In this document: piece by piece, positions 1-64,000 of the stretch
Numbering within the stretch: position 1 is the first letter of the stretch
Layout of the letters: each line of letters starts with the position of its first letter
Source: Halorubrum xinjiangense
Lineage (GTDB): Archaea > Halobacteriota > Halobacteria > Halobacteriales > Haloferacaceae
Direction: 5' to 3'
Length of the DNA: 64,000 bases
NCBI RefSeq assembly: GCF_900102375.1
Contig: NZ_FNBO01000015.1
Coordinates: forward strand, 1-64,000
The notes under the pieces: generated by a model
What the model saw: the letters and a program-made list of their open reading frames with translations, nothing else
What the model was told of the DNA's origin: nothing
The model's database searches: none
Translations under genes and position numbers: made by a program

Positions 1-1
1 C

Positions 2-211
2 GATGAGTGTGGGATAGCGATTCCCCCACGGGCGATCGCGTTCAACGTCGACAATGTATCGCGCCCCACGATCGATCGACGTCTTCCAAAGCTTGAGGAC
101 GCAGGACTCGTGGAACGCTACACCGATCCACAGGGATACACTCGGATCACTAATCGTGGTCGCGCCTACCTCGCTGGCGAACTCGACGCTAGCGACCTCG
201 GAGACGAGTGA
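2..211 (+). CDS. C-terminal part of a winged-helix regulator (PhiH1-repressor-like)
   Basis: The reading frame is open from the window edge to TGA at 209-211 and has 69 codons. It contains the pattern RRLPKLEDAGLVER, then YTRITNRGRAYLAGELDA. This matches the recognition helix and wing of the small haloarchaeal winged-helix proteins related to the halophage PhiH1 repressor. The N-terminus and start are outside the window. Such genes are common in haloviruses and proviruses as transcription regulators; that role here is inferred. Confidence 0.7.
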   Translation, partial: DECGIAIPPRAIAFNVDNVSRPTIDRRLPKLEDAGLVERYTDPQGYTRITNRGRAYLAGELDASDLGDE

Positions 212-225
212 GGTGGGTCACGTCG

Positions 226-1002
226 CTACTCAACCCCGAGTTCGCGGGCGGCAGCCGCCGAGATTGTGAGACCGGCGTCGGCCGTGGTAACGCGCTCATC
301 TAGTACGTCGTCCAGTACCTCCCGGAGTTCAGTAATGAACGACTTCGGCCGTTCGACCTGTACTTGTGTCGTGGACTTGTCGGCGTAGTTCAGCCCGCGG
401 TGTCGAACGTAGATCCGTGCGAACGACCGACGAACCGACTGGGGAACGTCCCACACGACCGCCGGGAGGTGGTCGAGCGACGTCTTCACGCCCATTGGTG
501 CACCCATTGCGACGAGGCACCGACCGAGAACTGTCCCGTCGCAGGTAGGAACGATCTCAGTCGCCCGGTTGGTCGTGTCGGCGTTTCGGGCGCGGGTCTC
601 GACGCCGACGTGCTCAAAAGCATCGCGGAGTTCCTGAGAGGGGACTCGCTTTCCCGGTGTCACCGCGGGTACGTAGTTCCCGGCAGGGATACTCCCGCCG
701 GCGAGGACGTGCGCGAGCAGTTCAACGAGCGCGGCGACCATCTCGCTCTTGGGCTCAGGGTCGAGCCAGCCGTGGTCGATCGCGGTATTGATTCCTCGAA
801 CCGGATCGGGGACAGCATCTTTAAGCCACCCACGGACACGCCCGGGAGGGAGGTTAAGCGCCCGCCCGACACGGACACGGCCGGCATTCGGGTGTTCGGC
901 GGCGTACTCGCGGACGCGGCGATAGTCGAGGACCTTCTCCCACGGGTCCGGATACACGCGATCGCTGTAAGTCCGGGAGAGGGCTTTCGCCGTGGGTTCC
1001 AT
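226..1002 (-). CDS. Hypothetical haloarchaeal protein, N-terminal HTH-like region, possible LAGLIDADG-type fold
   Basis: The 258-residue protein resembles a family seen repeatedly in haloarchaeal accessory regions. Residues about 35-65 look like a helix-turn-helix (HPNAGRVRVGRALNLPPGRV). The second half has the rhythm of LAGLIDADG domains (CDGTVLGRCLVAMGAPMG, then LP, then RSFARIYVRHRG), but no LAGLIDADG motif is present. It is therefore at best a degenerate endonuclease-like or DNA-binding protein. It converges on the wHTH gene at 211. No function is assigned. Confidence 0.6.
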   Translation of the reverse strand: MEPTAKALSRTYSDRVYPDPWEKVLDYRRVREYAAEHPNAGRVRVGRALNLPPGRVRGWLKDAVPDPVRGINTAIDHGWLDPEPKSEMVAALVELLAHVLAGGSIPAGNYVPAVTPGKRVPSQELRDAFEHVGVETRARNADTTNRATEIVPTCDGTVLGRCLVAMGAPMGVKTSLDHLPAVVWDVPQSVRRSFARIYVRHRGLNYADKSTTQVQVERPKSFITELREVLDDVLDERVTTADAGLTISAAAARELGVE

Positions 1003-1204
1003 ACTTACAGGAATACGTCAGCAAGTTTGAATCTATCCGTCTAATTTTCTTTGCTGATACTCATGCCAGTAAGTACATAAGGCGGTCCTACCTCTTTACA
1101 AGTAACCAGCAACCGATCTGAACGAGTGCGAGGGTATCTCCGGCGTCAACGGCGTCGCCCGAGTTCCCGAGACCTCGTTCAGCGGTGGCCGCTGGGTTCA
1201 AACT

Positions 1205-1627
1205 ATGAAACCACGCAACCAATCCAACGCGGACGACAGGGCTGTGAGTCCCGTCATCGGCGTCATACTCATGGTCGCAATCACCGTCATCCTGGCGGCC
1301 GTTATCGGGACGTTCGTTCTCGGACTCGGTGATCAGTTAGGCGATAGTGCGCCACAGGCATCGTTTTCTGTTGATGAGACGACTGCGACAGAGGTGACAA
1401 TTGTAAAAACCGGTGGAGAGACCCTAGATACCAACGATCTTACGCTGTCGGTCAACGGAAATCGTATAGCTGATTCTACCGCTAGTTTTAGTGGTAATGA
1501 TTGGGAAAGCGGTGGATCGGAGGCACTTACCCATGACCAGAGTGAGGGGGAGTATACGCTCCGTCTCATCCATGATCCCTCTGGAAATGCGATCTACGAA
1601 ACAACAATAGAAGTTCCGGCTCCCTGA
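1205..1627 (+). CDS. Archaeal type IV pilin-like protein
   Basis: The 140-residue protein starts with a short hydrophilic leader ending in [19 protein letters not shown]. This is the class III signal typical of haloarchaeal PilA-type pilins (Pilin_N/DUF1628 family), cleaved by the PibD prepilin peptidase before the hydrophobic assembly helix (about residues 17-42). The remaining 95 or so residues are a Thr/Ser-rich beta-type head. The role would be a surface filament subunit for adhesion. No other pilus gene is nearby, so it probably uses a chromosomal assembly system. A hairpin and T-tract follow the stop. Confidence 0.8.
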
Positions 1628-1658
1628 AATTTCTTCAGGAGCCTAAAACGTCGTTTTT
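1618..1658 (+). terminator. Hairpin plus T-tract after the pilin gene
   Basis: An imperfect hairpin has arms GGCTCCCTGAA (1618-1628) and TTCAGGAGCC (1634-1643) and overlaps the pilin stop. A second symmetric stretch, AAAACGTCGTTTT, follows and runs into T's (1645-1658). It lies between convergent genes and could serve both strands. Confidence 0.5.
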
Positions 1659-1676
1659 ACAACATACATTCGTTAT

Positions 1677-1934
1677 TCACCTCCACAGACACACTACCTG
1701 CGTTCTATATTGTAACCCCAAAACGGTAGTATTGAACCGTTGGATCGTCATTGGATCTAATTCGTCACGAGCTTCACGGATATTAGCCTCCGACTGAATC
1801 AAGTGCGCGAGCGCGGCGTCGATCACGACGCTCATCGGTGGGTCATCGTCGGGACCGCTCGCCACAATTTCGCTCGCCTTTTCGAGCTGCCGTTCGCGCT
1901 CGTCGGTGATCTTGAGACTGGTTCGACGACTCAT
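1677..1934 (-). CDS. Small ribbon-helix-helix-like protein (DUF7386-like)
   Basis: The 85-residue protein begins MSRRTSLKITDERERQLEKA, a pattern of small haloarchaeal and haloviral RHH-type DNA-binding proteins. A basic N-terminal strand is followed by two helices (about residues 12-30 and 36-52). It probably acts as a regulator or copy-control factor of the element, by analogy with its family and position. The C-terminal 25 residues are not recognised. A TATA-like box on this strand lies near 2056-2067, overlapping one copy of the CCGCAACACAA motif. Confidence 0.55.
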   Translation of the reverse strand: MSRRTSLKITDERERQLEKASEIVASGPDDDPPMSVVIDAALAHLIQSEANIREARDELDPMTIQRFNTTVLGLQYRTQVVCLWR

Positions 1935-2173
1935 TTATACCACATCGTATGTATGGGGGTCGCGATCCCGTCGTTCTGGAGTGATTGAACCGGTCCGTGT
2001 TGAAGTGGTAACCATGGATCGACCACGATCCCGATGACCACCACCCGCAACACAAGCGATTTTTATGTACCTCACACGCCGATCGCACCGATCGAAGTGC
2101 ATAGATCGCGGATTGTGAATACATCCACGTCGGACCCCACGGGTTCGTGTCGAGAACCCCCTTCCGGCGGATT

Positions 2174-2383
2174 TCATGCTCGCCCCACGAGTTCCAACAG
2201 CGTCGGTACTTCGCCGTCTTCGGGGAAGCGCACCAGGTACGCGCGCTCACCGACGCGCTGCGTGTGAGCGTCGGCCTCCTTGATCGAGCCGTCGTCGGCG
2301 ACTAATCCATCGAGTTCGAGGTGCTGCTTGTCGATCGTTACGGTTCCGCTGCCGTCGCGGTCGACGAGACTTTTGAATCCCAT
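2174..2383 (-). CDS. Small haloarchaeal/haloviral protein, AbrB-like pattern
   Basis: The 69-residue protein contains GTVTIDKQHLELDGLV, then an acidic stretch and RAYLVRFPEDGEVPTLLEL. The first part resembles the swapped-hairpin AbrB/SpoVT pattern (strand, turn, LxLxG), so a DNA-binding switch is possible, but similarity is weak. It is transcribed away from the virion-gene block that starts at 2497. A 113-bp space between them would hold both promoters, including a TATA-like GAGTATATGG near 2461 for the rightward block. Confidence 0.5.
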   Translation of the reverse strand: MGFKSLVDRDGSGTVTIDKQHLELDGLVADDGSIKEADAHTQRVGERAYLVRFPEDGEVPTLLELVGRA

Positions 2384-2496
2384 CGACCCTCGCGGGCACG
2401 GTGGTTCACTTAAAGATACCTCAAGGTGACACGTGACGGCCGTAGACCGTACTGAATGCGGGAGTATATGGGGATCACCGTGGCCCGGCCGCCCGC

Positions 2497-2907
2497 ATGG
2501 CGAAAATGGAATTCGACGCCGTCGACGCCGCCCTCGTTGTGGCGGGGCTCGCCTCGGCGTTCATGCTCGTCGGTATCGCATCGTTCCAGCTGTTCGACGT
2601 GGACTTTACCGCGACACAGTTCACGCTCGGGGGGATCGGACTCTCGACCGCGTGGATTCTCGGCTACGCGTCGATCGTCGGGGTCATCCTCACGAACGAC
2701 AACACCGAGTTTCAGTCCCTCTCGGACGATATTCAGGGACTTCAGGGCTGGTACATGGCCGCGGCCGTGGGGACGCTCGTCCTTCCGATCGCGTTCGTCG
2801 CGCTCCCTGACACCGTCGGCAGCTTCTTCCAAAGCTCCGACCTGTGGGGCCTCCTCTACGTGATCGCGGTTACGACCGGGCAGTTCGCTCTGGGGTGGAT
2901 GCTATGA
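2497..2907 (+). CDS. Small integral membrane protein, VP3-like position in a pleolipovirus module
   Basis: The 136-residue protein has four predicted membrane helices (about residues 10-32, 44-66, 85-104 and 115-135). In pleolipoviruses the gene before the spike-gene block encodes VP3, an internal membrane protein of the enveloped virion. This protein has the right size class, topology and place, but I cannot show homology directly. Its stop overlaps the next start (ATGA at 2904), so the genes are likely translated together. Confidence 0.65.
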
Positions 2908-3164
2908 GTTCCATCTGGGACGGGGAGGACACGATCGCGGGAGTGATCTGGATCCTCACCTCGATCGGCTCGGTCAACTGGGGGCTGCTGGAGTTCTTCG
3001 ACTACAACGCCGTCGACGAGCTGGGCGCCGCGCTCGGTGAGCCGACTGCCGCGACCGTCGTCTACGGCGCCGTCGCCGTCGCCGGCCTGATCACCCTCGC
3101 CGATCACCTGGGCGTCTACGACGTGACGGACGTCGTCGACTCTCTCCGCGGGGAGGATAGCTGA
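2904..3164 (+). CDS. DUF378-like small membrane protein
   Basis: The start chosen is ATG 2904, overlapping the upstream stop, which gives 86 residues. A longer frame upstream exists but would overlap the previous gene by about 60 bp. The pattern [20 protein letters not shown], then [20 protein letters not shown], matches the two-helix DUF378/YuzA family. Its biochemical role is unknown. It sits in a tight rightward operon of virion-type genes. It could be a second envelope protein, which is inferred only from position. Confidence 0.65.
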
Positions 3165-3700
3165 TGAACCGCAACACAAGCACGATCGGCGGACTCGCCC
3201 TCGCGCTCGTCGTACTGGTCGCCGGGCTCGGACTCGGTCTCTCCGGCGTCGCGGCACAGTCCGACTCGACGACGCTCGTCGACGAGCCGGTGACGCCGAC
3301 GAACGAGACCGAATCGATCTATCTCGACGCGACCGGTGTCGACGACATGAACGGGAGCGGCCCCGTGAACGTGACCGTCGCCGTCGAAGGACTCACTGAG
3401 AACGAGACCGCCGGAAACGGGACTATGCTGGGCGAGACGACGATCTCCGTCGACGCCGGCGCGACCAAGAGCTTCGACTACACGCTTACCGACTCCGATC
3501 GGGACTTCGACGAGCTGCGATTTACCGCGACCGTCGAGACGGCCGACGACGCGGACCTAATCGCGTCGACCGACTGGGGGACGCTCCAGCGGACGAGTGG
3601 CGGTGCCGGCGGCGGCCTCGGTGACGGCGATACCGGCACCCTCGCTGTCGGGGTTGCCCTGCTGCTCGGCGCCGGCTACTTCGTCACTCGCGAGGACTAA
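3164..3700 (+). CDS. Exported protein with signal peptide and C-terminal anchor
   Basis: The 178-residue protein has an N-terminal hydrophobic signal (about residues 8-30, ending GVAAQS). An acidic Thr/Asn-rich ectodomain follows with several N-x-T/S sequons (NET, NVT), then a Gly-rich linker and a C-terminal helix (TLAVGVALLLGAGYFV). The architecture fits a membrane-anchored outer domain just before the spike gene. The start overlaps the previous stop (TGATG), and codons 2-5 contain the provirus 11-mer at 3169-3179. No named family was recognised. Confidence 0.65.
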   Translation: MNRNTSTIGGLALALVVLVAGLGLGLSGVAAQSDSTTLVDEPVTPTNETESIYLDATGVDDMNGSGPVNVTVAVEGLTENETAGNGTMLGETTISVDAGATKSFDYTLTDSDRDFDELRFTATVETADDADLIASTDWGTLQRTSGGAGGGLGDGDTGTLAVGVALLLGAGYFVTRED

Positions 3701-3703
3701 CGC

Positions 3704-5473
3704 ATGACCGCAACACAACCGGATTCCGAAGGCTACACCCGACGGGGGGTAATGCGAGCGACAGCCGTCGGGATCGGTGCCGCGGCAGGAATAGGCGCAG
3801 TCGGTTCGACCGCGGCGCCGGCGGCGGCGATCGACTGGAAGGACGTGGGGACGATCGCGGCGACGACAGTCGTCGGCGGGCCTATCGCGCTCGGTTGGGC
3901 GCTCCGGGAAACGGAATTACTCGGATCTGACGACCCTCCCGAAGGGCTGACGGCTGACGCGTTGAAACAGCAAGTTTACCAAATCGTTCGAACTCGCAAA
4001 TCGACTAATGCGAGTACGATAGTGGATAACAGAAATATCCTCGATGGTGTCGAAAACAACGCGTACACGCAGGCGAAGATCGCCGCCATCGAGCAGCTGA
4101 ACGACGGCGCTACTGAGTCGGACGTTCTCGATGCCGCGAATGGGGCGATCGACACCTACGAGACGACCGTTCGAAAGAACCTGCTCAAGACGTGGAATGA
4201 GTCGATAAACGAGCTGGAGGCGGTGAAAAACAGCCTCGATGACCACCCTGACTTAGCGTATTCTGACGCGCTAAATTTCTTCGGCAGTACCCTAGAGTTC
4301 CCTACCGCCGGCGACTCTAATGATCGGACTTCCGGGCCGTTTGAACACTCCCTGCCCGATGGTAGCACCATCACCGTCCTATCCGTCTGGATGTCACGCT
4401 CTGACCCTGTGGAGGGGAATATAGAGTATTCCCCGCTGGAGGATGACGGATTCGCGTTCAACATGGACAAGAATTCTCGGCCCGTGACAGCTGGTGCGTC
4501 CTACGACGGAAGCTCCGTCTCCTACCTCAATAGCGACACGTGGACGGAAATCTGGTCCGAGATGGATACCACGTTCCAAAACGTCCGGGACGGCATCTCG
4601 ACGTGGGTGACGAACGTGTACGGGCAGGTTCAGACGGGAGATATCGAGATCTCGTCTTTGATCACCCCGAGCGTCCGGGCTGAAATGCTCTCCGAGGATG
4701 AGACGCAGGCGAGTGCGATCGCGGACCTCGCGGCGCTGAATATCCCGATCGACCCGGAGCGGGAGGCAACTATCACAATCACGGAGACGGGAGCAACGCT
4801 CTCCGGCACTATCGGGCTCACGGACGAATCGGACGGACCGATCGAGTCCGGAACCACTTACGACCCGTCCACGTTCGCCGGTGACGTGTATTTCACCGCG
4901 GACGTAAGCCAACTCTCCGGTTCGTGGGATGGATACGAGTCCGGGGTAGACGGCGGAACAATCACCCTGACCAGCCAGCCCTACGAGGGGACGGTTTACA
5001 ACGTCACAACGACGGCCGGAGAGACGGTCTCGGTTCCGGCGTCAGATTTCTCCGAGACCGATTCGGGCGGGTCATGGAGCTACGACGCGAGCGGCGAGCT
5101 AGAGACGGCGATTACCGAGGTCGACTCGGTGTCCTACGAGTCCGCAGACGACGCGACTCAGTACGAGACGCTACAGATATCCAAAGAGTTCACAGTAGAC
5201 AAGCTAGAGAACAAGGAAACCGGCGAGGAGGTGTCCTCGTCGTCGTTCGAGTCGTCGGAGCCGCAGACCGATTCGAACTATATCACGCAAGACGAGTGGA
5301 ACCAGCTCGAAGAGCAGAACCAGGAGCTGATCGACAAGTACGAGCAGTCACAGAACACCGGCGGCGCCGGCGGCGGCTTCTTTGAGGGAGAGTCGCCCGA
5401 CTTAGGGCTCATCGCCGCCGTCGTCGGCGGGGCCGGAGTCGTGTACGCACTCTTCGGAGAGGGGGAATCCTGA
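3704..5473 (+). CDS. Pleolipovirus spike-like protein (VP4-type), Tat-exported
   Basis: The 589-residue protein is the largest of the block. It has a twin-arginine signal (TRRGVMRATAVGIGAAAGIG, RR at residues 13-14). A long acidic, beta-rich ectodomain follows, then a predicted coiled coil near residues 525-555 (EWNQLEEQNQELIDKYEQ), a GGAGGG linker and one C-terminal transmembrane helix (about 566-585). This domain order is that of pleolipoviral spike proteins, which bind host cells and mediate membrane fusion. Haloviral spikes are often exported folded through Tat. Family membership is inferred from architecture and neighbours. The start region again contains the 11-mer (3708), in a different frame from the previous gene. 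Confidence 0.75.
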   Translation: MTATQPDSEGYTRRGVMRATAVGIGAAAGIGAVGSTAAPAAAIDWKDVGTIAATTVVGGPIALGWALRETELLGSDDPPEGLTADALKQQVYQIVRTRKSTNASTIVDNRNILDGVENNAYTQAKIAAIEQLNDGATESDVLDAANGAIDTYETTVRKNLLKTWNESINELEAVKNSLDDHPDLAYSDALNFFGSTLEFPTAGDSNDRTSGPFEHSLPDGSTITVLSVWMSRSDPVEGNIEYSPLEDDGFAFNMDKNSRPVTAGASYDGSSVSYLNSDTWTEIWSEMDTTFQNVRDGISTWVTNVYGQVQTGDIEISSLITPSVRAEMLSEDETQASAIADLAALNIPIDPEREATITITETGATLSGTIGLTDESDGPIESGTTYDPSTFAGDVYFTADVSQLSGSWDGYESGVDGGTITLTSQPYEGTVYNVTTTAGETVSVPASDFSETDSGGSWSYDASGELETAITEVDSVSYESADDATQYETLQISKEFTVDKLENKETGEEVSSSSFESSEPQTDSNYITQDEWNQLEEQNQELIDKYEQSQNTGGAGGGFFEGESPDLGLIAAVVGGAGVVYALFGEGES

Positions 5474-5474
5474 C

Positions 5475-5654
5475 ATGATCAACCCGCTCGCCCCGTACCT
5501 GTCGATCGCCAGTTTCGCGATCGAGCCGATCCTAAAACTCGCGTTCGCGATCGTCGTCGTCGGAATCGGCATGGTCGCGCTCGGCTACGACCCCGTCGGG
5601 CTCGCGGTGAACTGGTTCGAAACGACGATTCGGTCGTTCATTCCGGGGGTCTGA
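5475..5654 (+). CDS. 59-residue single-span membrane protein of the virion operon
   Basis: The short frame starts at ATG 5475, two bases after the spike stop, and ends at TGA 5652-5654. The protein begins MINPLAPYLSIASFAIEPIL and has one or two hydrophobic segments (about residues 8-38, including AIVVVGIGMVALGY). It ends with an amphipathic tail. The tight spacing on both sides and haloarchaeal codon use support a real gene. It may be a small envelope or accessory protein; no family was recognised. Confidence 0.6.
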   Translation: MINPLAPYLSIASFAIEPILKLAFAIVVVGIGMVALGYDPVGLAVNWFETTIRSFIPGV

Positions 5655-5656
5655 CC

Positions 5657-6226
5657 GTGCGCCGTATCCTGATTTTTTGTGTTGCGGTGAGCCTCGCAGC
5701 TTGTGTTGCGGTCGGCGGCGCCGCCGCGCAGGACGACGGCGGTCCCGGCTTAGAGACGAACACGTCCGTCGACGTCGGCGAGCCCGAGACGTACGCCCAG
5801 GAGATCGACGCCCACGCCCGACTCGTCGAGTGGGAGTACCACCGCGACCGCGAAGGCTTCACGCTGCTATTCGAGACCGACGAGTCGACGCGAATCACGC
5901 TCACCGAGGCAGTTCAGTTCGGCGAGGGCTCCGGCTCCGGTCGGATCTACCAGCATCGGCTCCCGGAGGGACAGACCGAGGTGTTCGTCTCGGTCCCGCT
6001 CCGCGCCGGGCAGGCGGCCGTCACCATGACCACGCCGGGCAGCATCGAAAACAACCGGTTCGCGTACGTTTCGACGGGGCAGACGACGCCGAACCGCCCG
6101 CCAATCAGTTACGAGCGAGCCCAGATCCTCATTCTCCTGTCGGGTATCGGCGGCGCCGGTCTCACCTTCCGCGTGGTCAAGAACCGCCGCGAGGATGAAG
6201 AGAAGTCGGTCGAGAGGGTGCTATGA
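5657..6226 (+). CDS. Exported, membrane-anchored protein (pleolipovirus ORF6-like position)
   Basis: The GTG start at 5657 lies two bases after the previous stop. The 189-residue protein has a signal peptide (about 1-24, MRRILIFCVAVSLAACVAVG), a beta-type domain with an LPEGQTEVFVSVPLRAGQA segment, and a C-terminal helix (about 155-172, ILILLSGIGGAGL) followed by a charged cytoplasmic tail. Two reverse copies of the 11-mer lie within the signal-peptide codons (5677 and 5701). Its place after the spike matches conserved pleolipovirus genes of unknown function. The stop overlaps the next ATG. Confidence 0.65.
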   Translation: MRRILIFCVAVSLAACVAVGGAAAQDDGGPGLETNTSVDVGEPETYAQEIDAHARLVEWEYHRDREGFTLLFETDESTRITLTEAVQFGEGSGSGRIYQHRLPEGQTEVFVSVPLRAGQAAVTMTTPGSIENNRFAYVSTGQTTPNRPPISYERAQILILLSGIGGAGLTFRVVKNRREDEEKSVERVL

Positions 6227-6993
6227 ATCCGGTCAAAGCAGCCCGCGACCGACCGATTCTCGCCGGTGGGCTTGTGTTGCTGTTCATCGCCGGTGCCGAG
6301 CGCGGTCGGTATCCCTACCCGTGGGAGATCGACGGCGCCGGCGTCGTCGCGACCGCTGCGGTCGCGATCGCGATCGGTGGGTACGTCGCCGGCGGCTACG
6401 TGGTCGATCTACTTCCCGAAGAAGAGGGGATCTATCTCGTCGCGTTCGAGGCGAACGACGACACCGGCGGTGCCGTCTACGAACTCAGCGAGGACCAGTT
6501 CGCGGACATGGACGTCCACGCCGGGAGCCTCTTCGAGTGGCCCGTCGCGAAGCGCGTCTACGAGTGTCGCGAGTACCGTCCCGAGGACAACGTCGCCGTC
6601 GCGAACTGGCGGGAATCCGTCGCCGGGTCGCAGCTCGCCGGCGAGGTCCAGGTCGTCGACGCGCTCGAAGCGGTCGCCGAGCTCCGCGAGGAGTTCGAGC
6701 CCGACGCACAGGAGGCACGGCGACTCAAGCGCCGGCTCCGGTCGATCGCGCGGAAGCTCGACAAGCGTCGGCTCAAGGACCAAGAGGCGATCCTCGATCC
6801 GACCCTCACGCCGTCGTTCGACGACGAGGGCGCGACCGTCTCGGCGGTCCTCGACGAGGAACTACCGGACGATCTGAAACCACAGAGCATGAAGGGAGAC
6901 GACATCGACACCGAGCGGAACGGACACGGAGACACGATCGGCTTCGAGCTGCTCGACGAGACCGAGGCACTGGAGGTGGACGATGAGCGATAA
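6223..6993 (+). CDS. Membrane protein with long charged cytoplasmic domain (pleolipovirus ORF7-like position)
   Basis: The 256-residue protein has two N-terminal hydrophobic segments (about residues 12-25 and 40-62). A soluble region of about 190 residues follows, with a charged helical stretch (DAQEARRLKRRLRSIARKLD) and an acidic end. It overlaps both neighbours (ATGA at 6223; 11 bp with the ATPase gene). In pleolipoviruses a conserved membrane protein precedes the ATPase, and it may tether the ATPase at the membrane during genome packaging or budding. That role is inference. Confidence 0.65.
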   Translation: MNPVKAARDRPILAGGLVLLFIAGAERGRYPYPWEIDGAGVVATAAVAIAIGGYVAGGYVVDLLPEEEGIYLVAFEANDDTGGAVYELSEDQFADMDVHAGSLFEWPVAKRVYECREYRPEDNVAVANWRESVAGSQLAGEVQVVDALEAVAELREEFEPDAQEARRLKRRLRSIARKLDKRRLKDQEAILDPTLTPSFDDEGATVSAVLDEELPDDLKPQSMKGDDIDTERNGHGDTIGFELLDETEALEVDDER

Positions 6994-8074
6994 GACCGGC
7001 GCGTACGCGGCGGCCGAACTCGCGAGCGCGCTCCGGGGCGAGGATCCCGGCGAACACGTCCGCGGGTACGCTGGGCTCGTCGACGACCGCCGGACGCTCG
7101 CGGTCCTCAACTACTACGACGGGCTGCTCGACGAGCCGATCGAGGAGACGCGGATCGGCCAGCTCATCATTTCCAACGCCGCGACCGAGACGATCGACGA
7201 GGCGGTGCGACACGGTTCGGTCTCACAAATGAAGTCCGCGACCGGACTCACCGGACAGGAACGCGAGGGCGGTGACCTGTACCGTGACGCTGCCGGCGAA
7301 CTCGCGCACGAGGGCGCGATCGGACTCGTGTTCGGGGCGCCCGGCTCGGGCAAGACCGCGACGACGCTCGACGTGGCGATGGCGTGGCGGATCCGGACCG
7401 GCGGCGCGCTCATCGGAAACACATCGTGGGACGGCTTCGACCGCGTGGTGCGTTCCGACCGGGAGATGCTCGAAGCGATGGCGGAGATCGAGGGGCCGGT
7501 GCTGGCGGTCCTCGACGAGATCGCGCAGGAACTCTCGGGATTCGGCTCGGGTAACAAGGCGGCCGAGCAGTTCTCGGACTCGCTGCTCTTCATCCGTAAG
7601 AAGGAGTCCAAACACGGCCCGCACCCGAAGCGCGGGAGCGTCTTGCTCGTCGGGCACACGCGGACGAAAACCGCGAAGTCGATCCGCCGGGTCGCGTCGC
7701 TCGCGATCGAGAAGCCCTCGCGGTCGGATCCCGGCCGCGCTCGCCTCTTGGAGAGCGAGGGCGGCAAGGATGACTGGGAAGAGGGGAGCGACTACAAGGG
7801 CCTGACCGACACGGCCGCGAACTACCCGGAACACGAGCCGAGCGAGTTCGCGATCGAACTCGTCGACGAGGACGACGAGAGCGAGGGCGTCGACGCCGAC
7901 TCCGTCCGGCGCGAGGAAGCGGTGAGCAAGGCGATCCGCGCGGTCGAGAATCACGGTATGACGTACGCCGATGCGGGCGATCTCGTCGGCTACTCCGCAG
8001 CGTGGGTCTCCGACCGGATGGCTGAATACAGGGACGGCGACCACGGCGAGGTAGTGAACGATGCGGTCGCGTGA
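6983..8074 (+). CDS. P-loop ATPase, pleolipovirus VP8-like
   Basis: The 363-residue protein has Walker A GAPGSGKT at residues 118-125 and Walker B VLAVLDEI with D178/E179. The C-terminus (about 320-355, AVSKAIRAVENHGMTYADAG and on) resembles a helix-turn-helix. A putative ATPase follows the spike and membrane genes in all pleolipovirus-type modules and is thought to act in assembly or DNA packaging. The gene overlaps the previous one by 11 bp and ends the block. A small inverted repeat, GTGAATC/GATTCAC (8071-8099), overlaps its stop. Confidence 0.8.
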   Translation: MSDKTGAYAAAELASALRGEDPGEHVRGYAGLVDDRRTLAVLNYYDGLLDEPIEETRIGQLIISNAATETIDEAVRHGSVSQMKSATGLTGQEREGGDLYRDAAGELAHEGAIGLVFGAPGSGKTATTLDVAMAWRIRTGGALIGNTSWDGFDRVVRSDREMLEAMAEIEGPVLAVLDEIAQELSGFGSGNKAAEQFSDSLLFIRKKESKHGPHPKRGSVLLVGHTRTKTAKSIRRVASLAIEKPSRSDPGRARLLESEGGKDDWEEGSDYKGLTDTAANYPEHEPSEFAIELVDEDDESEGVDADSVRREEAVSKAIRAVENHGMTYADAGDLVGYSAAWVSDRMAEYRDGDHGEVVNDAVA

Positions 8075-8263
8075 ATCGACAGACGCGGCGGGGATTCACG
8101 CGTTCATTCAGCCGCCCGCCCCGGCGCATACCTCTGTTTATACGCGTGCGATCCGGGCGGAGGGTCCGAATCCGCGGGGGGCCGCGCGGCCGGGGTTCGG
8201 TCGAAATTCGTTCGTCGACGCCGATCGGCGCGGCGAGCAACCGCAACCCAAACGAGGGTCGCC

Positions 8264-8662
8264 GTGAGCTACGACCCGGCGATCGTCGGTCGGTACGGGA
8301 AGCTCGTCGAGCTGTGGGCGACGGACCGCTACCCGCTGACGCTCGACTATCCGGTCGTTGACGGACTCAAGTTCGACGCGACCGACGATGACGGCCGCCC
8401 GTGGGACGTGAAGGGGTCGATGACGAACGGCGTTCGACCGACGTTCAAGTTCTGGGAGGACCAGCACGAGACGCTCGCGGACGCTGACGGCGGGTACGCG
8501 CTCGTGTGGTACCGAGCGGAAGGGAGAGAGATAACGGTCGTGTCGTCGCGCACGGTCCGCGCTCGGGACTTAGAGATCACGAACTGGACGAACCCCGGTG
8601 AGACACACTATCGGAGTCACTCACGGGAGGCACAGATCCCAGCGAAGTGGGTCCGGCCGTGA
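8264..8662 (+). CDS. Small PD-(D/E)xK nuclease-like protein
   Basis: The GTG start at 8264 gives 132 residues. The order E16, D38 and D48-V-K50 (KFDATDDDGRPWDVKGS) fits the PD-(D/E)xK nuclease core, and the small size resembles resolvase-type enzymes. No specific family was recognised and no activity is proven. A TATA-like TGTTTATAC at 8135-8143 is its likely promoter, separate from the virion operon. The preceding 8075-8263 is otherwise non-coding and contains a one-mismatch copy of the 11-mer (8241). Confidence 0.5.
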   Translation: MSYDPAIVGRYGKLVELWATDRYPLTLDYPVVDGLKFDATDDDGRPWDVKGSMTNGVRPTFKFWEDQHETLADADGGYALVWYRAEGREITVVSSRTVRARDLEITNWTNPGETHYRSHSREAQIPAKWVRP

Positions 8663-8682
8663 AATTATTATATACAAATTTC
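8661..8682 (+). promoter_or_regulatory. TATA box inside an inverted repeat, upstream of the AT-rich cargo gene
   Basis: GAAATT (8661-8666) and AATTTC (8677-8682) flank ATTATATACA, a strong TATA-like box in an otherwise GC-rich region. The inverted arms around the box look like an operator at which a repressor could block TBP. The ATG at 8751 is about 75 bp downstream. Confidence 0.45.
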
Positions 8683-8750
8683 TCAGCTTCCGAACGGGGA
8701 TAGTATGCTATACGACAACATTGACTTGTCCGGCTTACATTTTCACGTAT

Positions 8751-9665
8751 ATGAAAATAAGATACAATGCCGATGTTGAATCCGTTGTAGTCGATATAAA
8801 AGAGAATCAGTTCCAGATAGGGGATTGGGAGGGGTATTTCACATTTAGGGAATCTGATCATGAAAATCTGGAGGTTACTGTAGAAGGCGTTGTTATTGTG
8901 AGAAAATTATCTGAAGAAGAAAAGAGAAAGTTAATTCAACGCACAAAGGTGGAACCAGCCAAATCCGATGGAGAAAACTCTAAGTTGAAAATAGGAACGC
9001 CTGAAGAGGTTACAAATGATGCGAGGGAAACATTACAAGCGATTGAATCATTTGGTGGCCTTCATGGAATCCATGAAGTAGAGTGGAGATTCCCAGAGGT
9101 GGAATATATACCGGAGTCAGACTCAGAGAAAGAAGATCTAGATATTCTTAATCACCATATTGAAGAAGAGTACCCACTGATTCCAAAAGAGTGGACTTTT
9201 GATCTAAACAAAATCAACTGGGGTAACGTCAAGAGTCTTAGTGTTCCTCTTTCATTCTTCCGTCGTGGTAAGCGTCTCTTTGATGAAGGAGATTACATCA
9301 ACTCATACACAAATTGCTATATGGTAATTGAAGGTTTGTATGCGGAGTCACACAAAAACGTTGAGAGTCAGTTTTTGGATTCAAAAGAACTGCTAGATGC
9401 GGCTAAAACCTCGTTTGAGGCCGTTATGGAAACTGTTGGTGAGGAGCTATTGGAATTCTTTGAGTTTTATGATAAAGAGAAGTCGCCAGAAGGCTACATT
9501 AGGTTACTAGTGGTAATAAGGCATCAACTGAATCACTTTTTTGGAGAATCGAACGGCCCGCACGCTCCAAATCCATTAGAAGCCGATCGTTTTCAACCAC
9601 TTTCGAGAGCCATGATGCATTTGTCGTACTATGTTCTATTGCTGAAAGTCTACGAGATAGAGTAA
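8751..9665 (+). CDS. HEPN-domain protein, AT-rich cargo gene; candidate RNase/defence factor
   Basis: The start chosen is ATG 8751 after a TATA region, giving 304 residues; the frame is open further upstream but overlaps the TATA box. The C-terminal half (about 160-300) is helical with the features of HEPN/ApeA-type proteins: RGKRLFDEGDYINSYTNCYM, and RHQLNHFF with R257 and H262, the R-x4-H HEPN RNase signature. The N-terminal half is beta-rich and not recognised. The base composition (roughly 40% GC by eye) and codon use are very unlike the flanking DNA, so the gene was acquired separately. HEPN RNases are common in toxin and abortive-infection systems; a defence role is inferred. Confidence 0.6.
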   Translation: MKIRYNADVESVVVDIKENQFQIGDWEGYFTFRESDHENLEVTVEGVVIVRKLSEEEKRKLIQRTKVEPAKSDGENSKLKIGTPEEVTNDARETLQAIESFGGLHGIHEVEWRFPEVEYIPESDSEKEDLDILNHHIEEEYPLIPKEWTFDLNKINWGNVKSLSVPLSFFRRGKRLFDEGDYINSYTNCYMVIEGLYAESHKNVESQFLDSKELLDAAKTSFEAVMETVGEELLEFFEFYDKEKSPEGYIRLLVVIRHQLNHFFGESNGPHAPNPLEADRFQPLSRAMMHLSYYVLLLKVYEIE

Positions 9666-9929
9666 TGATTTCGAGCGCGCCGCTTGCGGCGCGCGGCCGA
9701 TCTCGCGAAAGGGGAGGTGGTACCTTAGCTGTGTGGCCTTAGCCACACCTCTAACCGCCAACCGACCCCCCGGCGTCGGTTTGGCGTCGACGAGCAGCTC
9801 GTCGAGACCGAGATCGCGTTTGTGTTGCGGTCGAGATCGTCACGGACCCGCCGGTCGGAGGGGTCGATCGAGGCGAAAACGGCCGCAAAAAGAGGATCTG
9901 GATAGTGTTGCCACTCACGAGGGGCCGCG
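9666..9929. other. Non-coding strip with three inverted repeats; candidate replication origin
   Basis: Between the converging cargo and replication genes lie GCGCGCCGC-TT-GCGGCGCGC (9675-9694), GTGTGGC-CTTA-GCCACAC (9731-9748) and TCGACGAGC-A-GCTCGTCGA (9787-9805), plus a reverse copy of the 11-mer (9820-9830). No gene is visible. Perfect dyads beside a probable Rep gene suggest an origin; the first could instead be a terminator. Confidence 0.4.
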
Positions 9930-11546
9930 CTACCGGAGCGTCTGACCCTTCCCCCACGCACTCCGCACCGGCCGGATCTTCGGACCAGATGCGTCGCGGT
10001 AGTGCGAGACCGCTTCTTTCAGTCGCTCCGGATCGCGACCCGCACCGACCCAGTACCGCTTGAGCCGCGTCACCAGCTCCGACCACGACTCGCCCGCGAG
10101 GTTCCCCATCCGTACCCGGAGGTGCGCCTCGCGCTCGTCGATGTGAATCCCGTTCGCTTGGCAGAACGCGATCAGTTCGTCCGTACGCTCGTCGAGAGAC
10201 GCACGCTCGGCGTTTTGAACCGCGTTCGCCGCGGCCCCCATTGCGTTCCGGACGCCCTCACGCGCCGCGTCGAGCGCCTCAACGACCTGCTCCGCGACGT
10301 GGTGCGACCGCAACGCGACGGATCCTTTCTCGCGAACGACCATGTCCTCGATCCGCCGGAGTCCCCGACGGACGCTATCGGGATGCCAGTCGTGTTCGTC
10401 CGCGATCTCCGCCGGCGACACGTCGCCACCGTCCGCGACGAGCGTCTTCAGCGAGTCCCACTCGACCGGCGAGAGGCCGTCCGCGAGCTGGCGAACGACT
10501 ACGTTACGCTGGTCGCTCTCGACCCGCTCTAAGTTCAGCGGGAGTACCCGCGACCGGTCGACCGTCTCCGCCTCGAAGTACGTATCTTCGACGAACGTGC
10601 GCCCGCCGCCCGGGCCGTCGTCGTCGAGCGGTTGGGTGGGAAGCCCCGACTCGTTCAGCGTCGCGAGGATCGCCTCTTCGAGCTCGTCGGCGATCTCCGC
10701 GTGGTCGACCGGCCGGAGCGTTTCGTCCCACCGGCTCGACTGGTACGACGCTTCGAGCTTCGGGTGCGCAAGCGGGTGTTCGTCAGGGAGCGACTCGGCG
10801 TTTCGCGCGTAGTAGTGCTTGAACTCCTTCGGAATCCGGTGGTCGGGGAACGCCTCGCGGATCCGCTTCGGCCCGAGCGTCACCGTGTGGTAGTACCCGG
10901 CCCGCTCGGTGTCGTCCTGAACGACCTTCCGGTACCCCGAGCGATCGCTTTCGAGCAGGTGACCCATCCGCGCGAGCGGGCCCTCGCGGGAATGAATCGC
11001 CCCGCACACGTCCCGGTCGATCCGGACGTACCGCGCCGCGTCGATCACGACGCTGTACTCGTCGTTGCGGCTCTCGAAGTACATCGGATCGAGCGTCACC
11101 GCGCCCGCGGCCCGCTGGATGACCGACTCCACCTGGTCGAACTCGACGTTCGATGCGTTCACCCGGATGTTCACCGCGTCGCCGAGATCCCACATCGGCC
11201 GCGCGACTGAACCCCCTTCCTTCGATTGGAGCCCGTGCCAGCGCGGCTGGATGAGCGCCTTCACCTTCCGCTCGCCGACCTCGTCGTCGGCGACCGCGTT
11301 CAGCCGGAACTCCCGGAGCGTGTCGAAGTCGACGCGCGTCCCGTCCGGCGTCTCGCCGCCCTCGGGCGGGGCGAGCCCGGACTCTTGGTAGGAGAGCGTG
11401 ACGCGCCACTTCTCGCCGTCGAGAGTGAAGCTCCCGCGCCGGCTCCCGGTCGCGTCGACGAGCCGTGCGGCGCCGAACCATGCCCCGAGCCCGGAGTACA
11501 CGTAGTTCGCCATGTACTCGTGCGGGGCCGTCTCGACGGCTTTCAT
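9930..11546 (-). CDS. Probable replication protein of the element (DUF7845-like)
   Basis: ATG 11546 is chosen because it overlaps the stop of the preceding mini-gene; this gives 538 residues. It is the largest non-virion gene. Near residues 380-440 is a winged-helix stretch (DGGDVSPAEIADEHDWHPDS, then VRRGLRRIEDMVV). I see no rolling-circle HUH motif or polymerase motif. Proteins of this type are the conserved large early protein of tRNA-integrated pleolipovirus-like elements, where a replication-initiation role is presumed. That assignment rests on position, size and the HTH only. Confidence 0.5.
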   Translation of the reverse strand: MKAVETAPHEYMANYVYSGLGAWFGAARLVDATGSRRGSFTLDGEKWRVTLSYQESGLAPPEGGETPDGTRVDFDTLREFRLNAVADDEVGERKVKALIQPRWHGLQSKEGGSVARPMWDLGDAVNIRVNASNVEFDQVESVIQRAAGAVTLDPMYFESRNDEYSVVIDAARYVRIDRDVCGAIHSREGPLARMGHLLESDRSGYRKVVQDDTERAGYYHTVTLGPKRIREAFPDHRIPKEFKHYYARNAESLPDEHPLAHPKLEASYQSSRWDETLRPVDHAEIADELEEAILATLNESGLPTQPLDDDGPGGGRTFVEDTYFEAETVDRSRVLPLNLERVESDQRNVVVRQLADGLSPVEWDSLKTLVADGGDVSPAEIADEHDWHPDSVRRGLRRIEDMVVREKGSVALRSHHVAEQVVEALDAAREGVRNAMGAAANAVQNAERASLDERTDELIAFCQANGIHIDEREAHLRVRMGNLAGESWSELVTRLKRYWVGAGRDPERLKEAVSHYRDASGPKIRPVRSAWGKGQTLR

Positions 11547-11656
11547 CGCGAGCTCTCCGCGCGGTTGAGGTAGCAGCCGGCGCACTCGGTCCGCCCGTCG
11601 ATCCGGACACGGACCGAGGGGCGCTCGCAGCCGCACGTCTCACAGGAGCGCCTCAC
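11543..11656 (-). CDS. 37-residue zinc-finger microprotein
   Basis: The GTG start at 11656 overlaps the previous stop, and the TGA overlaps the ATG of the replication gene. The protein has two CxxC knuckles (SCETCGCERPSVRV and ECAGCYL), a minimal zinc ribbon. Such microproteins are abundant in haloarchaea and often act as nucleic-acid or protein adaptors; the role here is unknown. Exact 4-bp couplings on both sides support reality despite the small size. Confidence 0.55.
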   Translation of the reverse strand: MRRSCETCGCERPSVRVRIDGRTECAGCYLNRAESSR

Positions 11657-11958
11657 GCGAACACCACCACCAAGTTCACCGCGGCGACCGCGGCGCCGAC
11701 CGTCGCGACCCCGAGCCCGATCCACTCGGGCGCCTCCAGGGCGTCGGCGGCGACCGGCCACGCACCGCAACACAAGCCGACGACCGCGAGCATCGCGATC
11801 GCCGCGGGCAGCTCGCCCATCGTGAGCAACTCGCGGACGATCGGGTTCGCCTCGGCACTCGGACCGACCGTTCGGGCCGCGAGGATCGTCGTCGTCGCAT
11901 CGAGAACGCCGTGCGACGTGAAGATCGCGGCGACCTCGCCGTACCGGTCGCGACTCAC
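11653..11958 (-). CDS. Small membrane protein of the replication operon
   Basis: The GTG start at 11958 overlaps the upstream stop (GTGA), giving 101 residues. There are three hydrophobic segments (about residues 10-30, 48-66 and 76-98, including AAIAMLAVVGLCCG and IGLGVATVGAAVAAVNLVV). The pattern SHGVLDATTTILAARTVGPS, then EANPIVRELL, resembles DUF5658-type membrane proteins. One forward copy of the 11-mer lies in this gene (11765). The function is unknown. Confidence 0.6.
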   Translation of the reverse strand: MSRDRYGEVAAIFTSHGVLDATTTILAARTVGPSAEANPIVRELLTMGELPAAIAMLAVVGLCCGAWPVAADALEAPEWIGLGVATVGAAVAAVNLVVVFA

Positions 11959-12074
11959 GCCAACCGCCCCCGTTCGGCGTCGCGTTCCCATCGGAGCCGG
12001 GCAGCGTCGAGGACGTGCGACCGCGGACCCTGTTCCGGGTCGTACAGCCGGCTCGCGCGGACGAACGGGCTCAT
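11955..12074 (-). CDS. 39-residue hypothetical protein
   Basis: ATG 12074 overlaps the stop of the zinc-finger gene upstream, and the stop overlaps the next GTG. The sequence MSPFVRASRLYDPEQGPRSH is followed by a basic helix (DAARLRWERDAERGRLA). No family was recognised. It is supported only by the regular 4-bp overlaps of the operon. Confidence 0.4.
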   Translation of the reverse strand: MSPFVRASRLYDPEQGPRSHVLDAARLRWERDAERGRLA

Positions 12075-12316
12075 CCCGACAGCCCTCCGTTCCACGGCTC
12101 GCCGGCGTTGCGGGCGGGGCTCGTCTGCGGGTCCGGCGTGTCGACGTCTTTCCCGGCCGCGCTCCCCTCGCAGATCCGCACCCACGAGTCGCACTCGGGG
12201 CACCGGTGAGCGCGATCGTCGTCGTCGCCGTGAACCCGACCGAACCGCGGCGGGAGGTGCGACCCGCACTCCAGACAGACCCCGGACTCGTCCGGCTCAA
12301 CCCGGAGGTCCATCAT
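12071..12316 (-). CDS. Zinc-ribbon small protein, first gene of the leftward operon
   Basis: The 81-residue protein starts MM, so 12316 or 12313 could be used. Two CxxC pairs (CLECGSHLPPRFG near residue 14 and CPECDSWVRIC near residue 39) form a zinc ribbon with an intervening acidic loop. It heads five genes that overlap by 4 bp each and end with the replication protein. It may be a regulator or replication accessory, which is inferred. Its promoter should lie in 12,317-12,493. Confidence 0.6.
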   Translation of the reverse strand: MMDLRVEPDESGVCLECGSHLPPRFGRVHGDDDDRAHRCPECDSWVRICEGSAAGKDVDTPDPQTSPARNAGEPWNGGLSG

Positions 12317-12438
12317 CCGGAGATCACCCCGAAGTTGGTCGGGTCGATCGGCCGACGCGAGGGGGTCGCGATCGGTGACGTATTCAACCCGATTTCAGGA
12401 CCGGGTTTAGACGGAACCGATTCGTCCGATTCCGTTGC

Positions 12439-12453
12439 GTAGCGAGTCGCTAC
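12439..12453. promoter_or_regulatory. 15-bp dyad between the operon and the tRNA
   Basis: GTAGCGA-G-TCGCTAC is a perfect inverted repeat with a one-base centre. It is placed about 40 bp from the tRNA 3' end and 120 bp upstream of the leftward operon start. It could be an operator or a recombinase arm site. The rest of 12,317-12,493 shows no gene. Confidence 0.35.
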
Positions 12454-12493
12454 GGTAGAATTAGCATTAGTCGTGAAACGGTTCGTGAGTAAG

Positions 12494-12566
12494 CGGGCGC
12501 GACGGGATTTGAACCCGCGGCATCTTGGTCCGGAACCAAGTGCTCTGTCCGCTGAGCTACGCGCCC
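12494..12566 (-). tRNA. tRNA-Arg (anticodon CCG)
   Basis: The minus strand folds as a full cloverleaf: acceptor GGGCGCG/CGCGCCC, D arm GCTC/GAGC, anticodon arm CTTGG-TTCCGGA-CCAAG (anticodon CCG, reads CGG), variable ATGCC, T arm GCGGG-TTCAAAT-CCCGT, and discriminator G. It is 73 nt with no intron and no encoded CCA. Its 3' end faces the provirus, consistent with its use as an attachment site that is rebuilt after integration. Confidence 0.93.
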
Positions 12567-12593
12567 TCACGAGCCGGTACCCGCGGCGAGCGT

Positions 12594-15197
12594 TTAACGC
12601 TTCTGACTCGGGTCGTCGTCCGACGATCGAAGGTCGGTCTGCCACTCGAACCTGCTGGAGCCGTCGGCGACGCCTGCCTCGGCTGTTCCGCCGTCGGTCC
12701 GGGCCCGGTCGGCCGCGTCGTCCTCGCTCGTCGAGATCACGTCGGCGGCGGCGAGCAGGCGCCCGACGAACAGCAGTCCGGGGCGGCGCTCGACGACGGC
12801 GACCCAGACGACGAGCGCCGGGGGCAACACGATGAGCGACGCCAGATACGCGAGCGTGATGCTGGCGGCCGTGAGCAGTCCGAACTGGCCGAGGATCGGC
12901 GTGATGGCTAAGACGAGCACGCCCGTGCCGAGCGCGGTCGTCGCCCACGTGCCGGTGAGCGCGCCGCCCGTCCCGCGGAGCGTGGTGACCACCGCAGCGT
13001 CGACGTCGCCCCCGCGGGCGTACTCGTCGTGGAAGCGGTGCGCGACGTGGACGGTGTAGTCCACCCCGAGCCCGATGGTGATCGCGAGGATCGTTGCGGT
13101 GATCGCGTTAAATGGGATACCCGCGAGCCGCATCGTGGCGGTGAGCGTCGCGACGGCGACCGTCACCGGGACGAGCGTGACGAGCCCGAGCGTCGGGCTG
13201 CCGAGCAGCAGCCAGAACAAGATGACGAGGAACACCGCAGAGAGCCCGAGCGCGGCCGCCAGCGAGACGATCGCGGAGTCGAAGATCGTGTCGGCGACCG
13301 CCTGGAACACGACGATCTGGCCGGTCGCGGTCGCGTCCCCGCGGTAGCGGTCGGCCACGCGCCGGGCGTCGGCGGTGATCTCGGCGTCGCTGGCGTCGGA
13401 CTCGACGGCGTACACGATCCGGGTCGACCGGCTGTCGTCCGCGAGGTACTCGCCGGTGAAGTCGTCGTAGCCCGAGTCGCGCAGCTCGGCGTAGATCCGG
13501 TCGAGATTTCGGTTCGGGCGCCCCTCGTCGAGCGAGGAGTCCTCGACGAGCTGTTCGAACTCGGGATTCTCGTCGGCGTACGCGTCGATCGCGCTCTGGA
13601 CGCTGTCGGCGCTGGCCCGGCCGTCGACCGTGACGAACGTGTCGGGCGGGTCGCGCTCGGCACGCGCGAGGCTGCGCAGGGCGGCGTCGCTGGTCATGCG
13701 CCGCTCCACGTAGATGGTCACGGTGTCGTCCTCGCTCGTGGCGAAGTTGTCGGAGAGGAAGTTGATCGTCTCCGTCGCGGTGTACTCGCCGGGCTGGAGC
13801 GGGCCGGGGAAGTAGTCGATGTACGCCGGCTCCTCGCTCGGCGGCAGGAAGTCGTCGTCTTCGAACGTCGTGTCGACGCCCGCGCCGTAGCCCGCGGCGC
13901 CGGCGGTGATGAGCAGGACGACCACGAGGAACGCGGCGGGCGCGGGCCGCGAGATCGCGGACAGTTTGGGGAGGAGCCGCCCGAGGGCGGAGTCCTCGGA
14001 GCCGAGGGGGCGCGACCCAAACGCGGGCAGCGAGCGCTCGGCGCGCCAGCGGTCGACGACCAGCTTGGCGGCCGGGAGGAAGCCGACGAAGATGACGAGG
14101 GTGAAACAGATACCGAGCCCGGCGACGACGCCGAACTCCCGGAGCGGCGGCAGCGAGCTGGTGAGGTTCGCGAGGAAGCCGATGATCGTCGTCCCGGCGA
14201 TGATCGAGTACGCCACCACGAGCTGGCCGAGCGCCCCGCGCATCGCCGTCTCGGGCGGCGCGCCCGCGGCGCGGTCCTCGCGGTAGCGGTTCACCGTGTG
14301 GATCCCGAAGTCGATCCCGATCGCTAAAAGGAGGACGGGCACCGCGATCAGCACCTCCGAGAAGGCGATCCCGGCGTACCCCGTGAAGCCGAAGGTCCAC
14401 ACGACCGTCATCAGCAGCGCGATCCCGCCGAGGACGAAGTCGAACGGGTCGCGATAGGCGTACGCGAGCAGGCCGAGGATGACCGCGAGCGCCGCGGGGA
14501 CGACGATCGACAGCGAGTCGAAGATGACGCGCTCGAACTCGTCGTCGACGATGCCGCTCCCGAACGCGGTGACGTCGCCGGGGGCGTCCGCGGCGATCGT
14601 CTGCGCCTCGCTCTGGACCGCCTGCGTGTCGGCCGAGGCCGGGAACGAGTGGGAGACGACGCCGAGTGCCGCGGAGGCCGTCCCGGACTCGCGGTTGAAG
14701 TCGTCGGAGAGCAGCGTCGCGAAGCCGGGGTCCTCGGCCGCGGCCTCGACCGCGTCGTCGATCTCGCCGTCGCTGGCGCGCTCGATCGCGTCGCGGGCCG
14801 CCGCGGGGGTGTCGGCGTCCTCGTCGAGCTCGGCCGCGACGTCCATCGCCGCCGCGGAGAAGTCCGTCACCCGCAGCTCGTCGCGCTCGTTGAGTCGTTC
14901 GGCGGTCGCCAACATGTCGAGCAGCCCCCGGCGGTCGAGCACGTTGACGTCGCGCTGGATCAGCTGTGTCGTGGGGTCGTCGCCGCCGAACGCGGGCTCG
15001 AAGCGCTCGTTCACGCGGTCGAGCGCGTCCGCCTCCTCGATCCCGTCCGTGAACTGGTCGCTGCCGGCGCTCGCCTCCAGAAGCGCCATGCCGGGCGCGA
15101 ACAGGGCGGTGACGAGGAGACAGGCGATCACGACCCGGCGCGGCTGCTCGATGACTCGGTCGGTGATCGCGCCGAACAGCCGGGAGACGGGGTCCAT
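12594..15197 (-). CDS. RND superfamily (MMPL-type) exporter
   Basis: The 867-residue protein has the RND duplication: one helix near the N-terminus (about 20-40), a large extracytoplasmic loop, a six-helix bundle (about 220-400, with AIGIDFGIHTVNRYRED), a second loop, and a second bundle (about 670-820, with TIGLGVDYTVHVAHRFHDEY). The conserved GxDF/GxDY signatures of helix 4 are present in both halves. The family exports lipids, drugs or hydrophobic molecules using the proton or ion gradient; the substrate is unknown. The start directly follows the stop of the CARDB-type partner, so the two form one operon. Confidence 0.85.
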   Translation of the reverse strand: MDPVSRLFGAITDRVIEQPRRVVIACLLVTALFAPGMALLEASAGSDQFTDGIEEADALDRVNERFEPAFGGDDPTTQLIQRDVNVLDRRGLLDMLATAERLNERDELRVTDFSAAAMDVAAELDEDADTPAAARDAIERASDGEIDDAVEAAAEDPGFATLLSDDFNRESGTASAALGVVSHSFPASADTQAVQSEAQTIAADAPGDVTAFGSGIVDDEFERVIFDSLSIVVPAALAVILGLLAYAYRDPFDFVLGGIALLMTVVWTFGFTGYAGIAFSEVLIAVPVLLLAIGIDFGIHTVNRYREDRAAGAPPETAMRGALGQLVVAYSIIAGTTIIGFLANLTSSLPPLREFGVVAGLGICFTLVIFVGFLPAAKLVVDRWRAERSLPAFGSRPLGSEDSALGRLLPKLSAISRPAPAAFLVVVLLITAGAAGYGAGVDTTFEDDDFLPPSEEPAYIDYFPGPLQPGEYTATETINFLSDNFATSEDDTVTIYVERRMTSDAALRSLARAERDPPDTFVTVDGRASADSVQSAIDAYADENPEFEQLVEDSSLDEGRPNRNLDRIYAELRDSGYDDFTGEYLADDSRSTRIVYAVESDASDAEITADARRVADRYRGDATATGQIVVFQAVADTIFDSAIVSLAAALGLSAVFLVILFWLLLGSPTLGLVTLVPVTVAVATLTATMRLAGIPFNAITATILAITIGLGVDYTVHVAHRFHDEYARGGDVDAAVVTTLRGTGGALTGTWATTALGTGVLVLAITPILGQFGLLTAASITLAYLASLIVLPPALVVWVAVVERRPGLLFVGRLLAAADVISTSEDDAADRARTDGGTAEAGVADGSSRFEWQTDLRSSDDDPSQKR

Positions 15198-17000
15198 CTA
15201 TCGGGATCGGAGTCGGCTGCGGAGCCCGGAGATCGCTCCGCTCACCCGGCCGCGCTGCCAAACCAAGGCGCCGCCGACCGCGACAACGCCGAGCAGGGCG
15301 ACGATCCCGAGCGGCGAGGAGAGCGCCCCGTTCTCGTCGTCTTCGACCACCTCGACCGGGAGACGGTAGGTGTCGGAGAGCTGTTCGTCGCCGTCGGCGT
15401 CGTCGTACCGGAAGTCGACCGCGGCCGCGTACGTCTTCGGCGTCGCGCCGCCCGCGACCTCGACCTCGAAGGTGACGGTCGTCTCCTCCCCCGGGTCGAG
15501 CGAGGTGACGAACGCCTCGTCGTCCGACGAGGAGAGCGGCGAGTCGACGAACAGCTTCGCCTGAACGTTCGAGATCGGGTCGGGCCCGGTGTTACGGACG
15601 ACCGCGTCGTACCTGACCGTCGACCCCGGCGTCACCGACGACGGGTCGGTCGCGTTCGGCTCGGCGGGCGACACCGAGAACACGTCCGCCTCGGGCGCGA
15701 CGTCGACGACGACGTCGAGCGTGTCGGAGACGATGACGTCGCCGGCCGACGACGTCGAGACGAGCGAAACGGTCCCGTCGTCGCCCTTGTTCGCGCTCAC
15801 CCCCTCGTCGGTGCCGATCCCGCGGTAGCGGACCGCCACGTTGACCGTCCGCTCGCCGGGGTTCGCGTCCGTCCGGAGACCGGCGTCGAACGTCGCGGTG
15901 GCCGTCTCGCCGACCGCGAGGTCGCCGATCGTGTCCCGCGTCGAGCGGGGGACGATGTTCGGGTCGGACTGGACCGTCTCCTGTCCCACGCCGTCGGGGG
16001 CGGGCGCTTCGTTGCTGAACACGACGACCGCGTCCTCGATGTCGCGGGGGCCGCGGTTGCGGACCTCGACGGTGAAGGAGCCGTCCTCGCCGACCCGCAG
16101 CGTGCTGTTTAGTCCCTCGGCGATGAACGCCTGCCGCGAGAGCGGCGTCACGCCCGTCCGGACCGTCCGCGCGGCGGCGTCGGCGCGCTCGGCGTCGCGG
16201 TAGTCGACCTCGAACTCCAGCGTCGACGCCCGCGCGGTGGCCTCGCCCGCGGCCGCCAGCCGGTAGGTGAACGTGCGGTTCTCGCCCGGTTCCCACGCGC
16301 CGACGTACGTTTCGGTCGTGCCCGCGTCGGTGGCGAAGGAGAGGTCCGGGTCGATCGGGTTCGCCGCCACGCTGGCCTCACGGGCGGTCTCGTTCCGGAC
16401 GTTCCGCAGCGTCACGTCGACGAGGCCGTTGTCGCCGGCTTGGACGGCGCCGTCGACGTCGACGACCGCGAACTGCGCGCGGTCCGTGATCTCCACGGAG
16501 ACGTAGACGGTCTCGGTGACGATCTCCTCGTCGCGGACGGTGGAGCCGTCGTCGACCTCGGCGCGCTCGACGTTCCGGTACTCCAGTTCGATCGGGACGC
16601 GGTAGACGCCCGGCTCGGCGTCCTCGTCGGGGACGACCGTGAACTCGATCGGTCCGGTGACGCCGCGCGCGACGTCGCCGACCGTCTGCTCGCCGGTCCG
16701 CACGTCGAAGGGAACCTCGCGGTTCGCCGCGTCGCCCGTGAGGATCCGCGCCGTCGTCTCGTGGGCGGTCACCACCTCGCTCTCGAGGTTGTCGGCCCCC
16801 TGCGCGTCGATGTCGCCGCGGTTGTTCAGGCTCACCTGGAGGGTCGACTCCTCGCCGGGGACGAACGCGGTCTCCGGCGCGAACGCCTCGATGTCCGGAT
16901 CGCCGCGCACCGTGTCGTTGGCCTGCTGCGCGACCACCGTCCCGGTCGCGAGGAGCGACGCAACGAGGAGGAGGACGGCGACCGTCCGGATTCGACTCAT
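15198..17000 (-). CDS. Exported CARDB/COG1361-type protein, partner of the RND exporter
   Basis: The 600-residue protein has a signal peptide (about 1-25, ending VVAQQ). Several immunoglobulin-like CARDB repeats follow, with recurring NRGD/NRGPRDI/NTGPDPI turns near residues 60, 335 and 470. It ends with a transmembrane helix (about 565-585) and a short basic tail. In haloarchaea this COG1361 family is commonly found beside RND exporters and is probably an accessory subunit outside the membrane. The start at 17000 lies about 75 bp after a TATA-like box shared with a divergent promoter region. Confidence 0.8.
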   Translation of the reverse strand: MSRIRTVAVLLLVASLLATGTVVAQQANDTVRGDPDIEAFAPETAFVPGEESTLQVSLNNRGDIDAQGADNLESEVVTAHETTARILTGDAANREVPFDVRTGEQTVGDVARGVTGPIEFTVVPDEDAEPGVYRVPIELEYRNVERAEVDDGSTVRDEEIVTETVYVSVEITDRAQFAVVDVDGAVQAGDNGLVDVTLRNVRNETAREASVAANPIDPDLSFATDAGTTETYVGAWEPGENRTFTYRLAAAGEATARASTLEFEVDYRDAERADAAARTVRTGVTPLSRQAFIAEGLNSTLRVGEDGSFTVEVRNRGPRDIEDAVVVFSNEAPAPDGVGQETVQSDPNIVPRSTRDTIGDLAVGETATATFDAGLRTDANPGERTVNVAVRYRGIGTDEGVSANKGDDGTVSLVSTSSAGDVIVSDTLDVVVDVAPEADVFSVSPAEPNATDPSSVTPGSTVRYDAVVRNTGPDPISNVQAKLFVDSPLSSSDDEAFVTSLDPGEETTVTFEVEVAGGATPKTYAAAVDFRYDDADGDEQLSDTYRLPVEVVEDDENGALSSPLGIVALLGVVAVGGALVWQRGRVSGAISGLRSRLRSR

Positions 17001-17072
17001 TTTGGTTGCGAACGGGTACGGGACTGCGACGTAATACCCTTCGGGAACCTACGGCAACAACGTATCTGTTTT

Positions 17073-17086
17073 CGTATAAATATAGA
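17073..17086 (-). promoter_or_regulatory. TATA-like box for the CARDB-RND operon
   Basis: An AT-rich stretch, GTATAAATATAG on the plus strand, reads as CTATATTTATAC on the minus strand and lies about 75-85 bp before the ATG at 17000. It is the only strong minus-strand TATA candidate in the 286-bp divergent gap (17,001-17,286). Confidence 0.5.
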
Positions 17087-17222
17087 TGAGCGCGACACAG
17101 CGGCTGAGACGCAGAAATTCCGATTTATATCGGTCATTCACGTCGCTGCTGGCATTCGTGACGGGGATAGACCGACAGAGTTCGGAGCGAGCTCATGAAA
17201 CGAACGGGCGTTTTGCGTGCGG

Positions 17223-17233
17223 GCATTTATATA
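17223..17233 (+). promoter_or_regulatory. TATA-like box for the trmB-type gene
   Basis: GCATTTATATA lies about 55-60 bp before the ATG at 17287, giving a predicted transcript start near 17,255 and a leader of about 30 nt. Confidence 0.5.
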
Positions 17234-17286
17234 GTTCAGCGGCGCAGAACGCCGACGCTTTGTGAGGGGCACGCGTACGAGCGCAC

Positions 17287-18093
17287 ATGGAGTCGCTCCG
17301 CGACCTCGGGCTGTCGAGCTACGAAGACCGGGCGTACCGCGCGCTGCTCGCCCTCGGCACCGGGACCGCCGCGGCCGTCGCCGAGGAGAGCGGCGTGCCG
17401 AAGGGGCGCATCTACGACGCGCTCGGCGGCTTGGAGTCGCGCGGGCTGGTCCGGGTTCAGACCGACCGCGAGCCGAAGCGGTACGCGCCCGTCGAGCCCG
17501 CGGTCGCCGTCGACCGGCTCGTCGAGGCGAAGCGCCGCGAGCTCACCCGGCGGATCGAGACGTACGAGTCCGGCAAGTCGGAGCTGATTGACCGACTGGC
17601 CGACGCGGAGGCGACCGACGACGAGTTCTGGACCGCCGCGGTCGGCGCCGACGACTCGCTCGACCTGCTGTTCGAGCGGATCGACGCGGCCGAGGCGTCG
17701 ATCGTCGTCGTCGCCACCGACGTCTCCGCGCAGTTCGACGTCGACCGCGAGGGGCCGGAGCTGCTCGACCGCCTCCTCGCCGCGATCCGGAGCGGCGTCG
17801 ACGTCTCCGTGCTGATCTCGCCGGGCGTGTTCGACGACGCCCGCGCCGCGGTCGACGAGGACCGCGCGACGCTGACGATCGCGCAGGGGCCCTTCGAGCT
17901 GCGGATCACGGAGGACGCGTACGGGAACTTCTACCTCATCGACGGCGAGGAGGTGTGCCTGGAGGTCGCCGACCCGCTCGCGCCCGACCGGCTGTTCGGC
18001 ATGCTCGACCTGCGCGACCGCGGGTTTGCGACGCGCGTCCGCGACGGGTTCGAGGCCGCGTGGGCCGAGGGGACCGTCGTCGACGAGGTGTGA
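17287..18093 (+). CDS. TrmB-family transcriptional regulator
   Basis: The 268-residue protein has an N-terminal winged helix (about 5-75: LGLSSYEDRAYRALLALG, then GRIYDALGGLESRGLVRV) typical of TrmB. A helical linker and a C-terminal effector domain with a PLD-like fold follow (about 115-260). TrmB proteins sense sugars or other metabolites and act near the TATA box. Its divergent placement from the CARDB-RND operon suggests it controls that exporter; the ligand is unknown. Three direct 18-bp repeats run across its stop codon. Confidence 0.85.
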   Translation: MESLRDLGLSSYEDRAYRALLALGTGTAAAVAEESGVPKGRIYDALGGLESRGLVRVQTDREPKRYAPVEPAVAVDRLVEAKRRELTRRIETYESGKSELIDRLADAEATDDEFWTAAVGADDSLDLLFERIDAAEASIVVVATDVSAQFDVDREGPELLDRLLAAIRSGVDVSVLISPGVFDDARAAVDEDRATLTIAQGPFELRITEDAYGNFYLIDGEEVCLEVADPLAPDRLFGMLDLRDRGFATRVRDGFEAAWAEGTVVDEV

Positions 18094-18139
18094 CCGCTCG
18101 CGAAGGTGTGACCGCTCGCGAAGGTGTGACCGCTCGCGA
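18086..18139 (+). repeat. Three exact 18-bp tandem repeats across the trmB-type stop codon
   Basis: AGGTGTGACCGCTCGCGA is repeated at 18086, 18104 and 18122. The first copy contains the gene's TGA (18091-18093), so each unit brings an in-frame stop. It looks like a recent slippage duplication; a 3' regulatory role is possible but unsupported. Confidence 0.85.
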
Positions 18140-18291
18140 GAGCGATCTCTCAGGCGGCGTGATCCGGTCGGAGGCCTCGACGGCCGCGCAGGAGCCGGAT
18201 CTGTCGGTCAGCTCGGCACCTAGTTATCAAATTTGAGTCTTTCGGCGCGCAGCTTTATCAGCCCGCGTTCGTACGTCCGGTAGAACTGACA

Positions 18292-20043
18292 GTGACCCTC
18301 CGTCCATCCGACAGGTCGACGCCGGGCCGCGGCGCCGACGAGGGCGACGCTCCGGCGGCGGACGCCCCCGACACCGACGACCGGGCCGCGGCCGACGCGC
18401 CGACCGGCGACGCGGAGCGGTCGGCTCACCTCGCGGGGCGCGCGGGGGGCGCTTCGGCGTCGGGTGCGCCCGCACCTGCCGACCGGGGACCGAGCGAGTA
18501 CGACGCGGCGCCCGCGGGCGGACGGGCGGTCGAGGCGGACCGGTTCCTCCTCGCCGTCGCCGTGGACGGCGAGGTGCTGTTCGCCGGGCCGTCGGTGCCG
18601 GACGTCGTGGGGGTCGAGCGCGGGGCGCTCGTCGGGAGCGACCTCTTGGAGCGCGTCCACCCGAGCGACCGCGAGCCGGTGGCCGACGCGCTGTCGGCGG
18701 TCGCGACGACCCGGACGGTCACCCACCGGATCCGCCGCGCGAGCGGGGGGTACGCGTGGGTCGAGTCCGTCGTCGACGAGGAGCTCGCCCCGCAGTTCGG
18801 CGGCCGGATCGTCACGGTGCGCCGCGTCGACGTCGACCGCACCTTCCCGGAGCGCTACCGCGCCTTCTTGGAGTACGGCAGCGACCTCGTCACCGTCGTC
18901 GACGACGACGGCCTCGTCGTCTACGAGAGCCCCTCCGTCGAGGAGGTGCTCGGCTACGAGCAGGGGTCGACCGTCGGGCGTTCGCCGCTCGGTTACGTCC
19001 ACCCGGACGACCGCGAGCGTATGACGGAGCGGTTCTACCGCGCGCTCACCGAGCCCGACGCGGCGCCCACGCTGGAGTACCGCTACCGCACCGCCGACGG
19101 CGACTGGGTCTGGCTGGAGTCGCGCACCCGGTCGCTGCCGGCCGACAGCCCCGACGGCGAGCTGCTCGTCAACTCCCGCGACGTCACCGCTCGGAAGGCG
19201 CGCGAGCGCCGGCTCACCGACCGCAACGAGCGGCTCGACCGCTTCGCGAGCATCGTCTCGCACGACCTCCGGAACCCGCTGTCCGTGATCCGCGGCTCCA
19301 TCGAGATGGCGCGGCTGCGCGAGGAGACGGAGCCCCTCGAACGCGGCGAGCGCGCCGTCGACCGGATCGACCAGCTCGTCTCGGAGCTGCTCACCCTCGC
19401 GCGACAGGGGACAGGGATGGACGAGCCGACGGAGTTCGCGCTCGCGAGCGTCGCCCGCGACGCCTGGGAGACCGCCGCACAGGACGACGACGATGCGGAG
19501 CTGGTCGTCGCCCACGACGCGCGGGTGTACGGCGACCGCGGGCGGACGCGACAGGCCTTCGAGAACCTGTTCCGCAACGCGACGGAACACGCGAAGCCGG
19601 ACGCCTCCGAGTCGGAAACGGTTGGCTCCGACACCGAACCGACCGACACCGAACCGACCGACACCGAACCGACCGACACCGAACCGACCGACACCGAGCC
19701 GACCGACGCCGAACCGGCCGACGACGACCTCACCGTCCTCGTCACCGCCACCGACGGCGGGTTCCTCGTCGCCGACGACGGGAGGGGAATCGACCCCGAC
19801 CACCGGGAGTCGGTGTTCGACTCCGGGTACACCACGCGGGCGGACGGGACGGGGTACGGGCTCGACATCGTCCGCGAAGTCGTCGAGTCGCACGGGTGGA
19901 CCGTCGAACTCCGCTGCGAGGGCGACGGCCCCGTCGGCCTCCCCGACGGGCGGCGGCTCCGGCTCCCGGAGGGGGCGTGCTTCGAGGTGTGCGCCCCCGA
20001 CCCGGCCGACGCCGACCCGGACGAGCCCTGGATCGACGCGTGA
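18292..20043 (+). CDS. PAS-domain sensor histidine kinase
   Basis: GTG 18292 gives 583 residues, with a TATA-like CTTTATC about 40 bp upstream. Order: acidic disordered N-terminus (1-80); a divergent PAS-like domain (about 82-180); a PAS/PAC domain (about 188-302); HisKA with H324 in SHDLRNPLSVIRG; and HATPase with N box near 425-429 (FENLFRNATEHA), G1 at 495-500 (DDGRGI) and G2 TGYGLDIV. No membrane helix is seen, so it is a cytoplasmic sensor. An Asp/Thr/Glu/Pro repeat (about 447-476) is inserted between the N and G1 boxes. No response regulator is adjacent, and the signal is unknown. Confidence 0.88.
   Translation: MTLRPSDRSTPGRGADEGDAPAADAPDTDDRAAADAPTGDAERSAHLAGRAGGASASGAPAPADRGPSEYDAAPAGGRAVEADRFLLAVAVDGEVLFAGPSVPDVVGVERGALVGSDLLERVHPSDREPVADALSAVATTRTVTHRIRRASGGYAWVESVVDEELAPQFGGRIVTVRRVDVDRTFPERYRAFLEYGSDLVTVVDDDGLVVYESPSVEEVLGYEQGSTVGRSPLGYVHPDDRERMTERFYRALTEPDAAPTLEYRYRTADGDWVWLESRTRSLPADSPDGELLVNSRDVTARKARERRLTDRNERLDRFASIVSHDLRNPLSVIRGSIEMARLREETEPLERGERAVDRIDQLVSELLTLARQGTGMDEPTEFALASVARDAWETAAQDDDDAELVVAHDARVYGDRGRTRQAFENLFRNATEHAKPDASESETVGSDTEPTDTEPTDTEPTDTEPTDTEPTDAEPADDDLTVLVTATDGGFLVADDGRGIDPDHRESVFDSGYTTRADGTGYGLDIVREVVESHGWTVELRCEGDGPVGLPDGRRLRLPEGACFEVCAPDPADADPDEPWIDA
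19630..19719 (+). repeat. 15-bp coding tandem repeat (TDTEP) in the histidine kinase
   Basis: The unit GACACCGAACCGACC occurs four times exactly and twice with one or two changes, encoding DTEPT/DAEPA pentapeptides. It lies in a surface loop of the ATPase domain, between the N and G1 boxes. The length probably varies between strains by slippage, which is inferred. Confidence 0.9.
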
Positions 20044-20101
20044 GGGGGGGGCCCCACCGTCGACCCGGCGCGTTTATTCCCCGCGACCGCCAACCCGACC
20101 C

Positions 20102-20593
20102 GTGAGCGTCCCCGACGTCGCGGTCCGGCGGGTCGAGCGCGCCGACCTCCTCGCAGTGGTCCGGATCGAGCGCGCCTGCTTCTCGGACCCGTGGCCCTAC
20201 GACGCTTTCGAGCGGCTGGTCGACGAGCCGGCGTTCCTCGTCGCGGAGCGGGCGGGCGCGGCCGTCGGGTTCGTTGTCGCCGACCGGACGCCGAACCACG
20301 GCCGCGACATCGGCCATATCAAGGACCTGGCGGTCCATCCCGACGCCCGCGGCGAGGGGATCGGTCGGACCCTCCTCCGGTCGGCGCTGGCCCGGCTCCG
20401 CGCGACCGGCGTGGCCGTCGCCCGGCTGGAGGTGCGCGAGGGGAACGACCCCGCGCGGTCGCTGTACGCCGACGAGGGGTTCGAGCCGGTCCGGCGGGTC
20501 GGCGGCTACTACCCCGACGGCGAGGACGCGCTCGTGCTCGTCGTCGACCTCGCGGCGTGGGCCGAGGGGGAGGCGTCGGACGGCGATCGGTGA
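20102..20593 (+). CDS. rimI: RimI-like GNAT N-acetyltransferase
   Basis: The GTG start at 20102 gives 163 residues and leaves about 58 bp after the kinase stop. The GNAT core is clear: RIERACFSDPWPYDAFERLV near the N-terminus, the acetyl-CoA loop VHPDARGEGIGRTLL (about 77-91) and NDPARSLYADEGFEPVRRVG. These are the RimI/Ard1-type features for N-terminal alpha-acetylation of proteins. Archaeal homologues have broad substrate range, so ribosomal S18 specificity is not implied. Confidence 0.85.
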   Translation: MSVPDVAVRRVERADLLAVVRIERACFSDPWPYDAFERLVDEPAFLVAERAGAAVGFVVADRTPNHGRDIGHIKDLAVHPDARGEGIGRTLLRSALARLRATGVAVARLEVREGNDPARSLYADEGFEPVRRVGGYYPDGEDALVLVVDLAAWAEGEASDGDR

Positions 20594-20715
20594 CGACGAC
20601 GACGGCGATGACGGCGAGAGCGACGCCGCAGGGGCGAGCTAACGTCCCGCACGCCTATCGGCTCGCCGCGCGGGGTTTGCCAAGGCTTAGTGTGCGCGAG
20701 GGCGACTCAAAGGGT

Positions 20716-22515
20716 ATGAGTTCGGTTCCCGAGCGGTCCGAGATCGACACCGAGTACAAGTGGGACCTCGACGGCATCTACGCCGACGACGAGGCGTGGG
20801 AGTCGGCCTACGAGACCGTTTCCGACCGTATCGACGAGCTGACCGCCTACGAGGGGCGCGCGGTCGAGGACGCCGCCACCCTGCTCGAACTGCTCGAACT
20901 CCGCGAGGAGATCTTCCGCGAGCTCCAGCAGGTCATGACCTACGCCCGCCTGCGGAGCGCCGAGGACACGCGGAACCAGGAGTACCAGGCGATGTCCGCG
21001 AGGGCGTCGTCGCTCGGCTCCGAGGCGTCGAGCGCGGTCTCGTACCTCGAACCGGAGATCCAGTCGCTGACGGAGTCGGACGTTTCGGCCTTCCTCGACG
21101 ACGAGCCCGCGCTCGAAGCGTACGAGCACTACCTCGACGACGTCTTGCGAAAGAAACCGCACACCCGGTCGAGCGAGGTCGAGGAGGTGCTGGCGGACCT
21201 CTCCGAGGTCACCGACGCGCCGAGCGAGATCTACTCGATGCTGACGAACGCCGACATGACCTACGGCGTCGTCGAGGACCCCGACGGCGAGGAGGTGGAG
21301 ATCACGCAGGCGAACTTCACGAAGCTCCAGACGAACCCGGACCGCGAGTTCCGCGAGCGCGTCCACGAGACGTTCTATGACGAGTGGGCGGACGTGCGCA
21401 ACACGGTCGGCACCTCCCTCGAGAAGGCCGTCCGCGAGCACGTCACGAGCGCCGAGATCCGCGACTACGACTCCGCGCGCGCCGCCGCGCTCGACGGCTC
21501 GAACGTCCCCGTCGAGGTGTACGACACGCTCGTCGACACGGTCGACGACAACCTCGACGTGCTCCACCGCCACGCCGAGCTGAAGGAGGCGGCGCTCGGC
21601 GTCGACCGGCTTCAGAGCCACGACCTCTACATGTCGCTGACGGGCGACCAGGGCCCCGACGTGGAGTACGAGCAGGCCCGCGAGTGGGTGATCGAGGCGG
21701 TCGCGCCGCTGGGCGACGCCTATCAGGAGCGGCTGGCCGAGGGGCTCGACTCGCGGTGGGTCGACGTCTACGAGAACCGCGGGAAGCGCTCCGGCGCGTT
21801 CTCCTCGGGCACGTACGACACCCAGCCGTACATCATGATGAACTACCAGGACGACATCGCCTCGATGTACACGCTGGCCCACGAGCTCGGCCACTCGATG
21901 CACTCCGAGCTGGCCGGCGACGCGCAGCCGTGGCACGACGCGAGCTACGAGATCTTCGTCGCGGAGATCGCCTCCACCGTCAACGAGACCCTCCTCACCC
22001 ACCACCTGCTCGACACCGTCGAGGACGACGAGCTCCGGACGCACGTGCTCGACGAGTACCTCGAGCGCTTCCGCTCTACCCTCTTCCGGCAGACGATGTT
22101 CGCGACGTTCGAACAAGAGATCCACGAGCGCGTGGAGGCCGGCGACGCGCTCACGCCCGACGCGTTCGACGAGATGTACGGCGACCTGAAGGGCGACTAC
22201 TACGCGCCCGCCGAGCTGACGGGCGGCATCGAGCGCGAGTGGCAGCGCATTCCTCATTTTTACTACGACTTCTACGTCTACCAGTACGCGACCGGCATCT
22301 CCGCCGCGGCCGCCATCGTCGAGCGCGTCTTAGAGGAGGGCGAGTCCGCCGCGGCCGACTACCGCGAGATGCTGAAGGCGGGCGGCTCCGAGTACCCACT
22401 CGACGTCGTCGAACTCGCCGGCATCGACATGGCCTCGCCCGACCCGATCGAGTCCGCCGTCGGCGTCTACGACGAGTACCTCGACGAGATCGCGACGCTG
22501 CTCGATCTGGAGTAG
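20716..22515 (+). CDS. pepF: Oligoendopeptidase F (M3 metallopeptidase)
   Basis: ATG 20716 follows a TATA-like region and gives 599 residues, the normal PepF length. The N-terminal helical lobe (about 1-200, beginning SEIDTEYKWDLDGIYADDEA) and the catalytic lobe are intact. The zinc site is HELGH at residues 389-393, with the downstream glutamate in YEIFVAEIASTVNE. The enzyme cleaves short peptides in the cytoplasm, supporting peptide turnover. A longer upstream frame overlaps rimI and is not used. Structured repeat copy 1 follows 30 bp after the stop. Confidence 0.93.
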   Translation: MSSVPERSEIDTEYKWDLDGIYADDEAWESAYETVSDRIDELTAYEGRAVEDAATLLELLELREEIFRELQQVMTYARLRSAEDTRNQEYQAMSARASSLGSEASSAVSYLEPEIQSLTESDVSAFLDDEPALEAYEHYLDDVLRKKPHTRSSEVEEVLADLSEVTDAPSEIYSMLTNADMTYGVVEDPDGEEVEITQANFTKLQTNPDREFRERVHETFYDEWADVRNTVGTSLEKAVREHVTSAEIRDYDSARAAALDGSNVPVEVYDTLVDTVDDNLDVLHRHAELKEAALGVDRLQSHDLYMSLTGDQGPDVEYEQAREWVIEAVAPLGDAYQERLAEGLDSRWVDVYENRGKRSGAFSSGTYDTQPYIMMNYQDDIASMYTLAHELGHSMHSELAGDAQPWHDASYEIFVAEIASTVNETLLTHHLLDTVEDDELRTHVLDEYLERFRSTLFRQTMFATFEQEIHERVEAGDALTPDAFDEMYGDLKGDYYAPAELTGGIEREWQRIPHFYYDFYVYQYATGISAAAAIVERVLEEGESAAADYREMLKAGGSEYPLDVVELAGIDMASPDPIESAVGVYDEYLDEIATLLDLE

Positions 22516-22544
22516 GTCGCCGGCCGCGATCTGGCGAACGTTCT

Positions 22545-22975
22545 CTTTTATAAGTGAACCTGCGGTGGCGCGTGCCTGCGAGCGGCCGCCCTCGGCGGCC
22601 GCGAGTCAGCACGCGCGAGGGAGTCGGTGGTTCGGAGCGAACCGGAGAACCACCGACGAGGCTGGGGAGGTGTGGGGTGCTGTGCGGAGCGGTGCGGGGC
22701 GGGACTCAAAGGGGCAGCCGGGAGGACGAAGGCGCGGGAAGCAAGGACCGCAAGGAGCGAGCAGCGCGAGCGACTGAGGACCGTGGTTCGAAACGGCGAA
22801 GCCGTTTCGTCATCACGAGACGCCGGAGGCGTCTCGAACGACAGCGACCGCACCGAGTCCTCCCGGCTGGGGCTTTGGCGGTGTCCGCCGCCGAGTCACA
22901 GTCACCGGAGGATAACCGAGCATCTGGGGCTTTGGCGGTCTTCACCGATGATCTGCCGTCAGCATTTAAAAGACG
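22545..22975 (+). repeat. Structured intergenic element, copy 1
   Basis: It begins with TATA box CTTTTATAAGTG (22545-22556), 6 bp before GCGGTGGCGCGTGCC. Stem 1 is CGCGTGC/GCACGCG enclosing GCGGCCGCC/GGCGGCCGC. Stem 2 is GTCGGTGGTTC/GAACCACCGAC. Then comes GAGGCTGGGGAGGTGTG, and a long stem CAAAG-GGG-CAGCCGGGAGGA with partner TCCTCCCGGCTG-GGG-CTTTG (22707-22877). It ends with two 57-bp-spaced units (CTGGGGCTTTGGCGG at 22867 and 22924) and an ATTTAAAAG box (22964-22972). The last box is placed to serve as promoter of the gene at 23039. No open frame in it looks coding. Confidence 0.85.
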
Positions 22976-23038
22976 GCGTTTTTGAGAAACTTCGGCCTAA
23001 CAGAGCCTAAGCGTCTCACCCCCGTACGTAACACTACG

Positions 23039-23452
23039 ATGGCGACGAATGACTCGCAGCCCGCCGGCGCAGGATTCCCGGAGGACCCCGAAGACCTGCT
23101 GCCCGAGGACAGCGTCCTCAGCCTCGACGAGTACCTAGCGATGCACGCAGCGGTCGGACACCGCACCAGGTACGAAATCCTCTACCGGCTCGTCCACAGC
23201 GACGACATGAGCCCCAAAGAACTGGAGGACGCGATTGAGGTCGACGACAGCACCCTCCACTACCACCTCAACAAACTCGTCGACGTCGGCCTCGTCGAAA
23301 AACGCCAACGCACCGAGCGAGGAGCGGACGGCCTCTACACGTACTACCGAGCGACGGTGTTCGGCGAGGTGACGCTCACGAGCGGCGTCGACGAACTGAT
23401 CCGCGGCGAAGTGGCGTTCGAAGCGATGTACGACAGTTCGATCGACGAGTAA
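23039..23452 (+). CDS. ArsR-type winged-helix regulator
   Basis: ATG 23039 gives 137 residues. A disordered acidic N-terminus precedes a winged helix (about 35-105): AVGHRTRYEILYRLVHSDDM, SPKELEDAIEVDDSTLHYHL, then VGLVEKRQRT. This is the HTH_20/ArsR fold of many haloarchaeal one-component regulators. No metal-binding cysteines are present, so it is not a metal sensor. The target is unknown. The ATTTAAAAG box at the end of structured element copy 1 lies about 70 bp upstream and probably drives it. Confidence 0.8.
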   Translation: MATNDSQPAGAGFPEDPEDLLPEDSVLSLDEYLAMHAAVGHRTRYEILYRLVHSDDMSPKELEDAIEVDDSTLHYHLNKLVDVGLVEKRQRTERGADGLYTYYRATVFGEVTLTSGVDELIRGEVAFEAMYDSSIDE

Positions 23453-23523
23453 CTTCCCGAGACGCCCGAACGGGACTCGTCGTCCCGGCACCGATTTACC
23501 GCTCCCCCGCAACACACCGGACA

Positions 23524-24663
23524 ATGGACGAACGCGTACGCGAGCACGCCGCAGTGCTCGTCGACTGGAGCGCACGGGTCGAGGCCGGCGACGACGTCGT
23601 CGTCAGCGTCGCGGAGGACGCCCACGAGCTGGGCGTCGCGGTCGCCGAGGCGCTCGGCGAGCGCGGGGCGAACGTCACGACGCTGTACGGGTCGAGCGAA
23701 CTCTCCCGCGGCTATTTAAAAGGCGTCGAGGCTGGAACGGACGGCGACGTCGACACGGACGACTTCGATTCCGACCCTGCGGTCGACCGCGCGATCTTCG
23801 AGGCCGCCGACGCCTACCTCCGGATCGGGGGCGGGCGCAACACCACCGCGACCGCCGACGTCGACCGCCCGACGCGGCAGGCGTACGCGAAGGCCCGGCA
23901 GAGCGTCCGCGAGGCGCGGATGGACACCGACTGGGTGTCGACGGTCCACCCGACCCGGAGCCTCGCCCAGCAGGCGGGGATGGCCTACGAGGAGTACCGG
24001 AACTTCGTCTACGATGCGGTCCTCCGCGACTGGGAGTCGCTCGCCGACGAGATGGCGAAGATGAAGGACGTCCTCGACGGCGGCAACAACGTCCGGATCG
24101 TCACCGAGCGCGACGGCGCGCCAGACACCGACGTTCAGATGTCGATCGCGGGCCGCACCGCGGTGAACTCCGCCGCCTCCGTTGCGTACGACTCGCATAA
24201 CCTCCCGAGCGGCGAGGTGTTCACCGCCCCCTACGACACCGAGGGCGAGGTCTTCTTCGACGTGCCGATGACCATCGACGCGACGCGCGTCCGGAACGTT
24301 CACCTCTCGTTCGAGGGCGGCGAAGTCGTCGACTTCGCGGCCGAGTCCGGCGAGGAGGCGCTCGCGGACATCCTCGACACCGACGACGGCGCGCGGCGGC
24401 TGGGCGAGCTCGGCATCGGGATGAACCGCGGCATCGACCGCTTCACGGACTCCATCCTCTTCGACGAGAAGATGGGCGACACCGTCCACCTCGCGGTCGG
24501 CCGCGCCTACGACGCCTGCCTCCCCGAAGGGGAGTCCGGCAACGACAGCGCGGTCCACGTCGACATGATCACGGACGTGAGCGCCGACTCGCGGCTGGAG
24601 GTCGACGGCGAGGTCGTCCAGCGGAACGGGACGTTCCGGTGGGAAGAGGGGTTCGAGGCGTAG
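23524..24663 (+). CDS. M29-family aminopeptidase
   Basis: The 379-residue protein matches the thermophilic aminopeptidase (AmpS/PepS, M29) family in length and layout: an N-terminal VLVDWSARVEAGDDVVVSVA domain, then the metal-binding domain with NLPSGEVFTAPYDTEGEVFF, LGELGIGMNRGIDRF and AVGRAYDACLPEGESGNDSA. The family uses two divalent metal ions bound by Glu, His and Asp to remove N-terminal residues from peptides. With pepF nearby it suggests peptide recycling, though the two are not one operon. Confidence 0.85.
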   Translation: MDERVREHAAVLVDWSARVEAGDDVVVSVAEDAHELGVAVAEALGERGANVTTLYGSSELSRGYLKGVEAGTDGDVDTDDFDSDPAVDRAIFEAADAYLRIGGGRNTTATADVDRPTRQAYAKARQSVREARMDTDWVSTVHPTRSLAQQAGMAYEEYRNFVYDAVLRDWESLADEMAKMKDVLDGGNNVRIVTERDGAPDTDVQMSIAGRTAVNSAASVAYDSHNLPSGEVFTAPYDTEGEVFFDVPMTIDATRVRNVHLSFEGGEVVDFAAESGEEALADILDTDDGARRLGELGIGMNRGIDRFTDSILFDEKMGDTVHLAVGRAYDACLPEGESGNDSAVHVDMITDVSADSRLEVDGEVVQRNGTFRWEEGFEA

Positions 24664-24959
24664 GTCGGGAGGACGATAGCTCGGCGAGAGAAAGAGAGAC
24701 CGTCATCTCTGTTAAAGTTCTCAACTGGTGAACTGTTCTTAGAGGCGTGCTGAATGTAGAGCGCGAATATGGCAGTGCTGAGAGACGGTCTACTGAATAA
24801 ACTATCGCTCAGTACAGAGGATGTAGTCAGCACGGAACTGTGGTGTTTTTCAAATTATTCTCATTTAGCCGACAGAACGCACCCATATATAAATAACAAA
24901 CACGGTGTCGTTCCGAACAGAGACCCGCTAATGTCATGCGATATGAATCAGGTTAATCG
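24664..24959. other. AT-rich intergenic stretch, no gene supported
   Basis: About 296 bp, increasingly AT-rich toward 24,900 (CCATATATAAATAACAAACA near 24,881). A short frame (24769-24963) has no family resemblance and its codon use looks random. The stretch and the adjoining kinase gene share a lower GC content. Confidence 0.5.
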
Positions 24960-26735
24960 CTAATTTACACCCTCTACACTAGTAAATTCAAATCGTGTAC
25001 CGCCTTGCTCGCTCTCAGATACGGCAATTACCCACCCATGGGCCTTAGCAACTTGTTCGACAATCTGCAAGCCAAAGCCTGTCCCATCTGCGCTAGTTGA
25101 GTAGCCAGCCTCAAAGATCTCCGTTCGCTTAGACTCAGGAATTCCAACGCCGTTGTCTGCCACGTAAAATCCGCTGTCGGTCGCACCGACCGACACCGTC
25201 ACCGCTTCACCGCCGTGTTCTATGCTATTCCGGTACAGATTCTCAAGCAGCTGTTGGAGTCGGCTGCGGTCTGCCTTGATCTTCGGTAGTTCACGCGCAC
25301 TGAGAGATGCCTGTGGCGTCTCAACCGTCTCCCAACTGCTCTTAGCTGCCTCCGCGAGATCAATAGTTTCGATCTCACTCTGTTGAGCGCCCTCTTGTGC
25401 CAGCGTTAGCAAGTCATCGATTAGCGCCTGACTCCGCTCAATCGCGTTAATTGCTGTATCGAGGTGCTCTCTCCCTTCGGCGACTTGTACCAGTCCGAGA
25501 TGGCCTTCAGCAACACTCAGTGGGTTCCGTAGATCGTGGCTAACGAGCTTGCTGAACTCTTCTAACCGCTCGTTTTGTGCCTCCAATCCCTGTTTGTATT
25601 CTTTACGCTCAGTAACATCACGGAGTACGCCGACGGATCCGTCGAACGTGTCGCCATCGTATGGGAGGACACCCATGTGGTCCTCGCAGGTGATCGGATC
25701 GCTATTAGATGGGTGTATTGTTACCTCGAAGGTAACTGTCTCTGGCCCAGCAGCCGACAGCAATCGTCCCAACTGTTGTTCTGCTTGTTCGACGGCGTCG
25801 TCGTCTTTGATCAACGATGGTGTGGCCCCGATGATCGTCTCTCGCTCGTAGCCGACCAACTCAACGAACTCGTCATTAACGTGCGTGAACCGGCCGTTTT
25901 CGCTAATGACGTACACCGGGTCAGTGAGCGCGTCGATAATGGTTCCGTACTCTCTAAGTTCCTGCTGGCGCTCCCGACGATCAGTAATATCACGGACAGC
26001 ACCATACACTATTTTTCCATGTTCTCCAGTAGCCGCCGATTTGAGCGTAACACCGATAATTCGGCGTTCTCCGCTCAGTGTCTCAACACGGTAACTGCCC
26101 TGTATCTGTTCGCCCGTCTGAGAAGCGGAGTCAATTGCTTGCTGGATCTCTTTGCGATCATCGGGATGAAACAAATCAAGAGCATCGTCCAGAGAGGGGT
26201 CTCCCTGATCAGGAAGATCCATGACATTGCGGAGCCCATTAGTCAGAAACAACGCTCTGGTCTCAGTGTTCAGTTCGAAGCTGCCAATACTATCGGTGCG
26301 CTCGGTGAGTTCTATCAGTTGTTCTTGTCTGTCGGCGCGCTCAGCCTTACGTTCTGCCTCAACAGCGTTACAGATTCGGTTAGAGAGGAGTTTGTACCGC
26401 TCGGGTCCGCTCCCTTTCTGAAGATAATCGGTAACATCGGCGGCAATCGCATCACTGGCGACAGCCTCACTGCCCTTACCGGTGAAGAGAATAAATGGAA
26501 GCGTTGGAAATTCTTTTCGGACACTCTGCAAGAATTCAATCCCGTCTACGTTAGGCATGTCAAAATCTGAGACAATACAATCAGGTCGGCAGTCATTAAT
26601 TACGCTTAGTCCTTCACCAGCGCTGGTCGCTGTCTGGATACGAAATCGGTCATCCTCCCGCTTGAGAAAGCTTGCTGTAAGGTCTGTGATTGAGGGGTCG
26701 TCATCAACGTGTAGCACGTTGATTTCGCTTTCCAT
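24960..26735 (-). CDS. Receiver-PAS-PAS histidine kinase (HTR-like hybrid)
   Basis: The 591-residue protein has an N-terminal receiver (about 1-120, phosphoacceptor D57 in IVSDFDMP, Lys in LFTGKGSE). Two PAS domains follow (about 140-250 and 255-375, with YVISENGRFTHVNDEFVELV). HisKA has the phosphorylated histidine in VSHDLRNPLSVAEG, and HATPase has ENLYRNSIEHGG, DNGVGI and GTGFGLQIV. It has no membrane segment. GC and codon use are lower than in neighbours, with many AT-ending codons, suggesting recent acquisition. A GGTATACCAAGGTGGTATG dyad-like sequence lies just upstream (26,735-26,753). Signal and output partner are unknown. Confidence 0.88.
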   Translation of the reverse strand: MESEINVLHVDDDPSITDLTASFLKREDDRFRIQTATSAGEGLSVINDCRPDCIVSDFDMPNVDGIEFLQSVRKEFPTLPFILFTGKGSEAVASDAIAADVTDYLQKGSGPERYKLLSNRICNAVEAERKAERADRQEQLIELTERTDSIGSFELNTETRALFLTNGLRNVMDLPDQGDPSLDDALDLFHPDDRKEIQQAIDSASQTGEQIQGSYRVETLSGERRIIGVTLKSAATGEHGKIVYGAVRDITDRRERQQELREYGTIIDALTDPVYVISENGRFTHVNDEFVELVGYERETIIGATPSLIKDDDAVEQAEQQLGRLLSAAGPETVTFEVTIHPSNSDPITCEDHMGVLPYDGDTFDGSVGVLRDVTERKEYKQGLEAQNERLEEFSKLVSHDLRNPLSVAEGHLGLVQVAEGREHLDTAINAIERSQALIDDLLTLAQEGAQQSEIETIDLAEAAKSSWETVETPQASLSARELPKIKADRSRLQQLLENLYRNSIEHGGEAVTVSVGATDSGFYVADNGVGIPESKRTEIFEAGYSTSADGTGFGLQIVEQVAKAHGWVIAVSESEQGGTRFEFTSVEGVN

Positions 26736-26806
26736 GGTATACCAAGGTGGTATGATTGCTTACTTCTTTTGCTGGATGTGAACCGTCGGAAACGGCCGGA
26801 TCGCGG

Positions 26807-28111
26807 TTAGGCGGTCGCCGCCTCGATTGCGGCCTCTAAGTCGGCGACGATGTCCGCGGGGTCCTCGATGCCGACCGACAGACGGACCATGTCGTCGGTG
26901 ACGCCCGCGGCCTCCTTCTCTTCGTCCGTCAGCTGCTGGTGGGTCGTCGACGCCGGGTGGATCACGAGCGTCTTCGAGTCGCCGACGTTCGCGACGAGCG
27001 AGGCGAGGTCCGCCTCCTCGACGGTCGCCCGCGCGGCCTCGTAGCCCGCCTCCAGCCCGAAGGTGAGCATGCCGCCGTAGCCGCCCTCCAGGTACTCGCT
27101 GGCCTCCTCGTGGGTCTCGTGGCTCTCCAAGCCGGGGTAGTTCACCCACGCGACCTCGTCGTGGTCGTCGAGGTACTCGGCGACGATCCCCGCGTTCTCG
27201 CAGTGGCGGTCCATCCGCAGCGGGAGCGACTCCGTCTGCTGGAGCGTGTTCCACGCGTCGAACGGCGACTGCTGGTCGCCGAGGTCGCGCAGGCCCCGGG
27301 TGATCGCCGCGAACGTGAAGGCGGCGTCGCCGAACCGCTCGGCGAAGTTGATCCCGTGGTACGCGGGGTTGTCCTGCGCGATCTCGGGGAACTTCTCGGC
27401 GTGGTCGGCCCACGGGAACGAGCCGCCGTCGACGACGACCCCGCCGACGGTGGTGCCGTTGCCGGTGAGCCACTTCGTCGTGGACTCCCAGATGAGGTCG
27501 GCACCGTGTTCGAGCGGCCGGCAGAGGGCCGGCGTCGCGAACGTGTTGTCGACGAACAGCGGCACGCCGTGGTCGTGCGCGATGTCCGCGATCCGCTGGA
27601 TGTCGGGCGTGACCAGCGCCGGGTTCCCGATCGTTTCGAGGTGGACGTAGGCGGTGTCCTCGTCGATGGCCTCGGCGTACCCCTCGTAGTCGAGCGGGTC
27701 GACGAACCGGGTCGAGACGCCGCGGCGCTCGACGGAGTGGGTGAGGTAGGTGTAGGTGCCGCCGTACAGCGCCGACGACGAGACGATGTTGTCGCCCGCG
27801 GAGGCGAGCAGGAACGTCGTCACGTCGAGCGCGGCCATGCCCGAGGCGGTCGCGACCGCGCCGACGCCGCCCTCCAGGGAGGCGATCCGCTCTTCTAAGG
27901 CGGCGTTGGTCGGGTTCATCAGCCGGGAGTAGACGTTGCCGGCCTCTTCTAAGGCGAAGAGATCCGCGGCGTGGTCGGCGTCGTCGAACTGGTACGCGGT
28001 CGTCTGGTAGATGGGGGTCGCGCGGGCGCCGGTCGCCGGGTCCGGGTCGGAGCCGGCGTGGACGCTTCGCGTGCTGAACTTCGGATCGTCGTCCCCCTCG
28101 TCGGATGGCAT
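26807..28111 (-). CDS. metY: O-acetylhomoserine sulfhydrylase-type PLP enzyme
   Basis: ATG 28111 gives 434 residues, typical of the Cys/Met metabolism PLP family. Key segments are KFSTRSVHAGSDPDPATGAR, TPIYQTTAYQF, LMNPTNAALEERIASLEGG, DNTFATPALCRPLEHGADLI, and the PLP lysine in STTKWLTGNGT. The length and the NPTN and DNTFATP motifs fit MetY, which makes homocysteine from O-acetylhomoserine and sulfide, rather than cystathionine enzymes. MetX is not adjacent. An upstream in-frame extension is ignored because it has no start-site support. Confidence 0.88.
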   Translation of the reverse strand: MPSDEGDDDPKFSTRSVHAGSDPDPATGARATPIYQTTAYQFDDADHAADLFALEEAGNVYSRLMNPTNAALEERIASLEGGVGAVATASGMAALDVTTFLLASAGDNIVSSSALYGGTYTYLTHSVERRGVSTRFVDPLDYEGYAEAIDEDTAYVHLETIGNPALVTPDIQRIADIAHDHGVPLFVDNTFATPALCRPLEHGADLIWESTTKWLTGNGTTVGGVVVDGGSFPWADHAEKFPEIAQDNPAYHGINFAERFGDAAFTFAAITRGLRDLGDQQSPFDAWNTLQQTESLPLRMDRHCENAGIVAEYLDDHDEVAWVNYPGLESHETHEEASEYLEGGYGGMLTFGLEAGYEAARATVEEADLASLVANVGDSKTLVIHPASTTHQQLTDEEKEAAGVTDDMVRLSVGIEDPADIVADLEAAIEAATA

Positions 28112-28253
28112 ACGAAACGTTGCGTTCGCCGCGTAGTTAAACCCGACCGGCATACGCGGGCGTTTCCGGTACCTCAGAGACGGCCGGAGACGACGCGCCC
28201 CGCGGCCCCGAACTCGTGCCAACCGTTAACAGCGTCGGGCCGTAACTTCGGGT

Positions 28254-29474
28254 ATGGGAACACAAGGTCCGCGCGGCGATTCCGCCGAGCTGGATGAGGT
28301 GCTGGCGGAGATCCCGGACGGGGTCTGGCAGTACCTCGCGCTCGGCGTCGCGGTGCTCGTCGGCGTCGCCCTCCTCGGCCAGAGCCTCGTCTTCGGCGTC
28401 GCGGCGCTGGCGGTGCTTCTGGCGGCCGTCACGGTTATCAGCGCCGTCGAGATCGTCGACGCCTACGACAAGGAGGCGCTCACCGTCTTCGGCGAGTACC
28501 GGAAGCTGCTCGAACCCGGCGTCCACATCATCCCGCCGTTCGTCTCGCGGACGTACGCGTTCGACATGCGAACCCAGACGATCGACGTCCCGAGCCAGTC
28601 GGCGATCACCCGTGACAACTCCCCCGTGACCGCCGACGCCGTCGTCTACATCAAGGTGATGGACGCCAAGAAGGCGTTCTTAGAGGTCGACGATTACAAG
28701 AACGCCGTCTCGAACCTCGCGCAGACCACGCTCCGGGCCGTCATCGGCGACATGGAGCTCGACGACACGCTCTCACAGCGGGAGCTGATCAACGACCGGA
28801 TCAACGAGGAGCTCGACGAGCCCACCGACGAGTGGGGGATCCGCGTCGAGGCCGTCGAGGTCCGCGAGGTGAGCCCCTCCCAAGAGGTCCAGCGCGCGAT
28901 GGAGCAACAGACCGGCGCGGAGCGCCGCCGCCGTGCGATGATCCTCGAAGCGCAGGGGGAACGCCGCTCCGCCGTCGAGCAGGCGGAAGGGGACAAGCAG
29001 TCGAACATCATCCGTGCGCAGGGGGAAAAGCAGTCCCAGATCCTCGAAGCGCAGGGGGACGCCATCTCCACGGTCCTCCGCGCCCGTTCCGCCGAGTCGA
29101 TGGGCGAGCGCGCCATCATCGAGCGCGGCATGGAGACCCTAGAGGAAATCGGGAAAGGCGAGTCGACGACGTTCGTCCTCCCGCAGGAGCTCACCAGCCT
29201 CGTCGGCCGCTACGGCAAGGCGCTCTCCGGCTCCGACGTCCAGCAGATGGAGGGGTTAGAGAGCAAGGAGTTCGACGAGGAGACGGAGAAGATGCTCGGG
29301 TTGGAGGACATCGAGAGCGCCCTCGAACAGCTCGACACCGTGGCCGACAGCGACCTGCGGACCGACGAGACGCGGGACGCGGACGACGTCGACCTCGCCA
29401 AGCAGGAGGCGGCGACCCGCGAGGCCGACCGCGACATCGAACTGGAGAGCGAAAGCGAGCGGCCGGGAACGTAG
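28254..29474 (+). CDS. SPFH/Band 7 (stomatin-prohibitin) membrane protein
   Basis: The 406-residue protein has a hydrophobic N-terminal hairpin (about 22-62, LGVAVLVGVALLGQSLVFGV and on). The SPFH domain follows (about 65-240, with GEYRKLLEPGVHIIPPFVSR and SAITRDNSPVTADAVVYIKV), then a long coiled coil rich in Glu, Gln and Ala (EAQGERRSAVEQAEGDKQSN) and an acidic tail. Such proteins form membrane scaffolds and often pair with an NfeD membrane protein or a protease, neither of which is seen here. The tail beyond residue 330 is low-complexity and acidic. Confidence 0.9.
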   Translation: MGTQGPRGDSAELDEVLAEIPDGVWQYLALGVAVLVGVALLGQSLVFGVAALAVLLAAVTVISAVEIVDAYDKEALTVFGEYRKLLEPGVHIIPPFVSRTYAFDMRTQTIDVPSQSAITRDNSPVTADAVVYIKVMDAKKAFLEVDDYKNAVSNLAQTTLRAVIGDMELDDTLSQRELINDRINEELDEPTDEWGIRVEAVEVREVSPSQEVQRAMEQQTGAERRRRAMILEAQGERRSAVEQAEGDKQSNIIRAQGEKQSQILEAQGDAISTVLRARSAESMGERAIIERGMETLEEIGKGESTTFVLPQELTSLVGRYGKALSGSDVQQMEGLESKEFDEETEKMLGLEDIESALEQLDTVADSDLRTDETRDADDVDLAKQEAATREADRDIELESESERPGT

Positions 29475-29477
29475 CGA

Positions 29478-31166
29478 TCAGCTCTCGCAGGCCCGACACT
29501 CGAGAATGTCTCGACTGAACTTCTGTGCGGCATTCACGCTGTGCTGATAGTAGAGGCTCTTGACCCCTTTCTTCCAAGCTTCGATGTAGAGCTGATTGAT
29601 CTCCTTGACGCTCACTTCGCTCGGGTCGATCGAGACGTTCAGGCTCTGTGCTTGGTCGATGTGTTTCTGTCTCTGTGCTGCCTGGTTGATGATCGCCATC
29701 TGTGGTATCTCGGCGAAGGTCTTGAACACCGCTTTCTCTTCGTCCGTCAGACACTCGAGATGTTGAACGCTCCCGTCTTTATTCGCGATGCTGTCCCAGA
29801 CGTCGCGCGTGTCTGTGCCCCGCTCCGCCAGTATCGCTTGAAGGAATCTGTTTTTCTGCGTCGACTTTAGCTTCGCACCGTCTCGCACGAAGTAGTTCGA
29901 TTTCAGCGGCTCGATACTCGGACTGACCTGGCCCAGAATGACGCTGCTCGATTTCGTCGGAGCCACGCTCATCGTCGTCGTGTTCCGTCTGCCGTAGCCT
30001 TCGAGAACCTCCGGCTCTCCGAACTCGTCGGCGAGCGCTTCGCTCGCCTCGTAGCTCCGCTCTTTGATGATCCGGAACAACTCCTCGTTCTTCTCCATCG
30101 CCTCCATGCTGTCGAAGGGGATCATGTTGCTCTGGAGATAGCTGTGCCACCCGAGGACGCCGATCCCTATCGCCCTGTGGCGCTTCGCGAACCGCACGGC
30201 CCGCTCCATGAACTGTACCCCCTCCGTTCGCTGGATGAACTCCTCCATCACCGCGTCTAAGAACCGCGTCAGTGTCTCCACCGCGTCGGTGTCCTTCCAT
30301 TCGTCGTAGTGGAGCGCGTTCATACTCGAGAGACAGCAGACGAAGCTCTCGTCCGCCGTGGCCGGCAGCGCTATCTCGGTACACAGGTTGGACGCGTTTA
30401 TCTGGTACTCCTTGTCCTTGTACACCTGTGGCTTCCCCTCGTTCATGTTCCCCCGGAAGATGATATACGGGACGCCGATATTGATCCGGGTCTCGATAAT
30501 ATCCGCCCAGGTCTCTCGTTTCGCTTCGTCGCCGTCGATCATCGCCTGAAACCAGTCGTCACCGATGATGACGCCGTAGTAGATGTCCTGTACCGGGTCT
30601 CCCTCCGTTTTGATGGTAAGCCATTCGTCCAAATCGTCGTGTTCGACGTCGATGTAGCCGGCGAACTGTCCCCGCCGGGTCTCGCCCTGGCTGACGACGT
30701 TGATGATCGTGTCGAACAGCTCCGTGAAGCTGTAACTCCCGTTGCTCTTGCCGTTGTTCGTTATCGAACTGCCCCGGGGCCGCAGCTCACCGAAGTACCC
30801 GCTCGTGCCTCCGCCCTGCTTGGTCATCTCACCCACCTCGGCTTGGGTGTAGAGAATACTCTCGATGGTGTCCTCCATGTAGCTGCCGAAGCAGCTGATG
30901 GGAAGGCCTCTGTCCAGCCCGAAGTTGGACCACACCGGGCTGGCGAGACTGTAGAAGCCGCGGCTCATGTACTCATAGAACTTGTCCGCGAACCCCTCTT
31001 CACCCAGGATCTCTTCGGCGCGCTCCGCTATCTGTCTAACTCGCTCTTCGGCTTCGATGCCCTCGAGCAGGTATCCCTCTCTGAGAAACTCCCTGCTGTC
31101 CTCGTTCAGCCAGTAGAACGGTTCCGTCTGTTGTTCCGCAACGCTGTCGAGTGCTTTCTGTGCCAT
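29478..31166 (-). CDS. nrdA: Class I ribonucleotide reductase, large subunit, short form
   Basis: The 562-residue protein has all catalytic features: C92 (ISCFG), N260/C262/E264 (ASNLCTEI), C277 (VCCLSSMN), radical-transfer tyrosines Y539/Y540 (SLYYQHS) and the C-terminal pair C557/C560 (ECRACES) that regenerates the active site. It reduces NDPs to dNDPs with NrdB. It starts directly at the all-helical domain and has no N-terminal ATP-cone, so overall activity would not be dATP-inhibited, a state common in viral enzymes. The gene follows nrdB by 2 bp. Its GC is visibly lower than that of neighbours, suggesting transfer, perhaps from a halovirus. Confidence 0.93.
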   Translation of the reverse strand: MAQKALDSVAEQQTEPFYWLNEDSREFLREGYLLEGIEAEERVRQIAERAEEILGEEGFADKFYEYMSRGFYSLASPVWSNFGLDRGLPISCFGSYMEDTIESILYTQAEVGEMTKQGGGTSGYFGELRPRGSSITNNGKSNGSYSFTELFDTIINVVSQGETRRGQFAGYIDVEHDDLDEWLTIKTEGDPVQDIYYGVIIGDDWFQAMIDGDEAKRETWADIIETRINIGVPYIIFRGNMNEGKPQVYKDKEYQINASNLCTEIALPATADESFVCCLSSMNALHYDEWKDTDAVETLTRFLDAVMEEFIQRTEGVQFMERAVRFAKRHRAIGIGVLGWHSYLQSNMIPFDSMEAMEKNEELFRIIKERSYEASEALADEFGEPEVLEGYGRRNTTTMSVAPTKSSSVILGQVSPSIEPLKSNYFVRDGAKLKSTQKNRFLQAILAERGTDTRDVWDSIANKDGSVQHLECLTDEEKAVFKTFAEIPQMAIINQAAQRQKHIDQAQSLNVSIDPSEVSVKEINQLYIEAWKKGVKSLYYQHSVNAAQKFSRDILECRACES

Positions 31167-31168
31167 TG

Positions 31169-32197
31169 TTAGAACATGTCCTCGGCGGTAACGCTCTGCG
31201 TGTGTTTGTTGTACGTGGTCGACCGCTTGCTGAAGAAGTCGTTATCCTTCGTCATCATGACGTCCTCGTCGAACCAGCGCGTCTCCTCGAGCAGGTCGTC
31301 GTCCGTCTCGAATATCGGTTCCACGCCGACGTTTTTGAGGCTCTGATTGAACCGGTCTCGCAGAAACGCGTCGACGTGTGCCCTGGGAAGGAACTCCAGC
31401 TCGCCGTCGTCGAATATCCAATCCAGGATCTCCGTCTCCGCCTCGTAGGCCTGCTGACAGGCTTCTTGAACGTCTTCCTCGAAGTCGTCATCGAAGAGGT
31501 CCGGGTTCTCCTCGCTGATCGTCTCCACCAGCTCGACCCCGAACAGTCCGTGAATCTGCTCTTCTTTGCTGGTCGCTTCGACGGCGTTCGCTATTCCCTT
31601 GAACTTCTTCTCGTGCTTGTCGAAGCTCGTCATGATGAGGAACTGGCTGAACAGCGACACGTGTTCGACGAACGTACTGAAAAGCAGGATGCTCATTACG
31701 TACTCCCGTTCGTCGTCACTCTCGCTTTTCTCTAGATACTCGTCGAGATACTCGATCCGCTTTTTCATCGCCGGCTCCTCAGTCACCTGCTCGAAATCGT
31801 CCGTGATTCCTAAGATGTCGAGGAGGTGGCTGTAGGCGTCCATGTGCCGCACCTCACTTTCCGCGAAGGTCATGCCCACATTCCCGACCTCGGCTTTGGG
31901 CATCTCCTCGTAGATGTCCGACCAGAACGTCTTCACCTGCACCTCGATCTGCGCGATAGCCAACATCGTCCGCTTGATAACGGTCTGCTCGGCGGGAGTC
32001 GTGTTGACTTTGAAATCTTGGACGTCTCCGTCGAAATTAAACTCCGTGTGTACCCAGTAGCTGTTCCGGATCGCCTCCACGTAGTCGAGAAACTCGCTGT
32101 ACTCGTAGGGCTTCAGCTGTGTTCTCTCCGAGAAGATGTCCGTCTCGATATCCGTGCCTGTGCTCGCGTTCGTGTTTGCGTTTTCGCTTTCGCTCAT
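31169..32197 (-). CDS. nrdB: Class I ribonucleotide reductase, small (radical) subunit
   Basis: The 342-residue protein carries the full di-iron set: E85, E115 and H118 (ESEVRHMDAY), E178 (FVEHVS), E213 and H216 (EEQIHG), plus the radical tyrosine Y122. It is therefore a normal tyrosyl-radical subunit and not a tyrosine-less variant. It forms the operon nrdB-nrdA, with nrdA only 2 bp downstream. The Ser/Asn/Thr-rich first 18 residues look disordered. A TATA-like box near 32,359-32,366 (CATAAGTA on the plus strand) could give a leader of about 140 nt. Confidence 0.93.
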   Translation of the reverse strand: MSESENANTNASTGTDIETDIFSERTQLKPYEYSEFLDYVEAIRNSYWVHTEFNFDGDVQDFKVNTTPAEQTVIKRTMLAIAQIEVQVKTFWSDIYEEMPKAEVGNVGMTFAESEVRHMDAYSHLLDILGITDDFEQVTEEPAMKKRIEYLDEYLEKSESDDEREYVMSILLFSTFVEHVSLFSQFLIMTSFDKHEKKFKGIANAVEATSKEEQIHGLFGVELVETISEENPDLFDDDFEEDVQEACQQAYEAETEILDWIFDDGELEFLPRAHVDAFLRDRFNQSLKNVGVEPIFETDDDLLEETRWFDEDVMMTKDNDFFSKRSTTYNKHTQSVTAEDMF

Positions 32198-32688
32198 TTG
32201 GTCATCTCGAACGTGACCGGTTGTGTTGGATTGCCGCTGCCACTGTCTCGCGTCAGTCTAGTGAGTCCGACCGCTGTCGTGTCGCTCGGGAGACGGTCTT
32301 ACAGCGTAACGCGTGCGTAGCCGTGTGAACCGTATCGGACCACACAGACTCCACTAGCATAAGTATTACCAACAAAATTGTAGTATAGCAAGTTCACTTT
32401 CATAGTATGTGAGCGGAGTCGTTCCTCCGATCCGCAAGCGGGCGGTGCCGAGACGGAGACTGAGCGGTGATCTCCGGGTACGGGTGGTCGTTACAGTGCC
32501 CAACTGGCGGCGTCAAGCCCCACCCTAATCGAGTTGCGAGGGCTCGGTCGAGCAGTTCAGCGAGAAGCGCGAACCCGGATCCGGGCGCGAGCGGCCGGGA
32601 GACTAATCGGCAGGCGAGTGACTGATCGGCGGGCGAGCGACTGCTCGGCGGGCGAGCGAACAAGATTCGGATTCAGTGCCGCCGGCGC
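32198..32688. other. 491-bp intergenic region upstream of nrdB
   Basis: It holds the probable nrdB promoter (AT-rich 32,350-32,405) and a three-unit tandem repeat at 32,601-32,657. No convincing coding frame was seen; the frames here are arginine-rich shadows. Confidence 0.5.
32601..32657. repeat. Three 19-bp tandem repeats
   Basis: GACTAATCGGCAGGCGAGT, GACTGATCGGCGGGCGAGC and GACTGCTCGGCGGGCGAGC follow one another without gaps. They are just downstream of the membrane-protein gene that ends at 32,689. Confidence 0.8.
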
Positions 32689-33279
32689 TCAGGGCCGCCA
32701 GCGTTCGGGGTCGACCGCCCAGAGGAGGCCGACGGCGACCGCGCCGCCGACCCCGCCGACGACCAGCGAGAGGGGGTCGGACGCCCCCGCCGCGAGCGCC
32801 GCCAGTAACAGGACCGACCCCGCGAGGAGCGCCGCGGTGTCCTCAGTGGTCGTCGCGCGGACGACCGGGGCCACGGCGGCGCCGACGACCGCGCCCGTCG
32901 CGATGGTGCCCGGCGGACCGGAGGCCGCGGTCGCGAGCGCGTCCGCCTCGGCGAGCGCCGGGAGGATCGCCGCGGGCGCGGTGACGACGCCGGCGACGAG
33001 CGCGAACGCGGCGACTCCGCCGAGAACGGGCGCGAAGAGCGCCGCGCGCGCCGAGAGGTTGGCGCCCGCGACCGCGGCGATACCGCCGACCAGAAACACC
33101 GAACCGACCGCGAGGAGAGGCGGCGTGGCGATGAACGAGTACGGGGTGGGAGCGATGAGCGATACCGAGTCGGCCGCCGGTTCCGGAGGGACCGTGGGGG
33201 CGAGCGAAACCGTGGCCGCGATCGCGGCGAGGCCGACGACGAGGAGGGCCGATCCGAGAAGTCGACTACAAAGTGACAT
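32689..33279 (-). CDS. Polytopic membrane protein, unknown function
   Basis: The 196-residue protein is rich in Ala, Val and Leu with about six predicted membrane helices (near 8-28, 52-75, 80-105, 120-140, 150-168 and 172-190). No family motif was recognised. It is read toward nrdB, with the lipoprotein-like gene upstream on the same strand, 75 bp away. The two might be co-transcribed. Confidence 0.6.
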   Translation of the reverse strand: MSLCSRLLGSALLVVGLAAIAATVSLAPTVPPEPAADSVSLIAPTPYSFIATPPLLAVGSVFLVGGIAAVAGANLSARAALFAPVLGGVAAFALVAGVVTAPAAILPALAEADALATAASGPPGTIATGAVVGAAVAPVVRATTTEDTAALLAGSVLLLAALAAGASDPLSLVVGGVGGAVAVGLLWAVDPERWRP

Positions 33280-33354
33280 GGACGGTCGGACGCGTTCCGA
33301 TCAGAAAACGATCGCGGGACGGAGCCGGGAAGCGGAGTCCCGGACCGACCGCGC

Positions 33355-33885
33355 TCACAGTGTGATCCCGGCGCGCCCGTCGCCGATAACGACGATCGCG
33401 CGCTCCGGCGGGCCGCGCTCGTCGGTGAGCCGCAACAAGAGGGTCTTCACGACCGGCTCGTCGGTCTCGACCTCGCCGCGGACGCCGCCCTGATCGATGG
33501 CAATCCGGAGCGAGTGGTCGCCGGTGCGACTGATCCCGCCGAGGCGGAGTCGGACCTCAGGTGCGGTGAGCCGCTGGGCGATCACGAGGACCGCATCGCC
33601 GCCGTCGTCGACGAAGTCGGTTCGGTCGACGAACTCGCGGGACGCCGTCGCGTCGGGCTTGAGCGCGCCGTGGGCCGACGAGGCGGAGCGGAAGGAGGCC
33701 GCGTGGGTCAACAGTTCCTCGGGCCGCGCGAGAACGCTGCGCGAGTCGACCATCGGGTTACCGTCGACGTAGCGGCTCCGCACGCCGATGTCACGGGGGG
33801 TCGAGGCGGCGACGTCGTGGAGGCGGTCGACGCACCCGGCGGTGGCGACCGCGGCTGCCCCGGCGACGACCGCGCGGCGGTACAC
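33355..33885 (-). CDS. Putative lipoprotein, unknown function
   Basis: The 176-residue protein starts MYRRAVVAGAAAVATAGCVD. An RR pair, a short hydrophobic stretch and a lipobox-like ATAGC with cysteine at residue 18 suggest Tat export and lipid anchoring, as is common in haloarchaea. The mature part is a predicted beta-rich domain of unknown type with SLRIAIDQGGVRGEVETDEP. No enzyme motif was seen. Confidence 0.6.
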   Translation of the reverse strand: MYRRAVVAGAAAVATAGCVDRLHDVAASTPRDIGVRSRYVDGNPMVDSRSVLARPEELLTHAASFRSASSAHGALKPDATASREFVDRTDFVDDGGDAVLVIAQRLTAPEVRLRLGGISRTGDHSLRIAIDQGGVRGEVETDEPVVKTLLLRLTDERGPPERAIVVIGDGRAGITL

Positions 33886-33989
33886 GTGCCCGACTGCGAC
33901 ACACCGTGGTAAAACCCCGTCGCCACGGTGACGCGGCGTGAGAATCGGAGCGGCGGCGGTAGCGGGACGGAGCGCGCCGACGGCGACCG

Positions 33990-36044
33990 CTACTCGTCTA
34001 TCGTCGGCGCGGGGACGCCCTCGTCGCCCGCGTCGATCTCGAAGGCGCGTCGGAGCTCCGCGATCCGGTCGCGGATGTCGGCCGCCAGCTCGAACTCCAG
34101 GTTGCTCGCGGCCTCGTCCATCCGGTCTTCGAGCGCCTCGATCTGCGCTTTCGCCTCGTCTTCGCTCTCCACGTCGCCGACGCTGACCGACGAGGTGTCC
34201 GTCTTCGAGCCGGGGAGGTTCGTCTCGCTGACCGGCTTGTCGATGGTGGTCGCCTCGTAGCCGTGTTCCTCGTTGTACTCGAGCTGAATCTCGCGGCGGC
34301 GCTGGGTCTCCTCGATTGCTTCCTCCATCGAGTCGGTCACCTCGTCGGCGTAGAGGACGACCTCGCCGTTGACGTTGCGGGCGGCCCGCCCCATCGTCTG
34401 GACGAGGGTCGTGGTGGAGCGGAGGAATCCCTCCTGGTCGGCGTCGAGGATGGCGACGAGGCTCACCTCCGGGATGTCGAGCCCCTCGCGGAGCAGGTTG
34501 ATGCCGACGAGCACATCAATGTTGCCGAGTCGGAGGTCGCGGATGATCTCGTGGCGTTCGAGGGTGTCCGTCTCGTCGTGCATGTACGCCACGTCGACGC
34601 CCGCCTCCTCGAGGTACTCGGTGAGGTCCTCGGCCATCCGCTTGGTGAGCGTGGTGACGAGGACGCGCTCGTCGCGCTCGATCCGGTCATCGACGCGTTC
34701 GAGGAGGTCGTCGACCTGCCCCGTCGCGCCCGTCACCTCCACCTTCGGGTCGACGAGGTGGGTCGGGCGGACGATCTGCTCGACGATCCGGTCGGAAGTC
34801 TCGCGCTCGTAGTCGCCCGGCGTCGCCGACACGTAGAGCGTGCGGTCCGTCTTCGCCTCGAACTCCTCGAAGGTGAGCGGGCGGTTGTCGTAGGCGGTCG
34901 GCAGGCGGAACCCGTTCTCGACCAGCGAGTCCTTCCGGGACTTGTCGCCCTCGTACTGCCCTTTGATCTGGGGGATAGTCTGGTGGGACTCGTCGACGAC
35001 GGTGAGGAAGTCGTCGGGGAAGTAGTCGAGCAGGGTGTAGGGGGCGTCGCCCGACTCGCGGTCGTCCATGTGGACCGAGTAGTTCTCTATCCCGGAGCAG
35101 TAGCCCGCCTCGCGGAGCATCTCTAAGTCGAAGGTGGTGCGCTCCTCGATGCGCTGAGCCGCCACGAGGTCGCCCTGTCGCTCGAAGTAGCTGACCCGCT
35201 TCGCCATCAGGTCCTCGATCTCCGCGATCGCCTGCTCCAGCTGGTCGTCCGGGATCGAGTAGTGCTCCGCCGGGTGTAACATTACTGCGGGCTCCTCGGA
35301 GACGACCTCGCCTTTCATCGGGTCGAGCTTGAGCATCCGGTCGATCTCCTCGCCCCACAGCTCGACGCGCACCGCGTACCGCCCGTACATCGGGTAGATC
35401 TCGACGGTGTCGCCCCGGACGCGGAACGTGCCCTGCGTGAAGTCCACGTCGTTGCGCTCGTAGTTCAGGTCGACGAGCCGGGTGAGCAGCTCCTCGCGAC
35501 CGACCTCTTCGCCGACCTCCAGCCGTAGCGCCATGTCGCGGTAGTTCCCCGGGTCGCCGAGCCCGTAGATGGCCGAGACGGAGGCGACGACGATCACGTC
35601 GTCGCGGGTGAGAAGGGAGCGCGTCGCGGAGTGGCGCAGGCGGTCGATCTCCTCGTTTATCGACATCTCCTTGTCGATGAACGTGTCCGTCTGCTCGACG
35701 TACGCCTCCGGCTGGTAGTAGTCGTAGTAGGAGACGAAGTACTCGACGGCGTTATCGGGGAACAGCTCGCGGAACTCCTCGTACAGCTGGGCGGCGAGCG
35801 TCTTGTTGTGGGCCAAGACGAGGGTGGGTTGGTCCAGCTCCTCGGCGACCCACGAGACGGTGTTCGTCTTCCCGGACCCCGTCACGCCGAGGAGGGTCTG
35901 CCTGTCGGCGCCCGACTCGAACCCCTCGACCAGCCCCTCGATCGCTTCCGGCTGGTCGCCCGCGGGCTCGAACGGGGCGTCGACGCGGAGCGGGCGGTCG
36001 ACGGTCGGACGGTCCTCCGAGAGGGGGGAGTCGGCGTCGCTCAC
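33990..36044 (-). CDS. uvrB: Excinuclease ABC subunit B
   Basis: GTG 36044 is chosen, giving 684 residues starting [13 protein letters not shown]; a GTG at 36071 would add nine residues and cannot be excluded. It has Walker A GVTGSGKT (residues 53-60), the beta-hairpin [20 protein letters not shown], helicase motif [17 protein letters not shown], motif [11 protein letters not shown] and a C-terminal UVR domain for UvrC contact. UvrB verifies damage and loads UvrC in nucleotide excision repair. A TATA box at the 3' end of structured element copy 2 (36,135-36,146) is placed to drive it. Confidence 0.95.
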
Positions 36045-36134
36045 GATACGCGTCGTTGGACGGCGAGACACTTGAGCGGCGCGGCGATACGAGATGGTCG
36101 TAGGGGTGTCAAAACTCTCCTCCGCCCGTTCGAC

Positions 36135-36532
36135 CTTTATAAGTGGTTAGCCGTGAATCGGCGGCGAACACCGTCAAAGCCCCAGTCGCGAGGCGGGCGC
36201 ACGCTCGCTGTGCTCCTCGCTCGTTCGCTTCGCTCACTCACTGCGGTGCTTACGTCGTCTGCGCCCGCCTCGCGACTGCCCCTTTGAGTCCCGCCCCGCA
36301 CAGCACTACTGGAAGACGGTCCTGCTCGCTCACTGCGTTCGCTGCGCGGGCTGCGACTTCCGTACTCCCGTTCGCTCCCTCCGGTCGCTCACGGGACCGC
36401 GCCTCACACCTCCCCAGCCTCGTCGGTCGCCCGTCGCTTCGCTCCCGGCGACCGACTCCCTCGCGCGTGCTGTCTCGCGGCCGCCGGAGGCGGCCGCTCG
36501 CAGGCACGCGCCACCGCGTCTATTTATAAGCG
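36135..36532 (-). repeat. Structured intergenic element, copy 2 (reverse orientation)
   Basis: Read on the minus strand, it starts with TATA CTTATAAATA (36521-36530), then GCGGTGGCGCGTGCC. Stem 1 is GCGGCCGCC/GGCGGCCGC inside CGCGTGC/GCACGCG. Stem 2 is GTCGGTCGCC/GGCGACCGAC, changed on both sides relative to copy 1. The long stem CAAAG-GGG-CAGTCGCGAGGCG pairs with CGCCTCGCGACTG-GGG-CTTTG (36175-36286). It ends with CCACTTATAAAG (36135-36146). It fills the space between divergent uvrB and hisG, with one TATA box facing each gene. Confidence 0.85.
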
Positions 36533-36602
36533 ATCTCGCGTCGCTGCTCGCCCCCGCTCCCCGGACGAAAACGTTTCCCCCTGTCCCCGCGACGCGTTCC
36601 GT

Positions 36603-37493
36603 ATGCGCATCGCCGTCCCCAACAAGGGCCGCCTACACGAGCCGACGCTCTCGCTCCTCGAGCGCGCGGGGCTCCACGTCGAGGAGACCGCCGACCGCCA
36701 GCTGTACGCCGACACCGTGGACGAGGACGTGACGGTGCTGTTCGCGCGGGCGGCCGACATCCCCGAGTACGTCCGCGACGGCGCGGCGGACCTCGGCGTT
36801 ACCGGCCTCGACCAAGCGGCCGAGTCGGGCGGCGTCGTCGACGCCGCGAGCGAGGCCGCCGAGGGCGACCTCGTCGACCTGCTCGACCTGGGGTACGGCT
36901 CCTGTAAGCTCGTCCTCGCGGCGCCGGAGGACGGCGACGTGTCGACCGTCGAGGACCTAGTCGGCAAGACGGTCGCCACAGAGTTCCCGAGCGTCACCCG
37001 CGACTACCTCGACCGCGTGGGCGTCGACGCCGACGTGGTCACCGTGACGGGCGCGACGGAGCTGACTCCCCACGTCGACATGGCCGACGCCATCGTCGAC
37101 ATCACCTCAACGGGGACGACGCTGAAGGTGAACCGGCTGGCGGTGCTCGACGACGTGCTCGACTCCTCGGTCCGGCTGTTCGCCCGCCCGGACGTCGTCG
37201 ACGACGCGAAGGTCGAGCAGGTGGTGACCGCCTTCGAGTCCGTCCTCGCGGCGGACGGCCGGCGCTACCTGATGATGAACGCGCCGAAAGACCGGCTGGA
37301 CGCGGTGAAAGACGTGATCCCCGGGCTTGGCGGCCCGACCGTGATGGACGTCGAGGCCGACGAGAACGGCAACGGGATGGTCGCGGTCCACGCCGTCGTC
37401 GACGAGCGCGACGTGTTCGAGACCATCTCGGAGCTGCGCTCGGTCGGCGCGACCGGCATCCTCGTCACCGAAATCGAACGGCTCGTGGAGTGA
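36603..37493 (+). CDS. hisG: ATP phosphoribosyltransferase, long form
   Basis: The 296-residue protein begins [20 protein letters not shown]. It contains the PRPP-binding loop [20 protein letters not shown] and a C-terminal ACT-like regulatory domain (about 215-296, ending [16 protein letters not shown]). It catalyses the first step of histidine synthesis, condensing ATP and PRPP, and the C-terminal domain gives feedback inhibition by histidine without HisZ. No other his genes are adjacent. The likely promoter TATTTATAAG (36521-36530) is the outward face of structured element copy 2. Confidence 0.95.
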
Positions 37494-37500
37494 GCGGGGC

Positions 37501-37770
37501 TTAAACCGCGTCGGAACCGCCGTCCCCGCCGTCGATCAGGCTCTCCTTCTCCGGGCGCGACAGCGACTTTATCGCGTACTCTCTGGACATCGCCGCCGAC
37601 TTCGAGTCGAACGACTCGACGTGGCGCAGGGTGACGGGGGTCCGGCCGCGCGTGTACTTCGCGCCCTCCCCGGCGTCGTGTTCGGCGACGCGGCGCTCGA
37701 CGTCGGTCGTGTACCCGGTGTAGAGGGTGCCGTCGGCGCACTCGATCACGTACACGTGGTGGTCGGCCAC
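37501..37770 (-). CDS. GIY-YIG domain protein (YhbQ/UPF0213-like)
   Basis: The 89-residue protein is a single GIY-YIG domain: [20 protein letters not shown], then [20 protein letters not shown]. The V-Y-V and Y-T-G-Y positions correspond to GIY and YIG, followed by an arginine and a distal glutamate ([10 protein letters not shown] near residue 63). Small stand-alone proteins of this kind may act in DNA repair. It converges with hisG, 7 bp apart. Confidence 0.85.
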
Positions 37771-37876
37771 GGGCGGTCGTCGGGGCGCGAGGTAAAAGTG
37801 GATGCGGATGTGCCTGGGGGGACAAAACGGAGCGGCCGCTCTCGGTGCGCTCGGTCTCCGATCGGCGTTTCGCCGG

Positions 37877-38029
37877 TCAGTCCCCGGTTCGCGTCCGCTC
37901 GCGGGACACCTCTGCGATGCCCGCGTTCGCGGAGCACTTGGGGCACGCGTTCAGGTCGCCGCGCTCGTCCGCGAAGACGCGCGCGAAGCGGTCCGAGACG
38001 TGCGACCCGCAGTGGTCACAGCGTGGCAT
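37877..38029 (-). CDS. Small zinc-finger protein (DUF7563-like)
   Basis: ATG 38029 gives 50 residues: [20 protein letters not shown], then [20 protein letters not shown]. Two CxxC knuckles form a zinc ribbon characteristic of a conserved haloarchaeal microprotein family of unknown function. The longer open frame upstream has arginine-rich shadow composition and is not used. Confidence 0.75.
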
Positions 38030-38199
38030 GTGATGCCGACGTGCGTCGGCAACTACCGTACGGTCTGGACGAACTAATACCCTTTCTCGGTCCCCCCGAC
38101 TGCCGGTATTCGCCCGTTTAACACGATCCGGAACACGCCGGGATCCGCCGGAGTCCACGGGGGGTGCTCGCGGCCGGCGGCCGGGGCCGACGAGACCGC

Positions 38200-38967
38200 T
38201 CACTCGGCGCGCGCCGCGTCGACCGCGCGGGCGATCAGCCCGGCCTGGGCGCCGGCGACGAAGCCGGCGTCGACGTTGACGGTCGTGAGCACGGAACACG
38301 ACTGAAGCGCGCCCTCAAGCGCCGCGACCCCCTCGCCGCCGACGCCGTAGCCGGTCGAGACCGGGAGCGCGATCACGGGCGCGTCGACGAGCCCGGCGAC
38401 GACGGTCGGGAGGGCGCCCTCGCGGCCCGCCGCGACGACGGCGACGTCGGCCCCGCGGATCCGGTTGACCTGGTCTAAGATTCGGTCGAGGTTGGCGACG
38501 CCCACGTCGTCGATCCGGTCGACTGCGGCCCCGATCTCGCGGGCGACGACCGCCGCCTCGCCGGCGACCGGCGCGTCTGCGGTGCCGGCGGCCACGACCG
38601 CGACCGCGGCGTCGAGCGACGGGGGCTCGAAGTCGCCGGCGTGCGCGACGACGGTCCCCGTGCGGTCGTCGCGCTCGACCGTCGCGTCCGGGTCGCCGTC
38701 GCCGACCGCCGACGCGACCGCCGCCGCCGTCGCCTCGTCCGCGCGCGTCACCAAGGCCCGCCCCGTCGTTTCGAGCGCCGTCGTCGCCAGCGCGGCGACC
38801 TCGGCAGGCGTCTTCCCTTCCGCGAGGATCGCCTCCGGGATCCCGCGCCGGCGCTCGCGGGCGGCGTCGAACCGCCCCGCGGCCGTGGTCGCGTAGCCCG
38901 CGAGCCGCGACTCCGCCTCCTCGACGCCGATCTCGCCCGCTTCGAGCGCCGCTAACGTCTCTCGCAT
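38200..38967 (-). CDS. larB: Nickel-pincer cofactor biosynthesis protein LarB
   Basis: ATG 38967 gives 255 residues. An N-terminal helical region (MRETLAALEAGEIGVEEAES) and a PurE-like domain (about 120-250) are present, with VAAGREGALPTVVAGLVDAP, VIALPVSTGYGVGGEGVAAL and NVDAGFVAGAQAG. This is the LarB/NCAIR-mutase-like family, which carboxylates nicotinic acid adenine dinucleotide on the way to the nickel-pincer cofactor of lactate racemase-type enzymes. LarC and LarE are not in this window. Confidence 0.85.
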   Translation of the reverse strand: MRETLAALEAGEIGVEEAESRLAGYATTAAGRFDAARERRRGIPEAILAEGKTPAEVAALATTALETTGRALVTRADEATAAAVASAVGDGDPDATVERDDRTGTVVAHAGDFEPPSLDAAVAVVAAGTADAPVAGEAAVVAREIGAAVDRIDDVGVANLDRILDQVNRIRGADVAVVAAGREGALPTVVAGLVDAPVIALPVSTGYGVGGEGVAALEGALQSCSVLTTVNVDAGFVAGAQAGLIARAVDAARAE

Positions 38968-39228
38968 GGCAGATCGTCGGCGACGGAGTCGGTCGAAGCT
39001 GTCGGTTTGCCCTCCGGGAGCGCGCCGCGCGCGACGCAGGGGGGCGGCCCGAGCGCGCCCGTGGGCGTCACGCGGCGGGGATACGGCCCGATCGAGTCGG
39101 GTTCGAGACGAGTTCGGAGCGCGGTCGGGGCAGCGCGGAGACGAGAATCTCACAAGATTTATAAGTGATTGTGTTCGCAGCCCCCCGCGAACCGGCTTCA
39201 CGGCGCCCCTCGCGGGCGAATTCAGGAA

Positions 39229-39238
39229 CTCTTATTAA
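39229..39238 (+). promoter_or_regulatory. TATA-like box for the histone-fold gene
   Basis: CTCTTATTAA lies about 25-30 bp before ATG 39263, predicting a leaderless transcript. A second TATAAG sequence near 39,158-39,166 lies further up; the rest of 38,968-39,262 shows no gene. Confidence 0.45.
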
Positions 39239-39262
39239 CCATCACCGGGTAGGCCCGATCGC

Positions 39263-39430
39263 ATGGCAGACCTCATTGTCAAAGCGGCCGTCAAGGAAGC
39301 CCTGGACGACAAGAACGTCGCTTCGGACTTCTACGACGCGCTGGACGACGAAGTGGACGAGCTGCTCGAAGACGCCGCGCGCCGCGCCGAGGCCAACGAC
39401 CGGAAGACGGTCCAGCCGCGCGACCTGTAA
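39263..39430 (+). CDS. DUF1931 small histone-fold protein
   Basis: A short frame of 55 residues, MADLIVKAAVKEALDDKNVA and on, ends DRKTVQPRDL. It matches the haloarchaeal DUF1931 family, whose members adopt a histone-like fold. The sequence is acidic overall, so direct DNA wrapping is uncertain. It has its own promoter (TATA-like at 39,229-39,238) and converges on rpiA. Confidence 0.8.
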   Translation: MADLIVKAAVKEALDDKNVASDFYDALDDEVDELLEDAARRAEANDRKTVQPRDL

Positions 39431-39531
39431 GGCGAACCCGTTTCCGTTCCACTTTATTTGGACGCTACCCGTCGAGCGGCGGCGCTGTCGGTCGTACCGG
39501 CGCTCTTCGACGGTTTCAGCCCTCCTCGATC

Positions 39532-40266
39532 TCAGGCCTCGTCGATCCGGACCCCCGACTCCGTCCCGACGTGGACCTCGTCCGCGAGCCCGACGAAGAG
39601 GCCGTGTTCGACGACGCCCGGGATCTCGGACAGCGTCGCCGCCAGCGCGGCCGGCGCGTCGATGGCGCCGAACGCGCAGTCGAGGACGAGGTTCCCGTTG
39701 TCGGTCACGACGGGGCCGTCCTTCCGCTCCGCGCGCCGCAGCGTCGGCTCACCGTCCGCCTCCCGAATCGCCGCGGCGACCGCGGTCCGCCCCGCGGGCA
39801 GCACCTCGACCGGGACCGACCGGTCCAGCCGCGGCGACTCCTTCGAGGGGTCGGCGACGACGAGGAAGCGGTCCGCCGCGGCGTCGACCAGCTTCTCGCG
39901 GGCGTGGGCCGCGCCGCCGCCTTTTATGAGCGCGCCGCCGGAGACGGGGTTGTCTGCCCCCTCGCTCCCGGTCGCCACCTGATCCGCGCCGTCGATGGCG
40001 AGGTCGATCCCCCGGGCGTCCGGGCCGACCGCCTCGGGGAGGTCGAGACAGGGAATCGCCTCCTCGACGGCGAGTTCGCGACTCGCGAAGGAGGTGGGAA
40101 CTCCCCGAATATCGAGGCCGGCGTCGACCCGGTCGCCGAGCCGCCGGATCGCGTGGGCGGCCGTCGACCCGGTCCCCAGGCCGACCACGTCGCCGTCGGT
40201 TACCGCCGCGGCCGCCGACTCGCCGGCGCGTCGCTTCATCGCGTCGCTCCCGCCGCTCGTCTTCAT
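39532..40266 (-). CDS. rpiA: Ribose-5-phosphate isomerase A
   Basis: The 244-residue protein (a second ATG at 40239 would remove nine residues) has the RpiA signature: VVGLGTGSTAAHAIRRLGDR, DLAIDGADQVA, GGALIKGGGAAHAREKLVDA and VTDNGNLVLDCAFG. The active-site Asp pair and Lys lie in these segments. It interconverts ribose-5-phosphate and ribulose-5-phosphate to supply PRPP for nucleotides and histidine. The 27-bp start region is GC-rich with no clear Shine-Dalgarno. Confidence 0.93.
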   Translation of the reverse strand: MKTSGGSDAMKRRAGESAAAAVTDGDVVGLGTGSTAAHAIRRLGDRVDAGLDIRGVPTSFASRELAVEEAIPCLDLPEAVGPDARGIDLAIDGADQVATGSEGADNPVSGGALIKGGGAAHAREKLVDAAADRFLVVADPSKESPRLDRSVPVEVLPAGRTAVAAAIREADGEPTLRRAERKDGPVVTDNGNLVLDCAFGAIDAPAALAATLSEIPGVVEHGLFVGLADEVHVGTESGVRIDEA

Positions 40267-40357
40267 GGAGCCGACTGCGTGCGGCGGCGTTGAAAAGGCG
40301 TCGGGGCTCGGAGCGGGGACGGCGAAGCGGGACGGTGCGGCGCGGCCGATATCGCCG

Positions 40358-41482
40358 TCACTCCAGCCGGTCTAACACCGCCTCGGCGTCGTACGCGAGG
40401 GAGAGCTCGCGGGAGCGGCCGCGGCCCTCGACGTCGGCGTACTCCGCGTCGATCACGCCGAGCTGGTCGAGCTTGTTGATGATCTCCGAGTAGCGGGTGT
40501 AGCCGAGGTCGGTCTCGTCGTTGAACGCGTCGTACACCGCACCGGCGCGCTCGCCGTCGTGTTCCGCGAGGACGCGGACGAGGTCGCGCTCGGACTCCGA
40601 GAGGCCGCGGAGCGACCGCGAGAGGTGGACGTGCTTCGACTTGTCGTAGGCGTCCTCGACGTCCGCCTCCGATATCGTCTTGGAGGCGCGCATCTCGGCG
40701 TTGAGCCCGGCTCGGCGCAGGAGGTCGATCCCGACCCGGAGGTCGCCGCTGTCGGCGGTGAGGTCGGCGACGCGCTCTAACTCCGCGTCGCCGATGACGC
40801 CCTCGTGGAAGCCGCGCTTGGCGCGCTCGGCGAGGATGTCGTAGATCTCGGTCGCGTCGTAGACGGGGAAGTACACCTCCTCGGGGCGGAAGACGGACTG
40901 GACCCGAGTGTCGAGGTCGTCGATCACGTCGAGGCCGAGATCGGAGGAGACGACGATGACGCCGATCTTCGCGCCGGAGTGGGCCTCGTGGGCGCGCAGG
41001 AGCGAGTACAGCGTGTCGGACGCCTCGTTCTCGTAGAAGAGGTAGTTCACGTCGTCTAAGGCGACGACCAGGACCTCGTCCTCCTCGACGAGCCGGTCGG
41101 TGATCTGGCCGAACAGCTTCTTGAAGGAGATGCCCGAGGAGGGGGGTTCGTACTCGAAGATACCCTCGAACAGCCGGGAGAACACCGCGTAGCGCGTCGA
41201 GTCGACCTGGCAGTTGACGCGCACCGTCCGCACCTCGGTCCGGGCGCCCAGCTCGCCGAACAGCTTCTGGACCGCGGTGGTCTTCCCGGTCCCCGGCGGG
41301 CCGCGGACCATCGTGTTGAGCGGGCGGGAGCCGCGGACAGCGGGGCGAAGCGCGTACTTCAGGTTCTCCAGCTGGCTCTCGCGGTGGCGGAACGTCTCGG
41401 GGACGTGGTCGATCTCGAACACCGACTCGTCGCGGAACACGGACTCGTCCCACGAGAGCATGTCCCCGGCGTCCCCGGTCAT
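40358..41482 (-). CDS. Orc1/Cdc6-family AAA+ protein
   Basis: The 374-residue protein has Walker A GPPGTGKTT (residues 61-69), Walker B VVALDDVNYLFYEN, sensor-1 and sensor-2 segments, and a C-terminal winged helix (about 300-370, with GYTRYSEIINKLDQLGVIDA). Haloarchaea carry many Orc paralogues, some of which initiate at a linked origin. No clear origin-recognition repeats or long AT-rich duplex-unwinding region were seen on either side, so it may be a non-initiator paralogue. It lies 91 bp from rpiA on the same strand. Confidence 0.9.
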   Translation of the reverse strand: MTGDAGDMLSWDESVFRDESVFEIDHVPETFRHRESQLENLKYALRPAVRGSRPLNTMVRGPPGTGKTTAVQKLFGELGARTEVRTVRVNCQVDSTRYAVFSRLFEGIFEYEPPSSGISFKKLFGQITDRLVEEDEVLVVALDDVNYLFYENEASDTLYSLLRAHEAHSGAKIGVIVVSSDLGLDVIDDLDTRVQSVFRPEEVYFPVYDATEIYDILAERAKRGFHEGVIGDAELERVADLTADSGDLRVGIDLLRRAGLNAEMRASKTISEADVEDAYDKSKHVHLSRSLRGLSESERDLVRVLAEHDGERAGAVYDAFNDETDLGYTRYSEIINKLDQLGVIDAEYADVEGRGRSRELSLAYDAEAVLDRLE

Positions 41483-41587
41483 GCGAGTACCACGAGAGGC
41501 CGCGCACTTAACCGTTGCCCGGCGGCGAGGCGAAACTGAAACTTGTCGCGCGAGCGCCCGACCGGAGCGATTCCGCCGATCGCTCGT

Positions 41588-42742
41588 TCACTCTCGGTCC
41601 GGCGTGACCGCGGCCGCGCCCGCGCCGGTCGCCGCCGCGTCCCCGCGGCGCAACACCAGCACGTGGCGCGTCAGCGACCGGTGGACCCGGCGCTCGAACG
41701 CCGCGTCGACCGTCCAGCCGGCCTCGCGGGCGGAGCCCCGCCAGTCGCGGTCCGCGACGATCACCGCGCGCGGCGCGACCCGAGCCGCCTCGGCGAGCGC
41801 GCCCGCGACGAGGTCCGCGAGCTCGTGGCGCGCGATCTTCGACTGCCGGCCGTAGGGGGCGTCGAACGCGACCGCGTCGACGGCGTCGTCCGGGAAGGGG
41901 AGCGCGGTCGCGTCGCCGCGCGCGACGTGCCAGTCCGGGGACGCGTCCGCCTCGTCGGCCCCCTCGCCCTCGCCGGTGCGGTCGGTGCCGCCGCCGTCCA
42001 GGTACTCCCGGAAGTTCTCCCGCGCGCCGCGGACCATCTTCGCCTGCGCGTCGCAGGCGACGGCGTCGGCGCCGACGAGGCCGGCCTCCAGGGGGAGCCC
42101 GCCGGTGCCGCACATCGGGTCGAGCAGGGTCCGCCCAGGAGCCGCGCCCGAGAGGTTGGCGTAGGCGCGGGCGTCCGCCGGCGCCATGCTCCCCGGCTGG
42201 AAGAAGGGGCGATTGGTGGGCTTCGGCGCGAAGTCGCGAGCTGCCTCGGCCGTGACCCAGCCGAGCGCGCACAGGTCCGCGTCGCCGCCGTCGGCGCCGG
42301 CCACCGCGTCGTGTTCGGCGCGCGGGCCGGCCGCGAACAGCGCGCGGAGGACGTGGTCGGGGTCGTCGAGGTCGACATCGAACCCGCGGTCGACGAGGAC
42401 GCTCCCGAGCGCGCGCTCGGCCGCCGCCGTCGAGACGCCCGCAGTGGCCCGGACGTCGCGGGCGCGGACCGCGACGCTCCCGGCGCGGTCGAGCGACGCG
42501 GCCCGCAGCGCGGCGGCCGCGGCGTCGACGTCGGCGTCGGTCCGCGCGACCGCCTCGTGGGCGGCGCGCGTGTACGCGAGCCGGCGGACGCGGGCTGGGT
42601 CGATCCCGCCGGTGCGCGCGACGCCCGGCGCGAGGAGGTCGACGCCGGTCGCGGCCGTCGCGGCCTCGCGGGCCGCGAAGGCGTCGGTCTCGCCGGCGAG
42701 TTCGAGCCAGTACACGCCGCCCGCTCCGCGCGGCGGCGCCAA
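41588..42742 (-). CDS. tRNA (guanine-N2)-methyltransferase, TrmG10 type
   Basis: The 384-residue protein has an N-terminal THUMP-like region (about 1-160) and a Rossmann methyltransferase domain with motif I GRTLLDPMCGTGGLPLEAGL (about residue 195) and catalytic motif IV FDAPYGRQSK. The archaeal enzyme dimethylates G10 of tRNA. Motif IV reads DAPY rather than the commoner DPPY, a substitution compatible with haloarchaeal members. A Gly/Asp/Glu-rich insert (GEGEGADEADAS) is seen near residue 258. Confidence 0.85.
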   Translation of the reverse strand: MAPPRGAGGVYWLELAGETDAFAAREAATAATGVDLLAPGVARTGGIDPARVRRLAYTRAAHEAVARTDADVDAAAAALRAASLDRAGSVAVRARDVRATAGVSTAAAERALGSVLVDRGFDVDLDDPDHVLRALFAAGPRAEHDAVAGADGGDADLCALGWVTAEAARDFAPKPTNRPFFQPGSMAPADARAYANLSGAAPGRTLLDPMCGTGGLPLEAGLVGADAVACDAQAKMVRGARENFREYLDGGGTDRTGEGEGADEADASPDWHVARGDATALPFPDDAVDAVAFDAPYGRQSKIARHELADLVAGALAEAARVAPRAVIVADRDWRGSAREAGWTVDAAFERRVHRSLTRHVLVLRRGDAAATGAGAAAVTPDRE

Positions 42743-42765
42743 TAGCGTGGCGGTTCCGACCAGCC

Positions 42766-42777
42766 ACCTTTTTAGGC
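42766..42777 (+). promoter_or_regulatory. TATA-like box for tbp
   Basis: ACCTTTTTAGGC lies about 25-30 bp before the ATG at 42800, predicting a leaderless or very short-leader transcript for the TBP gene. Confidence 0.45.
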
Positions 42778-42799
42778 CGCTCGGGCGAGCATAGAACTA

Positions 42800-43360
42800 A
42801 TGACGGCCGACCCGAAGGAGACGATCACCGTAGAGAACGTCGTCGCTTCCACGGGGATCGGACAGGAGCTCGATCTCCAGAGCGTCGCGATGGACCTCGA
42901 AGGCGCCGACTACGACCCCGAGCAGTTCCCCGGACTCGTCTACCGAACCACGGACCCGAAGTCGGCCGCCCTGATCTTCCGCTCGGGGAAGATCGTCTGT
43001 ACCGGCGCGAACTCGATCGAGGCGGTCCACGAGAGCCTCGACATCGTGTTCGAGGAGCTGCGCGCGCTCCAGATTCCGATCGAGGATCCCGAGGTCACGG
43101 TCCAGAACATCGTCACCTCGGCCGACCTCGGCGAGAGCCTGAACCTGAACGCGATCGCGATCGGCCTCGGCTTAGAGCACATCGAGTACGAGCCGGAGCA
43201 GTTCCCCGGCCTCGTCTACCGGCTCGACGAGCCGGAGGTCGTCGCCCTGCTGTTCGGGAGCGGCAAGGTCGTCGTCACCGGCGGCACGAGCCCCGAGGAC
43301 GCCGCGGCGGCCGTCGACGTGATAGTCGAGGAGCTGAACGGCCTGGGACTGCTAGACTGA
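42800..43360 (+). CDS. tbp: TATA-box binding protein
   Basis: The 186-residue protein shows the TBP two-fold repeat: ITVENVVASTGIGQELDLQS with FPGLVYRT and FRSGKIVCTGA in the first half; VTVQNIVTSADLGESLNLNA with FPGLVYRL and FGSGKVVVTGG in the second. Stirrup-type residues are conserved. It recruits TFB and RNA polymerase to archaeal promoters. The acidic surface is typical of haloarchaeal TBP; haloarchaea often have several paralogues. Confidence 0.97.
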   Translation: MTADPKETITVENVVASTGIGQELDLQSVAMDLEGADYDPEQFPGLVYRTTDPKSAALIFRSGKIVCTGANSIEAVHESLDIVFEELRALQIPIEDPEVTVQNIVTSADLGESLNLNAIAIGLGLEHIEYEPEQFPGLVYRLDEPEVVALLFGSGKVVVTGGTSPEDAAAAVDVIVEELNGLGLLD

Positions 43361-43441
43361 CGCCACGGACCGGAAACTAGACGCCGATTCGACGCGGCCG
43401 CGTTCCGCGACCACTTTTATCCCCGCCCCCGTAGGTGAACC

Positions 43442-43801
43442 ATGCTCTTACAGACGGTGACGCCGGTCTCCGTGCTCGGGACGACCGTCCTGTTGGCGCT
43501 GTTCCTCTCTCTCACCGCGCACGTCGCGGCCCGGAACGTCCTCGGCGACGTCGACCCGCGGCGCGCCCTCTACGTCGGGCCGCTGCCCGCGGTCATCAGC
43601 GTCGTCGGGAACGCGTTCGAACTCCCCGCGGCGCTCATCCTCCTTGCCGCACTCCTCGTCGACGGGACGATGTTCTGGTGGAGCTACGAGCAGCCCCGGC
43701 GGGCCGTCGTCGTGATGACGCTGATCCACGCCGTGGTCACGACGCTGCTCAGCGGGCTTCTGCTCGTGGTCTCTATCCTGCTCGCGTCGATGCCGGGATA
43801 G
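43442..43801 (+). CDS. Small membrane protein, DUF7473-like
   Basis: The 119-residue protein has about four membrane helices (near 12-30, 45-75, 77-95 and 98-116). The loop ARNVLGDVDPRRALYVGPLP resembles a conserved haloarchaeal family of unknown function. A TATA-like CTTTTATCC (43414-43422) lies about 25 bp before the ATG, giving a leaderless transcript independent of tbp. Confidence 0.7.
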   Translation: MLLQTVTPVSVLGTTVLLALFLSLTAHVAARNVLGDVDPRRALYVGPLPAVISVVGNAFELPAALILLAALLVDGTMFWWSYEQPRRAVVVMTLIHAVVTTLLSGLLLVVSILLASMPG

Positions 43802-43860
43802 GACCGCGAGACCGGGCGTCGGCCCGCGGAGGCGGTCCTCGCAGGCGAACTATCACCGCG

Positions 43861-46071
43861 TCACGGCGACGGCGGCGGCCCGTCGTACGCGTCGTGGTCC
43901 TGGTAGAAGTTCAGCATCGCGAACTTCAGCTTCTCGGGATCGACGTCGAGCAGCTCCTCGCGCTCCGCCGGCGGGAACGCGGAGCGGACGGAGTACTTCC
44001 CCATGTCGGCGGTCGTGTAGCGTCGGTCGGCGAGGATCCGGACGCCGAAGTCGTCGGGGCCGCGGATCACCCGGCCGAGCGCCTGTCGCGTCTTGCGGAT
44101 CGTCGGGATCTCGACCGCGTACGTCCACCCCGGGTCGCGGGCGCGGTCGCGGTCCGCGAACGCCCGGTCGTAGGCGTCCTGAACCGCCTCGGTGCGGTCC
44201 GAGAGGTGCGGATACGGGACGCCCACGACGACGACCGTGCGGGCGTCGTCGCCGTCGAAGCTCACCCCCTCGCCGAGCGTCCCCCACAGCGAGGTGAACA
44301 GCGCGGCGCCGTCGCTCTCGACGAACTCGCTGCGGAGCCGCTCCTCGTCTACGCCCGGGCCGTCGAGGTGGATCGGGCCGAGGTCGGCGTTTTTTCCGGC
44401 TCCGGACCCGTCCCTCGCGTCCTTTCCGCCGCCCGCACCGGTGAGCCGCTCGTGGTAGCGCTCGGCCTCCGCGTACGAGGGGAAGAAGGCGAGCGTGTTG
44501 CCGGGGGTAAACCGGATCGCGTCGCGGAGCAGCGACGACACGGCCTCCTGGGTCTCCGGGTCGTTGCGGTCGGAGGCGAAGAGCGGGGGCACGTCGGCCG
44601 CGAACGTCCGGCGGTTCGCCTCGGGGTAGCCCATCTCGTAGGCCATCGACGCGACGTCTTCTAACCCCAGCACGTCCTCAGTCACGTCGAACGGGCGAAG
44701 CGTCGCGCTCATCAGGACCGAGGCGGCCACCTCGTCGAACAGCTCGCTGGTGACGCTCCGCGGAATACAGGTGTACAGCTCCGCGCGCCCGTACACCTCG
44801 TCCGTACCCGCGTCGCGCCGGACGGAGACCACCGGGTACTGGCCGAACTCCGCCCCCTCGTCCATCCACGTCGCGACGAACCGGGCGGCCGCGAGCGTCT
44901 GCGACTCCGACCGGGTCGTCGACTCCCCGTCGCGATAGCGGCGCTCGTACTCCTCGTCTATCGCCTGTCCGAGCTGGACGGCGAGCTCGGTCTCCGTGTC
45001 GATCCCCTTGCCCTCGTAGTTGCGGAGGAACGCCAGCGTGAGGTCGTCGCGGCGGTCGTCGTTGGCGATCGAGACGTCCTCCCAGCTCTCGTCGACCCCG
45101 CCGAATCCGAGCGCGTCCTCGTACGTCTCGACGAGGGCGTCGCGGAACGCCCGGAGGACGTTCTCCGCGGGTTCGGCGCGGGAGTCGTCGCTGTCGGCCA
45201 GCTCGTCGAGCGCGGCGTCGAGGGTGTTCTCGGTCAGCGTCCGGGTCGCGTGGTCGCGGGCGGCGTCCTCGATGTTGTGGGCCTCGTCGAAGACGGTGAG
45301 TATCTCGCTCGGGTCGCGGTCGATCCACCGGAAGAACTGCTCGCGGATGTTCGGGTCGAGCAGGTGGTGGTAGTTACAGACGACGAGGTCGACCCCCTCC
45401 ATCCCCTCCTTTAACAGCTCGTAGCCGCACAGCTCGCGCTCGTCGGCGTACGCGTACACGTCGTCGGGAGTCCGGACGTCCTCGAAGAGCCACCCGAAGA
45501 ACTCGTCGGTGTCGCGGGTGAGGTTGTTGCGGTAGTGCTCGCAGACGTTTGCGGCGTCGTACTCGTCGATCTCGTCCTCCAGCTCGTCGAGCTCCTCCAT
45601 GACCGCCTCGCGGGCCTCAGCGGCGCCCGCGTCCCCCTCGCGGCTCTCGGCCAGCAGCTCGCGCTGGCGCGACTCCAGTTCGCGGACCTCGCTCTCGGTC
45701 TCGACCATCTCGCGCGTGGTGTCCCGGAGGGTCTGACACTCCTGGTAGTCGACGTCGATGTGGCACATCGACGACTTCCCCTTGAAGACGACCGCGCGGA
45801 TCGGCTCCTCGCGGGTGATAGCGCGCGCGTCCTCGACGAACTGCCGCATCTGCTGGTGGACGTTGGTCGTGATGACGACCGTCCGGTCGTGCTCGCGGGC
45901 GTGTTCGAGCGCGGGCACGAGCGCGGAGAGGGTCTTCCCCGTGCCGGGCGCGCCCTCGAACAGCACGTCTTGCCCCCGGTCTAACGCGTTGGCGACCCTG
46001 TCCATCGCCTCGCGCTGGTTCGGGTAGGGCTCCTCGTACGGGAAGAACCGCAGGTGCGGCGACTCTGACAC
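43861..46071 (-). CDS. XPD/Rad3-like DNA helicase with iron-sulfur cysteines
   Basis: GTG 46071 is chosen over a TTG at 46098, giving 736 residues. It has Walker A GAPGTGKT near residue 38 and the DEAH box FDEAHNIEDAA. Four spaced cysteines between motifs Ia and II (MCHIDVDYQEC, VCEHYRNN, ELCGYELL) are as in the 4Fe-4S domain of XPD/DinG. Motif VI reads RKTRQALGRVIRGPDDFG. It is a superfamily-2 5'-3' helicase probably used in repair. A low-complexity GKDARDGSGAGKNAD insert lies in the second RecA domain. Confidence 0.92.
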   Translation of the reverse strand: MSESPHLRFFPYEEPYPNQREAMDRVANALDRGQDVLFEGAPGTGKTLSALVPALEHAREHDRTVVITTNVHQQMRQFVEDARAITREEPIRAVVFKGKSSMCHIDVDYQECQTLRDTTREMVETESEVRELESRQRELLAESREGDAGAAEAREAVMEELDELEDEIDEYDAANVCEHYRNNLTRDTDEFFGWLFEDVRTPDDVYAYADERELCGYELLKEGMEGVDLVVCNYHHLLDPNIREQFFRWIDRDPSEILTVFDEAHNIEDAARDHATRTLTENTLDAALDELADSDDSRAEPAENVLRAFRDALVETYEDALGFGGVDESWEDVSIANDDRRDDLTLAFLRNYEGKGIDTETELAVQLGQAIDEEYERRYRDGESTTRSESQTLAAARFVATWMDEGAEFGQYPVVSVRRDAGTDEVYGRAELYTCIPRSVTSELFDEVAASVLMSATLRPFDVTEDVLGLEDVASMAYEMGYPEANRRTFAADVPPLFASDRNDPETQEAVSSLLRDAIRFTPGNTLAFFPSYAEAERYHERLTGAGGGKDARDGSGAGKNADLGPIHLDGPGVDEERLRSEFVESDGAALFTSLWGTLGEGVSFDGDDARTVVVVGVPYPHLSDRTEAVQDAYDRAFADRDRARDPGWTYAVEIPTIRKTRQALGRVIRGPDDFGVRILADRRYTTADMGKYSVRSAFPPAEREELLDVDPEKLKFAMLNFYQDHDAYDGPPPSP

Positions 46072-46218
46072 GGGATGGAGTTCGGCGCCACCGGGCAAAA
46101 GGAGTCGGGTGGCGGGGCGGAAGTGGTCCGGCGCCGTCCGTAGCCGAATTTTGTTACCAGATAGTTTTAGAAATTATATAGCTTTGGGGTATGTGCGCAC
46201 CACCCACACAGTACCGGC

Positions 46219-46227
46219 ATATATTAC
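46219..46227 (+). promoter_or_regulatory. TATA-like box
   Basis: CATATATTA, about 28-35 bp before ATG 46255, fits a leaderless haloarchaeal promoter. A second AT-rich patch (GAAATTATATAGC) lies about 45 bp further upstream. Confidence 0.5.
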
Positions 46228-46254
46228 CTAATCTTGTGCGAATTTCGAGGCGAG

Positions 46255-46728
46255 ATGGCAACCGAAACGGCGACCACGACGGAAGGAGTATCAACGGAGA
46301 CCGGCGACTGGCGGGCGGGCGTGGCCGGCGGACTGGTCGGGGGAGTCGCGTTCGGCGCGATGATGTCGGCGATGACCCCTGGCGTGTTGCAGATGGCGAT
46401 TCCGGCGATGTACGGCATCGAAGGCCCCGCCGGCGCCGTCGGCTGGGCGATTCACATGTCCCACGGCGCGGTCATCGGGCTCGGGTTCGCGGCGCTCGCG
46501 GGCCTGAAGCCCGATATCGGCGGCTCGACCGGGACGGGTCTCGGCGTCGGCGCCGGCTACGGCCTCATCGTGTGGGTCGCGCTCGCCGCGATCGCGATGC
46601 CGATCTGGCTGGGCGCCGTCGGCTTCCCGGGCGCGCCGCCGTTGCCGAACGTCGGCGTCGAGAGCCTCGTCGGCCACGTCGTCTACGGGGCGGTTCTCGG
46701 CGGCGTCTACTCGGCGACGGCGGACTGA
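46255..46728 (+). CDS. Gly/Ala-rich membrane protein, DUF6789-like
   Basis: ATG 46255 gives 157 residues with four to five predicted helices (about 22-45, 65-90, 105-130 and 140-155). Segments such as GVAGGLVGGVAFGAMMSAM and HMSHGAVIGLGFAALAGL are typical of a haloarchaeal family of small membrane proteins without a known role. It is a single gene between two others with their own promoters. Confidence 0.65.
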   Translation: MATETATTTEGVSTETGDWRAGVAGGLVGGVAFGAMMSAMTPGVLQMAIPAMYGIEGPAGAVGWAIHMSHGAVIGLGFAALAGLKPDIGGSTGTGLGVGAGYGLIVWVALAAIAMPIWLGAVGFPGAPPLPNVGVESLVGHVVYGAVLGGVYSATAD

Positions 46729-46782
46729 CCGCCGCGACAGTACCTCGTTTTTTACCCTCAGGGCGTCGACCCGTAGCAACGA

Positions 46783-47283
46783 ATGTTCGACGAGATCCTC
46801 GAGAAGTTCGAGGGGTCACCCAGCCAGCAGGCCGTCATCCGACTGTTCTTGGAGCGCGGCTTCTCCGTCAACGAGGAGGGGCGGGTCGTCTCCGGCGGGA
46901 TCGAGATTCCGTACACCGGCATCGCGCGCGAGCTCGACGTCGACCGCCGCGTGGTGGACTCGACGACGGACGCCATCTTGGCCGACCCCGAACTGAAGCG
47001 CATCTTCACCAACATCTCGTCGATCCCGAGCCTGATGGATCTCGCCCCGGTCTTAGACCTCACGGTGCTCACCATCGAGGTCGCGGCCGCCGACGAGGCC
47101 GGGATCGTCGCCGAGGTGACCGAGATACTGGCCGACCGCGGCGTCTCGATCCGACAGGTGTTGAGCGAGGACCCCGAGTTCACCGACGACCCGAAGCTGT
47201 ACGTGATCACCGATGCCGACCTGTCGGGCGACCTGCTCGTGGAGATCCGCGACCTCGAGTACGTCCGCCGCGTCGGCTTCTGA
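46783..47283 (+). CDS. HTH plus ACT-domain regulator
   Basis: The 166-residue protein has an N-terminal HTH-like part (about 10-65, QQAVIRLFLERGFSVNEEGR, then GIARELDVDRRVVDSTTDAI) and a C-terminal ACT domain (about 92-164, LTVLTIEVAAADEAGIVAEV). ACT domains bind amino acids, so it is probably an amino-acid-responsive regulator. It lies 195 bp before radA on the same strand; a functional link is not shown. Confidence 0.8.
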   Translation: MFDEILEKFEGSPSQQAVIRLFLERGFSVNEEGRVVSGGIEIPYTGIARELDVDRRVVDSTTDAILADPELKRIFTNISSIPSLMDLAPVLDLTVLTIEVAAADEAGIVAEVTEILADRGVSIRQVLSEDPEFTDDPKLYVITDADLSGDLLVEIRDLEYVRRVGF

Positions 47284-47444
47284 GCCCCCGACGACCGGCC
47301 CGCGTCCTCGTCGCGGCGGCGGCCCGCAGATTAGTTTCACCGCGCGGTCTGTCCGGCCGTTCCGGCGAGCCCTTCGGAGCGATAGCGGACCGCGACCGAG
47401 CTGCGGGGCGGCTCGTGTTTCACTTTCACTAGGGTGTAAACCAG

Positions 47445-47454
47445 TCTTTATACC
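47445..47454 (+). promoter_or_regulatory. TATA-like box for radA
   Basis: TCTTTATACC is centred about 29 bp before ATG 47479, so the transcript probably starts within a few bases of the start codon. Confidence 0.5.
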
Positions 47455-47478
47455 GGATGGCGAACAAGCCACGTGTAC

Positions 47479-48510
47479 ATGCCTGAAGACGAACTCGAGG
47501 ACCTCCCCGGCGTCGGCCCGGCGACCGCGGACAAGCTCGTGGAGAACGGATTCGAGAGCTACCAGTCGATCGCGGTCGCGAGCCCCGGCGAGATGTCGAA
47601 CACCGCCGACATCGGCGAGTCGTCCGCCAGCGACATTATCAACGCCGCCCGCGAGGCCGCCGACGTCGGCGGCTTCGAGACCGGCGCGACCGTCCTCGAA
47701 CGCCGCCAGGAGATCGGCAAGCTCTCCTGGCAGATCGACGAGGTGGACGACCTGCTCGGCGGCGGCATCGAGACCCAGTCGATCACGGAGGTGTACGGCG
47801 AGTTCGGCTCCGGGAAGTCGCAGGTCACCCACCAGATGGCGGTCAACGTCCAGCTGGAGCCAGAGAACGGCGGACTCGACGGCGGCTGTATCTTCGTCGA
47901 CTCCGAGGACACGTTCCGCCCGGAGCGGATCGACGACATGGTCCGGGGGCTCGACGACGAGATCCTCGCCGACGAGATGGAGCGCCGCGAGATCGAGGGC
48001 ACCCCGAGCGACGAGGAGGCGCTTGAGGAGCTCGTCGAGGCGTTCTTAGACCAGATCCACGTCGCGAAAGCGTTCAACTCCAACCACCAGATCCTGCTCG
48101 CCGAGAAGGCGAAGGAGCTGGCCGGCGAACACGAGGAGACGGAGTGGCCGATCCGGATCGTCTGCGTCGACTCGCTCACCGCGCACTTCCGCGCGGAGTA
48201 CGTCGGCCGAGGCGAACTCGCCGACCGCCAGCAGAAGCTGAACAAGCACCTCCACGACCTGATGCGGCTCGGCGACCTGTTCAACACCGCCATCCTCGTC
48301 ACCAACCAAGTCGCGTCGAACCCCGACTCCTACTTCGGCGACCCGACGCAGGCGATCGGCGGGAACATCCTCGGGCACGCCTCCACGTTCCGGATGTACC
48401 TCCGCAAGTCGAAGGGCGACAAGCGGATCGTCCGGCTCGTCGACGCTCCGAACCTCGCCGACGGCGAGGCCGTGATGCGCGTCCAGAACGAAGGGCTGAA
48501 ACCGGAATAA
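47479..48510 (+). CDS. radA: DNA repair and recombination protein RadA
   Basis: ATG 47479 gives 343 residues; a GTG six bases earlier is less likely. The N-terminal helix-hairpin-helix domain ([20 protein letters not shown]) is followed by the polymerisation motif region and the RecA core, with Walker A GEFGSGKS at 107-114 and Walker [11 protein letters not shown]2 with [20 protein letters not shown] is present. It is the archaeal Rad51 recombinase that pairs homologous DNA. No intein is present. Confidence 0.97.
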
Positions 48511-48948
48511 GCGAGGTTTCGACGGGACCGATCGCCCGTTCATCGCGTTCGATCCCGACCGATCGATCGTATTGGCCGTCGAATCGGAAATCGGGTTGAC
48601 GAACGTCAGATTTTATCGAGAGGCCTCCAACCGGCCGAATTCGCGGAGGACGGCGCGTGCGACGACGAATCGCGAGACTGCGGACCGGCAAAACTCGCCA
48701 GCACCGGCCGCGCACGACCCTCGCGAGGGCGCTGACGGGGAATCGCGACAGAAAGGATAGATAGATTACACAACGACCGTCCGCTTCGAGAGCAAAAATT
48801 GCCGCGAAACCGCCGAGGAAACGCCCTTATATTCCATAGATATCTCCTTATATCTGACACCCGCCGTATTATCAAGCAGATTTTTTGTGAAACTCAACTC
48901 AAACGTTTATGTATAGCCATTCCCGGAAGTGGAAACGTGATTCAACAC
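48511..48948. other. Intergenic region upstream of the ammonium transporter
   Basis: The first 250 bp show no gene. The AT-rich part holds an inverted repeat AGATAT-CTCCTT-ATATCT (48838-48855) and a TATA-like GTTTATGTATAG (48904-48915), the probable promoter of the transporter. The dyad would suit a nitrogen-responsive operator. Confidence 0.45.
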
Positions 48949-49011
48949 ATGAACACGAGCGAACTGCGTTGTGAATCAAACAGTCGTTCAGTAGAGGTGG
49001 CGGAAACGTGA
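48949..49011 (+). CDS. Possible 20-residue leader peptide before amt
   Basis: ATG 48949 opens a short frame ([20 protein letters not shown]) whose TGA overlaps the GTG of the transporter (GTGA at 49008-49011). The decamer GGAAACGTGA occurs both at 48931-48940 and at 49002-49011. It may couple translation or be chance; there is no other evidence that it is expressed. Confidence 0.3.
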
Positions 49012-50678
49012 CGGGCGTCCTCGCCTCGATCGATCCAAGCGTCCTGGCACAGGGCGTGAACCTGATGTGGGTCGCGGTGGTCTGTTTCCTGATCTTCTTC
49101 ATGCACGCCGGCTTCGCGATGCTCGAAGCGGGGCAGGTGCGTGCGAAGAACGTCGCGAACCAGCTCACCAAGAACCTGCTCACCTGGGGTATCGGCATCC
49201 TCGTCTACTTCCTCGTCGGCTTCGGTATCGAGGGCGTCGCCGGCGGCGGCGGCTTCTCGCCGGCGTCCGCGCTCGCGGACGGCGACTGGGTCAACAGCTG
49301 GCTGTTCGGTGCCGTCTTCGCCATGACGGCGGCGACGATTGTCTCCGGCGCGGTCGCCGGCCGCGCGAAGCTCCGCGCGTACGTGGCGTACACGATCGCC
49401 ATCTCGGCGGTCATCTACCCGGTCGTCGCGGGCATCACGTGGGGCGGCGGCTTCCTCGCGGGCGTCGGCTTCGTCGACTTCGCGGGCGGGATGATCGTCC
49501 ACGGCGTGGGCGGCATCGCCGGCCTCACCGCGGCGTACATGCTCGGGCCGCGCATGGACCGCTACGCCGAGGACGGTTCGTCGAACGTCATCCCCGGACA
49601 CTCGATGACGTTCGCGGTGCTCGGCACCCTCATCCTAGCGTTCGGTTGGTACGGATTCAACGTCGGCACGACCGCGACCGTGTTCACGGTCACCGAGTCC
49701 GGCGAGCTCGCGCTCGGCGGCTACGCCGTGGTCGGCCGCGTCGCGCTGACGACGACGCTCGGCATGGGCGCGGGGGCTGTCGGCGCCGCGCTCGGGTCGA
49801 TGTACCTCACCAAGAAGGTCGACACCCTGTACGTCGCGAACGGCGTGCTCGCCGGGCTCGTCGCGGTCACCGGGATCGCCGACCTGGCCACCTGGTGGGG
49901 CGCCATTCTGGTCGCGCTCGTCTGCGGCCTCCAGCTCCCGCTGGTGTTCGAGTTCGTCTCGGACACGATGAAGATCGACGACGTGTGCGCGGTCTTCCCC
50001 GTCCACGGCTCCGCGGGCGTCATCGGCGTCCTCGCGCTGCCGTTCGTCAGCGTCAACGGGTTCTCCGTCGACCTGCTCGTCTCGCAGGTCATCGGCGTCG
50101 TGGTCATCACCGCGTGGACGATCGTCGCGACCGGCGTCGTCTTCGGCGCGTTCAAGGCCGCCGGGCAGGCCCGCGTCACCCCCGACCACGAGCGCGACGG
50201 GCTCGACGTCAGCGAGCACGGCGTCGAGACGTACCCCGAGTTCGGCCGCGCGAACGTCGCCACGGACGGCGGCTCCGCCGTTGTCGACACCACGGATGGC
50301 TCCCCCCGCGCCGACGGCGGCGCGGAGGCGGGCTCGGAGATCAAGATGGTCACCGCGGTCGTTCGCCCCGACAAGCTCGGGGCCATCAAGCAGGCGCTCG
50401 CGGAGATCAACGCCCCTTCGCTCACCGTGACGAACGTCTCCGGCCGCGGCAGCCAGCCCGCCAAGAAGGGCCAGTGGCGCGGCGAGGAGTTCACCGTCGA
50501 CCTCCACCAGAAGGTGAAAGTCGAGGTCGTCGTCGCCGACATCCCGGCGGACGAGGTGGCGGAGGCGATCGCCAACGCCGCCGAGACCGGCGAGCCCGGC
50601 GACGGCAAGGTGTTCATCCTGCCCGTCGAGGACGCGCTTCAGGTCCGCACGGGCACGACCGGCCCGGAGGCGGTGTAA
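49008..50678 (+). CDS. amt: Ammonium transporter fused to a P-II regulatory domain
   Basis: The GTG start at 49008 gives 556 residues. Residues 1-395 are an 11-helix Amt channel with AGFAMLEAG and the two pore histidines in [12 protein letters not shown] and [12 protein letters not shown] linker (about 395-445) joins it to a complete P-II domain (446-556): [20 protein letters not shown], the T-loop, and [19 protein letters not shown]. Normally P-II (GlnK) is separate and plugs Amt when nitrogen is plentiful; here the plug is tethered. The uridylylation tyrosine of the T-loop is replaced by tryptophan (W490, GQWRGEEF), so that modification is excluded. Confidence 0.93.
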
Positions 50679-50756
50679 GCGGCGCGCGAAGATCGGCTTC
50701 GTAGCGGCACCGCACGTCCGAGGAACCCTTTTGCTTTCGGCGGCGCGAGGAGACGC

Positions 50757-51179
50757 ATGCTCTCCGAGACCCGGCTGTACGGCGCGGCGATCGCGTTCGC
50801 CTCCGGCGGCTACTCCCTCGCGAGCGCCGCGGGCGCGACGCAGATGACGGCGGGCGCGTGGCTCATGCTCGGCCTCGGCGTCGTCGTCGTCGCGCACGGC
50901 GGCGCGCTGCTCGCGTCGGTCGACTCCCTCTCCGAGCGGGCGAGCGGGGGGCTGATGATCGCGTACGCCCTCGTCATGCTTGCCAACCAAGTCGCCCTGC
51001 TGACGGGTATGACGGGCGGCGGCACGATGGGCGGCGGAATGGCAGGAACGGACGGCACGGGGATGGGGGGCGGTGACGCAGCGATGACCGCGGGGATGTC
51101 GTGGGACCTCGGGATGGTGACGCTCGCGCTCCTCATGTTCGTCAGCGGCGCGATCATGCTGCGAGACGACGGGATGTAG
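50757..51179 (+). CDS. Small membrane protein with methionine/glycine-rich loop
   Basis: The 140-residue protein has four helices (about 8-28, 32-52, 62-84 and 115-135). A loop of about 30 residues is almost only Met, Gly, Thr and Ala (TGGGTMGGGMAGTDGTGMGG). Met-rich loops can bind copper(I), but a metal role here is a guess. It lies 78 bp after the transporter and has a TTTTGC stretch but no clear TATA box. Confidence 0.6.
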   Translation: MLSETRLYGAAIAFASGGYSLASAAGATQMTAGAWLMLGLGVVVVAHGGALLASVDSLSERASGGLMIAYALVMLANQVALLTGMTGGGTMGGGMAGTDGTGMGGGDAAMTAGMSWDLGMVTLALLMFVSGAIMLRDDGM

Positions 51180-51233
51180 GCCGCGACGGCCGACTCAACA
51201 AGGTCTTTCCACGGGGCGTTCGAAGCGTTACGT

Positions 51234-52571
51234 ATGAACCACGAGCGCTCGCGCGGGCTGTACGACCGCGCGCTGTCGGTGATACCGGGCGGGGTCAACT
51301 CCTCGGTCCGAGCGACGATGCCGCACCCGTTCTTCGTCGAGCGCGGCGACGGCGGCCACGTGATCGACGCCGACGGGAACCGCTACGTCGACTGGGTGAT
51401 GGGCTACGGGCCGCTGCTGTACGGCCACGACCTCCCGGACCCGGTCGAGGCGGCGGTCCAGTCGCACGTCGCGGAGGGGCCGATGTACGGCGCGCCGACG
51501 GAGATTGAGGTCGAACACGCCGAGTTCGTGGCGCGGCACGTCCCGAGCGTGGAGTCGATCCGCTTCGTCAACTCCGGGACGGAGGCGACCGTCTCGGCGG
51601 TCCGGCTGGCGCGCGGGCACACCGGCCGCGACAAGATCGTCGTGATGCAGGGCGGCTACCACGGCGCCCAGGAGTCGACGCTCGTCGAGGGGTCGCCCGG
51701 GGACGCGCACCCGTCGACGGCGGGAATCCCGGAGGAGTTCGCCCAGCACACCCTCCCGATCCCGTTTAACGACCCGCAGGCGGCCAAGGAGGTGTTCGTG
51801 GAGCACGGCGACGAGATCGCGGCCGTCCTCGCCGAGCCGATCCTCGCCAACAAGGGGATCGTCACCCCCATCGACGGCTACCACGAGACCCTGCGAGACC
51901 TCTGTGACGACTACGGCTCGCTCCTCGTCTTCGACGAGGTGATCACCGGGTTCCGCGTGGGCGGCCTCGGGTGCGCGCAGTCGAAGTTCGGCGTCACCCC
52001 CGACGTCACGACGTTCGGCAAGATCATCGGCGGCGGCTTCCCGGTCGGCGCGATCGGCGGGAAAGCGGATATCATCGAGGGGTTCACGCCCGCGGGCGAC
52101 GTGTTCCAGTCCGGCACCTTCTCCGGGCACCCGGTGACGATGGCGGCCGGGAAGGCCGGGTTAGAGTACGCCGGCGAGAACGACGTGTACGAGCACGTCA
52201 ACCGGCTCGGTCGGCAGCTCCGGGAGGGGATCGCCGAGATCTGCGCCGAGCGCGCGCCGGAGTACACCGTCGTCGGCACCGACTCGATGTTCAAGACGAT
52301 ATTCACCCGCGAGGCGCCCGACGACGTCGACGCCTGCTGTGCGGGCGGCTGCCGGCAGGACCCCGACTGTGCCCGCTACGATCACTGCCCGAAGACGGGC
52401 GCCGACGTCGCCGACGCCGCCACCGACCGCTGGGAGCGCGTGTTCTGGCAGGAGATGAAAGACCGCGGCGTGTTCCTCACCGCGAACCAGTTCGAGTGCC
52501 AGTTCACCTCCTACGCGCACACCGAGGCGGACGTCGAGAAGACGCTGGAGGCGTACCGGGAAGCGCTCTGA
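51234..52571 (+). CDS. hemL: Glutamate-1-semialdehyde 2,1-aminomutase
   Basis: The 445-residue protein has class III aminotransferase features: [40 protein letters not shown], the PLP lysine in [18 protein letters not shown] and [14 protein letters not shown]. It makes 5-aminolevulinate for haem and cobamide. A cysteine-rich insert near residues 360-385 ([20 protein letters not shown]) could bind metal or respond to redox state. Structured element copy 3 follows 75 bp after the stop. Confidence 0.95.
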
Positions 52572-52646
52572 CCGACGGCGGGAGCCGGTGTTCGAGACCG
52601 CTGTCGTCGTGACGGTTTTTAAATACGAACGTCGTAGCGACGATTT

Positions 52647-53070
52647 CTTATAAAAACCGGCGCGGTGGCGCGTGCCTGCGAGCGGCCGCCCTCGGCGGCC
52701 GCGAGGAGCACGCGCGAGGGACGCCGCGAGCGACCGAAGGGAGCGAGCGGCGAGGCTGGGGAGGCGTGAGGTGCGGTTGCTGTGCGGGCGGGACTCAAAG
52801 GGGCAGCCGCGAGGCCGCCGCAGGCGACGTAAGCACCGCAGCGAGCGGAGCGAGCGAGGAGCGCAGCGAGCGTACGGCGGCCTCGCGGCTGGGGCTTTGG
52901 AGGTGTTCGCCGTCGATCCACAGTCAGCCATTTATAAGTGAGCGGCTGGGGCTTTGGAGGTGTTCGCCGTCGATCCACAGTCAGCCATTTATAAGCGAGC
53001 GGCTGGGTATTCGGAGGATTCCGCCGTCGATCCGCTATCGGTCGCGTATTGCGGAACGCTTTTATAGCGG
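52647..53070 (+). repeat. Structured intergenic element, copy 3
   Basis: It starts with TATA CTTATAAAAA (52647-52656), then GCGGTGGCGCGTGCC. Stem 1 is identical to copy 1. Stem 2 is CGCCGC/GCGGCG, different in sequence but still paired. GAGGCTGGGGAGGCGTGAGG follows, then the long stem CAAAG-GGG-CAGCCGCGAGGCCG with partner CGGCCTCGCGGCTG-GGG-CTTTG (52796-52899). Its 3' part is a 57-bp tandem repeat, each unit ending in a TATA box. No protein-coding frame is convincing. The last boxes point toward argG. Confidence 0.85.
52885..53055 (+). repeat. 57-bp tandem units with internal TATA boxes
   Basis: GCGGCTGGGGCTTTGGAGGT begins units at 52885 and 52942, identical over almost all 57 bp. A diverged third unit begins at 52999. 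Each carries GCCATTTATAAG near its end (52928-52938 and 52985-52995), the third ending in CTTTTATAGCGG. Copy 1 has the same 57-bp spacing. Confidence 0.85.
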
Positions 53071-53355
53071 AGATCGGGTACGTACAGGTGATGACCGCAG
53101 CGGCTCGTTCCGGCGCCACCCTCTTCCGAGGCCGACGAGCCCTGCGACCGCGACGAGACGTCCGACCGCCGCGACCGGCTTCCGGCGCGGCGCGACGACG
53201 AGGCCCCTCGGGCCAATAATCTTCACCTCTCGTCGCGTTCGCGCCGTTTCGTTCCGGAGAGTCTCGACTCTCGTCGCCGCGAGCGGCCGCGCTGTCTTTT
53301 GCTTCCAACATTTAAATCGCTGAATTTAAGGGTGTAGGCCGGGTGTACACTGGTA
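53071..53355 (+). promoter_or_regulatory. Upstream region of argG
   Basis: The 285-bp space contains no gene. Near its end are CATTTAAATC (53310-53319) and GAATTTAAGG (53322-53331); the second is about 25-30 bp before ATG 53356 and is the likely argG promoter. CCGGGTGTACACTGG, partly symmetric, sits at the start and could be an operator. Confidence 0.45.
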
Positions 53356-54585
53356 ATGACGAGCGTTGCACTCGCGTTCAGCGGGGGACTCGACACCACG
53401 GTCTGCGTACCGCTACTGAAAGAGGAGTACGGCTACGACGAGGTCATCGGCGTCAACGTCGACGTCGGGCAGCCGACCGAGGAGTTCGACGAGGCGGAGG
53501 AGACCGCCGAGGCGCTGGGGCTCGACCTCCACGTCGTCGACGCGAAAGCAGAGTTCGCGGACCTCTGTTTCGACGCGGTGAAGTCCAACGCCAGCTATCA
53601 GGGCTACCCGCTCGGCACCGCGCTCGCGCGCCCGGTCATCGCCGAGGCGATCCTCGGCGTCGCCGAGGAGCAGGGCTGTGACGCCATCGCCCACGGCTGT
53701 ACGGGCAAGGGGAACGACCAGCTCCGGTTCGAGGCCGTCTGGCGCGGCTCCGACCTCGAGGTGATCGCTCCCGTGCGCGAGCTCGGCCTCACCCGCGAGT
53801 GGGAGATCGACTACGCCGCCGAGAAGGACCTGCCCGTCGAGGCCGGCGACGGCGGCGTCTGGTCCATCGACGAGAACATCTGGTCGCGCGCGGTCGAGGG
53901 CGGCAAGCTGGAGAACCCCGACTACGAGCCGCCGGCGGACATCTACGAGTGGACCGCCGAGCCCGAGGGTGAGACCACCATCGAAGTCGCGTTCGAGGCG
54001 GGCGTCCCGGTCGCGGTCGACGGCGAGGCGATGGACCCCGTCCCGCTCATCCAGCACCTCAACGAGTACGCCGGCGGCTACGGCGTCGGCCGCACCGACG
54101 TGATGGAGGACCGCATGCTCGGCCTGAAGGTGCGCGAGAACTACGAGCACCCGGCCGCGACCGTCCTGCTCACGGCCCACCAGGCGCTCGAGGACCTCGT
54201 GCTCACGAAAAACGAGCGCTCGTTCAAGAAGGGGATCGAGCAGGAGTGGTCCGAGAAGGCCTACGAGGGGCTCGTCTTCGCGCCCGTCGTCGACGCGCTG
54301 AACGCCTTCGTCGACGAGACGCAGGACGTGGTGACCGGCACGGCGACGGTGAAGGTGTCCGGCGGCGACTGCCGCGTGGTCGCACGCGACTCCGAGTACG
54401 CCGTCTACTCCGAGGAGATGGCCTCGTTCAACACCGAGGACGTCGCCGGCATCGCCCAGTCGGACGCCACGGGCGTCGCGAAGTACCACGGGCTCCAGGA
54501 GCGCCTCGCCAACGACGTGAAGAAGGCGGTCTCGAAGCCCGAACTCGCGACGGACGGCTCCGGCGAGGCGGACGATTCCGAATAG
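53356..54585 (+). CDS. argG: Argininosuccinate synthase
   Basis: The 409-residue protein begins MTSVALAFSGGLDTTVCVPL with the PP-loop SGGLDT. It has GCTGKGNDQLRFE and SIDENIWSRAVEGG, the citrulline/aspartate-binding motifs. It joins citrulline and aspartate using ATP. It leads the arginine run; argH starts immediately after its stop (0 bp gap). Confidence 0.96.
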   Translation: MTSVALAFSGGLDTTVCVPLLKEEYGYDEVIGVNVDVGQPTEEFDEAEETAEALGLDLHVVDAKAEFADLCFDAVKSNASYQGYPLGTALARPVIAEAILGVAEEQGCDAIAHGCTGKGNDQLRFEAVWRGSDLEVIAPVRELGLTREWEIDYAAEKDLPVEAGDGGVWSIDENIWSRAVEGGKLENPDYEPPADIYEWTAEPEGETTIEVAFEAGVPVAVDGEAMDPVPLIQHLNEYAGGYGVGRTDVMEDRMLGLKVRENYEHPAATVLLTAHQALEDLVLTKNERSFKKGIEQEWSEKAYEGLVFAPVVDALNAFVDETQDVVTGTATVKVSGGDCRVVARDSEYAVYSEEMASFNTEDVAGIAQSDATGVAKYHGLQERLANDVKKAVSKPELATDGSGEADDSE

Positions 54586-56109
54586 ATGACAGACGACGAT
54601 CCCGACGCCGCGACGGACGCCGACGCGGACGCTCCCGACGCGGCCGGCGAGGGCGACACCGCCGTCCGCCGCGACCGCTTCAGCGGCGGCCCCGCCCGCG
54701 AGTTCTTATCGAGCCTCGCGGCCGACGCGGCCATCTTCGAGGCGGACCTCGCGGTCGACCGCGCGCACGCCGTCATGCTCGCGGAGCAGGGGATCGTCGA
54801 CGACGCGGTCGCGGGCGAGATCCTCGCCGCGCTCGACGGCATCGAGACCGCCGGCCACGGTGACCTCTCCGACGGCGAGGACGTCCACGAGGCGATCGAG
54901 ACGGCCGTCATCGACCGGATCGGGCCTGACGGCGGCCGGATGCACACCGCCCGCTCGCGCAACGACGAGGTGGCGACCTGCATCCGGTACCGGCTGCGCG
55001 GGGACCTGCTGGCGGCGGTCGAGGCGACCCTCACCGCCCGCGAGGCGCTCGTCGAGGTCGCGAACGAGCACGGGGAGACGGTGATGCCGGGGTACACCCA
55101 CCTCCAGCCGGCCCAGCCGACCACCGTCGCGCACTACCTGCTGTCGTACGAGGGCGGGCTCGCCCGCGACACGGAGCGCCTGCTCGACGCCTACGGCCGG
55201 GTCAACCGGTCGCCGCTCGGCGCGGCCGCGTTCGCGGGGACGCCCTTCGACGTCGACCGCGGCCGGACCGCCGAGCTGCTCGGGTTCGACGGGACGGTCC
55301 GCAACTCGATGGACGCGGCCTCGACGCGCGACTTCCTCGCGGAGTCGGCGAGCGCGCTCGCGACGCTCGCGACGACGCTGTCGGGGCTCGCGGAGGACCT
55401 GATCGTCTTCTCGAACAAGGGGATCGTCGAGCTGGCGGACGCGTATTCCTCCACCTCCTCTATCATGCCCCAGAAGAAGAACCCCGACACGCTGGAGCTG
55501 ACCCGCGGCGTCGCGGGCGACGCGATCGGTGAGGCGACGGGCACGCTGAGCCTGCTGAAGGGGCTCCCGCGCGCCTACAACCGCGATCTCCAGCGCGCCC
55601 ACGCGAGCGTCTTCGAGATCGCGGGCGACGTGCGGGAGGCGACCGAGGTCGCCGCCGGCGCGGTCGCGACCGCCGACTGGGACGAAGGCGCGCTCGCGGC
55701 CGCCGCGGGCGAGGGCTTCTCGACGGCGACGGGCGTCGCCGACCTGCTCGCGGCCGGCGGAATGCCCTTCCGCACGGCCCACGAGATCGTCGCGACCGCC
55801 GCCGAGACCGTCTCCGACGGCGATTCGCCGGACGCGGCGGCCGCAAAAGTTGACGAGGCCGCGCGAAAGGTGACAGGCGAGCCCCTCTCCGCGTACGTGA
55901 GCCGCGAGGACGTTGCGTCTGCGCTCGACCCGGCCGAAAGCGTCGCGAGCCGCGACTCCGCCGGGGGGCCGGCCCCCGAGGCGGTCGCCGACGAGCTCGC
56001 CGCGGCCGAGGCCGGGATCGAATCGGACGAGGCCGCGCTGGCCGCCGAGCGCGACGCGCTCGCCGACGCGAGCGATACGCTGGACGCGGAGGTCGATCGC
56101 TATGTCTGA
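54586..56109 (+). CDS. argH: Argininosuccinate lyase
   Basis: The 507-residue protein has an acidic N-terminal extension of about 25 residues. The fumarase-superfamily core follows: HTARSRNDEVATCIRYRLRG, MPGYTHLQPAQPTTVAHYLL and the signature SSIMPQKKNPDTLELTRG. It splits argininosuccinate into arginine and fumarate. It is contiguous with argG. A 250-bp gap then separates it from the carrier gene, which has its own promoter. Confidence 0.95.
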   Translation: MTDDDPDAATDADADAPDAAGEGDTAVRRDRFSGGPAREFLSSLAADAAIFEADLAVDRAHAVMLAEQGIVDDAVAGEILAALDGIETAGHGDLSDGEDVHEAIETAVIDRIGPDGGRMHTARSRNDEVATCIRYRLRGDLLAAVEATLTAREALVEVANEHGETVMPGYTHLQPAQPTTVAHYLLSYEGGLARDTERLLDAYGRVNRSPLGAAAFAGTPFDVDRGRTAELLGFDGTVRNSMDAASTRDFLAESASALATLATTLSGLAEDLIVFSNKGIVELADAYSSTSSIMPQKKNPDTLELTRGVAGDAIGEATGTLSLLKGLPRAYNRDLQRAHASVFEIAGDVREATEVAAGAVATADWDEGALAAAAGEGFSTATGVADLLAAGGMPFRTAHEIVATAAETVSDGDSPDAAAAKVDEAARKVTGEPLSAYVSREDVASALDPAESVASRDSAGGPAPEAVADELAAAEAGIESDEAALAAERDALADASDTLDAEVDRYV

Positions 56110-56325
56110 GCCGGGACACCGGCGGGGCCGCCGTCGGCTCGACCAGCGCTGGCCCGATCGATTCCGGCCGGGTCGAGGCCGACCCGGCCGACGCCGACGA
56201 CCGTCCCCGTAGGGGGACGCATTTACTACCGAGATCTGACATCCGATCTCGACACGACTCGATTTCGTCGAATTGTTCCCGTTAGCGGCCGATCCGTATT
56301 ATGTAAACTACCCAATAAGTTCGAA

Positions 56326-56336
56326 GCCTTTATGCC
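56326..56336 (+). promoter_or_regulatory. TATA-like box for the lysW-argX-argCBDE operon
   Basis: GCCTTTATGCC lies about 26-36 bp before ATG 56362, predicting a leaderless transcript that starts the carrier operon separately from argGH. The AT-rich stretch ATTATGTAAACTACCCAATA lies just upstream. Confidence 0.5.
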
Positions 56337-56361
56337 TATTCGAGGACGAGTGACTGGCACG

Positions 56362-56550
56362 ATGACGAGCGACACCGACACGCTGACAGCGGAGGACCCG
56401 ATCACGGGCGAGGAAATCGAGATCCCGGCCGACGTCGAGGTCGGCGAGATCATCGACAGTCCGGTCACCGGGACCGAGCTGGAGGTCATCTCGCTCGATC
56501 CGGTCGTCTTAGAGGAGGCGCCCGAGCTCGAGGAGGACTGGGGCGAGTAG
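56362..56550 (+). CDS. lysW: LysW/ArgW-type amino-group carrier protein lacking its zinc cysteines
   Basis: ATG 56362 gives 62 residues. The body and tail match LysW: EIPADVEVGEIIDSPVTGTE, ELEVISLDP and the invariant C-terminus EEDWGE, whose terminal glutamate is ligated to glutamate by ArgX. LysW normally has a zinc ribbon from two CxxC pairs. Here those positions read D12-P-I-T15-G and S33-P-V-T36-G, so all four ligands are gone while spacing and the following glycines remain. It must fold without zinc, perhaps stabilised by high salt. It sits at the head of argX-argC-argB-argD-argE. Confidence 0.9.
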   Translation: MTSDTDTLTAEDPITGEEIEIPADVEVGEIIDSPVTGTELEVISLDPVVLEEAPELEEDWGE

Positions 56551-56629
56551 ATGGCGCCGACCGCCGCGACCGCGACTCCCGAGTGGTCGACATGCGCGTG
56601 AGCGCCGACGCGAACGGAGGGGGATCAAC

Positions 56630-57523
56630 GTGCGCGTAGGAGTCCTCTACTCCCGGATCCGGAAAGACGAGAAGCTCCTGCTCAACGAGCTCCGCGAGCG
56701 GGACCACGAGGTCGAGAAGATTGACGTTCGCAAGGAGCGGTTCGGCCTCGAATCGACGACGGCGGCCGTCGACGACCTCGACATCGTCGTCGACCGCTGC
56801 CTGTCGACGAGCCGGTCGCTGTACGCGACGCGCTTTATCGACAGCTACGGCGTCCCCGTGGTGAACTCGCCCGAGACGGGCGACGTCTGCGCCGACAAGG
56901 CGAAGAACTCGCTCGCGCTCGCCGAGGCGGACGTGCCGACCCCGGCGACCGAAGTCGCGTTCACGACGGAGGCCGCCTTAGAGGCGATCGAGGAGTTCGG
57001 CTACCCCTGCGTCCTCAAGCCGGTCACCGGCTCGTGGGGGCGGCTGATGGCGAAGATCGACTCGCGCAACGCTGCCGAGGCGATCTTAGAGCACAAGGAG
57101 ACGCTCGGCCACTACGAGCACAAGGTGTTCTACGTCCAGGAGTTCGTCGACAAGCCCGGCCGCGATATCCGCGTGCTGGCGGTCGACGGCGAGCCGATCG
57201 CGGCGATGACGCGCTCGTCGGACCACTGGCTCACGAACGCCGCCAAGGGCGGCGAGACGGCGTCGTTCGACCTCGACGAGCGCGCGATCGAACTGGTCGA
57301 GAAGGCCTCCGACGCGGTCGGCGGCGGGATGCTCGGCGTCGACCTGATGGAGGTCGGCGGTGAGGACTCCGGCGAGTACACCGTCCACGAGGTGAACCAT
57401 ACCGTCGAGTTCAAGGCGCTCGATTCGGCCACCGAGGTCGACGTCCCGGCGAAGGTCGTCGACTGGCTGGAGGCGAAGGCCGCGGCGCTGGCCGACGGAG
57501 CGGTTTCGGAGGTGGACGCGTGA
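56630..57523 (+). CDS. argX: Glutamate-LysW ligase ArgX
   Basis: The GTG start at 56630 gives 297 residues of the ATP-grasp fold: [59 protein letters not shown] and [20 protein letters not shown]. It attaches glutamate by its alpha-amino group to the carrier's C-terminal glutamate. It may also accept aminoadipate (LysX activity). The specificity residues could not be judged safely. Its TGA overlaps the GTG of argC. Confidence 0.92.
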
Positions 57524-58569
57524 CCGCCGACACCTACACCGCGAGCGTCGTCGGCGGCACCGGCTTCACCGGCGGCGAGCTGCTGCGGATCCTCGCCGGC
57601 CACCCGGGCTTCGAGGTCGTCCAGGCCACCTCGCGGTCGGCCGACAACATGACCGTCGGGCGCTCACACCCGAACCTGCGCGGGCTCGACCTGCGCTTTT
57701 CGGACCCGAACGACCTCGAATCGGTCGACGTCCTCTTCGCGGCGACCCCGCACGGCGTCTCGATGGGGCGGATCGACGAGTTCTTCGACGCTGCTGATAC
57801 GGTCGTCGACCTCTCGGCCGACTTCCGGCTCCCCGAGGCCGACGCCTACGACGAGTGGTACGACGGCCACGAGTCGCCGGAGTACCTCGAACGCGCGGAG
57901 TACGCGCTCCCGGAGCTGAACCGCGAGAACCTCCCCGGCGCCGACCTGATCGCCGGCGGCGGCTGTAACGCGACCGCGACGATCCTCGGCCTCAAGCCGC
58001 TCGTCGACGCGGGCGCGCTCGGCCCCGACGCGGGCGAGGTCGTCGTCGACGTGAAGGTGGGCTCCTCGGAGGGCGGCGCCGGCGGCGGCGCGGCCTCCTC
58101 GCACCCGGAGCGCTCGGGCGTCGTGCGCCCGTACGCGCCCACCGGCCACCGCCACGAGGCGGAGATCGAGGCGTACCTCGGGCTCTCCGTCTCCTTCACG
58201 GTCCACGCGGTCGACATGGTCCGCGGCGCGAGCGCGACCTGCCACGTCTTCCCCGACGGGCCGGTCTCGAAGGGAGACCTGTGGGGCGCGTACCGCGACG
58301 CCTACGCCGACGAGCCGTTCATGCGGATCGTCTCCGGCGGGGGCGGCGTCTACCGCTACCCCGAGCCGAAGTCGGTCGCCGGCACCAACCACGGCGAGGT
58401 CGGCTTCGAGCTCGATCCCGGGAACCGGCGCGTCGTCGTCTTCTCGGCGATCGACAACATGACAAAGGGCTCGGCGGGACAGGCGGTCCACGCGACGAAC
58501 GTCGCGCTCGGGCTGCCCGAGACCGCCGGCCTCGAGTTCGACGGGCTCCACCCGGTGGGTGCGCCATGA
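57520..58569 (+). CDS. argC: [LysW]-glutamyl phosphate reductase (ArgC/LysY)
   Basis: The GTG start at 57520 overlaps the previous stop. The 349-residue protein has the Rossmann start ASVVGGTGFTGGELLRILAG, the active cysteine in IAGGGCNATATILGLKPL, and HRHEAEIEAYLG. It reduces the carrier-bound acyl phosphate to the semialdehyde with NADPH. The next start (argB) overlaps its end by 4 bp (ATGA). Confidence 0.94.
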   Translation: MTADTYTASVVGGTGFTGGELLRILAGHPGFEVVQATSRSADNMTVGRSHPNLRGLDLRFSDPNDLESVDVLFAATPHGVSMGRIDEFFDAADTVVDLSADFRLPEADAYDEWYDGHESPEYLERAEYALPELNRENLPGADLIAGGGCNATATILGLKPLVDAGALGPDAGEVVVDVKVGSSEGGAGGGAASSHPERSGVVRPYAPTGHRHEAEIEAYLGLSVSFTVHAVDMVRGASATCHVFPDGPVSKGDLWGAYRDAYADEPFMRIVSGGGGVYRYPEPKSVAGTNHGEVGFELDPGNRRVVVFSAIDNMTKGSAGQAVHATNVALGLPETAGLEFDGLHPVGAP

Positions 58570-59507
58570 GCGGGGAACGGACCGACGGCGGAGCCGCCGC
58601 CGACGAACCCCCCGTCGTCGTCAAGATCGGCGGCGCGAAGGCGGTCGACCCGGCCGGCGCGGTCGGGGACGTCGCGCACCTCGCAGCCAACGGGCGCCCG
58701 GTCGTCGTCGTCCACGGCGGCTCGACGGTCGTCGACGAGACGCTCGAACGGCTCGGCATCGAGCCCGAGTACGTCGAATCGGCCTCCGGCGTCACCGGGC
58801 GGTTCACCGACGCGGAGACGATGGAGGCGTTCGCGATGGCGATGGCGGGGAAACTCAACACGGAGCTGACGGCGCAGTTCCGCTCGGCCGGAGTCGACGC
58901 GGTCGGCCTCTCGGGCGTCGACGGCGGGCTCCTTTCGGGCCCGCGCAAGTCGGCGGTCCGCGTGATCGAGGACGGGAAACGGAAGATCCGGCGCGGGGAC
59001 CACTCGGGGAAGATCGAGTCGGTGAACGCCGACCTCCTCTCCGGGCTCCTCGCCGACGGCTACACCCCGGTCGTCTCGCCGCCGATGGCGGGCGACGAGG
59101 GCGACGGCGAGGTCACTCCCGTCAACGCGGACGCCGACCGCGCGGCCGCGGCGGTCGCGGGCGCGCTCGGCGCCGACCTCGTCCTCCTGACGGACGTTTC
59201 GGGCGTGTACGCCGACCCGGACGACCCCGGGACGCGCATCGACGCGGCCGCGACGCCCGACGAGCTGGCGGCCGTCGAGGCCGCCGCGGAGGGGTTCATG
59301 GGAAAGAAGGTGATGGCCGCGACGGAGGCGCTCGACGGCGGCGCCGGCCGCGTCGTGATCGCGGACGCCAACGTCCGCGACCCGGTCGTCGCCGCGCTCG
59401 ACGGCGAGGGGACGACAATAAAGCGGTCGGCACTCGGCGCCGACGCGGACGAAGGCGGCGCCGACGGCGACGAGAACGCCGAGGTTGAGGGAGGTGAGAC
59501 CGCGTGA
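58566..59507 (+). CDS. argB: [LysW]-glutamate kinase (ArgB/LysZ)
   Basis: ATG 58566 overlaps the argC stop, giving 313 residues. The amino-acid kinase fold is clear: VVVKIGGAKAVDPAGAVGDV, VVVVHGGSTVVDETLERLGI, VTGRFTDAETMEAFAMAMAG and LVLLTDVSGVYADPDDPG. It phosphorylates the side chain of carrier-bound glutamate. Acidic low-complexity tails are present at both ends. Its stop overlaps the GTG of argD. Confidence 0.94.
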   Translation: MSGERTDGGAAADEPPVVVKIGGAKAVDPAGAVGDVAHLAANGRPVVVVHGGSTVVDETLERLGIEPEYVESASGVTGRFTDAETMEAFAMAMAGKLNTELTAQFRSAGVDAVGLSGVDGGLLSGPRKSAVRVIEDGKRKIRRGDHSGKIESVNADLLSGLLADGYTPVVSPPMAGDEGDGEVTPVNADADRAAAAVAGALGADLVLLTDVSGVYADPDDPGTRIDAAATPDELAAVEAAAEGFMGKKVMAATEALDGGAGRVVIADANVRDPVVAALDGEGTTIKRSALGADADEGGADGDENAEVEGGETA

Positions 59508-60631
59508 GCGGCTTCGTCTTCTCCGAGAAGCCGATCGAGATCGCCTCGGGCGACGGCGTCCACCTCACCGACGCGAACGGCACGAAGTACCTCGATTTCG
59601 GCGCCAGCTACGCCTGTACGCCGGTCGGCCACTGCCACCCGGAGGTCGTCGACGCCGCGACGAGCCAGCTGGAGGAGCTGATGTACGTCCAGGCGTCGTA
59701 CCCGCACGCGGCGCGGACGGCGCTGTACGAGCAGTTGGCCGAGGTCGCGCCCGTCGACGTCGACAACGTCTGGCTCTGTAACTCCGGGACGGAGGCGAAC
59801 GAGGCCGCGCTGAAGTTCGCCCGGCACGCGACGGGCCGCGAGAAGATAATCGCGACCACGCAGGGGTTCCACGGCCGGACGATGGGGACCCTCGCGACGA
59901 CGTGGAAGGACAAGTACAAGAAAGGGTTCGGCCCGCTCGCGGGCGGCGTGGAGTTCGTCGAGTACGGCGACGCCGCCGCGATGCGCGAGGCCGTCGACGA
60001 GGACACCGCCGCGGTCATCTTAGAGCCGCTCCAAGGCGAGGGCGGGATCAACCCCGTCTCGACCGAGTACCTCCAGACCGTCCGCGTCGCGACCGCGACG
60101 TCGGGCGCGGCGATGATCCTCGACGAGATCCAGACCGGACTGGGCCGCACCGGGTCGATGTGGGCCGCCGACCGCCACCACGTGGTCCCGGACATCCTCA
60201 CGACCGCGAAGGGGCTCGGCAGCGGGCTCCCGATCGGCGCGACGCTGTGTCGCGACTGGATCGCCGAGGACGGCGGCGACCACGGCTCGACGTTCTCCGG
60301 TGGCCCCGTCGTCTCCGCGGCCGCGGGCGCCACCCTCGACGTGATCGAACGCGAGGAGCTGGCGGCGCACGCCGAGGAGGTCGGGAGCTACCTCCGCGGC
60401 GAGCTCCGCGACCGCCTCGGCGACGGCGTCCGCGACGTGCGCGGCGACGGCCTGATGATCGGCGTCGAGGTGCGCCGCGGCTCGAACCGCCTGCTGCGCG
60501 ACCTCGCCATCGATCACCAGATCCTCGCGCTGCCGGCGGGACGGACCGTGTTGCGGCTGCTCCCGCCGCTGACGATCGAGCGCGAGCACGCCGACGCGGT
60601 CGTCGACGCGATAGCCGAGGTGATCGGCTGA
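59504..60631 (+). CDS. argD: [LysW]-semialdehyde aminotransferase (ArgD/LysJ)
   Basis: The GTG start at 59504 gives 375 residues of a class III PLP aminotransferase: FGASYACTPVGHCHPEVVDA, NSGTEANEAALKFARHATGR, LDEIQTGLGRTGSMWAADRH and the PLP lysine in LTTAKGLGSGLPIGATLC. It transaminates the semialdehyde to carrier-bound ornithine. Its stop and the following ATG share one base. Confidence 0.94.
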   Translation: MSGFVFSEKPIEIASGDGVHLTDANGTKYLDFGASYACTPVGHCHPEVVDAATSQLEELMYVQASYPHAARTALYEQLAEVAPVDVDNVWLCNSGTEANEAALKFARHATGREKIIATTQGFHGRTMGTLATTWKDKYKKGFGPLAGGVEFVEYGDAAAMREAVDEDTAAVILEPLQGEGGINPVSTEYLQTVRVATATSGAAMILDEIQTGLGRTGSMWAADRHHVVPDILTTAKGLGSGLPIGATLCRDWIAEDGGDHGSTFSGGPVVSAAAGATLDVIEREELAAHAEEVGSYLRGELRDRLGDGVRDVRGDGLMIGVEVRRGSNRLLRDLAIDHQILALPAGRTVLRLLPPLTIEREHADAVVDAIAEVIG

Positions 60632-61803
60632 TGGCGGCCGGGAAGGGGCGGGAGCACGCGGCGGACGACGACTCGTCGTCCGGCGGCACCGACGTCGTCG
60701 CGGGCGGCGGCTACCCGGCGGCCTGCGACACGGCGGCCCGGAAGCTGCTGTACGACATGGTCTCGATCCCCTCGCCGTCGCGCGAGGAGGAGCGGGCCGC
60801 CGAGCGCCTCGTCGACTTCTTCGAGGCGAACGGCCGGGAGGCGTGGATCGACGAGGTCGGGAACGTCCGCGCGCCGGCGAACGACGCCGTGCTGCTCACC
60901 TCCCACGTCGACACCGTCCCGGGAGACATCCCGGTCGAGGTGCGGCCGGCGCCGCCCGAGGGTGAACTCCCTGAACCTTCCGACGTCCGCGTCGGCGAGC
61001 CCGGCGACCCCGTGCTGTGGGGTCGCGGCGCGGTCGACGCGACGGGCCCGCTCGTCGCGATGGCGGTCGCGGCGGTGAAGACCGGCGTCTCCTTCGCCGG
61101 CGTCGTCCGCGAGGAGGTCGACTCCGGCGGCGCGCGCGCCCTCATCGACGACCGCGACGCGCCCGAGGCGGTGGTCAACGGCGAGCCGTCGGGCTGGCAG
61201 GGGATCACCCTCGGCTACCGCGGCCTGCTGGAGGGGACGTACGTGAACACGAGCGAGTCGGGCCACTCCTCGCGGCCGGAGCCGAACGCGATCCAGCACG
61301 CGATCGACTGGTGGCACGGCGTCGAGGAGGCGTTCACCCCGGACGACGCCGAGACCGCCGTGTTCGACCAGGTGACGACCAAGCCCATCTCGATCGACGG
61401 CGGCCTGAGCGACGACGGCCTCGCCGTGGAGACGACGATGGACGTCCAGCTCCGGATCCCGCCCTCGCGGCCGGTCGACGAGATCCACGAGCTGGCGGAG
61501 GCGGAGCTGTCCACCGGCTCGGTCCACTGGGGCGACCCGATGCCCCCCGTGATGGAGAGCCCTCGCACCGGTCTCGCGCGGGCGTTCCGCGTCGCGATCC
61601 GGGGCGCCGGCGGCGACGTGCGCCTGCTCCGGAAGACCGGCACAAGCGACATGAACCTCTTCGCAGCCGCGTGGGACTGCCCGATGGTCACCTACGGCCC
61701 CGGAAACTCCGACCTGGACCACGCGCCCGACGAGCGGCTCCCGCTGCCGGACCTCGACCGCGCCGTGAACGTGCTGACCGAGGTCTGCCGCGAGCGACTC
61801 TGA
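60631..61803 (+). CDS. argE: [LysW]-ornithine hydrolase (ArgE/LysK)
   Basis: ATG 60631 gives 390 residues. After a low-complexity N-terminus of about 30 residues comes an M20 peptidase: MVSIPSPSREEERAAERLVD, LLTSHVDTVPGDIP, LWGRGAVDATGPLVAMAVAA and VVNGEPSGWQGITLGYRGLL, containing the His/Asp/Glu metal and catalytic residues. It frees ornithine and regenerates the carrier. It ends the overlapping argX-E set; argF follows after 58 bp. Confidence 0.93.
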   Translation: MAAGKGREHAADDDSSSGGTDVVAGGGYPAACDTAARKLLYDMVSIPSPSREEERAAERLVDFFEANGREAWIDEVGNVRAPANDAVLLTSHVDTVPGDIPVEVRPAPPEGELPEPSDVRVGEPGDPVLWGRGAVDATGPLVAMAVAAVKTGVSFAGVVREEVDSGGARALIDDRDAPEAVVNGEPSGWQGITLGYRGLLEGTYVNTSESGHSSRPEPNAIQHAIDWWHGVEEAFTPDDAETAVFDQVTTKPISIDGGLSDDGLAVETTMDVQLRIPPSRPVDEIHELAEAELSTGSVHWGDPMPPVMESPRTGLARAFRVAIRGAGGDVRLLRKTGTSDMNLFAAAWDCPMVTYGPGNSDLDHAPDERLPLPDLDRAVNVLTEVCRERL

Positions 61804-61861
61804 CTCGGCGCGACCCGCGCTCACCGTTTTCGAACGACACGACACCACTCCCAACCCAACG

Positions 61862-62761
<900 letters not shown>

Positions 62762-62793
62762 CGACGGATCGGGTCCGATCGGACGGCGAGGCT

Positions 62794-63000
62794 ACTTATA
62801 AACGACTGTGCGGTGGCGTCGACGGCGGCTCTGTCGCCGGCTGTGAGAGGGACCGAAGGTCCCTCGCTGGAGTCGGTGGTCCGGAGCGAGGCGGCGGACC
62901 ATCGACGGGGCGAGAGCTTCGCTCTCGCTTGAAACCGGACGTATTCCGATGATGAGGCTGGGGAGGTGTGAGGCTGCGGTCCCGCAGAGACGGGAGTCAG
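62794..63000 (+). repeat. Structured intergenic element, copy 4 (truncated)
   Basis: It starts with TATA ACTTATAAAC (62794-62803), then GCGGTGGCGTCGACGGCGGC. A separate hairpin GAGGGACC-GAA-GGTCCCTC is present. Stem 2 is GTCGGTGGTCC/GGACCATCGAC (one G-U pair). It ends with GATGAGGCTGGGGAGGTGTG AGG. The long CAAAG/CTTTG module and the 3' TATA box are missing. The 5' TATA box is kept although the upstream gene points toward it and needs no promoter there. Confidence 0.75.
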
Positions 63001-63074
63001 CACGCGTCCACGAGGCGTCAGGCGTTTGTCTAGCAGTCAGAAGCGCTTTCTCAGCTCACCGCGTCTGAGGCCGC

Positions 63075-63944
63075 ATGCGCAACGAGAAGGAGGTCGCAGT
63101 AGAGCGTCAATCACCCGAGAAGGCGTTCGGGTTGCTGTCGAACGGTCTCCGCGTGAGTATCGTCCGGGCACTCGGGGAGGCGAACGAACCGTTGTCGTTC
63201 TCGGCCCTCCGCGAACGGGTGGGTGAACGCGACTCGGGGAAGTTCAACTACCACCTCGGGAAACTGACCGGACATTTCGTGACGAAGGACGGGGACGGAT
63301 ACAGCCTCTCGCTCGCGGGGGCCCAGATGTACGGCGCGATCCAGTCGGGCGCGTACACGACGGACGCGTCGCTTCCCCCATTCGAGTTCGAGGGACCTTG
63401 CCCCATGTGTGGAAGCGACGTCCTTGTCACGGAGTACGCGGACGAAAAGGCGAAACTCTACTGCCCGGTATGTGAGGAGTGGCGCAACGAGTTCTCGTTT
63501 CCACCCGCAACCCTCGACCAGTACACTCGTGACGAACTCCCGTACGCTTTCGACCGGTGGATGCACGCGACAGTGCTGAAAGTCCTCCAAGGGTTCTGCT
63601 CGAACTGTGGCGGCCGCGTCGACGGTCGGCTCGAACCAGTCCACGCGGATAGCCAGAGACGGGTCCGAGCGGTGTTCGAGTGCGGTCGATGTGGGGACAA
63701 ACTGACGGCGTCCGCCATGCTCCCGGCGCTGTTCCACCCCGTCGCCGTCTCGTTCTTCGAAGACCACGGGATCGACGTTCTCAACGACCCGTCGTGGCGA
63801 TACCTCGACGGGAAAACGGATTTCACCGTCGACATAGCGAGCGACGACCCACTAACGGCCCGGGTGTCTATCGAGTTTACCGATGGAGAACTCGTCGCCG
63901 CAATCGGTCCGGCGGGCACCACCGAGAGCGTGACGATCACGTAG
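63075..63944 (+). CDS. ArsR-type HTH protein with zinc ribbons (DUF7351-like)
   Basis: The 289-residue protein has an N-terminal winged helix (about 10-85: EKAFGLLSNGLRVSIVRALG, then SGKFNYHLGKLTGHFVTKDG). Two zinc-ribbon-like CxxC sets follow (CPMCGSDV with CPVCEEWR; CSNCGGRV with CGRCGDKL), then a beta-rich end. This layout is a common haloarchaeal regulator family of unknown ligand. It lies beyond structured element copy 4. The last 56 bp of the window show nothing further. Confidence 0.8.
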   Translation: MRNEKEVAVERQSPEKAFGLLSNGLRVSIVRALGEANEPLSFSALRERVGERDSGKFNYHLGKLTGHFVTKDGDGYSLSLAGAQMYGAIQSGAYTTDASLPPFEFEGPCPMCGSDVLVTEYADEKAKLYCPVCEEWRNEFSFPPATLDQYTRDELPYAFDRWMHATVLKVLQGFCSNCGGRVDGRLEPVHADSQRRVRAVFECGRCGDKLTASAMLPALFHPVAVSFFEDHGIDVLNDPSWRYLDGKTDFTVDIASDDPLTARVSIEFTDGELVAAIGPAGTTESVTIT

Positions 63945-64000
63945 GGAGAGCAAACGGCTCTCCGGACTGTCGCCGCTACCGGGTGGGGATTGTACGCATA

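Follow-up and report, generated by a model that had tools for sequence, protein, structure and literature searches.

A haloarchaeal ammonium channel fused to a P-II domain, with Phe at position 51 and an apparently exchanged channel half in Halorubrum

The ammonium channel AmtB of Escherichia coli is gated by the P-II protein GlnK, which closes it as a plug. Other Amt proteins are joined to an output module, as is the case for the receptor Sd-Amt1. Gating of AmtB by GlnK is also described in PMC8395244 and PMC3831643, and PMC8395244 gives Tyr51 as the uridylylated residue of bacterial GlnK. According to PMC3831643, GlnK of Haloferax mediterranei co-precipitates with AmtB1 after ammonium shock. 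Ks-Amt5, a histidine-kinase fusion, is reported to bind ammonium without efficient translocation (PMC5764959). A table of Marsh et al. 2013 (PMC4009401) places AmtB-GlnK among heteromeric prefusion complexes, as a complex with a known gene fusion.

We analysed a window of 64,000 nucleotides from Halorubrum xinjiangense (NZ_FNBO01000015.1, positions 1 to 64,000), in which channel and P-II protein form a single polypeptide.

49008-50678, + strand: fused Amt-P-II gene, one 556-residue ORF with a GTG start and no internal stop
49068-50234, + strand: Amt channel domain, residues 21-409 (Pfam Ammonium_transp, 2e-88; alignment with E. coli AmtB)
50235-50342, + strand: linker, residues 410-445, mostly of low confidence in the structural model
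50343-50675, + strand: P-II domain, residues 446-556 (Pfam P-II at 446-549, 5.5e-26)

The original prediction of an Amt channel and a complete P-II domain in one protein is borne out by the intact frame and by both Pfam domains, which score above their curated cut-offs (PF00909, 297 bits against 23.2; PF00543, 91.3 against 25). The Amt half lies below the cut-off of the narrower NCBIfam model TIGR00836 (311 against 343). The linker, put at about 50 residues in that prediction, measures 36 between the Pfam domains; measured with profiles built for this analysis, the distance from the end of Amt to the start of P-II ranges from 21 to 63 (median 32) over 135 fused ORFs. These 135 different ORFs, the window's included, come from haloarchaeal loci and rule out a frameshift or false joining of two genes, a danger that the prediction had itself named. 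The P-II half carries the T-loop as well as the motifs TGEPGDGK and QVRTG, which we take to be the B-loop and C-loop.

An AlphaFold2 monomer model (mean pLDDT 75, from 54 aligned rows) shows helices across residues 1-404; across 445-540, strands and helices follow one another in a P-II-like order. Values below 50 are found in the linker (404-439), the T-loop (476-499) and three further short stretches. All 50 PDB matches listed by Foldseek are Amt/Rh channels, and AmtB chains from 2nuu and 2ns1, entries for AmtB with GlnK, are among them; no P-II fold is among these 50, and the P-II half is supported by its sequence. In the source genome (99.93% complete), profile searches returned one P-II match and one Amt match, both of them the fused ORF. 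Neither a second Amt nor a free P-II, which the prediction had suggested looking for, was found there, and glutamine synthetase has one match.

Such fusions are known in kind and are ordinary in haloarchaea. In an even sample of 106 genomes, counted without two weak P-II matches below the cut-off, 59 of the 97 P-II-bearing genomes have a fusion, and 59 of 110 P-II genes above the cut-off are fused; the 59 were recognised by frame length and each was confirmed to hold Amt and P-II in one ORF. P-II is only fused in 57 of the 97 genomes, only free in 38 and present in both forms in two. Of 391 haloarchaeal genomes, 374 carry P-II together with Amt, one of which (G161) has weak matches only for both, and the same 17 genomes lack the two. 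This joint presence or absence in 391 of 391 genomes suggests that haloarchaeal P-II serves Amt above all. In some genomes (loci L145, L210 and L212 of genome G068, which has three P-II matches, and locus L080) further free P-II genes lie behind the fusion and may be copies that split off from it. Natronomonas gomsonensis has two fusion loci (L106, L107) of equal identity to the query.

To number the P-II half, we used E. coli GlnK from the K-12 record (L139) as a ruler, which places three residues of the T-loop as follows.

50475-50477, + strand: Trp490, at GlnK position 46
50478-50480, + strand: Arg491, at GlnK Arg47, the tip of the T-loop
50490-50492, + strand: Phe495, at GlnK Tyr51

The original prediction held that Trp replaces the uridylylated Tyr. 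This was an error of register, since Trp490 stands at Tyr46 and the modified Tyr51 corresponds to Phe495: the modifiable Tyr is indeed absent, lost to Phe and not to Trp, and Trp is rejected as a lost modification site. The closest solved P-II structure, 4ozj, presumably H. mediterranei GlnK2, reads QWRGEEY in its T-loop and thus has Tyr at 51. The survey of the T-loop residue that the prediction called for was run on 204 unique haloarchaeal P-II ORFs, a set enriched for relatives of the window by 80 loci from a search with the window protein. Trp46 is present in 135 of 135 fused ORFs, but also in 66 of 69 free ones, and Arg47 is invariant in both classes (135/135 and 69/69). Trp46 is general in haloarchaeal P-II and says nothing about modification. 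Position 51 is Tyr in all 69 free ORFs; the fused ORFs have Tyr in 94 and Phe in 41.

We found Phe51 within the Halorubrum group and in a single genome resembling Natronomonas, always in fusions; it is a real but small peculiarity, chiefly of Halorubrum. A WRGEEF codon pattern, which misses AGR arginine codons, matched 50 of 391 genomes, of which 45 belong to genus g1 (all of its P-II-bearing genomes) and one to g37 (G286, locus L221). The other four were rejected as Phe51 cases, three matches (L219, L220, L222) lying outside P-II and that of G052 away from its sole P-II. We call g1 Halorubrum because the named Phe51 relatives are nearly all Halorubrum, the exceptions being Halobellus captivus and one MAG. 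All 26 of the g1 matches that were fetched as loci have an Amt half, which belongs to channel type A in 17, B in 8 and C in one (types as defined below). The g37 case is fused, and its nearest P-II is that of N. gomsonensis, which has Tyr51. On a P-II tree with position 51 masked, the residue changes state three times, or twice without the g37 row, compared with once when the position is left in. Because the masked tree shows these two to three changes, it is suggestive of more than one origin of Phe51, always within fusions. Fusion as the cause of the loss of Tyr51 is unsupported: 94 of the 135 fused ORFs keep the residue, and the changes, although all in fusions, are too few.

Seven residues that we take to bind ATP/ADP and 2-oxoglutarate (T29, G37, Q39, K58, G87, K90 and R103 in E. 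coli numbering) are each kept in 134 or 135 of the 135 fused ORFs; their lack in relatives, which would have spoken against the original prediction, is not what we find. R38 is replaced by Ser and R101 by Gln in all 135. Since these ligand residues are kept together with Arg47, which we presume enters the Amt pore, the predicted covalently tethered plug stands, and a ligand-gated tethered plug would be the best reading of the fusion, making the channel putatively self-gating. Control by ligand only, which the prediction also claimed, survives for Halorubrum because Tyr51 is Phe there, by which the window protein departs from the proteobacterial uridylylated P-II; it does not hold for the fusion as such, given the majority of fused ORFs with Tyr51. 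The GlnD-type domain PF08335 had no match in the source genome, in any of 59 haloarchaea or in the Haloferax volcanii control genome, with a positive E. coli control, in a search that speaks to GlnD-type enzymes alone. Because none of the 59 haloarchaea has such a domain, losing the Tyr51 site may matter little. In contrast to this absence of GlnD-type domains, uridylylation of GlnK is reported for H. mediterranei (PMC3831643).

We consider it probable that the gene encodes an ammonium channel carrying its own GlnK-type plug, and that it consists of two modules, a channel half that has been replaced by recombination and a P-II half that is resident. The three P-II domains would trimerise beneath the channel trimer, as in E. 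coli AmtB-GlnK. With ADP bound or 2-oxoglutarate absent, Arg491 of each T-loop would be inserted into a pore, shutting it, whereas MgATP and 2-oxoglutarate would keep the T-loop retracted. The linker would hold the plug at the channel and fix a 3:3 ratio. In Halorubrum, Phe51 cannot be uridylylated, which would leave the ligands alone to set the plug. The channel half would have been swapped repeatedly with divergent alleles, the P-II half staying with the host chromosome.

The channel half aligns with AmtB at the twin His (H165 and H333, at AmtB H168 and H318), the Phe gate (F104 and F217, at F107 and F215), W145 and D157 (at W148 and D160), and Thr221 (at Ser219), residues whose roles we assume to be those of their AmtB counterparts. 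Its two closest solved relatives are the sensor 6eu6 (33% identity by fold alignment) and the receptor 8qj3. This raises the unlikely alternative that the fusion is an ammonium sensor, or transceptor, in which Amt senses outside ammonium and P-II passes the signal on, for instance by binding glutamine synthetase at the membrane or letting it go. We take 6eu6 as Ks-Amt5 since its residues match the list in PMC5764959. Three of the seven residues of the Ks-Amt5 ammonium site have identical counterparts (Glu31 = E40, Asn47 = N56, Thr109 = T110), but Gln24, Asp50 and Thr51 are replaced by H33, T59 and W60, and T112 by S113. Among the bulky residues that block the Ks-Amt5 pore, one of three is kept (Phe27 = F36) and two are absent (Tyr30 to L39, Phe34 to Q43), so that neither the second ammonium site nor the pore block of a Ks-Amt5-type sensor is complete. 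A sensor would be favoured by the single glutamine synthetase match in the genome, by the lack of any further P-II match there, and by a statement, cited in PMC11218638, that glutamine synthetase of H. mediterranei is under the control of GlnK; against it, the sole Amt found would be the sensor itself and the importer would be missing. Glu40 (49125-49127), at the position of the Ks-Amt5 ligand Glu31, is invariant in 54 aligned fusions and is Tyr in Archaeoglobus Amt-1.

A P-II half that is a relic or passive tether without gating function is quite improbable: Phe51 removes the known modification site and no GlnD-type domain was found, but the ligand residues are kept in all or all but one of the fused ORFs and Arg47 in all of them, and comparison with other genera gives 78% conservation for the P-II half and a lower 70% for the channel half.

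Returning to the channel with its own plug, comparison across Halorubrum shows that the fused gene is a mosaic, with a conserved P-II half and conserved flanks around an Amt half of three unrelated types. The segments concerned are the following.

46783-47283, + strand: 166-residue ACT-domain protein upstream of radA (domain match)
47473-48510, + strand: upstream flanking gene radA (Rad51 family), conserved whichever of the three channel types follows
50253-50343, + strand: right-hand boundary of the putatively exchanged channel segment, after residue 416, the last fixed A/B difference, and before residue 446
50757-51179, + strand: 140-residue glycine- and methionine-rich ORF, downstream of the fusion and upstream of the aminotransferase gene, with no Pfam match
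51234-52571, + strand: class-III aminotransferase on the downstream side, likewise conserved whichever channel type is present; we take hemL to be the name of its gene

Among the Phe51 genes of Halorubrum, the P-II halves are 88-97% identical to that of the window, whereas the Amt halves are 80-98% (type A), 66-69% (type B) and 67% (type C) identical, and the types are only about 63-66% identical to each other. On the Amt tree, from whose alignment nine Amt ORFs of fewer than 330 residues were dropped (one of them that of E. coli), type A joins Halopenitus and Haloparvum, B a Halohasta-like group and C another genus group. Halorubrum P-II groups with Halopenitus and Haloparvum, like the type A Amt, whereas the B and C channels nest elsewhere. 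A tree that keeps the Amt halves of the 34 Phe51 genes in one clade is rejected (p-AU 4e-148), for a clade defined by its P-II residue but after a first Amt tree had been seen.

The same discontinuity is seen at third codon positions. In Amt, identity falls from 78.3 and 78.6% within types A and B to 64.9% between them, whereas in P-II it is 81.3% between A and B and 82.0 and 81.0% within them. Type C is 63.1% identical to A in Amt and 75.9% in P-II, the latter value lying below those within types. When 22 A rows are set against 10 B rows, 97 differences are fixed, of which 95 are in Amt, two in the linker (residues 415 and 416) and none in P-II; a smaller set (7 A, 5 B rows) gives 108, 3 and 0. 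The outlying type A row L052 was omitted from the A set in these identity and fixed-difference counts. In DNA profiles of 17 loci, radA and hemL are alike across types wherever the contig reaches (that of L074 ends before hemL); dips in the intergenic regions are common to all types, and an additional dip, confined to Amt, sets B and C apart.

On a tree of radA and hemL for 34 loci (23 A, with L052 scored as A, 10 B and 1 C), the channel type changes at least nine times, on flanking genes that may themselves have recombined. This is about what shuffled labels give, nine or fewer changes being obtained in 103 of 300 shuffles, and the radA tree and the hemL tree alone each give nine. Halorubrum alkaliphilum (L089) has a type C channel with the usual Halorubrum P-II; the Amt of L225 is 100% identical to it and may be from the same species. 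The loops that face outwards by Amt topology differ most between A and B, but they were discarded as a special target of exchange, since comparison with other genera gives a similar profile (correlation 0.74).

Exchange of the channel by recombination, with the plug staying in place, would be the best reading of these patterns. Most simply, the P-II half may stay because it has to fit the host, in its metabolite levels and its further P-II partners, while the channel is exposed to conditions outside. Many Amt segments are invariant among the 54 aligned fusions, which would fit nearly one plug serving three channel types. We found no report of channel-half exchange in the literature searched, most of it from outside subscription journals.

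It is very unlikely that the P-II half moved instead, made uniform within the genus by gene conversion, with the channels inherited vertically. Free amt-glnK pairs in genera g44 and g6 do have close P-II beside unrelated Amt, a pattern partly inside one genome that fits conversion between copies, and 48 between-genus fused pairs combine P-II above 90% with Amt below 75%, so that close P-II is not confined to one genus. Against conversion, each of the 45 Halorubrum-group genomes with P-II has a single P-II; of the segments radA, Amt, P-II and hemL, only Amt sets the types apart; and it is the type A Amt that groups with the same two genera as Halorubrum P-II.

Replacement of the channel half thus remains our preferred reading, and a similar asymmetry is seen in other genera. 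Among 579 within-genus fused pairs, 278 have far Amt and close P-II and 2 the reverse, and without Halorubrum and g1 the counts are 46 and 2 of 86. Cut-offs for these counts were the 95th percentiles of between-genus pairs; the pairs are not independent, one genus may appear under both code and name, and the counts leave out fused rows that lacked a genus label as well as pairs of a coded with a named genus. Between genera, 24 fused pairs show close Amt (>85%) with far P-II (<80%), compared with the 48 of opposite kind. In a fuller set of 321 within-genus pairs, which includes repeats of one genome, 285 have their best change-point at residues 400-459 of the window protein. The boundary is not uniform, because 15 of 65 non-Halorubrum pairs break near the N-terminus. 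At third positions, P-II identity exceeds that of Amt in all 12 genus labels listed. The asymmetry is not a product of fusion, because unfused pairs within genera show it too (n = 106; 35 with far Amt and close P-II, 7 the reverse). As a tentative generalisation, which we do not yet favour, the haloarchaeal channel half could be an exchangeable cassette: deeply divergent alleles would circulate between species and between genera and be spliced again and again, in frame, before a resident, rarely travelling P-II, with selection keeping several channel types, for example through pH, ammonium supply or viruses, and a host-matched plug.

Tethering would remove the abundance and release of the plug from regulation, and in Halorubrum also Tyr51 modification, which makes the fusion a natural minimal system for testing ligand gating of Amt by P-II alone. 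As the sole P-II found is membrane-bound, the question arises whether P-II control of glutamine synthetase survives. Channel and regulator would evolve by different routes inside one gene, and the mosaic amounts to a natural domain-swap experiment from which the contacts required by the plug can be learnt. It is this exchange, unlike the already known fusion, that is worth following up.

The protein has the same architecture as the AmtB-GlnK fusion in PMC4009401, the accessible part of which deals with the assembly order of the unfused complex and holds nothing on haloarchaea, position 51 or exchange of halves. It shares with E. coli AmtB-GlnK (2nuu, 2ns1) the Amt fold, twin His, Phe gate, P-II profile, Arg47 and ligand residues. 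Unlike that complex, it is one polypeptide whose plug cannot leave, amt precedes glnK where E. coli has the reverse order, Phe stands at Tyr51, and no GlnD-type domain was found. The window P-II aligns end to end with 4ozj, with W46 and R47 in both; in H. mediterranei, AmtB1/2 and GlnK1/2 are encoded by separate genes, and 4ozj has Tyr51. Like Ks-Amt5 (PMC5764959) and Sd-Amt1, the window protein joins Amt to a C-terminal cytosolic module. However, it keeps the sensor site and the pore block of Ks-Amt5 only in part, and in place of the output modules of these two proteins it carries a P-II domain.
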